Below are positions 1 through 64,000 of a DNA stretch of 64,000 nt, in pieces (within the stretch, counting starts at the first letter, position 1; each line of letters opens with the position of its first letter). The stretch is taken from assembly GCA_028285585.1 (NCBI GenBank), contig JANQOU010000003.1:1-64000 (forward strand). Reading direction: 5' to 3'. Position numbers and translations under genes: made by a program. The stretch is from Acidimicrobiia bacterium (GTDB taxonomy: Bacteria; Actinomycetota; Acidimicrobiia; Spongiisociales; ZC4RG35). The notes under the pieces are model-generated. The model ran no database searches and was not told the DNA's origin. It was given only the letters and a program-made list of their open reading frames with translations.

Positions 1-22
1 GAACCAGCCCCCTAACCCCCCC

Positions 23-77
23 CCCCCCCCCATCTTGCAACCTCAGGTAATGCCTGAGGTTGCAAGATGGGGGGGGG
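23..77. repeat. Perfect long hairpin (25-bp arms, 5-nt loop TAATG) directly abutting the stop codon of the minus-strand CDS at 78; left arm extends into a C16 tract
   Basis: CCCCCCCCCATCTTGCAACCTCAGG / TAATG / CCTGAGGTTGCAAGATGGGGGGGGG read directly; possible terminator-like or dispersed repeat element. Confidence 0.85.
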
Positions 78-2321
78 TTATTCGACGGTGACTGGTTCGA
101 GGCGGGCGGGCACAGATTTGTGCCACGGCGTCCCGGCGAAATCGTCGCGGTCCTCGATTGAGGTGAGCTCGTTGGTCGAGGTGCCGGTGAGCCGGCGGTC
201 TCCGTCGCCGTCCGGGTAGTCGACACCGTGACCATTGGGGAGGGAGATGTGGCCGTCGAGCATGGTCTCGCTGACTTCCACCACGACCTCAACCTTCCCG
301 GCCTTGGTGGTCACCAGCCCGAGCTGGCCGTCTCTCAACCCGAGCCGCCCGGCGTCTCCGGGGCTCACTCTCAGCGCTCCCTCGGCATCCTTCTTCCGCC
401 ACTCCGGGTCGCGGAAGATGGTGTTGGCCGTGAATGAGCGCCGCTCTCCCGCCGACAGAGCAAGCGGGTAGTCAGGATCAGGCTGAGGTGCCCCGGCTTC
501 GATCAAAGCAGCCAGCTCGTCGAGCATCTCAGGAACCAGCAGGTTGATGTTGCCGTCCTGGGTGCGAACCCGGCCCCAGCTTGCCGACGCCTCCTCCGAC
601 GTGAAGACAACTGGCCCCGAAAGGATGGCCTCGAAAAGCTTCTCCCCGTCGTCGTGACCCGCCTTTTGCACTGCTCCCGGATTCGACATGGCCAGTCGAT
701 GGGCAGCTCCCCAGAGCACCGCTGCCGACTCCATGCCCTGTGGCATCTTGCGGCCAAGGGTCCGATACAGAGCCACTGGTGACATGCCGGCGAAGTCGGG
801 GCTGGAGTTGACCATCGAGAGGAAGTTCATCCCGAACTCCTCGCCGCTCTCGTTGAGCGACTCGTTCAGGGAGCCGATGGCGTCACCATCGAGAAGACCC
901 ATCGCTTCCAAGAGTCGGGCATGAATCTCGGGCTCAGCCAAGACTCCGTCCGGTGGGTCGAGGACGGGAGGCCGCAGGTAGAAGACGTTGTCCGGGAACT
1001 CGAAAGTGAACGTCGTCGCCTCTGCTTTCTCATATTGGGTTGAGGTGGGGAGGACGTAGTCGGCATGCCGCGCCGTCTCCGTCATGGCGATGTCGACGAC
1101 CACAACCAGGTCGAGTTGATCGAGGGCCTGCCGCCAGGAAGCGCTGTCTGGCATGGAGTGGGCCGGGTTTGCCGACTCGATGAGCATGGCGCGGTATCGA
1201 TCCGGGTGGTCGGTGAGGATTTCTTCGGTGATGGTCGCTGCCGGCACTAGCCCGGAGATGATCCGCTCGCCTGCAACTGGTGTGCGCATCTCCCTCTTGG
1301 CCAGTCCCGTCGCCGTCAGCGGTATCAAGGCAGTAGGGATGTTCTGAGCGCCGCTCTTGGCGAAGTTCCCGGTGAGAACCCAGATCAACTTCTCGAGGAA
1401 GCTGCTGAGAGTCGAATGGCGGTTCATCTGCACCCCGAGGTCTTCGAAGACGGCAACCGACTCGGATCCGGCGATGACTCTGGTCGCCTCGCGAGCTTCG
1501 GCCTCGGCGACTCCGGAGCCCTGAAGCATCTCTTCGACATCGACACCCGCGAGATGGGGGATGAGCTCGAGCCAGCCGGTGGTGTGCCCGGCGATGAAGT
1601 CGTGGTCGACCAGATTCTCCTCGATCAGGATCGCAGCCATCGCTGCCAGCAGGTAGGCGTCGGTTCCTGGACGGGGCCGCAGGTGGATGTCGGCCAACTC
1701 GGCGGTCTTCGTGAGTCGCGGGTCGATGACGATCATCTTCCGGTCGGGGTCTGCGGCGATCGCCTTCAGGGTCCGTCGCGCCTCTGGGATTCCGTGTGAT
1801 TGCCACGGGTTCTTGCCGATGAAGACTGCCGTCTCGCAATGCTCGAAGTCGCCGCGCACGTAGTTGCCGAACATGACGCTGTTGACCCAGATCTCGCCGG
1901 TCTTCTCCTGAGCCAGAGCGTTGGACCGGTAGCGGATGCCGAGGGCACGCCGGGTGGCCGAGGCGTAAATGCCTGGGAGGTGATTCCCCTGGCCGCCGCC
2001 TCCGAAGTAGAAGATCTTGTCGCCACCGTGGTCATCGCGGATGTCGGTGAGGCGCGCAGCTATCTCGCCGATTGCTGTGTCCCAGTCGACCTCCTCGAAG
2101 GTGCCATCGGGTCGGCGTCGAAGCGGGCTGGTGATGCGGTCGCGGCTGTTCTGATAGTGGTCGAGGCGAAGTGCCTTCTCGCAGGTGTATCCCTTGGAGC
2201 CGGGGTGAGCCTTGTCCCCGCGTATTCGCTCGAATGTCCGACCGTCCTCGCCGCCGATCTTGATCTCTATCCCACAGTTCGATTCGCAAAGGATGCAAGC
2301 GGACCGGTGCCATTCACTCAC
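78..2321 (-). CDS. Molybdopterin-dependent oxidoreductase (formate dehydrogenase/nitrate reductase-like catalytic subunit)
   Basis: N-terminal 4Fe-4S pattern CILCESNC...GYTCEKALR, molybdopterin oxidoreductase core and C-terminal molydopterin dinucleotide-binding-like region (LPNGHGVDYP). Confidence 0.85.
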   Translation of the reverse strand: MSEWHRSACILCESNCGIEIKIGGEDGRTFERIRGDKAHPGSKGYTCEKALRLDHYQNSRDRITSPLRRRPDGTFEEVDWDTAIGEIAARLTDIRDDHGGDKIFYFGGGGQGNHLPGIYASATRRALGIRYRSNALAQEKTGEIWVNSVMFGNYVRGDFEHCETAVFIGKNPWQSHGIPEARRTLKAIAADPDRKMIVIDPRLTKTAELADIHLRPRPGTDAYLLAAMAAILIEENLVDHDFIAGHTTGWLELIPHLAGVDVEEMLQGSGVAEAEAREATRVIAGSESVAVFEDLGVQMNRHSTLSSFLEKLIWVLTGNFAKSGAQNIPTALIPLTATGLAKREMRTPVAGERIISGLVPAATITEEILTDHPDRYRAMLIESANPAHSMPDSASWRQALDQLDLVVVVDIAMTETARHADYVLPTSTQYEKAEATTFTFEFPDNVFYLRPPVLDPPDGVLAEPEIHARLLEAMGLLDGDAIGSLNESLNESGEEFGMNFLSMVNSSPDFAGMSPVALYRTLGRKMPQGMESAAVLWGAAHRLAMSNPGAVQKAGHDDGEKLFEAILSGPVVFTSEEASASWGRVRTQDGNINLLVPEMLDELAALIEAGAPQPDPDYPLALSAGERRSFTANTIFRDPEWRKKDAEGALRVSPGDAGRLGLRDGQLGLVTTKAGKVEVVVEVSETMLDGHISLPNGHGVDYPDGDGDRRLTGTSTNELTSIEDRDDFAGTPWHKSVPARLEPVTVE

Positions 2322-2369
2322 GAGCTACCACCTTCGTCGCTACGGCTGTGAAGAGTAGTGCCCATAGAC

Positions 2370-2390
2370 GTTGCAACCTCAGGGTGCAAC
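2370..2390. repeat. Imperfect hairpin sharing 13-mer TTGCAACCTCAGG with the element at 23..77
   Basis: GTTGCAACCTCAGGGTGCAAC; 13-mer identical to positions 36..48 region of first hairpin arm. Confidence 0.7.
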
Positions 2391-2402
2391 CGTGAGAAAG
2401 CG

Positions 2403-3548
2403 TCAGCCGAGCACCTCTGCGTAGCTTGCTTCCAGCTCACAGACCATCTTCTCGATGGTGAAGGTCAGTCTGGCTCTTGCCGCGAGTCGCTTTGACCACT
2501 CGGCCCTGGCGGCGGGGTCTTCGAGCAGCTTTCGAGCGCGATCAACCAGGCGATTCACGTCTCCTCTCGGCGTGACCAAAAGATCCGCGTCTTCGCCGAG
2601 CGCTTCTCGCACCCCTCCCACGTCTGTTGAGATACAGGGAATGCCCATGGCCATGGCCTCGACCAGGGCGATGGGGAAACCTTCGAACTCTGAGGTCATT
2701 AAGAAGACGTTGAAGAGTGCCAGGAACTCGTAGGGCTCAGGCTGAAAACCCACAAACCTCACGTTTTTGGTGATGCCCAGCTGTTTGGCATGTGACTCCA
2801 ACAGGCTTTGATAGCCCGGCTCCTTTTCCCTGCCCACCAGCACGAAGGTGGTCTCAGGGTTCGTTTCGAGAACTTGGCGTGCCGTGTCCAGCCAGGTGAT
2901 GAGGCCCTTTTGCGGGCGAAGGTGCGCCACGTTGCCCACGACGAGGTGGCTGTCCGGGATCTCTAACCGAGATCGCACTCCACTGATCGAGTGGTGGTCT
3001 ACACCGGAGAAGATCTTGTCGTCGGTCCCTCCATAGATCACCTGGCTGCGCCGAGGGCGGGGCCACCCGCTGTGCACGGCCTCGTCAACCACTCGGGAGA
3101 CGGAGATCACGAGGTCACATCTTCGGTAGGTGAGCCTGTTGGCAGCCCGGGTCACCCATCTCCTCGAGCCGGGCAAGCTGTGCTCGGTGTGGATCAGAGC
3201 CCTTGTCGATCGAGGTGCAAGGATCCTCGCCAAGGCCGACGGAAAGGGTGAGTGTGTGTGGATCAGGTCATACTGATTCCTAGTCAAGAGCCCTGTGAGG
3301 CGTCGAGCGGCTTTGGGAGTCCAGTCGCTACGGACATCCAGGCAGTGCACTGGGATTCCGGCTTCCTGGAACGCTCCAACCACGTCGTTCTTCCAGGGTG
3401 TGAAATAGCAGACTTCATAGTCGTACGAAGCCCTGCTCAGGTGTGGCACCGACTGCGACAGAAGCCGCTCGACGCCACCCAGCCCGAGTCCCTTCACGAG
3501 TAACAGGATCTTAGGGCGTGTCGCATTTTCCTTGCCGGCGTTGCTCAC
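2403..3548 (-). CDS. Glycosyltransferase, GT4-type (GT-B)
   Basis: N-term KGLGLGGVERLL; C-term FLMTSEFEGFPIALVEAMAMGIPCISTDVGGVREAL. Confidence 0.9.
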   Translation of the reverse strand: MSNAGKENATRPKILLLVKGLGLGGVERLLSQSVPHLSRASYDYEVCYFTPWKNDVVGAFQEAGIPVHCLDVRSDWTPKAARRLTGLLTRNQYDLIHTHSPFPSALARILAPRSTRALIHTEHSLPGSRRWVTRAANRLTYRRCDLVISVSRVVDEAVHSGWPRPRRSQVIYGGTDDKIFSGVDHHSISGVRSRLEIPDSHLVVGNVAHLRPQKGLITWLDTARQVLETNPETTFVLVGREKEPGYQSLLESHAKQLGITKNVRFVGFQPEPYEFLALFNVFLMTSEFEGFPIALVEAMAMGIPCISTDVGGVREALGEDADLLVTPRGDVNRLVDRARKLLEDPAARAEWSKRLAARARLTFTIEKMVCELEASYAEVLG

Positions 3549-3552
3549 CGCC

Positions 3553-4302
3553 TCACCGACCCAGCCGTTTACGTAATTCCCAGAACGACCTGTTTCTCTG
3601 TGCCATGTCGAACCATCTCGAAGTCTTGGCCGCGAACAGCCGGGGGGTGATGTGGCTGTAGATGCCGACTCGATGCAGAGTGTGCCGTGTCTCCGTGATG
3701 TGACGGTTGGGTGTCACCACCGCCGCCGAGTATCCGGCTTTGTCCACCAGACGGAGCGTTGTCTCGTCGAAGTCACCGGCCGGGTAACAAAAGGTTGTGA
3801 TCTCGACGCCGAGGTGCTTCTCTAGATTGTCTTTCGATCGGCTTATCTGGCCGTACGCTGCCGACTCGTCGAGTTGCGAGAGCATCGGGTGGGTGAGGGT
3901 GTGGGATCCATATGTGAACACCCCGGCCTCCATCCCCGCATGGAGCTGATTCGTAGTCATGTGGAGATCCAGCTCGTCAAATCCCCCTGGACCGGTTTCC
4001 AGCCAAGGAAAGGGCTGGTCGCTGTCGATCATGGAGCTGACCAGATAGACCGTGGCTTGCAGCCCGAGATCCTTCAGAATCGGGAGAGCATGGGAATGGT
4101 TGTCTTGGTAGCCGTCGTCAAAGGTGATAGCGAAGGAGCGATCGCTCACGTGGTCGAGGCCATCGGCTACGGCGTCCTCGAGAACGATGTTTGCCCAACC
4201 CCTGTCGAGCAGCGTTTCCAGATGAGAGCGCAGGGTCTCCGGAGAAACGGATAATCCGTCGCGCACTTCCGGGTTCACGCGGTGGTAGGCGAGTATCAGC
4301 AT
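3553..4302 (-). CDS. Polysaccharide deacetylase family protein (start moved to MLILAYHRV)
   Basis: LAYHRVNPEV, FAITFDDGYQDN, SHTLTHPML, FCYPAGDFD NodB motifs; ORF-track start at 4443 would overlap the divergent CDS. Confidence 0.85.
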   Translation of the reverse strand: MLILAYHRVNPEVRDGLSVSPETLRSHLETLLDRGWANIVLEDAVADGLDHVSDRSFAITFDDGYQDNHSHALPILKDLGLQATVYLVSSMIDSDQPFPWLETGPGGFDELDLHMTTNQLHAGMEAGVFTYGSHTLTHPMLSQLDESAAYGQISRSKDNLEKHLGVEITTFCYPAGDFDETTLRLVDKAGYSAAVVTPNRHITETRHTLHRVGIYSHITPRLFAAKTSRWFDMAQRNRSFWELRKRLGR

Positions 4303-4372
4303 GACTTCACGGCAACACGTTGCCAGGTTTGGTTCATTGGTTGGGTAGTCATTCCATACAATCGCCCGGCTC

Positions 4373-5293
4373 ATGGCAAGTCTGCTCGACATCGCACGCT
4401 CCGACTTCTTCGTTTGGGGCTTGGTCTTCGGCTTGGCGGGCATGGTTCTCGTCCGGGGTGTGTCCGATTCATCAAGAGTGCGGTCGCCGGCTCTGCTGCC
4501 TTACGGCGGTGTGGCGATCGCAGGCTTGTGGATAATCGCGGTGGCCATCGCTGACGGGGAGGTCGATCGGCTCGTCCCCATTGGGCTCGGGCTCCTCGCG
4601 ACTCTTCCACCGTTGGCCGGAAAGGTGTTTACCTCTCCTGTGGCGAAAGCTGTTGCTGCCGTGCCGGGAGCGGTCACATTGGCCATGGCCGCCCCTCAAG
4701 AGCCCGGGTGGGTGACGTTGGCTGTGACGTTGCCCATTCCCCTCGCCGGGCTGTTGATCACGGACTTTGAGACGCGGCACAGAAATCGGGGGCTTGGGAT
4801 GGTGTTCTTCGCCGGGGCGGTGGCGGGCTCGTTTCTTTCTGTTCCCGACACCGAGCTCATCCGCACGCTGCTCGCGGTTGTGATTCCGGTCACGTTCTTG
4901 TCTTGGCCGACGCCCCGGATCTCGCTCGGTGTGGCCGGCTCCTACTGTGCCGTTGGTGCCTTGGCTGTGGCGACAACGACGGGTGGGGTGGCCAGGCCCA
5001 GCTCGATCATCGCAGCTCTCATGTGTCTGGGATTCTTGGTTATCGAACCGGTTGCAGTCAAGATCAGCCTGAGGCTGAGTCGGGTTATGACCTCGCCGGC
5101 GGCAACGAGTGTCATGGCGGCTATGGGCATCGTCGCCCAAGCTGGTTTCGTGCTTGTGGTGTCCCGCCTGGCCGCCCCACACAGTGACATCCACTCCACT
5201 TTGGAGGTGATCTTCTATGCGGTTATCGGTGCCGTCGTGGCGTTGTGGGTCCTGGTCTGGCTTGCCGGTCCCTCGTCCGATCCCACCAGGTAG
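4373..5293 (+). CDS. Polytopic membrane protein of unknown function
   Basis: 306 aa, multiple hydrophobic segments; no family recognised. Confidence 0.7.
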   Translation: MASLLDIARSDFFVWGLVFGLAGMVLVRGVSDSSRVRSPALLPYGGVAIAGLWIIAVAIADGEVDRLVPIGLGLLATLPPLAGKVFTSPVAKAVAAVPGAVTLAMAAPQEPGWVTLAVTLPIPLAGLLITDFETRHRNRGLGMVFFAGAVAGSFLSVPDTELIRTLLAVVIPVTFLSWPTPRISLGVAGSYCAVGALAVATTTGGVARPSSIIAALMCLGFLVIEPVAVKISLRLSRVMTSPAATSVMAAMGIVAQAGFVLVVSRLAAPHSDIHSTLEVIFYAVIGAVVALWVLVWLAGPSSDPTR

Positions 5294-5361
5294 TGATCAT
5301 TCCATCGCCTCACTGGCGCAGGACGCCGGCGATAGGCTCAGAGCGCTCTTGGGGGTAACGC

Positions 5362-6453
5362 ATGACCGATGACAACCTGAAACCCGTTCTTCACCTGGTC
5401 AGCTACGACGTGGCCCGGGGCGCGGAGGTCTATGCAAGAGCGTTGGTGGACGCGCTCAATCTTGCTGGAAGGGATGCCAATCGGTTGGTGACACTGTTTC
5501 GTGGCGAGGGCTCGCAGCTTGCACCCGATCACGCCCTCGATGTGCCTCGTGGACCTCTTCGGAGAGTCGGCTTCGACCCGAGGGTTGTGACGCGACTTCG
5601 TAGGCTGAAACGGCGAGTCGATCCAAAGCTCGTGGTGGCGCATGGCGGTGAGCCGGCCAAATATGCCTCCTTTCTCGGATCCCGTCCGCCATATGCCTAT
5701 CTGAGCATTGGGTCCAGTCATCCGCTGCTCGAGAGTCCGATTCGACGCATGATGAGGAAGCGTTATCTAGCGCGCGCCAAAGCCGTTGTGGCCGTGTCCA
5801 GTCAGCTCGCCGCGGAGATTGCTGCCGAGAGTTCAGGGTGGGCAGGTCGGGTCACCGTTATACCGAACGGTCGGGATCCCGTCGTCTACAGACCGTCCCA
5901 AGGCCCCGAGGTGAACCCGCCCAGGATCTTGTTCATCGGCCATCTCGACGAGCAGAAGCGGCCCGACTTGTTTGTAGCCGCCATGGAATCGCTCATCCGG
6001 GCCGGAGTCGAGTTTCAGGCCGCCATCATCGGGTCCGGGCCACTAGAAGCTCATGTGGCGCAGCTTGCCGCGCCGCTGGGAATCGAGGTCATGGGGGCGA
6101 GGGATGATGTCCCTGAGCAGTTGGCTCGGTCCAGCCTCGTTGTTGCCACCAGTCGGCCACCGGAAGGAATGCCTGGTGTCCTGATCGAAGCCGGCATGGC
6201 AGGGCTGCCTGTGGTGACGACGACGGTTCCCGGGGCGACAGATGTCGTGGTTGACGGCGAGACTGGTGTCGTGATGCCTGTTGACAGCTCAGCGGACCAG
6301 ATCGGGTCCGCGGTCGTGGTGTTGCTCGACGATGCCGACAAGATGGCCGCCATGGGGGAGGCGGCTCGTGAGCGGTGTGTCGGGCTTTTCTCTCTGTCGT
6401 CGGCAGTGGGCAGATGGGAGAGCCTTTTTGGTGAGATCGATGCCGGACGCTGA
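5362..6453 (+). CDS. Glycosyltransferase, GT4-type
   Basis: ILFIGHLDEQKRPDLFVAAM, VVATSRPPEGMPGVLIEAGMAGLPVVTTTVPGATDVV. Confidence 0.9.
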   Translation: MTDDNLKPVLHLVSYDVARGAEVYARALVDALNLAGRDANRLVTLFRGEGSQLAPDHALDVPRGPLRRVGFDPRVVTRLRRLKRRVDPKLVVAHGGEPAKYASFLGSRPPYAYLSIGSSHPLLESPIRRMMRKRYLARAKAVVAVSSQLAAEIAAESSGWAGRVTVIPNGRDPVVYRPSQGPEVNPPRILFIGHLDEQKRPDLFVAAMESLIRAGVEFQAAIIGSGPLEAHVAQLAAPLGIEVMGARDDVPEQLARSSLVVATSRPPEGMPGVLIEAGMAGLPVVTTTVPGATDVVVDGETGVVMPVDSSADQIGSAVVVLLDDADKMAAMGEAARERCVGLFSLSSAVGRWESLFGEIDAGR

Positions 6454-8254
6454 TCGCGCGGCGGGCCCTGCTCCGGCCTTACTGAAGGTCGCTCATCTCA
6501 CCACGGTCGATTTGAGTCTTCGCTACCTGGTCTGGCCGCAGCTTCTCGAGATGGTGAATGCCGGTGGAGAGTCGATTGGCATCAGCTCTCCGGGTCCCTG
6601 GGTCGACGACTTGAGCGACGCCGGTGTCCGGCACATCGCCTTGGAGTCGTCGACTCGCGGGTTCAGCCTCCTGGCCGACTTCAGGGCGATGACTCAACTT
6701 TGGAGTGTTCTTCGCCGCGAGGATTTCACCATCTTGCACACCCACAATCCCAAGCCAGGCGTGTACGGAAGGATCCTGGGACGCATGGCCCGAGTCCCAG
6801 TGGTCGTCAACACGGTCCATGGCTTTTATGCCACTTCGGACGACTCTTGGCCAAAGCGAGCGGTTGTGTACTCACTCGAATGGCTCGCTGCGCGGTTCTC
6901 GGATGCTGAGTTGCATCAAAACCCGGAAGATCTCGAGTTGGCCACCCGCCTGCGGCTTGTTGCGAAGCAGAAGATCCGGCTTCTTGGCAACGGAGTTGAT
7001 CTGAGCAGATTCGATGCCAGTGGGGTGGATACCGCGGCGCGGAGCCGTATTCGCCACGAGCTCGGGGCATACGATTCGGACATCGTCGTCGGGACGGTGG
7101 GCAGGCTGGTCGCAGAGAAGGGGTATCTGGAGTTGTTCGAGACGGCTCGGCGGCTTGGCAAGGGCTATGTCTTCGTTGGCGTGGGCCCGACAGACCTCGA
7201 CAAGTCGGACGCCATCACGCCGGGCGATGTCGATACGGCCAGTAGCGCCGGGTTCCGGCTGCTCGGGATGCGCACCGACATGCCCGAGCTGTATTCGGCA
7301 ATGGACGTGTTTGTCTTGGCTTCTCATCGTGAGGGGTTCCCACGTGCTGCAATGGAGGCGGCCGCCATGGGTCTTCCAGTCGTCGCCACCGATATCAGGG
7401 GCTGCCGTCAAGTCGTTGAAGATGGAGTGAATGGCTTGCTGGTCCCGGTAGAGAACCCGGCTCGACTGGCACACGCCATCGCCCGGATCGGGGACGATGA
7501 TGCTCTGCGAGAGAAGATGGGGGTGGCGAGCAAACTTGCCGCCGCTGAGCGTTTCGATGAGCGGAAAGTGGTCGACATCGTGATGGACACCTACCGCCAA
7601 GCTCTCGCCGACAAAAATCTCGCCCACATGATCCCTGAGGGGATGATCGGAGGCCCTCCGGGATCGGAGCCGCGTAGAGCTGTTGTCGATGACGCAGGTC
7701 AGGTGGCGAATCTCCACGTTGACACGATCACCACAGGGTTTTTAAACCGGCTGGGTCGGCGTTTCATGCGTGTCCTGTACAGGGGTCTGATCTCATGGCC
7801 TCGGACACATGCATACGTCTTCGACGATGAGGGTGGTGTTGTCGGGTTCGTCGTCGGTGTCGAGAACGTCGGTGACTTCTACAAGTGGTTCCTCAAGAGA
7901 CACTGGTTCGCAGCGGGTATCTCAGCTCTTCCCTCCATCCTCAACCCGCGCAACATCCTCAGAGCGATCGAGTCCTTGCGGTATGGGGGAGATGGCGACG
8001 GTGGTGAGGTGCCTGCTGAGGTGCTTTCGCTCGGCGTCGCTCCACGAGCGAGAAGGAAGGGGCTCTCGACGAAGCTCCTGGAGGCGTCACTCGGATCCAT
8101 TGCGGTCGCAGGCCAGGATGTGGTGCAGGTTGTCGTCGGTTCGGAGAATGTCTCTGCGATCCGCGCCTACGAGCATGCCGGGTTCGTCAAGACGACGACT
8201 ATCGAAGTGCACAGGGGTGAGGTTTCGGAGGTGTTGGTTTGGCATCAGTGCTGA
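6440..8254 (+). CDS. Bifunctional protein: GT4-type glycosyltransferase fused to C-terminal GNAT-like acetyltransferase domain
   Basis: GT: HTHNPKPGVYGRILGRMARVPVVVNTVHGFYA, FVLASHREGFPRAAMEAAAMGLPVVATDIRGCRQVV; GNAT: VLSLGVAPRARRKGLSTKLLEASL...VGSENVSAIRAYEHAGFVK; ATG overlaps upstream stop by 14 nt. Confidence 0.85.
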   Translation: MPDADRAAGPAPALLKVAHLTTVDLSLRYLVWPQLLEMVNAGGESIGISSPGPWVDDLSDAGVRHIALESSTRGFSLLADFRAMTQLWSVLRREDFTILHTHNPKPGVYGRILGRMARVPVVVNTVHGFYATSDDSWPKRAVVYSLEWLAARFSDAELHQNPEDLELATRLRLVAKQKIRLLGNGVDLSRFDASGVDTAARSRIRHELGAYDSDIVVGTVGRLVAEKGYLELFETARRLGKGYVFVGVGPTDLDKSDAITPGDVDTASSAGFRLLGMRTDMPELYSAMDVFVLASHREGFPRAAMEAAAMGLPVVATDIRGCRQVVEDGVNGLLVPVENPARLAHAIARIGDDDALREKMGVASKLAAAERFDERKVVDIVMDTYRQALADKNLAHMIPEGMIGGPPGSEPRRAVVDDAGQVANLHVDTITTGFLNRLGRRFMRVLYRGLISWPRTHAYVFDDEGGVVGFVVGVENVGDFYKWFLKRHWFAAGISALPSILNPRNILRAIESLRYGGDGDGGEVPAEVLSLGVAPRARRKGLSTKLLEASLGSIAVAGQDVVQVVVGSENVSAIRAYEHAGFVKTTTIEVHRGEVSEVLVWHQC

Positions 8255-9192
8255 TCGCATTCACCCTCTGCCTGGGTTGGTGCGTCGTGGCGGTTCGCAT
8301 CGGCCCCAGGTTGGGGTTCGTGGATGTTCCCGAGCGAAGCGCCCTCACCGCGCATGAGGTGCCGGCGGTCCCCCTGGGTGGCGTCGGTGTCTTTTTGGGC
8401 GTCACTGTGGCGTTCCTCTGGGAGGGCACCCTGAGCCCAGGCTTGTTGATGGCCAGTGGGATGGTGCTTCTCTTGGGGTTGGCGGACGACCGATGGGATC
8501 TTCCGCCGGTGTCGAGATTGATCGTCGAGTTTGGTGCCGCCGTGGTCTTGGTTGTCGGGGTACCCGGGATCGATGGCCTTTCCGACCGCGTGTTTGCCAC
8601 CTTGCTTGTGGTGGTGGCCATCAATGCCGTCAACCTCTACGACGGGCTCGACGGGCTCGTCGGGTTGACCACGCTCGTGACGACGGTCGTGTTTGCGGCT
8701 CTCTTCCTGGGCCGGGGTTTGGACACTGCGGCACCTTTGATCCTCGGCGCGGCGATGATCGGCTTCCTCGTCCTGAATTGGGCCCCGGCGCGCCTGTTTC
8801 TCGGAGACGCCGGGTCTTATCTTGTTGGCCTCTATCTGGCCTATGTCATTCTCACCGCGGGCCCTTCCGGTTGGCCGGACACTCTGGTGGCCACGGCGGT
8901 TCTCGGGCTGTTCATCGTGGATTTGGTGGCTGCCGTGCTTCGTAGGCTGCGCTCTCGAACCGGCATCTTCAGCGGCGATCGCAATCATCTTTACGACCAG
9001 ATGCGGAGACGACTCGTGTCGGTGCCGAAGGTGGCCTTGCTGTCAGGCCTTGGCCAGTTGGCTTTCGGTCTGGTCTTGATAGGCGTGGACCAACTTCCGG
9101 CACCGGCGAAACTCGGATCTGTGGCAGCGTTGGCGGTTGTGATTCTCGTCGTACTGGCCCGATCCGGTTCTCTCGCCGTCGGCGAGGCGTAG
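8239..9192 (+). CDS. WecA/MraY-family undecaprenyl-phosphate sugar-1-phosphate transferase
   Basis: NAVNLYDGLDGLVGL and RLFLGDAGSYLVGLYLAYV motifs, polytopic membrane protein; TTG start. Confidence 0.85.
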   Translation: MASVLIAFTLCLGWCVVAVRIGPRLGFVDVPERSALTAHEVPAVPLGGVGVFLGVTVAFLWEGTLSPGLLMASGMVLLLGLADDRWDLPPVSRLIVEFGAAVVLVVGVPGIDGLSDRVFATLLVVVAINAVNLYDGLDGLVGLTTLVTTVVFAALFLGRGLDTAAPLILGAAMIGFLVLNWAPARLFLGDAGSYLVGLYLAYVILTAGPSGWPDTLVATAVLGLFIVDLVAAVLRRLRSRTGIFSGDRNHLYDQMRRRLVSVPKVALLSGLGQLAFGLVLIGVDQLPAPAKLGSVAALAVVILVVLARSGSLAVGEA

Positions 9193-9204
9193 CGGAGCGT
9201 TGGC

Positions 9205-18957: not shown

Positions 18958-19869
18958 TCACCCACTTGGATCTCCCTTGAATTCCGGAACCCAGCCCGAG
19001 AACGTCTCGTCCACAAGTTCCAACAGATAGGCACCATAAGACGACTTCTTCAGTTGCTGTGCGAGGGCATAGAGTTCGTCGTCCCCGATGTATCCCATGC
19101 GCCATGCGATTTCTTCTGGGCAGGCGACTTGAAGCCCCTGCCTCTCTTGGACAGACGAGATGAAGTTTGCAGCCTGGAGTAAGGATTCCTGGGTGCCCGT
19201 GTCCATCCATGCGGTTCCTCTCCCTAGCAGCTCGACGCGCAACTGGCCGCGGTCTAGGTATTCGGAGTTGACTGACGTGATCTCCAGTTCTCCCCTGTCG
19301 GACGGCTCGACTTCCTTTGCGATCGAGATGACATCGTTGTCGTAGAAATACAGGCCGGTCACGGCAAAGTGCGACTTCGGTCGTGAGGGCTTCTCTTCGA
19401 TGGACAGGGCTTTGCCAGACTCGTCGAACTCAACTACGCCGTAGCGCTCCGGGTCTCGCACGTAATACGCAAACACCACGGCACCTTCCTTCAAGGAGGC
19501 TGCTCGCTGCACGCGATTGGTGATGCCATACCCAAAGAAGATGTTGTCTCCCAAGATGAGTGACACCGGGTCGTTGCCGATGAACTCCTCGCCAATGATG
19601 AACGCCTCGGCTAGGCCGTTTGGTGAGGGCTGCGTCGCATATTGAAAGGACAGGCCCCATTGCGACCCATCGCCCAGCACATCCTGGAATCGTGGTGCTT
19701 CCTGTGGAGTCGTTATCACCAGGATGTCTCGTATGCCGGCGAGCATGAGGATCGAGAGGGGGTAGTAGATCATTGGCTTGTCGAAGATGGGAAGCAATTG
19801 CTTCGACACGCCTCGAGTCACCGGGTAGAGACGAGTGCCCGAGCCTCCAGCGAGGATGATCCCTTTCAT
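18958..19869 (-). CDS. rmlA: Glucose-1-phosphate thymidylyltransferase
   Basis: [39 protein letters not shown]. Confidence 0.95.
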
Positions 19870-20061
19870 GACGAGGCTTCACTCCATTCGGATTGCGTGA
19901 CGCTTCCCGTTGTTGGCTCGTCAATGCGCGTTTTCCCCATTGCCATTCTCGTCTTGGCCCCCACTCGGCTCGAAACTCAGAATCTAATCCAGAAACCCCG
20001 CTTCCATAACCCTTGGTTTCCGACCATCGAACCACTGTCCGTGGCGAACTAGAGTTGTGAT

Positions 20062-21099
20062 GTGACCCTTGGAGGAGGGCGTGGCGTCTTAGGAACGGCT
20101 TCGCTTGCGTCGCTGAAGTCTGCCGGCCTGACCGTAGATGAAGTTGCGTTGGTCAGTGCCGCCATAGAGCGGTTGGCGGTCTCACGTGACTGGTCTGGAT
20201 CTGAGACAGCGTCGTGGCATGTCGACTCACCGATCAAGCGGCAACAGGCCCTGGTGATTCCAATCCGCTTCTTGCTCGGCGAAGATGAGGCTGTTCACCT
20301 CTTCCTCAAGAAACTGCGACCCGCTGCGGACAATCCAGGTCGTCATGCCCGATATCTTGCCGCCGTTGAGCGCGGCCCCATTCTTTCTGAGCGGGTGACC
20401 CGTCTCGGTGCCACTCGAGGGGTGGGCGTGGGACGGGTGTTGGCCGCCGACCCGGAGCGGCTGGCCACTGTCACGCTCGGTGTTCAAGGAGAGCCGTTGA
20501 GAAAAGCGTGGAGCCGGGCCTTCGGGTTGCAGGCGAGGAGTCGAGTCTTGACGGTCTACCAGGCCATCGGCGATTCGATCGCTGTGATCGAATCGGCATC
20601 GCTGGGCGACGCCGAAGCCGTCCCCTATGTGGAAGAGTCGAGGCTGGGTGCGTTGGTGGAGTCGGCGTCTCCCTATTTGCGCCAAGAAGTGCTTAAACGC
20701 CTGGGTGCAGCGATTCGAGGTCTGTCTGAGGAGTGGCGTGCGGATCCTGCTCCCTTCTACCACTCTCATGGGGACCTCAATCGGAGCAACATCCTGATTG
20801 ACGGCAGTTCGATCAATCTCATCGACTTCGATTGGAGCCCTCGGCCGCGTTCATTCGATCTGGCGATGCTCTTGCTGAGATTGGAAATGGAGAGACCTCG
20901 ACTCAACAGGTGGACCCGGTCGGTGTCCGATCGGGTTGTTGACGGTTACGGCGATCCGGATGTCAGGGCGTCGGCACCGTATCTGCTTGTACGTCTCAAG
21001 AAGCTCACGTCCGGTGTTCGCTCCGCCGGTCGATCCGGGAATCGCGGCTTGTTCCGGCGCTTCTCCGCGGTGCTGAACGAGACTCTGCGGCAGCTTTGA
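20062..21099 (+). CDS. APH-like phosphotransferase (small-molecule kinase fold)
   Basis: YHSHGDLNRSNILIDGSSINLIDFDWS catalytic motifs. Confidence 0.75.
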   Translation: MTLGGGRGVLGTASLASLKSAGLTVDEVALVSAAIERLAVSRDWSGSETASWHVDSPIKRQQALVIPIRFLLGEDEAVHLFLKKLRPAADNPGRHARYLAAVERGPILSERVTRLGATRGVGVGRVLAADPERLATVTLGVQGEPLRKAWSRAFGLQARSRVLTVYQAIGDSIAVIESASLGDAEAVPYVEESRLGALVESASPYLRQEVLKRLGAAIRGLSEEWRADPAPFYHSHGDLNRSNILIDGSSINLIDFDWSPRPRSFDLAMLLLRLEMERPRLNRWTRSVSDRVVDGYGDPDVRASAPYLLVRLKKLTSGVRSAGRSGNRGLFRRFSAVLNETLRQL

Positions 21100-22890
21100 T
21101 CAGCTCGTCATTCGCTTGAATGTCGGGTTCCGGTTCTGCAACTCTTCGTAGGTTCCTTGGTCTGTGATCCGGCCGTCTTCGAGGAGGATGATCTGGTCGC
21201 AGTTCCTCACCGTGGTAAGCCTGTGGGCGACGGTGAGGATTGTGTGCTCTCCTCGAAGATCCTCGATGGCTCTGAGGAGCTCAGCCTCGGTCACGTTGTC
21301 GAGTGAGGCAGTCCCTTCATCCAGAATGAGCACCGACGGGCGTCGATAGAGGGCGCGGGCAATGGCGACTCGCTGCCGTTGGCCGCCTGAGAGGCGGACA
21401 CCTCTCTCACCAACGATGGTGTCCAGGCCGTCGGGGAGCGAGTCGATGAAGCTCTCGAGCTGAGCCAGCTTCACTGCATCGGCCACGGCCGACTCGTCGA
21501 TCTGGTCGTCGGCCAGGCCATATCCGATGTTGCGGCGGATCGTGTCGTCGAGAAGATATATTGACTGGGGCACCAGCCCTATCGTCGAGTGCCAGCCCCT
21601 GAGGTTGTCACGGATTGGGGTCCCGTCGACGCTCACCGTGCCGCTGCTCGGTGCCAGCAAGCCCAGCACGAGATCGAGGAGCGTGGACTTGCCCGCTCCG
21701 GTCTCACCGACGATCCCGACAGACTCGCCTCGCTTGATGCTCAGGTTGATGTCGACGAGGGTTTGCTGATCCTCGGAGTAGCTGAAGTTCACGTTTGTGA
21801 GTTGGAGGGCGGAATTGAGGGATAGAGTCTCGACATCTCTCAGCGGCGGCGGCATCTCGGCAGCCTCGTCGATCTCGTTGAGTGACTCGGCCACCGCCTC
21901 GGCCACCGCGTGGCCGTAGCGGATCTTGTTGACACTTGACACGACACTGGAAGTTGCCGGCATCATTCGAAGGCCGGCATATGCGAACAGACCGATCGTC
22001 GGTAGGGCGAAAGTCCCGACCCCCGACGAACTGGTCACCGCGACGAAGCTGACGATGATGACGATCACAAGGGTCTCGATGGACACGGCTGGGACGAGGC
22101 CGAAAGAGACTGAGAGATAGCGTGCCCGCGCCAATTCTTCCCGCGAGTCCCGAAAGTCGCGACCGAAGAATCGCTCTCTGCCCAGGACCTTGACGTCTCG
22201 GATTCCGTGAAGACTCTGTTGAAGGGTGTTGATCGACTCCTGGACTGTTCGTTTGGAGACGTGACCGAGACGTCGGAGGGCAGGTCTGACCGACTGCACG
22301 ACCAGGATTGTCAGAGGGACCAAGATCCCGATCGTTGCCGCGGTGATTGTCGGGGCTGCCGCGATCAACACAGCGAGCAGGAAGATGAGCATGAAGGTCT
22401 GGGTGATGATCGAGGCGATAGGCATCAGATAGTTGGTGACGACTTCGTCAGCCGCCCAGGACGCGTTCCTGATCAGCTCAGAGCTGTTGTGCGAGATGTG
22501 AAACGAATAGGGCAGTGCCAGGTAGCCACGGAAGAGCCGTGCGGAGATTCGCGAACCCGCCCGAGCTGCGATCCGACTTTGCACATAGGCTCGGACCAAC
22601 TGGACTGAGGCCCGGATGATGAAGAACCCCCCGGCAATCAGGGCAAGTGTCTGCAACTGCCCCTCCGGGGTCCCACCAGGCAACCATTCAGTCACATCGC
22701 CAAGGACTGGCAGCACGAGAGCGGCACCGTCGAGGCTGGTCATCGCGGCGATGAGTGCTGCCACGACGAGTGCGGCAACCGATTCGGCTCCGGCGGCGAC
22801 GATTCCCATCAGGGCGACCAACAGCCACTTGGCGCGCTGTCCCGCCGGGATGAGGGTGCGGAGAATGCGATCTTCTCGTGACACGAGCAA
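21100..22890 (-). CDS. ABC transporter with fused permease and ATP-binding domains (exporter/MsbA-PglK type)
   Basis: GETGAGKSTLLDLVLGLL Walker A, VRLSGGQRQRVAIARALYRRPSVLILDEGTASLD signature. Confidence 0.92.
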   Translation of the reverse strand: MLVSREDRILRTLIPAGQRAKWLLVALMGIVAAGAESVAALVVAALIAAMTSLDGAALVLPVLGDVTEWLPGGTPEGQLQTLALIAGGFFIIRASVQLVRAYVQSRIAARAGSRISARLFRGYLALPYSFHISHNSSELIRNASWAADEVVTNYLMPIASIITQTFMLIFLLAVLIAAAPTITAATIGILVPLTILVVQSVRPALRRLGHVSKRTVQESINTLQQSLHGIRDVKVLGRERFFGRDFRDSREELARARYLSVSFGLVPAVSIETLVIVIIVSFVAVTSSSGVGTFALPTIGLFAYAGLRMMPATSSVVSSVNKIRYGHAVAEAVAESLNEIDEAAEMPPPLRDVETLSLNSALQLTNVNFSYSEDQQTLVDINLSIKRGESVGIVGETGAGKSTLLDLVLGLLAPSSGTVSVDGTPIRDNLRGWHSTIGLVPQSIYLLDDTIRRNIGYGLADDQIDESAVADAVKLAQLESFIDSLPDGLDTIVGERGVRLSGGQRQRVAIARALYRRPSVLILDEGTASLDNVTEAELLRAIEDLRGEHTILTVAHRLTTVRNCDQIILLEDGRITDQGTYEELQNRNPTFKRMTS

Positions 22891-22911
22891 CGAGCCGTCA
22901 GGTTAGGAGAC

Positions 22912-23970
22912 TCAGAGAGCTGTGCTTGGCGGTTGCTCGGGCTCTGGAGACAGGTCGAGCAACTCACCGTCGATCAGCACGTCGTCGAGGATCTTCGTGA
23001 ACTTGCTCAGAAGCGTGTACCAGTCAAGTGTGATCGTCTCCGGTGTCCGATCGGTAATGCCCCGTTCGAGCGCATCGACGATGTCGGCCACACCGTCGCC
23101 GGCGTCGTGTTGTGCCCTCCATCCGGTTGCTTCGATCTTCTCGAAGCCGACCCGATATGAGCGGTGATCCGGGTCGCCATACCATTCGATCTCAACGTCG
23201 CCGGGGACGGTCTCGGCAACCAACTCTCCCAGCGGGCCCACCTGATAGACGTTGTTGGCCGACCCGACGTTGAAGATCTCACCGTTCACCTGCGAGGTCG
23301 CAGCATCGAGCATGTGGATCATGGCCGACGAAGTGTCTTTGACGTGGACCATTGGGCGCCACTGCGAGCCGTCGCGCATCAGCGGGAGCTTCCCAGTTCG
23401 CCATGCGCCGTAGGTCATACCGTTGATTGCCAAGTCGAATCTCATGCGAGGAGAAAACCCAAAGACGGTCGCCTGCCTCACGACAACGACGGTGAAGGTG
23501 TTGTCGAACAACTCGAGCACTCCTTCTTCTGCTGCGAGGTTTGCTTTTGCGTATGTGGTCAGAGGGTTTGTCGGAGAGTCTTCGACAGATATGGAGTCTG
23601 CATCCTGAAAGCCGTAGACGGAACAGGACGAGGGGAGAATGTACCGGGACACCCCTTCCTGCTTGGCCATTTCGGCGCAGCGAACACGTGCCCTGTGATT
23701 GATCGCCCAAGTGGCCTCCTGGAACAGTTCTCCGGAGGGGTCGTTCGATATCGCCGCGAGGTCGATGACGGCGTCGACACCATCGAAGTGCTTTGGCTCC
23801 AGTCTCCGGTTGTCGCAGCCGACCATCTCCAAGTTCGGGTGGTCCGTGAGTAGCGACCGGCCGAAGAAGAATCGGTCGGCAACTCTGACTTCGTGTTCCT
23901 GTTCCAGCAGCATGGGCACCAGGGTCGTCCCGATGTAACCGCCACCACCAGTGACGAGCACCCGGTTCAT
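22912..23970 (-). CDS. NAD-dependent sugar epimerase/dehydratase (extended SDR)
   Basis: VTGGGGYIGTTLVPML, SSCSVYG, YAKANLAAEE. Confidence 0.88.
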   Translation of the reverse strand: MNRVLVTGGGGYIGTTLVPMLLEQEHEVRVADRFFFGRSLLTDHPNLEMVGCDNRRLEPKHFDGVDAVIDLAAISNDPSGELFQEATWAINHRARVRCAEMAKQEGVSRYILPSSCSVYGFQDADSISVEDSPTNPLTTYAKANLAAEEGVLELFDNTFTVVVVRQATVFGFSPRMRFDLAINGMTYGAWRTGKLPLMRDGSQWRPMVHVKDTSSAMIHMLDAATSQVNGEIFNVGSANNVYQVGPLGELVAETVPGDVEIEWYGDPDHRSYRVGFEKIEATGWRAQHDAGDGVADIVDALERGITDRTPETITLDWYTLLSKFTKILDDVLIDGELLDLSPEPEQPPSTAL

Positions 23971-24533
23971 CTACTGGCCTCGAAGTAGGGAGGCAGATCC
24001 GCGAAAGCAGGCTGAGCCTGGTCTTTGTCGGACACGACTGCCTCGTTGTGCTCGACGGGCCATGGGATCGCCAGATCCGGGTCGTCCCATGCCACCCCTT
24101 TGTCGACGTCAGGGCTCCAATAGTCGGTGACTTTGTACGCCACTTCGGTGTCGGGCTGGATTGTGCAGAAGCCGTGGCCGAAACCTGGTGGCACATAGAT
24201 CTGTGCCCAGTTCTCAGCGGTGAGCTCGGCAGCCACATGGTTCCCGTATGTGGGTGAGCCGACGCGTAGGTCGACCACCACGTCCCAGACACCCCCTTTG
24301 ACGACGCGCACCAACTTGGCGATGGCCATGGGCGGTACTTGGAAGTGGATTCCGCGCACGGTGCCAACTGTGGCCGACAGCGAATGGTTGTCCTGGACGA
24401 ACACATCTTTGATGCCGTGCTCCTCGAGGGACCGTTTGTTGTAGACCTCGGAGAAGAACCCGCGGCCGTCCCGGTGCTTCGTCGGGGTCACCAGTAGCAC
24501 GCCATCGAGGCCAAGCTGTCGTATCTCGGTCAA
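23967..24533 (-). CDS. rmlC: dTDP-4-dehydrorhamnose 3,5-epimerase
   Basis: RGFFSEVYNKRSLEEHGI, QDNHSLSATVGTVRGIHFQ, YVPPGFGHGFCTI; ATGA overlap with downstream SDR. Confidence 0.92.
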   Translation of the reverse strand: MTEIRQLGLDGVLLVTPTKHRDGRGFFSEVYNKRSLEEHGIKDVFVQDNHSLSATVGTVRGIHFQVPPMAIAKLVRVVKGGVWDVVVDLRVGSPTYGNHVAAELTAENWAQIYVPPGFGHGFCTIQPDTEVAYKVTDYWSPDVDKGVAWDDPDLAIPWPVEHNEAVVSDKDQAQPAFADLPPYFEASR

Positions 24534-24652
24534 GAGTCACCACTTTCGCGTAGCCCGCGCAGGTGTTCTTTCCATCTCACGGAATGCCCCCAAACTCGTT
24601 GTGCCCGTGACCTGAGGCGGTCCAAGCGGACACGTTAGCGGAGAGTAGTCAC

Positions 24653-25780
24653 ATGTCACGATGTGCGTTTAGTCGTCTCTTGGAGTTATGGGCGAATGGC
24701 TTACTACGGTTTGTTGATCGGATGAGATCCCGGATCCCAATCGCCTCACCCGGCCCGAAGCGCCTGTTGCTTGGGGTGCTCGCAACCACTGCCCTGTTGA
24801 TCGTGTCGTCGCTGCCGGTAGCCGGTCAGATTGCGGCGGTGCCCGGCTCGATAGCGTCGATCGGCTGCTCCAACACGCATCAAGCAGTCGAAGGATATTT
24901 GCGGTTCTCGTCGCGAGATTCACTTGCGAACACCGCCCAAGGATCACAGGCGATGGCCGAGTGGGCCAACACACCGGACCCTTGGGAGCTGTATTTGGGG
25001 GAGAGGCCGGCTGCCGGCTACACAGCTGTCTGGCTGAACTTGTGTGAGCGGATCGGCACTGGTCTCACCGTGGAGAACACCGAGGCGGTGCTTGCCCAGA
25101 TCTGGCAGCACGACCCGGATGCCGATGTCTATATCTCGCCGCTCAACTTCTATGTGGAGGAAACGTGTGCGGCCACCGGTGGCAACACGATCTCGAATCA
25201 GGGAGCCGCAGTGGCGGACGCCATGACCGGGAAGTATCCCCTGGTGCGACGAGGGCCGGATCTCGGACCAATGGGCCCTGAGGTCCTCAGGGACGACTTC
25301 TGCCACCTTTCCAATTCCGGCACGCGTTATGCCGGTGCCCAGCTTATGGAGTTCTTTGACGGCGTCCCTCTCTCACCCACCACGACAGAGCCGGACGGCG
25401 AGACGACGAGCACCACGGCACACACCGGATCGATTACGTCGGTTGCGACATCGTCGACCTCGACGACTTCGAGCACATCCACCACCTCTTCGAGCACGTC
25501 CACGACGTCGACCACGGTGGTGTCGTCCGTATCTTCTGCGACTGCATTCTCCCCATCGACAGCTGTTGTTCCCGGGCTTGCACCTTCGGAGCCCGGCGAA
25601 GCCGGGCCGACCGACATAGGTTCGACCAAGCCACTTGACAGCCGCCGGCCAAGCTGGTTCTTCTATCTGTTGGCGGCCGTCGGGGCAGCCGGCTTGGGTT
25701 ACGTGGGCCGGCGGCGATTGGGCAGAGGCCAGGATGATGCCGATGTGACACGGGAGGGGACAGATGAGCCAAAGACCTGA
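24653..25780 (+). CDS. Secreted/surface protein: SGNH-like domain, Ser/Thr-rich stalk and C-terminal TM anchor
   Basis: Hydrophobic N-term, GCSNTH and DDFCHLSNSG, long TTEPDGETTSTT...STSTTSSSTSTTSTT stretch, WFFYLLAAVGAAGLGYVGRRRLGRG. Confidence 0.65.
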   Translation: MSRCAFSRLLELWANGLLRFVDRMRSRIPIASPGPKRLLLGVLATTALLIVSSLPVAGQIAAVPGSIASIGCSNTHQAVEGYLRFSSRDSLANTAQGSQAMAEWANTPDPWELYLGERPAAGYTAVWLNLCERIGTGLTVENTEAVLAQIWQHDPDADVYISPLNFYVEETCAATGGNTISNQGAAVADAMTGKYPLVRRGPDLGPMGPEVLRDDFCHLSNSGTRYAGAQLMEFFDGVPLSPTTTEPDGETTSTTAHTGSITSVATSSTSTTSSTSTTSSSTSTTSTTVVSSVSSATAFSPSTAVVPGLAPSEPGEAGPTDIGSTKPLDSRRPSWFFYLLAAVGAAGLGYVGRRRLGRGQDDADVTREGTDEPKT

Positions 25781-26681
25781 GTTCTCGGTGGTTGTGGTCG
25801 GCTACAACTCTGCCGCCCACGTGGGTGCAATGGTTGGTGAGCTTGAGTCGGCCCTCGCCGAGCTGTCAGTGGAGGTCGTCGTCGTCGACAACGCCTCCAG
25901 TGATGAGACCTTTGACGTCGCCAGGGACGCCATCGGAAACGGCAGGGCGATCAGGCTCGAGGAGAACGTCGGCTACGGCCGTGGGGCAAACGAGGGGCTG
26001 AAGGTGGCTCGCGGGCGATACGTGATTGTGTCCAATGACGATATCTCGACGAATGCCCGGTCGGTTTCCCTGCTCAAGGACGCGCTCGATGCAAATCCCG
26101 ACCGCTGGCTGGCTGCCCCGGCGTTGACCGACCCGAGTGGTGAGGTGCAGGTCGGCGGGAGGCGTTTCTTGCCGGGTTTGCGCGACGAGTTTGCTCGCAT
26201 CGGTGACACCTTGCGGCGTCGCCACACCCGTTTGCAACTGCCGACATCGGGCCCACCGGTCGAGATCGAGTTCCTTCTCGCCGCCTTTCTGATGGCTGAA
26301 CGTGATCGGCTCCTGAGCATCGGGGGTTTCTCCGAGGCTTTCTTCATGCTTGGTGAGGACATCGACCTGTGCCGGCGAGTGAAACATCTCGGAGGCAAAG
26401 TGGTCTATGTCCCCGAGGCCGTGGTCCGTCACGACCAGGGGCTTGCAGAAGATCGCCGGGTCCGCGGACATGAGTTCTCGGTGAGGATGCTCGGTGCGCG
26501 CAACACCTATTACCGAATCTGGCTGACCAAACCCGAGAGGTCGGCCGTCAACCTGATCAGGGCGTTCGGCTTCTCCGATCAGCCTTTTCGGTTGAGGTAT
26601 CACATTCCCAAGGTGATACGAGATGGTGACAGCCTTCGCGACTATCGGGTGCCCGAGCCGTTGCGGCTTCGCAACGTGTGA
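25764..26681 (+). CDS. Glycosyltransferase, GT2 family
   Basis: FSVVVVGYNSAAHVGAMV, VVVDNASSDETFDVAR, SNDDI, GEDIDLCRRVKHLGGKVVYVPEAVVRH. Confidence 0.92.
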   Translation: MSQRPEFSVVVVGYNSAAHVGAMVGELESALAELSVEVVVVDNASSDETFDVARDAIGNGRAIRLEENVGYGRGANEGLKVARGRYVIVSNDDISTNARSVSLLKDALDANPDRWLAAPALTDPSGEVQVGGRRFLPGLRDEFARIGDTLRRRHTRLQLPTSGPPVEIEFLLAAFLMAERDRLLSIGGFSEAFFMLGEDIDLCRRVKHLGGKVVYVPEAVVRHDQGLAEDRRVRGHEFSVRMLGARNTYYRIWLTKPERSAVNLIRAFGFSDQPFRLRYHIPKVIRDGDSLRDYRVPEPLRLRNV

Positions 26682-27595
26682 TAGCGCAGCGCTGCGTGTT
26701 TTCTGATCCTGCGGTAGCCTTCGATGACCCATGCGCGCGGTGACCGCGTCCAATACCACGTCTCCCATTTCCGGCGCTCGTCCCCGTCGGCAAACCAACC
26801 GCCGGCGGCGAGAGCCTTGCGATACTCGACTCCGCCGTGACCCCAATACCCAGGCATCCATGGCTTTCGCGGCCCGGTGAAGTGGTAGATCGACGCCTCG
26901 GTGAGCAGCCTTTCTCGAAGCGCAGATGCAGCCTTGTCGGTCGAGGTTGTTTGAGAGGCAAAACGTGGCACCGAGGGGACCATCACGTTCCACTTCGGGT
27001 CAAGAGCGGTCCACCGTTCCGTCAACACTGCGTTGAGCGCATCCTGGTCTGAGTGCCGCATCACATCGGAGTGGTTCCTCACGAATTCGAATGCACGTTC
27101 GGGGATCGACTCAGAGGTCCACATCGCGACATTGATCATCAGCACTCCCGAGTTGAAGTACTCGGCTTCGGGATCGAGCCCGAGGTCGATGCTGGTGCCC
27201 TTCCCAAACACCGCACCCACGTCGAGATTGTGGAAGTCGCGAACCGCGAGAATCGGATCGGATGTGTCCTGGGCCTGCTCCCAGAGCTTGCTGAGGTCAG
27301 ATCTGACGAGAAGGTCGCCGTCCAGGTAGAGCGCCCATCTCGTCGAATCGCCCAGAATCTCGGGGATGAGAAGCCGGAGGTAATTGGCGGTTGAGCCCCA
27401 CTTGGTCGTCTTCAGTCCAGTGAATCGTGCTTGATCGGCCGTGTGCCAGTTGATGAGGGTGCCCGGTCTTGCCTGCGTGATCACCCGCTCCAACCGTTGC
27501 CTGGCGTCGTCGCCGATGCCGCCGTCGACGATGACAACTCGCAGCCCGCCTGTGGTTTCCAGCTTCTCCAGAGCAGTGTGGAGGGTCACGCCCAA
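26642..27595 (-). CDS. Glycosyltransferase, GT8 family; 5' end appears frameshifted or mis-started (coding similarity continues upstream to about 27700)
   Basis: WALYLDGDLLVRSDLSKLW (DxD), DQDALNAVL, HFTGPRKPW; upstream in-frame translation ELTLVVGSDDSYALGLGV without ATG/GTG/TTG before a TAG. Confidence 0.82.
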   Translation of the reverse strand: MGVTLHTALEKLETTGGLRVVIVDGGIGDDARQRLERVITQARPGTLINWHTADQARFTGLKTTKWGSTANYLRLLIPEILGDSTRWALYLDGDLLVRSDLSKLWEQAQDTSDPILAVRDFHNLDVGAVFGKGTSIDLGLDPEAEYFNSGVLMINVAMWTSESIPERAFEFVRNHSDVMRHSDQDALNAVLTERWTALDPKWNVMVPSVPRFASQTTSTDKAASALRERLLTEASIYHFTGPRKPWMPGYWGHGGVEYRKALAAGGWFADGDERRKWETWYWTRSPRAWVIEGYRRIRKHAALRYHTLRSRNGSGTR

Positions 27596-27734
27596 ACCCA
27601 GGGCATAGCTGTCGTCTGACCCGACGACGAGGGTCAGTTCTGGATCAGGGGGAGGCCCCCCTTCTTGCCCTGTTTCGGATTCGATGGAGATAGCAGACTA
27701 GCCATGGGCGGCCGGTCTGCTACCTCCGGTCGTC

Positions 27735-29273
27735 TCAGCAGTCGGAGCCGTCGATGACGACGCGTGTCCCTGCTTTCACCGACTGATACTGGATGTCTCC
27801 ACAACTCAGCCCGGTGTTGTTCAGGTAGTAGGTACCTGCGATGTCGCCGGTGCCGTTGTTCACGATGAAGGTACCGATCGAGACGTTCTCGAACAGTATC
27901 GAGTTGCCTTCGGCGATCTTATTGTGCCTCCCGGTCGTGACCGTCCCGATCGACGAGTCGTGCACGCTGTAACCCAATGCGATGGCTTCCATGTACGAAA
28001 CGTCGATGTTTCGGTAGGTGTAGGAGTTGGAGTAGGCACCATGGTCGACACCATCGCCATTGAATCCGGTGATGACATGGTCCCTCTCCGTGTTCTGCCA
28101 GACGAAGATGCCATGGCAATCTGGTGAAGAGGACCTGTTGTTGGTGAAGGTCCAGACACTTCCGCCGGCGTTTTGGTTGGCGGCCTCCGGCCATTGGTAC
28201 CCGGCGCAATCCTTGCCACCTCTTACATCGAGTGCTGCCGAGTTCTTGACCACGTTGCCCGAGCCCGCGCCAAGGGTGAAGCCTGCCACGCGATGGCCGT
28301 CTGAGCCCTGACCCGGGTTCACCTTGGCGGCGAGGGCATGGTCGAAGACGGTGTCATTCGAGTTGTCGGCGGTGCATGTCTTCTTTCGCCCGGAGCAGTT
28401 GTTGGTTCCAGGCGGGTCCCACCAATAGGCACTGTCATTGATGTTCCATGCGATCGTGTTCTTGAAGGTGATGCCGTGTGATCCGTGCGGCACGAATGCA
28501 TGGTTCTTCCCGTTGACCACGACAACCCCCTCGACGATCGTGCCGCGAGTGCTGTCTCCGTTCAGATGAAAGTGAACCGGGTAGTCACCAAGGACGCCCC
28601 CGTTCCCCGAATTCGACACGGTGAAGTACTTGAGGGTCGATTTGCCCGACGCCTTGTGGAACATGATTCGGCGCAGATTGTCGAAGGTGATGTCCCGAGT
28701 GAGGTTGGCGTTTGAACCGTTTCCGGACCATGTAGACACCTTGGTGCCTTGAAAGTCGGCCTTGCCGCCGTTCATGAACATGATCTGATACCCGTTGCCG
28801 TTCACGGTCACGCCCGGTCTGGCGACGAGAGTTCCCCCGTTCACCATGAGGTCGCCCTTGAGGTTGACCGTTCCCTGGAGAGTGGCGGTCCCGGTCACGG
28901 TGCATGGACACGCATCACCGGTGATGGTGCCTCCCGTTGCGGTGGGGGCCGCCGTAGTGGTGGTAGCCGGTCCCTGGTCGCTGGTGGTTGGTTGAGCGGC
29001 GGTTGTCGTTGTTTCCACCGCGGTGGTAGTCGTCACCTCTGCGATCGTGTCTTCGGTGGGTCTGGGCCCCGAGGTGCCCGTGACATCCGACCGACGTTCA
29101 AAGGGGTTGTCCGTTGTGTCTGACCCCAAAGCCGCCAACTTTGGTGCCACCTCCCGTTCCGCCCGAGGTGTGTCTGCCTCATTACCCCATGGCAGCATTC
29201 CTGGGAATGCCACCGCGGCCACTGGTATGACCAGGACACTGAGGCCAAGTAGCGCTCGGTAGAACAAATTCAC
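27735..29273 (-). CDS. Secreted right-handed beta-helix protein with Thr-rich linker
   Basis: Signal-like N-term, TTTTAVETTTTAAQPTTS linker, repeated Gly/Asn/Val rungs (TLVARPGVTVNGNGYQI..., VEGVVVVNGKNHAFV), YPVHFHLNGD motif. Confidence 0.7.
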   Translation of the reverse strand: MNLFYRALLGLSVLVIPVAAVAFPGMLPWGNEADTPRAEREVAPKLAALGSDTTDNPFERRSDVTGTSGPRPTEDTIAEVTTTTAVETTTTAAQPTTSDQGPATTTTAAPTATGGTITGDACPCTVTGTATLQGTVNLKGDLMVNGGTLVARPGVTVNGNGYQIMFMNGGKADFQGTKVSTWSGNGSNANLTRDITFDNLRRIMFHKASGKSTLKYFTVSNSGNGGVLGDYPVHFHLNGDSTRGTIVEGVVVVNGKNHAFVPHGSHGITFKNTIAWNINDSAYWWDPPGTNNCSGRKKTCTADNSNDTVFDHALAAKVNPGQGSDGHRVAGFTLGAGSGNVVKNSAALDVRGGKDCAGYQWPEAANQNAGGSVWTFTNNRSSSPDCHGIFVWQNTERDHVITGFNGDGVDHGAYSNSYTYRNIDVSYMEAIALGYSVHDSSIGTVTTGRHNKIAEGNSILFENVSIGTFIVNNGTGDIAGTYYLNNTGLSCGDIQYQSVKAGTRVVIDGSDC

Positions 29274-29460
29274 TTGTGTGTCTCCTGCTTGTCCGTTTCT
29301 TGGCTATGGACCCGCTGCAGAGCGAACCATACGGAACCTGTCGGACACTGTGAAATGGCCGTTCGATGCCCGGAGTTGCTCGACGTTGGGTAGAGCCATC
29401 CTCCGTTCCATCGGCAATCTCAGAAGCTTCTTGAGTAGAAACCTTGATGGGTCTGGAGAA

Positions 29461-30657
29461 TCATTGGCCTCGGCGACCGGATCTCGCAACCTCCCGGTAG
29501 AAGTCGGCTGTTTGGCCAGCCACCCGATCGATTGTGAACTCGGTCTCGAAGCGATCGATTCCTCTCTGAGCCAGTTTCAGCCTTTGTTCGGGATTGGCGT
29601 GAAGAGTTCTGATTGCTGTCGCCAGGCCGGTTGCCGAGGCAGTAGGGAAGAAAACGGCAGCATCCTCCAGTACCTCGCGTAAGACGGGGATGTCCGAGGC
29701 TACGACCGGCAGGCCCAGTGCCATGGCCTCGACGAGCGTGCCACCGAATCCTTCGTATAGCGAAGGGAAGACGAGCAGGTCAGCCGCCACCATGAGGTCT
29801 GGGATGTCTTGGCGATGACCGAGGAATCTGACCGTGTCCGTGAGCCCAAGCTCTTCCGTGGTCGTCTGGAGCCGTTTCGCCGCCGACCCGGTTCGCCCTG
29901 CGATCATCAGGTTCAGTTCCGGTATCTCGGCTTGCAATGCCGCGAGTGCCTCGATGGCGTAGATCTGGCCTTTCTGATGCTCCCTGCGTCCCACCGACAG
30001 GACGGCAAAACTGCCCGGCTCGAGGTCCAGCGAGTTTCGGGTGGCTTCTCGGCGGTCTTCACTGCGGTTACCAAGCCGCTCTCGTGACCGCGCCCGTCCG
30101 ATCACTCGGATCCGGCCGCGTTCGAGGCCAAGCGCCTCCATCGCCGCATCTGCTGCGGCGTTGGTGAGTGTGTGAATGTCGTGCGTCAGGTGCCTGGCGG
30201 TGAGCCCATCGAGCCATCGCGCGACTTCGAGTTTCCATCTGGAAACGTCAGGGTTTCTAACGTGTGCCGACTGATAGCTCGTGTTCACGACACTGGATAT
30301 GACCGGTGCGTCGGTGCCGATGGCTGCGATTCGCCCCAACAAGTCCGATTCGAAGATCGTTGTGTGGATCAGATCGGGTCCGAGATCCTCGATCAGCCGC
30401 CTCAAGCCCAGGAGCCGGCCTACACGACCGCTAGGCAAGAAGTGAACGTCGGTCTTCGATCTGACCAGCGACTCGACTCCCTCTTCTCTCCGGTAGAGGC
30501 ACGCCACCACCAGTTCAATGCCTTGCTCGCCTAGTGGGTCGATCAGATCGGCCAGCGATCGCTCTGCGCCCCCGGTTCCCAAGCCGTTGATCACGTACAG
30601 GACTCGAAGTCCTGCCCTTTCAGAGGTCATACCCCAACTCTGCGGCGACTGGGGCAT
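29461..30657 (-). CDS. Glycosyltransferase, GT4-type
   Basis: LYVINGLGTGGAERSLADLI; LVFPSLYEGFGGTLVEAMALGLPVVASDIPVLREVL. Confidence 0.92.
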   Translation of the reverse strand: MPQSPQSWGMTSERAGLRVLYVINGLGTGGAERSLADLIDPLGEQGIELVVACLYRREEGVESLVRSKTDVHFLPSGRVGRLLGLRRLIEDLGPDLIHTTIFESDLLGRIAAIGTDAPVISSVVNTSYQSAHVRNPDVSRWKLEVARWLDGLTARHLTHDIHTLTNAAADAAMEALGLERGRIRVIGRARSRERLGNRSEDRREATRNSLDLEPGSFAVLSVGRREHQKGQIYAIEALAALQAEIPELNLMIAGRTGSAAKRLQTTTEELGLTDTVRFLGHRQDIPDLMVAADLLVFPSLYEGFGGTLVEAMALGLPVVASDIPVLREVLEDAAVFFPTASATGLATAIRTLHANPEQRLKLAQRGIDRFETEFTIDRVAGQTADFYREVARSGRRGQ

Positions 30658-31459
30658 GACGTTCGATCAACTCGACAAGTGATCTGTCAACCGTTTTGGG
30701 TTCCGGGGGAACGATCTCGAGCCCCCAGTCGGCGATCTCGACATCGAGGAAGCGGGATATGTCCTGTCGAAGCCCGTCAGGATCGGAGAACCAGCGCTCG
30801 TAGCGGACAACCAGGACGTTGTCGTCGTTCACGTGTCGCAGGATGTTCCGATTCACGTGCTCGTAGAGCAGCGCCCTCCTGACCTCGGCGGTCGGGGCCC
30901 CATGGGCGACCACTCGGTTGATGTCTCGGTTGAAGGCGACGTCGTAGTCGAGTCCCATTGCCAGCCGACCTCCTACTCGCTCGAAGGAGGAAATGACTTC
31001 CGCGGGGTGCCTGATGGTTATCAGGAACCGGGTTTCTGGGAGCAGGTTCAGGTATTGCCAGAACGTGGGCCACTTCACGCCCAGTCGATAGCTCGGGCCT
31101 ACTTCGATTGGGAAGGACCGTTCGCCATCTCGCATCCATCGAACTCGGCCAGTTGAGAGCGCATCGAGATCGAGACGACCTCTGCTCAACGATCCAGTCG
31201 TTTCGATCTCTTTCCGCAGGGACGGGTATAACTCGCCCGGTGCCATCCGCAGGCCATCCCAAGGTTCCATCACGGTCACGATGTTCGGGGGTCGGAACAG
31301 TGCAGCGGCCAGAAGCGAAGTTCCCGTTCGAGGGCATCCGGCGATGATGAAGTCGTCCGTTGACGGTGCGGTGAGTGGCACTGGCAGGTTCTCCGGGCTC
31401 AGTTGGCAACCAGCCAGAAGGCGTTTCCATTTGTATGCGTCGATGATTCTTTTCCACAT
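30620..31459 (-). CDS. Sulfotransferase family protein
   Basis: FIIAGCPRTGTSLLAAAL PAPS-loop-like motif; FLITIRHPAEVISSF. Confidence 0.8.
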   Translation of the reverse strand: MWKRIIDAYKWKRLLAGCQLSPENLPVPLTAPSTDDFIIAGCPRTGTSLLAAALFRPPNIVTVMEPWDGLRMAPGELYPSLRKEIETTGSLSRGRLDLDALSTGRVRWMRDGERSFPIEVGPSYRLGVKWPTFWQYLNLLPETRFLITIRHPAEVISSFERVGGRLAMGLDYDVAFNRDINRVVAHGAPTAEVRRALLYEHVNRNILRHVNDDNVLVVRYERWFSDPDGLRQDISRFLDVEIADWGLEIVPPEPKTVDRSLVELIERHAPVAAELGYDL

Positions 31460-31560
31460 CGAGTCTGCTCCCGGCTCTACCGTGCCCAGATGCTATGCAT
31501 GAGCCGGGTGAGCGCTAGCTCATCGGCGAGTGCCAGTCTCCGCGCCTGGGCTGGTGAAGG

Positions 31561-32460
31561 ATGAGTCACTTGCGCTCTTCCTGGTATCGGGCAATGTCCG
31601 CGTTGGCGGATCTGGCCGTTCCCGCGGGCTTCGGGTCGGCCAGACTTCGGATTCTCGGTTACCACGATGTTGTCGATGCGGCGCTTCTTCGCAGTCAACT
31701 CGAGTGGCTCGGCGCGCGGTTCAACTTTGTTACGCCAGCGCGAGCTGTTGAGATCTTGTGTGGTCGAGACAAGGTCGAGAAGGCCGTTCTCGTGACTTTC
31801 GACGATGGCGACCCGTCGGTCGTCTTGTCCGGCCGGCCGGTGTTGGACGATCTGGGGATCAGCGCCGTCATGTTCGTGTGCCCCGGGGTGGTAGGTACGT
31901 CTCATCCGTTCTGGTGGCAGGTCGTGGAGCAGGCAGTTCGGGTCGGGCTACCCATGGCTCAGGGCACAGACGTGGCGTCGTTGAAGGCGATGGTCGACGA
32001 GGAGAGACGTGCCGTCGTCACCGAGTTGGACGTCGCGATCCAGGAAATGACCGGGTTTGCCCACGAGCAAGCCCAGCTCACCGTTGGGCAGATGGAGACC
32101 TGGGTGAGCAAGGGCCACGTCATCGGCAATCACACTTGGGACCATCCGATTCTCGACCGCTGCACCGCCCGTCAACAACGCGATCAGATAGTCCGGTCCC
32201 ACGACTGGTTGAAGGATCTCGATCTGATGCAGACTGCGACTTTTGCCTACCCCAATGGGAACATGAGCCTGGCAAGCAAAGAGGTCCTGGCCGATCTCGG
32301 CTACGAGGTGGCATACGCCTTCGACCATCGCATGGCTCGTGCCGGTCAGGGTCTTGCCGTGTCGAGGCTGCGGGTGAACGCCGATGACCCGCTCACCGAG
32401 TTCATCGCGAAGGCGTCCGGCATTCATCCGCTGGCTCATCGCCTCTCCGGGCGGTCATGA
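31561..32460 (+). CDS. Polysaccharide deacetylase family protein
   Basis: RILGYHDV, VLVTFDDGDPSV, GNHTWDHPILD, FAYPNGNM. Confidence 0.85.
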   Translation: MSHLRSSWYRAMSALADLAVPAGFGSARLRILGYHDVVDAALLRSQLEWLGARFNFVTPARAVEILCGRDKVEKAVLVTFDDGDPSVVLSGRPVLDDLGISAVMFVCPGVVGTSHPFWWQVVEQAVRVGLPMAQGTDVASLKAMVDEERRAVVTELDVAIQEMTGFAHEQAQLTVGQMETWVSKGHVIGNHTWDHPILDRCTARQQRDQIVRSHDWLKDLDLMQTATFAYPNGNMSLASKEVLADLGYEVAYAFDHRMARAGQGLAVSRLRVNADDPLTEFIAKASGIHPLAHRLSGRS

Positions 32461-32497
32461 ATGGCAGGCACGAGTGGGGTTAGCCTGATCGCTCTCC

Positions 32498-33613
32498 ATG
32501 GATCGCATCTACCTGTCGCCGCCGGACGTGGGCGCCCACGACTTATCGGCGCTGAGTCGTGCGTTCGACAGTGGCTGGATAGCACCGTTGGGCGAGGAGG
32601 TAGACGCTTTTGAGCAGGAGCTGGCTGCCGCCACGGGAAGGGGCCATGGAGTAGCCCTCTCCAGCGGGACCGCAGCTCTCCACCTCAGCTTGCTCATGGC
32701 CGGCGTCGGAGCAGGCGACAAAGTGGCCGTGTCGAGCTTGACCTTTGCAGCGACGGCAAACGCTATCTCTTATCTGGGTGCGGAGCCGGTGTTCATCGAC
32801 AGTGAGATGGATAGCTGGAACATGGATCCGCGACTGCTGGCCGAGGCTCTGGCTGTCGAGGACATAGCGGCTTGCGTGCCTGTTGACATCTACGGTCAGA
32901 TGGCTGACTACCCACGGATCGAAGAGCTATGTCGTGATCACGACGTTCCGCTGATCGAGGACGCTGCGGAGGCTCTGGGCGCGACCCTGCATGGTTTCCC
33001 AGCGGGCAGTGCGGGCGTGATGGCTGCCCTGTCGTTCAACGGAAACAAGATCATCACGACCAGCGGCGGCGGTGCCATCGTGACGGACGACATCGACCTT
33101 GCAGAGCGAGCTCGATGGCTGGCGAGCCAGGCCCGGGAGCCCGCTCCTCACTACGAGCACACCACCGTCGGCTACAACTATCGGCTGTCCAATCTGCTTG
33201 CCGCTCTCGGCAGGTCGCAACTTGCAGACCTGGCGCGGCGCGTAGATGTGAGGCGGAGCCACAACACGGCTTACCGGGAAGCCCTTGAAGCCACGAAGGG
33301 CGTCACCTTCATGCCGGAGGCGGACGGTTCCCGCGCGACCTTCTGGCTCACTTGCGTCCTGATAGACCCATCGACCGGAGTCACCAGTGAAGAGGCGAGG
33401 ATGCACCTCGAAGCCATGGGCATCGAGGCCCGTCCCGTTTGGAAGCCGATGCATCTCCAGCCGGTGTTCAGCCGATACAAGACCTATGGGGGAGATGTTT
33501 CTGCGTCGCTGTTCGAGACCGGCCTATGCCTCCCCTCTGGCTCGACCCTCGGACCAGATGACCGCGACCGGGTCATCAACGGATTGTTGTCTGTCCTTTC
33601 CGGCGGCCGCTGA
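32498..33613 (+). CDS. DegT/DnrJ/EryC1/StrS family PLP-dependent sugar aminotransferase
   Basis: MDRIYLSPPDVG, LSSGTAALHLSLLMAGVGAGDKVAVSSLTFAATANAI, SFNGNKIITTSGGGAIV. Confidence 0.93.
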   Translation: MDRIYLSPPDVGAHDLSALSRAFDSGWIAPLGEEVDAFEQELAAATGRGHGVALSSGTAALHLSLLMAGVGAGDKVAVSSLTFAATANAISYLGAEPVFIDSEMDSWNMDPRLLAEALAVEDIAACVPVDIYGQMADYPRIEELCRDHDVPLIEDAAEALGATLHGFPAGSAGVMAALSFNGNKIITTSGGGAIVTDDIDLAERARWLASQAREPAPHYEHTTVGYNYRLSNLLAALGRSQLADLARRVDVRRSHNTAYREALEATKGVTFMPEADGSRATFWLTCVLIDPSTGVTSEEARMHLEAMGIEARPVWKPMHLQPVFSRYKTYGGDVSASLFETGLCLPSGSTLGPDDRDRVINGLLSVLSGGR

Positions 33614-33996
33614 TGCAGATCCTCGGGCTTGGAGTAGATCTGGCAGATATCTCGCGGGTGGATGCGTTGCTGTCCAAGTACCCGAAGTTCGCAGATCGTT
33701 GCTTCACCGAGCACGAGCGAGAGTACGCGATGCGCTTTGCCCAGCCTGCCCGGCGATTCGCGGCGAGGTTCGCCGGGAAGGAAGCCGTGATGAAGTCGCT
33801 TGGCACCGGATGGCGTCGGATTCGCTGGCAGGACATCGAGATAACGGGTGGTGGCAAGCCCACGGTACGAATGCGGAGGACTGCGGCCGAGCGGGCAGCC
33901 TCTCTTGGTGTCGTGGAAGTTCTGGTGACCATCACCCACACCGACGACACGGCTTTGGTGATGGCGGTGGCGGTTGGGGTTGGGGTTGGGGAGTGA
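33613..33996 (+). CDS. acpS: Holo-[acyl-carrier-protein] synthase
   Basis: ILGLGVDLADISRVDALL, RFAARFAGKEAVMKSLGTG. Confidence 0.92.
   Translation: MQILGLGVDLADISRVDALLSKYPKFADRCFTEHEREYAMRFAQPARRFAARFAGKEAVMKSLGTGWRRIRWQDIEITGGGKPTVRMRRTAAERAASLGVVEVLVTITHTDDTALVMAVAVGVGVGE
33972..33991 (+). other. G-rich (GGGGTT)n motif with G-quadruplex potential at 3' end of acpS
   Basis: GGTTGGGGTTGGGGTTGGGG. Confidence 0.7.
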
Positions 33997-34070
33997 CATG
34001 GTCACCCTCTGTGATACGATGTCACGGCTGGTGGTGACGATCGACGGGTCGGACTGAGGGGCTTCTGAAC

Positions 34071-35216
34071 ATGGATTTTGAGCTCGGTGAGGAGCAACGA
34101 GACTTTTTCTCCGCCGTTGTCGAGTTTGCTTCGAGAGAGATCGACCCAGGTCTCGAGGATCGCGAGAAGGCGGGAGGGTTCTCTCGTGAGTTGTGGGAGA
34201 AATGTGCTGAGTTCGGTATTCAGGGTCTCCCATTCCCTGTCGAGCACGGCGGGCAGGGCGCTGACGTTCTTACCACTGCGCTTGCCATGGAGGGCTTGGG
34301 CTTGGCCTGCCGTGACAACGGCCTGTTGTTTTCGCTGAACGCCCACATGTGGTCGGCGGCAATGCCGGTCAGTCGGTTCGGCGACGAATCCCAGAAGCAG
34401 CGCTACTTGAGAGGATTGTGTGACGGCTCGCTCATCGGTGTCCAGGGCATGACCGAGCCCGGTTCCGGCTCGGACGCTTTTGCACTCGAGACGACCGCGG
34501 AGTTGCGTGGCGACGGTTACATCCTCAACGGGTCCAAAACCTTCATCACCAATGCGCCTGTCGCCGACGTCTTTGTGGTCTTCGCGACTCTGGACAGATC
34601 GAAGGGCTGGGCCGGCTTGAGTGCCTTCATCGTCGAGAAGGGGTATCCCGGGTTAACCGTGGGGAAGCCGGTCGAGAAGATGGGGTTGAAGACGTCGCCG
34701 ATGGGAGATCTGTTCTTTGACGATTGCGAGGTTCCTGCCGAGAACCTGCTGGGACGGGCCGGGTCGGGGATGGTGATCTTCCAGCACTCGATCGATTGGG
34801 AGCGGAGTTTGATCCTCGCCAACTCGGTCGGTGCCGTGCAAAGGCAACTCAACGCTGCTGTCGAGTATGGAAAGGAACGGGAGCAATTTGGGCAGTCGAT
34901 AGGGAGTTTCCAGGCGGTTTCGCATCGTCTTGCCGACGTTCACGTCAGGTTGGAGGCAGCGCGGCTGTTGCTCTATCGACTGGCCTGGAAGTGGGACAAC
35001 GGCAAAGTCACCCCGGCCGACACATCACTGGTAAAGCTTTTCCTGAGTGAGAACCTGGTGGAATCGACACTCTCGGCGATGAAGACGTTTGGGGGGTCGG
35101 GATATCTCGTCGAAACCGGGATCGAGCGTGACTTGAGAGACGCCTTGGCGAGCCGGATCTACTCTGGGACCTCCGACATCCAGCGCAGCGTGATTGCCAG
35201 GGATCTGGGGCTGTGA
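34071..35216 (+). CDS. Acyl-CoA dehydrogenase family flavoprotein (possible carrier-protein-linked aminoacyl dehydrogenase)
   Basis: GMTEPGSGSDAFALETTA, GSKTFITNA, SIGSFQAVSHRLADV, YSGTSDIQRSVIARDLGL. Confidence 0.9.
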   Translation: MDFELGEEQRDFFSAVVEFASREIDPGLEDREKAGGFSRELWEKCAEFGIQGLPFPVEHGGQGADVLTTALAMEGLGLACRDNGLLFSLNAHMWSAAMPVSRFGDESQKQRYLRGLCDGSLIGVQGMTEPGSGSDAFALETTAELRGDGYILNGSKTFITNAPVADVFVVFATLDRSKGWAGLSAFIVEKGYPGLTVGKPVEKMGLKTSPMGDLFFDDCEVPAENLLGRAGSGMVIFQHSIDWERSLILANSVGAVQRQLNAAVEYGKEREQFGQSIGSFQAVSHRLADVHVRLEAARLLLYRLAWKWDNGKVTPADTSLVKLFLSENLVESTLSAMKTFGGSGYLVETGIERDLRDALASRIYSGTSDIQRSVIARDLGL

Positions 35217-36793
35217 GGGAGCCCTTCCTGATACACCACTATCTGGATCGTGCGGCAAGGGAACGGCCTGACGCCATCGCCGTTGTGGACGGCGAGAGAT
35301 CGATCACCTACCGAGAGCTTCACCGGCAGGCCGGGATTGTCGCCGCCCATCTCAAGGATGCAGGCGTGGAGGTTGGTGATCGAGTCGGTTTGCTCTTTGC
35401 CAAGTCCCTGGAGGCAGTTGTCTCCATCTACGGGGTATTGACCGCCGGTGCCGCGTACGTGCCCATGGACGCCGGTGCCCCCGCAAGTCGTCTCGGTTAC
35501 ATGGCGCAGAACTGCGGCATGCGGGTAGTCCTGTCCAGCGAGCGGAAGCAGTCGGCCTGGGAGGGAATTGCCGACTCCGCCGGGGGTGTCGTCGAGCACG
35601 TGCTGTCGTTTGGGGCTCCGTCCGTGTCAGGTGCCGGAGAGGCGAGTGTCGTTGCGATGGGTGACCTCTCGGATGCGAGGCTCGAGAGCTACGCGGCGCG
35701 GGTCATCCAGGACGACTTGGCCTACATTCTCTACACATCTGGGTCGACCGGAGAGCCGAAAGGTGTCATGCTGACGCACGAGAACTGTCGGTCTTTTGTC
35801 CAGTGGGCCATGGAGGAGTTTGGGGTCACGGCCGAGGATCGGTTGTCTTCCCATGCTCCCCTTCACTTCGACCTTTCGACGTTCGATCTGTTCGCAGCCG
35901 CTGCTGCCGGAGCCACGGTGGTGCTGGTGCCACCAAAAGTCTCGGTGTTTCCGGTCGAGGTCGCCCGGTTCATCGAGGCGAATCGAATATCGGTCTGGTA
36001 CTCGGTGCCCTCGATCCTCACGATGCTCACGGAGCGGGGTGGGTTGGAGCCAGGCGCTCTTCCCGGGTTGAGGACGATCCTGTTTGCCGGGGAAGTGTTC
36101 CCCACCAAGTACTTGTCCAGGCTGATGAGACTGCTTCCCCATGTGAGATTTGCGAACTTGTACGGGCCAACCGAGACGAACGTCTGCACCTGGTTCGAGG
36201 TGTCCGTGGCACCCGAAGAGTCGGACCCGCCGATATCGATAGGCAGAGCGATATCGAACGTGGAGACCTTCGTCGTCGGAGCAGATGGGCGTGAGGTCCA
36301 GCCCGGCGCGACCGGAGAGCTCTATGTCAGGGGCCCGACTGTCACCAAGGGGTATTGGGGGGAACCGGAGCGAACCGGGGAGAGGTTGGTTCCCAGCCCG
36401 TTGCAACGTCATCGCGGTGACCTGGTCTATGCAACAGGTGATCTGGTTGAGGAGATGCTCGACGGTTCCTATCGCTTCCTGGGCCGTCGCGACAATCAGA
36501 TCAAAAGCAGGGGTTATCGGATCGAACTCGGTGATATCGAAAGTGCCATCTCTGGGCATTCGTCGATCGTCGAATGCGCGGTTGTGGCCGTGCCGGACGA
36601 GATGATCACAAACCGGATCGAGTGTTTTGTGGCCGGTGACGACGGCCTCTCACCAGATGATCTGACGCGATTCTGCGCGGGCTTGCTTCCCAAGTACATG
36701 GTCCCAGAGACCTTCAGGGTCTTGAGTGAATTGCCCAAGACATCAACGGGGAAACTCGACCGTCAGGCCCTACTTCGTCTTGTCGGCGTCTAG
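35213..36793 (+). CDS. Stand-alone amino acid adenylation (AMP-ligase) enzyme, L-prolyl-AMP-ligase-like
   Basis: AYILYTSGSTGEPKGVMLTHEN, SSHAPLHFDLSTFDLF, NLYGPTETNVCTW, YATGDLV, FLGRRDNQIKSRGYRIELGDIE, PKTSTGKLDRQAL. Confidence 0.9.
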   Translation: MREPFLIHHYLDRAARERPDAIAVVDGERSITYRELHRQAGIVAAHLKDAGVEVGDRVGLLFAKSLEAVVSIYGVLTAGAAYVPMDAGAPASRLGYMAQNCGMRVVLSSERKQSAWEGIADSAGGVVEHVLSFGAPSVSGAGEASVVAMGDLSDARLESYAARVIQDDLAYILYTSGSTGEPKGVMLTHENCRSFVQWAMEEFGVTAEDRLSSHAPLHFDLSTFDLFAAAAAGATVVLVPPKVSVFPVEVARFIEANRISVWYSVPSILTMLTERGGLEPGALPGLRTILFAGEVFPTKYLSRLMRLLPHVRFANLYGPTETNVCTWFEVSVAPEESDPPISIGRAISNVETFVVGADGREVQPGATGELYVRGPTVTKGYWGEPERTGERLVPSPLQRHRGDLVYATGDLVEEMLDGSYRFLGRRDNQIKSRGYRIELGDIESAISGHSSIVECAVVAVPDEMITNRIECFVAGDDGLSPDDLTRFCAGLLPKYMVPETFRVLSELPKTSTGKLDRQALLRLVGV

Positions 36794-37030
36794 ACGCGAG
36801 TCAACGAGCCGGGAGAGCGCAGACACTGTCTCGAAGTTCTCAATGACGATGTCTTCCGGGTCGACGCTGATCTTGAACTCTTCTTCGATGAAGGCCACCA
36901 GCATGAAAATGCCGAGCGAATCGATGATCTCGTCCTCGATGAGGTTCGTTTCGTCATCGGGAACAGACTTCCCTTTCAGGAACTCCTTGCCGATGTGCTC
37001 ACGAATGATGTCTGAGTTCTGCCTGGACAC
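36770..37030 (-). CDS. Acyl/peptidyl carrier protein
   Basis: IEDEIIDSLGIFMLVAFIEEEFKISVDPEDI with phosphopantetheine-site Ser (DSLG). Confidence 0.88.
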   Translation of the reverse strand: MSRQNSDIIREHIGKEFLKGKSVPDDETNLIEDEIIDSLGIFMLVAFIEEEFKISVDPEDIVIENFETVSALSRLVDSRLDADKTK

Positions 37031-37081
37031 GGTGGGTGAGAATAGCTCTCGTTGGCCACTTGCAAACCCCCGAGGTGAAGA

Positions 37082-37912
37082 TCATCTGTCTGATGGCTCG
37101 TACCCGAGGGCTTCCATCTCTGCGGCCGTCACCTGCTCGATCAGGTCGAGGTTGCCGCTGCTGAAGAAGTCGGCGGCGGCCACGTCTCGATTGCGCCCGG
37201 CCGGCTGGAACTGGTAGTCGAGCCTGAGGTCGGCGGTTGGCAGCGGCTTGAGACCGACGGCCTCGGCTACCCGACCGATCTCGCCTGCCTTGTCCTCGAG
37301 GAAGTCCTCATATCTGCACAGGTGCAGGCGCGAAGCGTCTTCGAGGTACTTCCGAGCCACGTATGACCATCGCCGGGCCAATGCCTCTACTGGGCTCGAG
37401 CTCTCCAAGCCCATCCAGTTACCGTCGAGAATCCGTTGCCAGGCCGGCGAAAGGCCGGACCACACGTCGGGATCGAGCCTGCTCGTGTCGCCGGAAAGGG
37501 ACAGCCGGTCGAGGATGCTACGGATGTTGTCCCGTGGGTCGCGAATCACGAAGACGTACCGAGCCTCGGGGAGGCAGCTTCTGATCTCTGGGTAGACCAG
37601 TGTCAGGTTCGGGTGTTTGACGATATCCCGAGAGAAGCTGCGGCGGTGTCTCCTGACGAAACTGCACACGGGGAGGGAGCCCGTGACCACCGAGATCAGG
37701 TCTTGGCGCCGGATCTCGGTGTAGATGTCGAGAGTCGAAGTCGAGCCCGTGAACTCGGCGAGCAGCCCGGCTATCGCACTGGTTCCTGACTTCTGATTCC
37801 CGAGAACGACGACCGGGACTCGATTTGACCACCCCACCATATCGGCCAGGTCGTCCATGAGGTGGCGAGCTTTGCGCTTCGCCTCGACGCCTGTCGCGGA
37901 GACTTTCTTCAT
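37082..37912 (-). CDS. Sulfotransferase family protein
   Basis: VVLGNQKSGTSAIAGLLAEFTG; YVFVIRDPRDNIRSIL. Confidence 0.8.
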   Translation of the reverse strand: MKKVSATGVEAKRKARHLMDDLADMVGWSNRVPVVVLGNQKSGTSAIAGLLAEFTGSTSTLDIYTEIRRQDLISVVTGSLPVCSFVRRHRRSFSRDIVKHPNLTLVYPEIRSCLPEARYVFVIRDPRDNIRSILDRLSLSGDTSRLDPDVWSGLSPAWQRILDGNWMGLESSSPVEALARRWSYVARKYLEDASRLHLCRYEDFLEDKAGEIGRVAEAVGLKPLPTADLRLDYQFQPAGRNRDVAAADFFSSGNLDLIEQVTAAEMEALGYEPSDR

Positions 37913-38925
37913 GTCGGGCCTCCTGGCACCTCGTAGCCAAGACTCTCGAGAGTTGTCAAGAATCGTGAATCCAAGGACTGCAGGTCGTCGCTAGAAAGAG
38001 ATCTTCGGCCTTCTCCGACGCGACTTTCCGAGATGGCCTCACTGACCCGATCGTGGTGCTGGTGGGTCTCGGCGTCCCCGAGACCCTCAGTTCCTCCTCG
38101 GAGCATTGCCGGTTCGTAGGAGATAGCGAGAAAGCTGCAGAGAGCCTCAACGGTCTCCTCGGGTTTGGTGACCAGTGCCTCGTAGCGAACCTCATGGCAG
38201 CTTCTAGGGTTGCGAGCGGCAAAGCTCGCCACTGACTCGACTGCTGTGTGCCACCGTGTCGAGGCTTCTGCAACAGTGTCCAACAACCCGGAGGAGATGT
38301 AGGAGTGGACGACATCGACGCCATCGCGCACGATGTGGATGTATTTTGCTCCTGGGAAGACGCGATGAATTCGTTCGACGTTGTATGCGTTCAGAGGGGT
38401 CTTGTCCCCCCATCTAGTGGCGGGAACCCCGGTTTCTGAAGCATGAAACCGGTAGATGGCGTCGAGAATCGCAGCGAGGTTGCGTTTGGGCCGCGGCCAT
38501 TGCGCGATCTCGTTGTAGAGCGGCCTCAGTGTGATCCCAAAGGTCTCGAAGCCAGACCTGTACTCGAACGTCGAGAGGACGAGCTGAGTGAGGATGGGCC
38601 ACGGTTGGTGTGAGTTGCGCTCGTAGAGCTTGATGACCCGACCCAAGACGTAAGTCTCCGGTGGTATGTGCACGCCCGGCGAATTGTTGAGGATTCGGCG
38701 GAGCAGTGTGTTTCCCGACCGACCGGAGCCCACGATGAAGAAGGGTTCTGACCCGACCGTTCCGGAGAGCCTGTGGCCTCGATGGGTCAGCCCTCCGAAG
38801 GTTCGCACCAGCTTGGAGCTGATGGAGTCGAAAATCGGGTTTTCGCGGACCAGCTGGTGCGAGATCCGTCCTGCGAAGGAACGAGTGCTGCCCGGCTGAG
38901 GCGTGGATTTGGGCCGGTTGATCAA
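37909..38925 (-). CDS. Sulfotransferase family protein (start approximate, TTG)
   Basis: FIVGSGRSGNTLLRRILNNSPGVHIPPETY; YIHIVRDGVDVVHSYI; ORF-track start at 38991 would overlap next CDS. Confidence 0.8.
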   Translation of the reverse strand: MINRPKSTPQPGSTRSFAGRISHQLVRENPIFDSISSKLVRTFGGLTHRGHRLSGTVGSEPFFIVGSGRSGNTLLRRILNNSPGVHIPPETYVLGRVIKLYERNSHQPWPILTQLVLSTFEYRSGFETFGITLRPLYNEIAQWPRPKRNLAAILDAIYRFHASETGVPATRWGDKTPLNAYNVERIHRVFPGAKYIHIVRDGVDVVHSYISSGLLDTVAEASTRWHTAVESVASFAARNPRSCHEVRYEALVTKPEETVEALCSFLAISYEPAMLRGGTEGLGDAETHQHHDRVSEAISESRVGEGRRSLSSDDLQSLDSRFLTTLESLGYEVPGGPT

Positions 38926-40100
38926 CGGCTTCTCCTCACGGTTCGGGCGTAGATGGCTTCGACGTCGGCTGCAACACCTTGGAACGACCAAAGGGATCTG
39001 GCTGATCGGGCGATCTGCCTGCGATCGTCGTGGGTGTGCGCTTGATCCAACACGTCCAGCACCCCGGACGCGATCAGGTTGGGGTCGTCACCCACCACCG
39101 TCATGTGTGGGTTGGGGTGATCACCCACCACGCCACCGCAGTTTGTTGTGACAACTGGGAGGCCGGCAAGCTGCGCTTCGACGATCGAGACCCCAAAAGT
39201 CTCCGCCTCGGAGGTGTGCACGTACACATGGGATTCGGCCATGATCTTGGCCAGCTCAGATCTACTGAGTTTGCCCATGAAGCTCACATGGTCGGCCAAT
39301 CCCGTTTGCTCCGCCGTCTTCTTCAGATCTTCGGCTTGGCTGCCTTCGCCAATGACCACAAGGGTCGCCGTCGGCTTGACCTGGGCGACGCCGGCGAACG
39401 CCTCGAGGAGCAGCCCGACCCGCTTACGAGGGATCAGTGAGCCGACGTTGACAAGTTGCGGCTGGTCTGTCTGATCGGGTGACGGAGCGAACTCGGCACC
39501 ATCGACCGGATTGCCCACCACGATGAGATCTTCACCCAATCCGAGGTGCTCCATTCCTTGTCTCAGGTCTTCGCTGACCACGATGACCGCCTCCGCTCGG
39601 CGGATGACCTTCACCAGGTTTCTAACCCATGCCGGAGTGCGAGAACCAGCCTTCCAGACTGCATTGCTCGTGTGCTCGGTGTGGATGTAGGGGAGCCCCA
39701 GCCTCCGAGCCGCTGCCGGTACTCCGCCGGAGGCAGCGGCGAAGTGAGAGTGGATCACGTTCGGGTCTCCTTTGTTCTCCTTTATCCATCGGGAGGCTCG
39801 CATGATCGCTTGGGTCTGGAACATGTGGTTGATCGGGGCGAACACACGGCCAGGGCGCAGCTTGCGGCTTGGGGCTATGACCACCGTGAGGCCGTCGGAG
39901 TCGTCGGTGTAGAGACGTCGACCGATCACCGGCAGATCATCCATGCCGGGCACGCGATCCGTCCGCACCCCGATCACATGGGCAAAGGATGAGACAGCCT
40001 TTGCCCAATCGGTGATGAATGTTCGTGAGCCGACTCCCATCATCATGCAGATGACTGAAGTGTCGTTCGTGGTCATTGTTGAAGTCCGCCCCAAAAGCAC
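38922..40100 (-). CDS. Glycosyltransferase, GT4-type
   Basis: LVNVGSLIPRKRVGLLLEAFAGV; VYVHTSEAETFGVSIVEAQLAGLPVVTTNCGG. Confidence 0.92.
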   Translation of the reverse strand: MLLGRTSTMTTNDTSVICMMMGVGSRTFITDWAKAVSSFAHVIGVRTDRVPGMDDLPVIGRRLYTDDSDGLTVVIAPSRKLRPGRVFAPINHMFQTQAIMRASRWIKENKGDPNVIHSHFAAASGGVPAAARRLGLPYIHTEHTSNAVWKAGSRTPAWVRNLVKVIRRAEAVIVVSEDLRQGMEHLGLGEDLIVVGNPVDGAEFAPSPDQTDQPQLVNVGSLIPRKRVGLLLEAFAGVAQVKPTATLVVIGEGSQAEDLKKTAEQTGLADHVSFMGKLSRSELAKIMAESHVYVHTSEAETFGVSIVEAQLAGLPVVTTNCGGVVGDHPNPHMTVVGDDPNLIASGVLDVLDQAHTHDDRRQIARSARSLWSFQGVAADVEAIYARTVRRSR

Positions 40101-40148
40101 AGTTTACGGCGAGGCATTGCTCCTGCCTCTAGTCCGATCGAACCGATC

Positions 40149-40178
40149 GTCACTCTCAGTATCGGTCACTCTTAGTGA
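40149..40178. promoter_or_regulatory. Operator-like repeat GTCACTCTCAG/GTCACTCTTAG (16-nt period) with palindrome TCACT-CTT-AGTGA in a divergent intergenic region
   Basis: Read directly; regulatory role inferred from location. Confidence 0.4.
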
Positions 40179-40245
40179 GGGTTGACTAGTTGGGTAACAT
40201 ATGCCGACCCGGAAGGGACGATGTGAGGGCTAACGGAGGATCTGA

Positions 40246-40977
40246 GTGAACAAGGTTGGGGGCAAGAGCCCGATTCGGGTTGTTGTTGTCGGTTCTCCAG
40301 ACGCGAGCGAAGTGCTTCTCGGTTCAACAGGATCGGGCGATGGAGTCTTCCAGAGCCTGTTGACGAGGGAGTATGCCGGGGCGTTCCGGTTGGAGGCAGT
40401 TCACATCCCGATGGGTGATGTGAGTGACTGGCTTGACCACCTGAACGTCGGCAGTTTTGACGTGGATGCACTGGCAGATTGCGATCTGTTGGTGTTCTCC
40501 GTGGCTTCGACTGTGCTTGGTGAAACGGTATCGACTGGTGGCCCAACCAAGGTCATTACCGAGAGTGGCCGGAGCAGGTTGACATCGTCAGAGCTCTTCG
40601 AGGACCGGCTTGGCGAGTTGGTCGTCCGACTGAAGACTCTCACCGATGCCCACATTCTCGTGTTCAATGCCTCCAGCCTCGATCCCACACAACGAGTCTT
40701 TGACTACTCGACGGTGAGCGAGACCGCCCTCGAGCGCATCCGGCGGGCAAACCTCGCTCTAATTCATGTGTCGATGGGCTACGGCATCTCGATAGTTGAC
40801 GTCGACCGCGTCGTCGCCGAGATGGGTGGGAGAGATCATCTCGACGGCCCCCTTCAATACTCGGAGGGTGTGATCGATGCCCTGGCTGAGGAACTGCTGG
40901 TCATCACTAGGGACATTGGTTTCTATGAGGAGCGACCACTTCTCGCTCAGCTCGGCCAGAAGGCAGCGTCCAACTGA
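40246..40977 (+). CDS. SGNH-hydrolase-like protein (weak)
   Basis: RVVVVGSPDASEVLLGS start, alternating alpha/beta pattern LLVFSVAST...ILVFNASSLD...LIHVSMGYGISIVDVDRVV. Confidence 0.5.
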   Translation: MNKVGGKSPIRVVVVGSPDASEVLLGSTGSGDGVFQSLLTREYAGAFRLEAVHIPMGDVSDWLDHLNVGSFDVDALADCDLLVFSVASTVLGETVSTGGPTKVITESGRSRLTSSELFEDRLGELVVRLKTLTDAHILVFNASSLDPTQRVFDYSTVSETALERIRRANLALIHVSMGYGISIVDVDRVVAEMGGRDHLDGPLQYSEGVIDALAEELLVITRDIGFYEERPLLAQLGQKAASN

Positions 40978-41393
40978 TGGAGCTTGCGCTCGTGCTTCCG
41001 CGAGTGGGTGGTCAGATCGAGGAGTTGACCGTCAAGAAGTGGCATTTGGCACCCGGCCAGGCAGTGGGCTTTGGTGATGACATCGTCGACGTCGAGGCGA
41101 ACTCCGCCCGGCATATGACGAGAGCCGCCCGGTTCGCAGGTCTCGAGTCCGGTGAGCAGGCTTTGACGACACCGGAGTTGGAGGAGCGTGGAGCTCGGGT
41201 CGGCTTTCGGCTGGTTGCCTCCGAATCCGGATATTTGAGGTCACTGACGGCCGAGACGGGTGACAAGGTGAAAGTGGGTGACACCATTGGCATTGTCACG
41301 TCCGCCCCGGACGAGGACTTCGGCATTGAAGGCGCTACGCCGAGCGAGTTCCGGGTAGTTGCCAATCTTCTCGATGGGTCGCGGGAAGCATGA
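40977..41393 (+). CDS. Biotinyl/lipoyl-domain-like protein lacking the usual modifiable lysine
   Basis: LPRVGGQIEELTVKKWHLAPGQAVGFGDDIVDVEAN ... VASESGYLRSLTAETGDKVKVGDTIGIV. Confidence 0.6.
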   Translation: MELALVLPRVGGQIEELTVKKWHLAPGQAVGFGDDIVDVEANSARHMTRAARFAGLESGEQALTTPELEERGARVGFRLVASESGYLRSLTAETGDKVKVGDTIGIVTSAPDEDFGIEGATPSEFRVVANLLDGSREA

Positions 41394-42484
41394 TGAGAAA
41401 GCTCAAAAGCCGGTTCCTCGGAAGTGTTCGCAAGCTCCTAGGTGAGGACTCGGGTTTTGAGCGCCTGCTTCATGACCTAACCAGGCGGATGTCCGCACGG
41501 CGGAAGGCGGGCACCGACACCGTTGTCGAGCAGAAGACTCGTTTGTGGGTTGCGGCTACCAAGGGCAAGAAGAACCGGCGGTTTGGTGGCGGCCAATACA
41601 CGGTGATGTGGTCCGACTCGCTACGAGATCCGCGTCGAACCGGTCTTTATGCGAAAGGCGGATGTGACCTTCCGGCGATCTTTGCCGCGGCTCCCAGACT
41701 TCAATCATCGATAGAAGGGGTCTGCGGTATGTATGTGGAGCCAGGGGGAGTATCCACCTCACGTTCGGACATACTTCTCCAGACGCTCGATATCGATTCG
41801 CCAAAGGCGGCGGCCTATCTTGTCGAAGAGCTTGCGCTTCCGACCCAGTACTTCGAGCCAAACCTCTTCCAGCCGCGTTTTACCATCCCGGGCTACGGAG
41901 CCCTCGGCGAATTCGAGAAGTCGGCTGTGGTGCTCTCGATCGGGGCCGATGTAGTGCGAACCGCTTATCGGCACCGCGAATCCGGACTGCTCGTCGACCC
42001 GGGAGGGTGGTGGCTGAACCAGGACATGGCATACGTGCTCGCCAACTTGGAGAAGGTCAACTGGTTCAAAGAGAACTTCGAGGATGTTGGGAAGGTGACG
42101 ATCGGTGAGTTTGGTGAGAACTTTGCGAAGATCATCCGCCTCCTGCAAGAGGATGTGACTCCGAACATCGCGGTGCTCAACCTGTTGGAAGTCGAGCCGG
42201 GTGATTCGACGCACACATATCAGCTTGTCAAAAGCCCGGCCATGGAGAGGCGGCGCACATTCAACTTGGCGCTTATGGAGATGTCTCGGGAGTTGCAATT
42301 CTCGGTGGTCGATGTGGATCGGATACTCAAAGAACAAGGAGTGGAGAGTCAGGTCGACTTCGCTCACTACACCCATGAGGCTTTTCAGCCACTGGCTCGC
42401 GAGATCAGCGCCGTTCTGGGTGAGATGGGCATCTTCCGAACCGGTTCGGAGTCGTCCTCCCCCGTGCGTGCGACAACCGGCTGA
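41390..42484 (+). CDS. SGNH-hydrolase-like protein (weak)
   Basis: VVLSIGADVVRTAYRHR, NIAVLNLLEVEPGD, FSVVDVDRIL, VDFAHYTHEAFQPLA. Confidence 0.5.
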   Translation: MMRKLKSRFLGSVRKLLGEDSGFERLLHDLTRRMSARRKAGTDTVVEQKTRLWVAATKGKKNRRFGGGQYTVMWSDSLRDPRRTGLYAKGGCDLPAIFAAAPRLQSSIEGVCGMYVEPGGVSTSRSDILLQTLDIDSPKAAAYLVEELALPTQYFEPNLFQPRFTIPGYGALGEFEKSAVVLSIGADVVRTAYRHRESGLLVDPGGWWLNQDMAYVLANLEKVNWFKENFEDVGKVTIGEFGENFAKIIRLLQEDVTPNIAVLNLLEVEPGDSTHTYQLVKSPAMERRRTFNLALMEMSRELQFSVVDVDRILKEQGVESQVDFAHYTHEAFQPLAREISAVLGEMGIFRTGSESSSPVRATTG

Positions 42485-42536
42485 GGCTCTGGAGCTTCCT
42501 GTCAATCCGCGGAGCGGGAGCGCTTAACCTCGCAGT

Positions 42537-43904
42537 GTGAAACCCATCGTCACCGGCGAGGAGTACCGCCGCATCGACAAGGCCTGGGAGGGTGATCTCA
42601 TCCAGGCCATGGACAAAGCTGGACATGCAGTGGCGTTGGCTGCGTCCAGGGCTGGTGCCGGTTACGGCTCCCGGGTGGCGGTCCTGGCCGGGCCCGGCAA
42701 CAACGGCGGTGACGGCTACGTGGCCGCTCGCTATCTCAAAGACCGCGGGGCCGACGTCGTCGTTCATGCTTTGGGTTCCCCGAAGACGGCTGAGTCGGTG
42801 GACGCCGCACACAAGGTGCGACGGTCGGGAGTGCGGGTCGTGGAGCTCGGGCCACCGACGGCGGCCGACGTTGTGATAGATGCGCTGTTCGGGGGAGGAG
42901 TGCGCGGACAGCTTCCCGCCGTGGTCCGCGATTGGATGGACGTGGATGTCCCGGTCGTCGCCGTCGATTATCCGACGGGACTGGACCCGGACACGGGTGC
43001 CGTTGCCGACGTCGCTTTCCGAGCGGTTGAGACGGTGACCTTCGGGACGCTGAAGACCGGACACGTTTCCGGAGGTGGTCCGGATCACTGCGGAGAGGTG
43101 ACGGTGGCGGACATTGGCATCAACGGCGGTGAGGCTTCGAGGTTCATCGCCGAAGAGGATGATGCGGTGCGGCCTCCCCGACCGAGAAGAGCGCACAAGT
43201 GGTCGGCAGGGTCGGTCTTGGTGGTCGGCGGCTCCACTGGCATCGTCGGTGCTTCGGTGTTCGCAGGGACGAGTGCGCTCAGGTTCGGCGCGGGGTCGGT
43301 TGTGGTGGCTTCGCCGAGATCCGATCTGGTTCATCAGATGGCTCCGCAGCTCCCGACTTTCAGCCTGGCCGATGCCGCGGAGCGCTTGGACAGGTTTGAT
43401 GTTGTGGTCGCAGGCCCGGGCCTCGCCGCAGAGGATGCGGATGCGGCGACACTACTGCTGGAGAAAGCCGGGCGTGTTGTCCTCGACGCTGGGGGATTGG
43501 AACCGGGCCCGCTCGAAGCCGCCAAATCGGGAGCGGCCGAGGTCGTGATCACCCCGCACGATGGTGAGTTCAAGCGTGTGGCCGGGATAGGCGCAGGGTC
43601 CTATTCGATTCGAGCTTTCGCCACGCGCCACGGGATCACGGTCTTGCGCAAAGGGAGCCCGACGATGGTCACCGATGGCTGCCCGCCCATCTTGGTGCAG
43701 ACCGGCGGGCCGGAGTTGGCGAGCATTGGCACAGGGGATGTGCTGGCGGGGATGATCGGCGCGCTTTGGGCAAGAGGCTTGGACGGCAAGACCGCGGCGG
43801 TGTCTGGTGCCTACTGGCACGGAGTGGCCGGTGCGGAGCTGGCACGCACCCAGACCGTTACGGCTCCCGCCTTGGCCGAAGCCATTGCGAGCCACGCATG
43901 GTGA
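42537..43904 (+). CDS. nnr: Bifunctional NAD(P)H-hydrate epimerase / ADP-dependent NAD(P)H-hydrate dehydratase
   Basis: VAVLAGPGNNGGDGYVAARYL (YjeF N), VDYPTGLDPDTG, VITPHDGEFKRV, LASIGTGDVLAGMIGALWARG (YjeF C). Confidence 0.92.
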   Translation: MKPIVTGEEYRRIDKAWEGDLIQAMDKAGHAVALAASRAGAGYGSRVAVLAGPGNNGGDGYVAARYLKDRGADVVVHALGSPKTAESVDAAHKVRRSGVRVVELGPPTAADVVIDALFGGGVRGQLPAVVRDWMDVDVPVVAVDYPTGLDPDTGAVADVAFRAVETVTFGTLKTGHVSGGGPDHCGEVTVADIGINGGEASRFIAEEDDAVRPPRPRRAHKWSAGSVLVVGGSTGIVGASVFAGTSALRFGAGSVVVASPRSDLVHQMAPQLPTFSLADAAERLDRFDVVVAGPGLAAEDADAATLLLEKAGRVVLDAGGLEPGPLEAAKSGAAEVVITPHDGEFKRVAGIGAGSYSIRAFATRHGITVLRKGSPTMVTDGCPPILVQTGGPELASIGTGDVLAGMIGALWARGLDGKTAAVSGAYWHGVAGAELARTQTVTAPALAEAIASHAW

Positions 43905-44980
43905 GGCCGACCCTTGCGCGAATCGACCTGGGAGCGATTCGTCACAATGTGACAGCAATCTCCGAAGTGATAGCTCCAGCTCGGTTTTGCGCGGTGGTCA
44001 AGGCGGATGGCTACGGGCACGGAGATGTCCCAGTCGCCTCCACCGCCTTGGACGCCGGCGCAGATTCCGTAGCCGTCGCACTTGTCGAAGAGGGTGCCCG
44101 ACTGCGGGAGGCAGGGGTGAGCGCTCCCATCCTTCTTCTCTCGGAGCCCACACCTGACTCCGCCGGCGATGTCGTGAAATGGGACCTCACGCCCACCGTG
44201 TACTCCGAGCCGTTCATAGATGCTTTGGCGGCGACTGGAGCGCCGATGGGAGTCCATCTGAAAGTCGACACGGGGATGCATCGTGTTGGCGCCGATCCGA
44301 GTGTGATCAGCGATTTGGTGGCTCGAGTCAGATCTCGCGACGGGCTTTGGCTCGACGCGATTTGGAGCCACTTCGCCGTGGCCGAAGACGACCCAGAGTT
44401 CACTTTGCGGCAGCTCGATATCCTTCAGACCACCGCCGCAGGTCTGGGTGCCGAAATCACCAGGCATATCGCCAACACCGCCGGTGCGTTGCTGTTTCCC
44501 GAGGCCAGGCTGGACATGTGTCGGGTGGGTCTCGGCCTCTACGGCTTCCATCCCTCTCCCGAGACGCGAGACATCGTCGACCTCAGGCCGGCGATGAGCC
44601 TGGTCACCCATGTGACACATGTCCGTCGCCTCACGGCCGGTGCTCGCCCCTCCTATGGGCGCATCAAACCACTGGAGGCTGACGCGACGGTGGTCACGGT
44701 GCCGGTCGGCTACGCCGACGGGATGACCCGAGCCCTGTCAAAGAACGGCTCTGCCCTGATCAACGGTCGCCGCTACCCGCTGGCCGGGACGGTGACCATG
44801 GATCAGGTGATGGTGACCGTCGGCGACGACGATGTGGCTATCGGGGACGAAGTGGTCCTGTTGGGACGGCAAGGCGACGAGGAGATCACGGCCTACGAGT
44901 GGGCGGAGGAACTGGGCACGATTCCCCACGAGATCGTCTGCTCGAAGGGGCCGAGAGTGCCGAGGCGATACATCTCATGA
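43898..44980 (+). CDS. alr: Alanine racemase
   Basis: MVRPTLARIDLGAIRHN, FCAVVKADGYGHG, KVDTGMHRVG, VPVGYADGM; start moved to 43898, overlapping nnr stop. Confidence 0.93.
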   Translation: MVRPTLARIDLGAIRHNVTAISEVIAPARFCAVVKADGYGHGDVPVASTALDAGADSVAVALVEEGARLREAGVSAPILLLSEPTPDSAGDVVKWDLTPTVYSEPFIDALAATGAPMGVHLKVDTGMHRVGADPSVISDLVARVRSRDGLWLDAIWSHFAVAEDDPEFTLRQLDILQTTAAGLGAEITRHIANTAGALLFPEARLDMCRVGLGLYGFHPSPETRDIVDLRPAMSLVTHVTHVRRLTAGARPSYGRIKPLEADATVVTVPVGYADGMTRALSKNGSALINGRRYPLAGTVTMDQVMVTVGDDDVAIGDEVVLLGRQGDEEITAYEWAEELGTIPHEIVCSKGPRVPRRYIS

Positions 44981-45861
44981 ATGACACGATCACCGCAGTC
45001 GAAGGGATCGAGGTCGGTCACTGGACTGACCTTCAGGGGAAGACCGGGTGCACGGTTGTGGTTCTCCCCGAGCCCAACGTGGTCACGGCCGAAGCCAGAG
45101 GGGCGGCGCCTGGCACCAGGGAGTACGCGTTGCTTCAGCAGGGGATGCGTGTCGAGCAGGCTCAGGCGATCGTGCTGACCGGTGGCTCCGCTTTCGGTCT
45201 TTCGAGCGCCGATGGCGTGGTCAGAGGCCTGGAGGCAGACGGGAGAGGCCATGAGACTCCAGTGGCCAGGATCCCGGTCGTGCCGGCAGCGGTGATCTTC
45301 GATCTCTTCCCCGGCGACGCCGCGGCCAGGCCCGGCCCGGATGAGGGTGAGATGGCATACCGGGACGCCTCCGACCGCCCGGTCGAGCAAGGGCTGGTTG
45401 GTGCCGGCACGGGGGCAACCGTGGCCAAGTGGCGCGGCTTCGAGAACATCCGGCCCGGTGGTCTCGGCTCGGCGACACGATCTGCCGGTGATGCCACGGT
45501 CGGTGCCATAGCGGTGGCAAATGCTGTGGGGGATGTCTTCACCATCGGTGGGGAACCGTTGACCGGCGGCTCTCCAGAGCCCGGGCCTCCGGCCCTGATG
45601 CCAGATCCTCTTACCAACACGACTCTTGTGGCTCTTGCCACCGACGCGAAGCTGAGTCGAGCCGAGCTGAGCCGGCTAGTTGTCAGGGCACACGGCGCAA
45701 TGGCTGCATGCATTCGCCCGGCCCACACTCGTTTCGACGGTGACATCGTGTTTGGCGTCTCCTGCGGGACCGTGGAGGCAAACGTCGAGGCCCTTGCCGA
45801 GGCGGCTTTTGGTGCCACGGCGGCGGCTATTGAGAACGCGGTCCGTTCGGCTTCGACCTGA
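44977..45861 (+). CDS. P1 (DmpA/L-aminopeptidase-like) family peptidase
   Basis: ITAVEGIEVGHWTD, VLTGGSAFGLSSADGVV, VPAAVIFDL, GATVAKW. Confidence 0.9.
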   Translation: MNDTITAVEGIEVGHWTDLQGKTGCTVVVLPEPNVVTAEARGAAPGTREYALLQQGMRVEQAQAIVLTGGSAFGLSSADGVVRGLEADGRGHETPVARIPVVPAAVIFDLFPGDAAARPGPDEGEMAYRDASDRPVEQGLVGAGTGATVAKWRGFENIRPGGLGSATRSAGDATVGAIAVANAVGDVFTIGGEPLTGGSPEPGPPALMPDPLTNTTLVALATDAKLSRAELSRLVVRAHGAMAACIRPAHTRFDGDIVFGVSCGTVEANVEALAEAAFGATAAAIENAVRSAST

Positions 45862-45899
45862 GGTGCTGAGCTCTGGCGATTACTGCCAGAATGGGTTGA

Positions 45900-46541
45900 G
45901 TGACCACCGCCGCTTCTGAATTCGATGCCTTGCGAGAGCGTGTTCTGGTTTGCACCGATTGCTCGCTGTGCGAGACCAGGACGAATGTGGTGTTTGGCGT
46001 CGGCTCGTCAACCGCACGATTGATGTTCGTCGGTGAGGCACCGGGCAAGAACGAAGACCTCCAAGGGGAGCCGTTCGTAGGAGCAGCCGGGCATCTGCTC
46101 GACGAGTTGCTGGCCGACATCAATGTTCCCCGAGGTGACGTGTACATAGCCAACGTCCTCAAGTGTCGTCCGCCAGGCAACCGCGACCCTCGGCCTGACG
46201 AGATCGACGCTTGCAAGGTCTATCTGCGGGAGCAGATCCGGATGATCTCACCTGAAGTGGTTGTGACTCTTGGCAACTTCGCAACCAAGCTCCTGCTTCG
46301 CACCGAGACGGGCATCACGAGGCTGCGCGGCACTCGCTACTCCTGGTGGCTTGGAGCGACATTGATCCCGACCTTCCATCCCGCAGCTGCCTTGCGAGGC
46401 GGCGACCGGGTCAAGGATCAGATGCGTCAGGACTTTTTCCTGGTGAGTGAGGTCTTGCGGGGTGAAGTGGTGACAGAGCCACCCCAGCAACCCGAGGAAG
46501 TCTCCGAGCCTGAAGCCGCCCAGATGGAGTTGTTCAGATGA
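45900..46541 (+). CDS. Type-4/5-like uracil-DNA glycosylase family protein
   Basis: CSLCETRTNVVFGVGSSTARLMFVGEAPGKNEDLQGEPFVGAAG; LKCRPPGNRDP; PTFHPAA. Confidence 0.9.
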   Translation: MTTAASEFDALRERVLVCTDCSLCETRTNVVFGVGSSTARLMFVGEAPGKNEDLQGEPFVGAAGHLLDELLADINVPRGDVYIANVLKCRPPGNRDPRPDEIDACKVYLREQIRMISPEVVVTLGNFATKLLLRTETGITRLRGTRYSWWLGATLIPTFHPAAALRGGDRVKDQMRQDFFLVSEVLRGEVVTEPPQQPEEVSEPEAAQMELFR

Positions 46542-46990
46542 TCGAGGTCCGATGCCCCGATGCCGCAGACACTCAGGCCTTCGCTGGCCGTCTTGCTTCG
46601 GCGTTGCGGCCCGGGGATGTGATCGAGCTGGCCGGCGGCCTCGGCTCAGGGAAGACATTGTTCACCGGGGGTCTGGCCGCCGGGCTCGGTGTCGACGAGC
46701 CGGTGGTTTCCCCTTCGTTTGTCTTGGTTCGGCTCTACCGCAGCGGCTTCATGCCGGTGGTTCATGTCGATGTCTACCGGCTGGGCTCTCTGAACGAGTT
46801 CGACGACCTCGACGTTTTCGAGCTGGCACGAGACGGAGTCCTTGTTATCGAGTGGGGTGACGCTGTGGAGCAGACGCTTCCAGAAGATCACCTGCGGATC
46901 GAGTTTGCGGTGGAAGACGACGAAACCAGGGTCCTCCGCCTCGTCCCTTCGGGAACCTGGGCTGAGCGCGACCTGGCCGGGGTGGCATGA
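46538..46990 (+). CDS. tsaE: tRNA t6A biosynthesis ATPase TsaE
   Basis: GGLGSGKTLFTGGLAAGLGVDEPVVSPSFVLV...HVDVYRL. Confidence 0.93.
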   Translation: MIEVRCPDAADTQAFAGRLASALRPGDVIELAGGLGSGKTLFTGGLAAGLGVDEPVVSPSFVLVRLYRSGFMPVVHVDVYRLGSLNEFDDLDVFELARDGVLVIEWGDAVEQTLPEDHLRIEFAVEDDETRVLRLVPSGTWAERDLAGVA

Positions 46991-47694
46991 AGCTTCTCGC
47001 CATCGAGACCGCCACACCAGGGGCCTCCGTGGCGCTGGTCGAAGATCGCACGACACTCGCTGCTGCTTCGAGGATCGATCGGGTCGGCCATGCCGAGTTC
47101 TTGGTGCCGGCCATCGACTTCTGCTTCGACCAGGTCGGCTGGAATCCGTCTGATCTCGATGCCGTGGTCGTCGATGTCGGCCCCGGCTTGTACACGGGGA
47201 TTCGTGTCGGGCTGGCAACTGCCCAAGGTTTGGCAGCAGCCTTTGGAATCCCGGTCATCCCTGCGGTGTCCGTGGACGCCGTTGCCCTAGAGGCCAGGAC
47301 CGGACATCGCATGATCTGGGCGGTGGTGGATGTGAGACGGGGCGAGTTCGCGGTTGGCCGCTATCAGCCGGTGCCTGGTGGAGTGGTCAAGCAGGGCCCG
47401 ACCGAGTTGCTCAAGCCTGATGTTCTCAGAGCCATGCTCGACTCCAGCTCGGAGCAGAGTCTTGTGGTTGGGGATGTCAGCGCCTTGCCAGAGGGGATTT
47501 TCCGGGGTCTCCATAGGGCCAAGACCGGCAAGCCCAGGTACCCGTATGCGGTGACCCTGGCCGAGATTGGCCACGCCCGTTACGAGGCCGGCGAATATCC
47601 GGCACCCGACGACATCCGCCCGCTCTACATGCGTGAGCCAGATGTCACCATCAACTGGGAGAAGCTCCGCGAGGAGGGGCCGTGGGCAAGCTGA
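46987..47694 (+). CDS. tsaB: tRNA t6A biosynthesis protein TsaB
   Basis: LLAIETATPGASVALVED, GPGLYTGIRVGLATAQGLA. Confidence 0.93.
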   Translation: MKLLAIETATPGASVALVEDRTTLAAASRIDRVGHAEFLVPAIDFCFDQVGWNPSDLDAVVVDVGPGLYTGIRVGLATAQGLAAAFGIPVIPAVSVDAVALEARTGHRMIWAVVDVRRGEFAVGRYQPVPGGVVKQGPTELLKPDVLRAMLDSSSEQSLVVGDVSALPEGIFRGLHRAKTGKPRYPYAVTLAEIGHARYEAGEYPAPDDIRPLYMREPDVTINWEKLREEGPWAS

Positions 47695-48161
47695 TGACCC
47701 TTCGTGCATTCGAGGAGGCGGATATCCCCGCGGTTGCCGCATTGGAGGCAGCCAACCAGCCAAGACCGTGGTCGCCGAAGGTGTTCATCGACGAGATCGG
47801 GAGGTCTGATCGCCGATACATCGTGGCCGAGGATGACGGAATCGTCGGCTTCGGCGGGGTGATGCTGGTGGGTGACGAGGCGCACGTGACCAACCTTCTC
47901 GTCGATCCGGCCCGACGTGGCGAGGGCATCGGCAGATCGGTCCTCACCAAGCTGGTCTTGCTTTCTGTCGACTCGGGGGCCGAGCATCTGACGCTCGAAG
48001 TGCGATCCAAGAACGAAGCGGCCCTTGGGCTCTATCGCAGCTTCGGGCTGGCGCCTGTGGGTGTGAGACCCAAATACTACGGAGACGACGACGCCCTGAT
48101 CATGTGGGCCCACGACATCGCCACCACCTGGCCTAGCTCGACAGAGGAGTCGGAGCATTGA
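47682..48161 (+). CDS. rimI: Ribosomal protein S18-alanine N-acetyltransferase (GNAT)
   Basis: [48 protein letters not shown]; position between tsaB and tsaD. Confidence 0.88.
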
Positions 48162-49159
48162 AGCCGACCATCCTCGCCTTCGAGACCAGCTGTGACGAGA
48201 CGGCTGTGGCCGTGGTTCACGGCGACGAAGCCCTTTCCAACGTGTTGTCCAGCCAGGTCGATCTCCATTCGCGCTTCGGTGGCGTGGTGCCCGAGGTTGC
48301 CGCCCGGGCACATGTCGAGTCGATCCGTGGCCTGACCCACCAGGCGCTGTCGGAGGCTGGCGTGCACCCGGCCGACCTCGACGGGATCGCCGCCACCGCC
48401 GGTCCTGGCCTCGTCGGCGCTCTCCTTGTCGGGCACTCCTTTGCCAAGGCGACAGCCTGGGCCCGGCAGCTGCCCTTCATCGGCGTCGATCACATGGAAG
48501 GCCACTTGATGGCCCCGCGTCTCCAGTTCGAGGAGTTCACACCTCCTGCGGTGGTGCTGCTTGCGTCGGGTGGGCACAGCCAGATCGTTCACGTCACCGA
48601 CTGGGGTGAGTACCAGACGCTCGGGTCGACCATCGACGACGCAGCCGGGGAGGCGTTCGACAAGCTGGCCCGAGCGATGGGTCTCGGGTTTCCAGGTGGC
48701 CCTGCTATCGACAAGGCGTCAGAAGGTGGTGACCCGGCGACGGTGCGTTTTCCCAGGGCGTTGCCCGACCGGCCGTTCGACTTCTCCTTCTCGGGGTTGA
48801 AGACGTCGGTTGTCAGGTTCATCGAGAAGGCGGTGGCCGCTGATGAGCTTCCGTCGCTGCCAGACGTCGCAGCTTCGGTTCAGGAGGCGATAGTGGACGT
48901 CCTAGTGGACAAGACCTTCGAGGCCGTCGATCAGACAGGGGTTCTCGTGGTCGGTGGGGGAGGAGGGGTCCTCGCCAATCGCAGGTTGAGGGCCCGTTTC
49001 GCAGAGGAGGCCGACAAGCGTGGAGTGACGCTCACGATGCCGGACCCTGTGTTGTGCACCGACAATGCCGCGATGATCGGCGTCGCCGGGGCTCACTGGC
49101 TGTCCGTGGGGAGAATCACCGATTGGGCGGAGAACGCCGACCCGTCGCTGATACTTTGA
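48158..49159 (+). CDS. tsaD: tRNA t6A threonylcarbamoyltransferase TsaD
   Basis: [66 protein letters not shown]. Confidence 0.95.
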
Positions 49160-49197
49160 AAGCAGCTGGGATCTGAGTCTCTTCGACTCAGATCCAG

Positions 49198-49224
49198 TTA
49201 GCACTCCATCTCCCGGAGTGCTAG
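49198..49224 (+). promoter_or_regulatory. CIRCE element 1 (HrcA operator)
   Basis: TTAGCACTC-N9-GAGTGCTAG. Confidence 0.93.
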
Positions 49225-49232
49225 CGTGCCTC

Positions 49233-49259
49233 CTAGCACTCGACTAGCGAGAGTGCTAA
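49233..49259 (+). promoter_or_regulatory. CIRCE element 2 (HrcA operator)
   Basis: CTAGCACTC-N9-GAGTGCTAA. Confidence 0.93.
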
Positions 49260-49351
49260 AGGTGGGCAAAATGCCTTTCATTCCTTGATGAATCGGGGAG
49301 TGGAGGCGTGCCCGTTGGTAAGCACGTAAACGCTCAAGGAGGAGCATACGT

Positions 49352-49642
49352 ATGAAGCTTCAGCCGCTCGGTGATCGTGTGGTTGTCACAGCTACGGACG
49401 AGGCGGAGTCCCGCACTCCGTCCGGGCTGGTCATCCCCGACACCGCAAAGGAGAAGCCGCAGATCGGCGAAGTCGTAGCAGTGGGCCCTGGGGTCCGTGA
49501 CGACGACGGCGAGCGCATCGAGATGGATGTGTCTGTCGGCGACAAGGTTCTCTACTCGAAGTTCGCCGGCACCGAGGTCAAGCTCGACTCGGACGAGTAT
49601 CTCGTCCTTTCCGAGCGCGACGTCTTGGCGATTGTCAACTGA
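49352..49642 (+). CDS. groES: Co-chaperonin GroES
   Basis: [53 protein letters not shown]-like RBS. Confidence 0.97.
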
Positions 49643-49650
49643 GGAGCTGA

Positions 49651-51291
<1,641 letters not shown>

Positions 51292-51313
51292 TCCTCTGTC
51301 TGAATCGACTGTT

Positions 51314-51343
51314 GGAGAAGGGGCCTTCACGGGCCCCTTCTCC
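51314..51343 (+). terminator. Intrinsic-type terminator hairpin after groEL
   Basis: GGAGAAGGGGCC TTCACG GGCCCCTTCTCC. Confidence 0.8.
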
Positions 51344-51429
51344 TCTTTGGGCGCTGCCTTGGTTGGAAATCCATTCTCGCTCACCTAACTTGGTGTCGCC
51401 AAGGTCGAATCGAGAGGGAGGGTCTCACT

Positions 51430-52554
51430 TTGCCATCTGTCCGTTCGCTGGTGAGATGGCTCACCCGTGTTGTGCCGGAGGAGTATCGGCCGGAGGTTCG
51501 CAAGTACCAGCGTTATGTGCTGCAAGCCGCCACCGCGGCCAAGGGTGGCCGCAGGCCGATCAAGGCGGAACGGGTGGTGTGGCTCCGCACCGAGGTTGCG
51601 GATATTGAAACCGTCTTGCTTCCTCACCCAGGGCCCACAGAGGTCTTGGTCGAGATTGAGCGCACTCTGGTCAGCGTGGGGACTGAGAGGGCGTTTCTGG
51701 CGGGTTTGCCCAACGCTTCTCAGACGTTTCCGTCCGGTGCAGGGTATTCCGCCTCCGGGAGAGTGATCGAGGTCGGCCGCAGAGTGTCAGGCTTGTCAGT
51801 TGGCCAGCGGGTGGCCGGTGTGGCTCCTCACGTCTCCCACGCGGTGGGCGATGCCGATCGATTCGTTCCCGTGCCCGATGACGTCCCTCCTAGGGACGCC
51901 TCCTTCGTTCAATTGGGGGCGATTGCCATGCATGGGTTGCGTCGAGCCCGGATCTCGCCGGGGATGACAGTTGCCGTGGTCGGTCTCGGGCTCATAGGCC
52001 AGCTCAGCATCCAATTGGCTCGCTGGGCAGGAGCTGTTCCAATCGTGGGCGTGGCGCGTACGAGCGCCCATCACGAACAGGCGTTGGCCAGCGGATGCGA
52101 TGACGTGGTCGCGTTGGGTGAGGACCCGTTGGCCGATTCGCAAATCGGGGCCGATGTGGTCATCGAGGCTTCCGGCAACCCTGTGGCCGCGCTCTCGGCG
52201 TGCCAGATGGCTCGCGATGGAGGAAGGGTCGTGCTATTGGGTAGCTCCCGAGGATTGACACATGACACCGATTTTGGTGAGTTAGTTGCTGACCGTGGCC
52301 TGTCTTTGGTAGGAGCCCATATCTCGAACGCTCCCAAGCGGTGGTCGAAGGGGTCAGAGTGGCCTCGTCGCGCCGAGTCGGCGCTGTTCTTGGATCTCCA
52401 AGCAAACCGGCGAGTGAAAGTTGGGCATCTCGTAGACCGTGAGGTTGCGCCGAGTGATGCCAACGCCGTTTATGAGCAAATGCTGGCGGGGCAGACGACG
52501 ACGTTGGGGCTCGTATTCAATTGGTCTCAAGCCAGGAAGGAGGTCTGCTCTTGA
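51430..52554 (+). CDS. Zinc-type (MDR) dehydrogenase-like oxidoreductase
   Basis: LVEIERTLVSVGTERAFL, GYSASGRVIEVGRRVSGLSVGQRV, VAVVGLGLIGQLSIQLARWAG. Confidence 0.85.
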   Translation: MPSVRSLVRWLTRVVPEEYRPEVRKYQRYVLQAATAAKGGRRPIKAERVVWLRTEVADIETVLLPHPGPTEVLVEIERTLVSVGTERAFLAGLPNASQTFPSGAGYSASGRVIEVGRRVSGLSVGQRVAGVAPHVSHAVGDADRFVPVPDDVPPRDASFVQLGAIAMHGLRRARISPGMTVAVVGLGLIGQLSIQLARWAGAVPIVGVARTSAHHEQALASGCDDVVALGEDPLADSQIGADVVIEASGNPVAALSACQMARDGGRVVLLGSSRGLTHDTDFGELVADRGLSLVGAHISNAPKRWSKGSEWPRRAESALFLDLQANRRVKVGHLVDREVAPSDANAVYEQMLAGQTTTLGLVFNWSQARKEVCS

Positions 52555-53585
52555 GGATCTCCTTGATCGGTTGCGGTGAGATCTCGCCTCACAATGCCAG
52601 TGGGATCGTTGCGTCGCGAAGGGGTGAGTTAGGTCCTGTCATGGATCTGAATGCTCAGGCTGCTCAGATGCTGGGTGATCAGTTTGGTGTTCCGCACACA
52701 ACGGAGCTCTCCTCGATCTTGGACGATGCTGCCGTGGATGCGGTGGTGATTGCCGTGCCGCACTTTCTCCACGCCGATATGGCTCGCCAAGCCGCTGAGG
52801 CCGGGAAGCATGTGATTGTTGAGAAACCGATAGCAACAACACCCAAGGACGCAGACCTGATGATCGAGTCGTGCCGTAAGGCGGGTGTGAGCCTTTCGGT
52901 TTTGTTCAGCTTCCGCTACGAGCCCCGACTAGTTCGTGCGAAAGAGGTGTTTGATGCGGGTGCGATCGGGGAAGTGGTTGCCACGAGCATTCAGTTTGTG
53001 ACCGAGAAGCCTACGAGTTACTTCACAGAAGGCTACGACAAGCGAGTTCAAAGCGATTGGCGTGGGTCATGGTCCAAGGCTGGCGGTGGTGTGCTCTTGA
53101 TGAACGTATGTCACATGCTGGACTACTTCAGGTATGTCACCGGTTTGGATGTCTCGCAGGTTTCAGGGGAGATGTCTTCGGACAGGTCGCCCGCCGAGGT
53201 TGAGGACACGATTGCGGTTTCAATGCGTTACAGCTCCGGTGCCATAGGCTCGGTTCTCGCCTCTGGAGCAGCTCGCGGGGAGAAGTGGCGGTCTGACGAG
53301 ATGATCTGGGGTACTCACGGCTCGATGGAGCTTGCGCCAAACAACCGCGTCTACACCATGCGCCGATCTGGTGGCCTGCTGCCGGCGCGCTGGCAGCGCT
53401 TGAAGCTCGGCCCGAAGGTCAATCGAATCGCCCGCTACTTCGACGAGTTCATCGACTCGGTGGCCAAAGGTGAGGAGCCAGCAGTCACCGGCGAGGATGG
53501 TCGAGTGAATCTCGAAGTGGTGCTTGCTGTCTACGAGGCTGCTCGCACGGGGGTATCCGTTGCCGTCGGAGAAAGCCGCCCGTGA
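52551..53585 (+). CDS. Gfo/Idh/MocA family oxidoreductase
   Basis: LRISLIGCGEIS, AVDAVVIAVPHFLHADMARQAAEAGKHVIVEKPIATT; AAGGAGGT RBS and TTGA stop/start overlap. Confidence 0.92.
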   Translation: MRISLIGCGEISPHNASGIVASRRGELGPVMDLNAQAAQMLGDQFGVPHTTELSSILDDAAVDAVVIAVPHFLHADMARQAAEAGKHVIVEKPIATTPKDADLMIESCRKAGVSLSVLFSFRYEPRLVRAKEVFDAGAIGEVVATSIQFVTEKPTSYFTEGYDKRVQSDWRGSWSKAGGGVLLMNVCHMLDYFRYVTGLDVSQVSGEMSSDRSPAEVEDTIAVSMRYSSGAIGSVLASGAARGEKWRSDEMIWGTHGSMELAPNNRVYTMRRSGGLLPARWQRLKLGPKVNRIARYFDEFIDSVAKGEEPAVTGEDGRVNLEVVLAVYEAARTGVSVAVGESRP

Positions 53586-54340
53586 AGCTGGTTGAGTCGA
53601 GCAGTGAGGCAGGGGATAGCGCGAGCCCAGAGCGGTCGGCTGTAAGTGTCCGGGTGACACACACTCTTCGTGATGTGAGCGGTGACCCGCGCGCAGTGGC
53701 CTCGCTCGGGATTGACGGCACGACAGGAAAGGAGTTGGTGGTTCTCGCTTCTGAAGTCGGGTCGCATGTGGAGGCACCGGCACACGTCTTCTTCGAGCCT
53801 CTCACCACTGATCCGATCGTCAACTTGCTGATACCACTGGTTGCCCGGTCGTTGGATGCAATGGAAGCTGCGAACGTCCAGCCCGGATGGACTGCACACG
53901 TCTTGGGATGCAATCTTCCCGCTCGGATTCATGCCGAAGTGTGCAATTGGGGAGGCGCTCGCTCGGTGCTGAGCCAGGCGGGCTCCGCAATGCTGGAGCA
54001 AACCGATATCGGCGGCCCGTCAGAGCATGTGTTCTTCCTGTTCGGAGTCACCAATCGTGAGTTGAGCGCCGTTCTGTCGGCGGCTCCTGACCTAAGCACC
54101 GTCGTAATCAGCGATCTGACGCCCGGCGACCCTCTACCGATCAGCTTCTACGGCTCGATGCACCGGAGAGGGGTCGACCTGCTCGCTCCGAACCCGAAAC
54201 CTCGCGACGAGCTGATGGGACGCGCTGCTTCACTCCTGAAAGAAAGGCCGATCACTGATGCTTTGTCTCTTGGGTCGTTCTCTGTTGAGACGGGCACTGC
54301 CGACGGTTCTGGTTGCAAGGTGATCGACTGGCCGTCCTGA
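53582..54340 (+). CDS. Cyclase-family (kynurenine formamidase-like) protein, tentative
   Basis: ELVVLASEVGSHVEAPAHVFFE resembles the metal-binding GTHxDxPxH motif, with first residues diverged. Confidence 0.45.
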   Translation: MKLVESSSEAGDSASPERSAVSVRVTHTLRDVSGDPRAVASLGIDGTTGKELVVLASEVGSHVEAPAHVFFEPLTTDPIVNLLIPLVARSLDAMEAANVQPGWTAHVLGCNLPARIHAEVCNWGGARSVLSQAGSAMLEQTDIGGPSEHVFFLFGVTNRELSAVLSAAPDLSTVVISDLTPGDPLPISFYGSMHRRGVDLLAPNPKPRDELMGRAASLLKERPITDALSLGSFSVETGTADGSGCKVIDWPS

Positions 54341-54356
54341 GACGAGCCAAGCCAAG

Positions 54357-54599
54357 TCAGTGCTGCAGGCCTGCCTTAGCCTCGACGAGTGTTTGGAGAG
54401 CTCCTACGTCTTCCAGGCGCGCGAATTCCTCACCTGCGAACTGGATCCCAAACTCCTGCTCGATCAGAAACATGAGTGTCACGTGGGCCAGTGAGTCCCA
54501 TTCTTCGATATCCGCCGCCGTAGTCGCGCTCGTTAAGACGAGATTGGGGTCATCGAGCACATCGCGAAAGATGTGCAGAAGACGATCATCGACTGTCAC
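54357..54599 (-). CDS. Acyl carrier protein
   Basis: TTAADIEEWDSLAHVTLMFLIEQEFGIQF with DSL phosphopantetheine site. Confidence 0.9.
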   Translation of the reverse strand: MTVDDRLLHIFRDVLDDPNLVLTSATTAADIEEWDSLAHVTLMFLIEQEFGIQFAGEEFARLEDVGALQTLVEAKAGLQH

Positions 54600-56524
54600 G
54601 AAACCTCCGTGGTTACGAACTGGCTGTCTATTGGGTTCTTGTCGAGCTCGTATGACCAGACCGTTTCTTCGGCCGTCTCCGACTCCAACTGAAACCCGAG
54701 TGATTCGTAGAGCCCTGCCACGAGGCCGTTGCGATCTGTGGGGCGGTACACGCCCCGCAACGACTTGTATCCCAGATCGCGTGCTCTTGCCGCCAGTTCT
54801 CCGACTAGAGCCACTTCGACAGTTCTGCCGATAACTCGGCAGCTCATCAGCAACGTGTCTATCTCCAACACTTGGCCTTCGTTCGTTCCCATGACGATGC
54901 CGACCAGGCCGTGGTCTGCGAAACGATCGCGCAGTTTGAGATAGAGATGAATCGACTCGGGACGCTCGATGATCTCTTGGACAGCGGCCTGGTTGTGACG
55001 GCGAGTCGTCAGATTGAACTGGTTGGTCTTGCCAATCAACTGAACGATGCGAGCAAGGTGGAAATCGTCGAACGGCTGGATTGTCGCTCTCATGTCGAGA
55101 CTACGTAGGAAGTCGTCGAGAGAGTCGGCCTTATCTCTGGCTTCAAAAGCCTGGTTGCGGGCGCGGTAGGACTCTGTACGTCGGTTGTCTTCGTCCGTGT
55201 AGCTGGCTGACTCGAAGTGTGGGTATCGGGCGAGGGTTTCGACATAACGCGATGGGTCCTCAGGGAGGACGATCACGTCGACCATCTCCAATGCTTGGCG
55301 CACCACTTCTCGTTCGGCAGGCTGGTCATCGACAAAAACCATGGCGTCGAGGCCAAGACCGAGGCTTTCCGCGATTCTTCGGATGTTCTCCGGCTTTGGT
55401 CGCCAGTTGGCCTGAAACGTTGCGATGTCATTGAGGGACAGCCGCATGTCCGGATGAGACTCAAAGGGTTTCCGGGCTGTGGCTTCGTCGTTCTTCGAGC
55501 AGACTGCCAGCACCACTCCGCGGTCTTTTAGGGAGAGCACGTACTCCTGAAAGGCGGCAAAGGCCTCACCATCGAACCCATGACCGATCCGGATCCCGTC
55601 CATCCCGTCCTCGCCGATGATTCCTCCCCACAGCGTCCCGTCCAGGTCGAGCACGAGGCACTTCCGGGTCATGCCGAGTTGGGCGCCGATCATGGCGCTG
55701 ATGTCTCTTGCCATCGTGGGTAGGGCATCGAAGGCGACCGCCTGTTTGGAGCGATGCCAATAACGATCGTCAAACCACCGGCCCTTTCCGAGGTTGGCGG
55801 CCAGTCGCTCACAATCGAGAATGGCGACTTCTTTGGGGGCCAGATCGCCGAGTTGCGAGTTAACGGCCGCGACCATCGAAGAACGAGATCCGGCAAGCTT
55901 CGAGGAGAGGTGCCCAAACGGGTCCTCCGGTCTCTTCACGAAGCTGGTGTGGATGACTGTAGCGTTCGTGTTGTCGGTGATCCGTGCCCACAGACCTTCC
56001 CAGCGAACCACTTCCTGTTTCACAGTCTCGTCAGGGCTCGGTGAGTAGTCGGGTAGCTCGAGATCACCTTCGTGCACGGCCAGCACGACCAGTTCGGGAT
56101 CGTGGGCGTAGAGGCCGCTCTCCTTATTCAGGATCTCCTGCTGGTACTGCCCGTAACCGGACTCGTAGATGTCGAGATGGACACCGCGCTCGGCGGCAGC
56201 GAGCCGAAGCAGATCGACGAGTTGGTCGGTGGTGTAGCTTCCGATCACGGCAAGTCGAGCACTACGTCGTGCGATTGGTGCGAACTCGGGATACAGGCGC
56301 TTGAGGATGCGTCCTGCTGCATCCCAAGATCGGTAGTCGAGACCTGACTTGACGACTTGGGCGCACCACTTGATTGCCTCTTTGGCCTCGTCGAGTTCCA
56401 CGTAGGCGCGAGCCACGCCTAGGCATGCAAGAGGAGATGGGATCTCTGTCAGCCGGGCAGCTTCGAGAGCGCTTTCGAGGGTAGCTCTCTTGCTATCGGT
56501 TTCTTGAGGTGCGGCCACGGTCAT
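54596..56524 (-). CDS. FkbH-like protein (HAD superfamily subfamily IIIC)
   Basis: CLVLDLDGTLWGGIIGEDGMDGIRIG, LAVCSKNDEATARKPFESHPDMRL, MVFVDDQPAEREVVRQAL; ATGA overlap with ACP. Confidence 0.93.
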   Translation of the reverse strand: MTVAAPQETDSKRATLESALEAARLTEIPSPLACLGVARAYVELDEAKEAIKWCAQVVKSGLDYRSWDAAGRILKRLYPEFAPIARRSARLAVIGSYTTDQLVDLLRLAAAERGVHLDIYESGYGQYQQEILNKESGLYAHDPELVVLAVHEGDLELPDYSPSPDETVKQEVVRWEGLWARITDNTNATVIHTSFVKRPEDPFGHLSSKLAGSRSSMVAAVNSQLGDLAPKEVAILDCERLAANLGKGRWFDDRYWHRSKQAVAFDALPTMARDISAMIGAQLGMTRKCLVLDLDGTLWGGIIGEDGMDGIRIGHGFDGEAFAAFQEYVLSLKDRGVVLAVCSKNDEATARKPFESHPDMRLSLNDIATFQANWRPKPENIRRIAESLGLGLDAMVFVDDQPAEREVVRQALEMVDVIVLPEDPSRYVETLARYPHFESASYTDEDNRRTESYRARNQAFEARDKADSLDDFLRSLDMRATIQPFDDFHLARIVQLIGKTNQFNLTTRRHNQAAVQEIIERPESIHLYLKLRDRFADHGLVGIVMGTNEGQVLEIDTLLMSCRVIGRTVEVALVGELAARARDLGYKSLRGVYRPTDRNGLVAGLYESLGFQLESETAEETVWSYELDKNPIDSQFVTTEVS

Positions 56525-57126
56525 CCGTCCGTTCTCGAAGCGTTGGACTTCATGTCAGCCCTTCTCTTTGTGTTCGGGGCATAAATCACTCTCGGTGAAT
56601 TGGTGACCACAGTTGCCCCTGGCGGGACGTCGGTATAGATCACAACGTTCGGGCTGATGCGAGCACCATCTCCGATGGTCACTTTGCCCAAGATCACCAC
56701 GCCAGGCCCGATTTGGACGTTGGCTCCGATTTTTGGAGCCTCTTCTCGGGTGACTCCCCGGCCGGCGCTTCCCATTGTGACGCTGTGCTGGATGACACAC
56801 CCGTCGCCGATCTCCGCGTAATGATGGATCACGATCCCTCCTTGATGGGGGAACATCACCCCCTCACCGAGGCGAGCCGAGCGATGGAGTTCTATCCCGT
56901 GGTTGTTGCGCACATACCGATGGGCGACGATGTAGATGAGATCGAAGGCTCGCCCTAGGATCTTGCGAGCCAAGGTGTCGCGTGGCCCATGCTGGGCCCA
57001 CACTCCAAACCGGTACATTGCGAGTGCTCGGAACCCCGGTCGTGTCCAGTCGCGTCGGTAGTTGTCGTATTCTTCGCTGAGAAGCGCTTTGAGCTCGCGG
57101 AACGACCAGGCTTCCGTTCGGGTCAT
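56521..57126 (-). CDS. Serine O-acetyltransferase-like hexapeptide-repeat protein
   Basis: IELHRSARLGEGVMFPHQGGIVIHHYAEIGDGCVIQHSVTMGS...PKIGANVQIGPGVVILGKVTIGDGARI; start moved to MTRTEAWSF. Confidence 0.9.
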   Translation of the reverse strand: MTRTEAWSFRELKALLSEEYDNYRRDWTRPGFRALAMYRFGVWAQHGPRDTLARKILGRAFDLIYIVAHRYVRNNHGIELHRSARLGEGVMFPHQGGIVIHHYAEIGDGCVIQHSVTMGSAGRGVTREEAPKIGANVQIGPGVVILGKVTIGDGARISPNVVIYTDVPPGATVVTNSPRVIYAPNTKRRADMKSNASRTDG

Positions 57127-57381
57127 GTCGAACACCAATCTACGGCCGTTGTAACACGGCGACATAAGGTGTTCACTTGATGGCCCCCATGTCCATTCAA
57201 CAGTTCCAAGCCCCCCTTGGCTGTTCAACATCCTATCGGCCTCTGGCCCATGTGCTAGAGGCGGTCAGCTCTTTTCAGCCCCGGTTTCGAGGCTGGCCGC
57301 CAGCTCGGCAGGGTTCCCTCCATCACATATCTGAACAAGGTGACGACCGAACAGCCTGGTGGCCGGAGGATCTGGCACGGG

Positions 57382-64000: not shown

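Follow-up and report, generated by a model that had tools for sequence, protein, structure and literature searches.

We found that three adjoining genes of an Acidimicrobiia bacterium, here called sg1, lip and sg2, are a real, conserved and hitherto undescribed gene set with a specific biochemical context. They lie at the edge of a polysaccharide cluster in the window, the whole stretch of 64,000 nucleotides that we analyzed (contig JANQOU010000003.1 of assembly GCA_028285585.1). The outer two genes encode SGNH-fold proteins, the middle one encodes a lipoyl-like protein that has lost the modifiable lysine, and genes for loading a carrier protein with L-proline are linked to the set and co-occur with it. 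We propose that the three proteins form a cytoplasmic three-subunit complex that would take an acyl group off the carrier protein and attach it to a polysaccharide precursor, a reading to which we give a little less than an even chance. A query of the literature for polysaccharide systems that combine SGNH, lipoyl and sulfotransferase proteins gave no paper.

A first-pass annotation of this DNA had noted three open reading frames in tight succession, and its coordinates for them were exact (Table 1). The sg1/lip junction is TGATG, with a 1-nt overlap, and the lip/sg2 junction is ATGATG, with a 4-nt overlap. Given these overlaps, co-transcription and translational coupling of sg1, lip and sg2 are almost certain. 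Hydropathy plots of all members of the trio were without a long hydrophobic segment (highest 19-residue Kyte-Doolittle mean, 1.81), and we therefore place the trio in the cytoplasm.

Table 1. Features of the three-gene set and of its neighbors in the window.
Feature	Position	Strand	Remarks
Prolyl-ACP-dehydrogenase-like flavoprotein	34071..35216	+	PDB 4irn prolyl-ACP dehydrogenase, 2e-120
Stand-alone L-proline adenylation enzyme	35213..36793	+	Code DLFYLALVCK; best single-domain PDB match PltF
Acyl/peptidyl carrier protein, DSL motif	36770..37030	-	Pfam PP-binding, 2.8e-5
Sulfotransferase	37909..38991	-	Pfam Sulfotransfer_3; relatives directly after sg2 in L050, L051, L052, L056
GT4 glycosyltransferase of the polysaccharide cluster	38922..40100	-	
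sg1 (gene 1)	40246..40977	+	243 aa; GTG start downstream of GGAGG; SGNH-fold putative pseudo-enzyme subunit
lip (gene 2)	40977..41393	+	138 aa; lysine-less lipoyl/biotinyl-like protein; Pfam Biotin_lipoyl and alignment of 13 homologues
lip, first lipoyl half, residues 1-43	40977..41105	+	Canonical modifiable Lys position is Ser43
lip, insert, residues 44-76	41106..41204	+	Replaces modification hairpin; ~33 extra residues between halves
lip, second lipoyl half, residues 77-108	41205..41300	+	Pfam stretch 79-105
sg2 (gene 3)	41390..42484	+	364 aa; SGNH fold, candidate acyltransferase subunit; AlphaFold and Foldseek
sg2, Cys92 codon, in GGCD	41663..41665	+	Nucleophile position, directly after first core strand (83-89 in model)
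sg2, Asp323-x-x-His326 codons, block V DFAH	42356..42367	+	Precedes C-terminal helix

The gene set recurs in related bacteria. One scan of genome contigs gave 12 further loci (L049 to L060), all in MAGs, ten titled Acidimicrobiia and two Actinobacteria; genes in these relatives were called by a simple codon-usage caller plus homology, on contigs that are short and incomplete. Six of the loci, like the window, have three separate genes (type A). The order is sg1-lip-sg2 in the window, L050, L051, L052, L054 and L056, and sg1-sg2-lip in L049. Five loci (L055, L057, L058, L059 and L060) have an sg1-lip fusion of ~330-400 aa followed by sg2 (type B). At L053, the contig end cuts into sg2. Positions 61-104 of L053 are Illumina adapter sequence at the end of the public MAG contig, an assembly artefact that runs into sg2.

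Co-occurrence of sg1, lip and sg2 was far above chance. The four type B genomes all hold type A as well (p 5e-6), and type B was never found without type A. Type B loci mostly lie amid housekeeping genes, and three of them (L055, L057 and L059) have a sulfotransferase close by. Thus a co-operating module, as the earlier annotation had supposed, is what the relatives have: the neighborhood check that it proposed found the three genes together elsewhere, and five loci carry genes 1 and 2 as a fusion. The set is also rare. Of the 138 genomes of the order, 8 carry sg2, and these belong to eight different genera; among 397 genomes sampled across the phylum, none except the window's own has it. A phylum-wide search with lip gave weak matches only, which we took for ordinary E2-type lipoyl proteins, and there were no relatives of lip in plasmids or viral contigs.

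The middle protein consists of two lipoyl/biotinyl halves, as had been read from its sequence, and matches Pfam Biotin_lipoyl (PF00364) in two stretches, with 29 bits against a gathering score of 22.1. Its first half is similar to the lipoyl domains of E2 proteins (NCBIfam PRK14875, 1.4e-10; PDB 2dnc). The ETDKA lysine turn is EANSA in the window copy, which puts Ser43 at the site of modification. The absence of a DKA or MKM lysine, also claimed at first, extends to the whole family: in the alignment, 13 of 13 homologues lack the modifiable lysine and have S, Q, E, D, N, G or T at this position, never K. About 40 extra residues had been noted at the modification hairpin. There is an insert at that place, of about 33 residues between the halves in the window; counted from the lysine turn, it has 35-41 residues in most type A proteins, 17 in L056 and 20-35 in type B. 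Its net charge ranges from -1 to +8 and it is basic in most members, the window copy being neutral. L052 has a second stand-alone lip (positions 3678-4118), directly after a sulfotransferase, besides the lip of its trio.

A model of the natural sg1-lip fusion of L057, made with 20 sequences, had a pLDDT of 89.9 and a pTM of 0.80. Foldseek matched its last part to E2 lipoyl domains (2dnc and 3crk) and its first part, corresponding to sg1, to SGNH hydrolases with probability 1.00. Lip has the fold and both half-motifs in common with the lipoyl/biotinyl domains of PF00364 and the barrel-sandwich domains of HlyD type. Unlike these, it is without the modifiable lysine, has a variable insert at the lysine hairpin, and is paired or fused with an SGNH protein.

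We found that sg2 also has an SGNH fold. An AlphaFold2 model made with 13 sequences (pLDDT 76, pTM 0.74) matched SGNH hydrolases and acyltransferases in the PDB (Axe2, TesA and others) with a Foldseek probability of 1.00, and OatA with 0.99. Sequence matches are weak: the window protein scored 14.7 bits against Pfam Lipase_GDSL_2, below the gathering score of 32.9, and matches to this family were sub-threshold in 11 of 13 sg2 homologues (best 5e-4). A search of PDB sequences with an sg2 profile found no relative. The weak SGNH features that had been pointed out in the two flanking proteins are thus signs of real SGNH folds, for sg1 by way of the fusion model.

We assigned the catalytic site of sg2 from the order of its motifs and from secondary structure. 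The block I Ser nucleophile is absent, and all 12 members that cover the position have Cys there. G90, C92 and D93 are conserved at 90% or more, and Cys92, Asp93, Asp323 and several Arg are nearly invariant. At block V, the Asp is invariant and the His is present in 11 of 13 members, including the window; the other two, L058 and L059, both type B, have Lys (DxxK). The Asn of the oxyanion hole (block III, placed by strand order in the model) is not conserved, and the residue before Asp187 is variable. From sequence and model, sg2 keeps a possible catalytic set of Cys92, Asp323 and usually His326.

Judged by profile comparison, sg1 and sg2 are paralogues. The fused sg1 family aligned with the sg2 family over the whole common length (E 5.6e-20) and with the separate sg1 proteins (E 8.7e-24), and the separate sg1 proteins align with the sg2 family too. 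The GGCD of sg2 is SPD or similar in sg1, so that there is no Cys or Ser at block I, and the DxxH motif is also missing. By its sequence, sg1 looks like a pseudo-enzyme. The early description of the flanking genes as two SGNH-like modification enzymes is therefore right about the fold and not about two independent enzymes, as the proteins are paralogues of which only sg2 keeps a possible catalytic set.

Three genes beside the cassette, missed in the first-pass annotation, make its guess of glycan acyl modification a specific hypothesis about the acyl group. The flavoprotein dehydrogenase has NCBIfam PigA as its closest family (446 bits, below the curated cut-off of 500). Its closest solved relative is 4irn, which we take to be AnaB of anatoxin biosynthesis, with a dehydroprolyl product; for this reason the product here could be dehydroprolyl instead of pyrrole. 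The ten code residues of the adenylation enzyme, read by motif alignment, match exactly the published consensus of stand-alone L-proline adenylation enzymes, L(L/F)YLALVC (PMC3874040). Orthologues of this ligase in L084, L085, L086, L087, L093 and L051 have the same code at the positions covered, whereas the code differs in more distant ligases of the order. LgrA had appeared as the best PDB match (459 bits). This score is the sum of two domains, the better of which gave 242 bits against 330 bits for PltF, which makes PltF the better guide, and LgrA was set aside. Taken together, the sequence evidence is strong for proline loading and makes oxidation of the prolyl group probable. Related adenylation enzymes with the code MPYTAQVC occur in L106 and L109, beside alpha/beta-hydrolase-like proteins, at loci that resemble exosortase-associated polysaccharide loci.

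Linkage of the proline genes to the cassette can be read in the window, L049, L054 and L051, the other type A contigs being too short. L049 has the dehydrogenase gene on the strand of lip, beginning 71 bp downstream of it; the adenylation enzyme comes next, and the carrier protein is encoded on the opposite strand. In L054, there is a 4-nt overlap between sg1 and the carrier-protein gene, and the dehydrogenase lies 1.5 kb away, while the ligase was found on a separate contig (L105). The distance from the cassette to the dehydrogenase in L051 is 6.8 kb. Among the 138 genomes of the order, a ligase with the proline code was present in 6 of 8 sg2 carriers and 3 of 130 others (Fisher p 2.6e-7). 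For the dehydrogenase, counted from 57% identity upward, the figures were 6 of 8 carriers and 1 of 130 others (Fisher p 2.3e-8). These p-values are optimistic because the genomes are related, yet the carriers belong to eight genera and the genes are rare and patchy.

Based on these results, we suggest the following sequence of steps. The adenylation enzyme would load the carrier protein with L-proline, and the dehydrogenase would oxidize the prolyl group to a dehydroprolyl or pyrrole-2-carboxyl thioester. Cys92 of sg2, helped by Asp323 and His326, would then take the acyl group and hand it on to a sugar, at one of its hydroxyl or amino groups. As a catalytically dead paralogue of sg2, sg1 might complete the fold or the substrate site of the complex. 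The lysine-less lipoyl fold of lip may be a fixed adaptor that joins sg1 and sg2 or docks the acidic carrier protein. Apart from the natural sg1-lip fusions, we infer the physical complex, and likewise the acyl transfer, its acceptor and the role of lip.

Several points weigh against acyl transfer: the type B loci have neither adenylation enzyme nor carrier protein alongside, the PigA score is below its cut-off, sg2 deviates at blocks III and V, and the carriers share ancestry. Three genomes also depart from the pattern. G709, an incomplete MAG, has sg2 and no close orthologue of the ligase; G715, also incomplete, has a ligase with the code MPYTAQVC instead of the proline code; and G719 has the whole proline set and no cassette. 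Type B may draw on carriers produced elsewhere, or have another function.

The closest known systems each share part of this arrangement. In clorobiocin biosynthesis, CloN4, CloN5 and CloN3 form pyrrole-2-carboxyl on a carrier protein and CloN7 moves it to a deoxysugar (PMC11218499). The genes near the cassette share with the CloN system of clorobiocin and coumermycin a stand-alone L-proline adenylation enzyme and a carrier protein, and have a prolyl-ACP-dehydrogenase-like flavoprotein where that system has a prolyl dehydrogenase. The acyl group of clorobiocin finishes on a hydroxyl of a sugar, parallel to our proposal. Here, however, the genes are in a polysaccharide cluster, and in the place of CloN7 the candidate for the transferase is a pair of SGNH-fold proteins joined by a lipoyl-like subunit. 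In the Dlt and Pat systems, SGNH proteins act in polymer acylation and require an MBOAT protein (PMC12148441). Like DltB-DltD and PatA-PatB, the genes described here combine an aminoacyl carrier protein with a candidate SGNH-fold transferase for an envelope polymer. In contrast to them, the trio has no membrane segments, has Cys for Ser, and includes pseudo-enzyme and lipoyl-like subunits. We found no match to MBOAT (PF03062) in the window's own genome, which is 97% complete; on this ground and for the lack of membrane segments, we rejected membership of the trio in the MBOAT-SGNH systems. WcbI of capsule biosynthesis in B. pseudomallei has a Cys at the end of strand 1, is thought to need a partner protein, and was described as having a different, new fold (PMC4104973). 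Like sg2, it is a protein of a polysaccharide cluster with Cys in that place; the WcbI Pfam family matched none of the 13 sg2 members.

Our results might also indicate that sg2 moves the acyl group between carriers, or edits it. Shuttles of the CmaE type are known (PMC8748450), and a Cys at the nucleophile position and linkage to a carrier protein would suit a shuttle or an editing thioesterase for the prolyl or pyrrolyl carrier protein (a CmaE/CloN2-like role), with another enzyme transferring the group to the glycan. Several genomes do have more than one carrier-protein gene (G625, in L054 and L105; G695, in L106). This reading leaves the second SGNH paralogue and the lipoyl-like subunit unexplained, and in G719 the proline set does without the cassette; we consider it unlikely. 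A link to sulfation is distinctly unlikely. The trio might then be a partner of the adjacent sulfotransferase, perhaps a complex that docks it or presents its substrate, and the proline genes would be mere co-residents of the cluster. A Sulfotransfer_3 protein directly follows sg2 in four loci, one is 1.3 kb from sg1 in the window, and others are near three type B cassettes, but there is none in the 17 kb of L054 and none adjoining the trio in L049, and sulfotransferases are numerous in such clusters anyway.

That the trio is non-enzymatic, a structural or regulatory complex for polysaccharide assembly, is more doubtful again. It would fit an sg1 without catalytic residues, a lip without its lysine, and an sg2 that is without the block III Asn and in two cases has Lys for the block V His; the near-invariance of Cys92, Asp93, Asp323 and several Arg in sg2 argues against it. 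HlyD-type membrane fusion proteins also have an insert between lipoyl halves. Lip has its insert at the same place and four members gave weak matches to HlyD_D23, as expected if lip were a barrel-sandwich adaptor of an export machine. However, the best matches of lip are E2 lipoyl domains, it has no membrane segment, and the insert is short in L056 and the fusions. From the E2 matches and hydropathy, we rejected membership in the HlyD-type adaptors, and a role of this kind is scarcely credible.

We return to transfer from the carrier protein to a polysaccharide precursor as the preferred reading. In its fullest form, an SGNH transferase with a Cys nucleophile, a paralogue of it that is a pseudo-enzyme, and a lipoyl domain without lysine would make up a new glycan acylation machine in one cytoplasmic complex, giving the exopolysaccharide carrier-delivered pyrrole-2-carboxyl or dehydroprolyl groups. 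This full form is on the doubtful side. If true, it would bring to bacterial polysaccharides a natural-product route in which carrier-bound proline becomes pyrrole, add a second way of polymer acylation by aminoacyl carrier proteins, one without MBOAT, and provide a role for a lipoyl domain lacking its lysine. It would also give a testable function to sg1 and sg2, two families without a Pfam or NCBIfam model.

The polysaccharide cluster itself includes glycosyltransferases, a chain-length determinant, sugar-nucleotide enzymes, polysaccharide deacetylases and three sulfotransferases, several of them named by eye. A LegC-like sugar aminotransferase (window 32498-33613) precedes the dehydrogenase and ligase genes and shares their strand, and an amino sugar could be the acyl acceptor in the window; no homologue of this aminotransferase was found in the related loci L049-L060. 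An FkbH-type protein (TIGR01686) adjoins a hexapeptide-repeat, serine-acetyltransferase-like protein (by eye) at 54596-57231. At 24653-25780, an apparently secreted protein has a Thr/Ser-rich stretch as well as the motifs GCSN and DDFCH, which look SGNH-like by eye, and its homologue at positions 10807-11610 of L059 adjoins the type B cassette. A CEMIP-type beta-helix protein is encoded at 27735-29273 (Pfam PF24606, 1.5e-9), and its homologues recur in the related clusters of L051, L053, L103, L105, L107 and L111.
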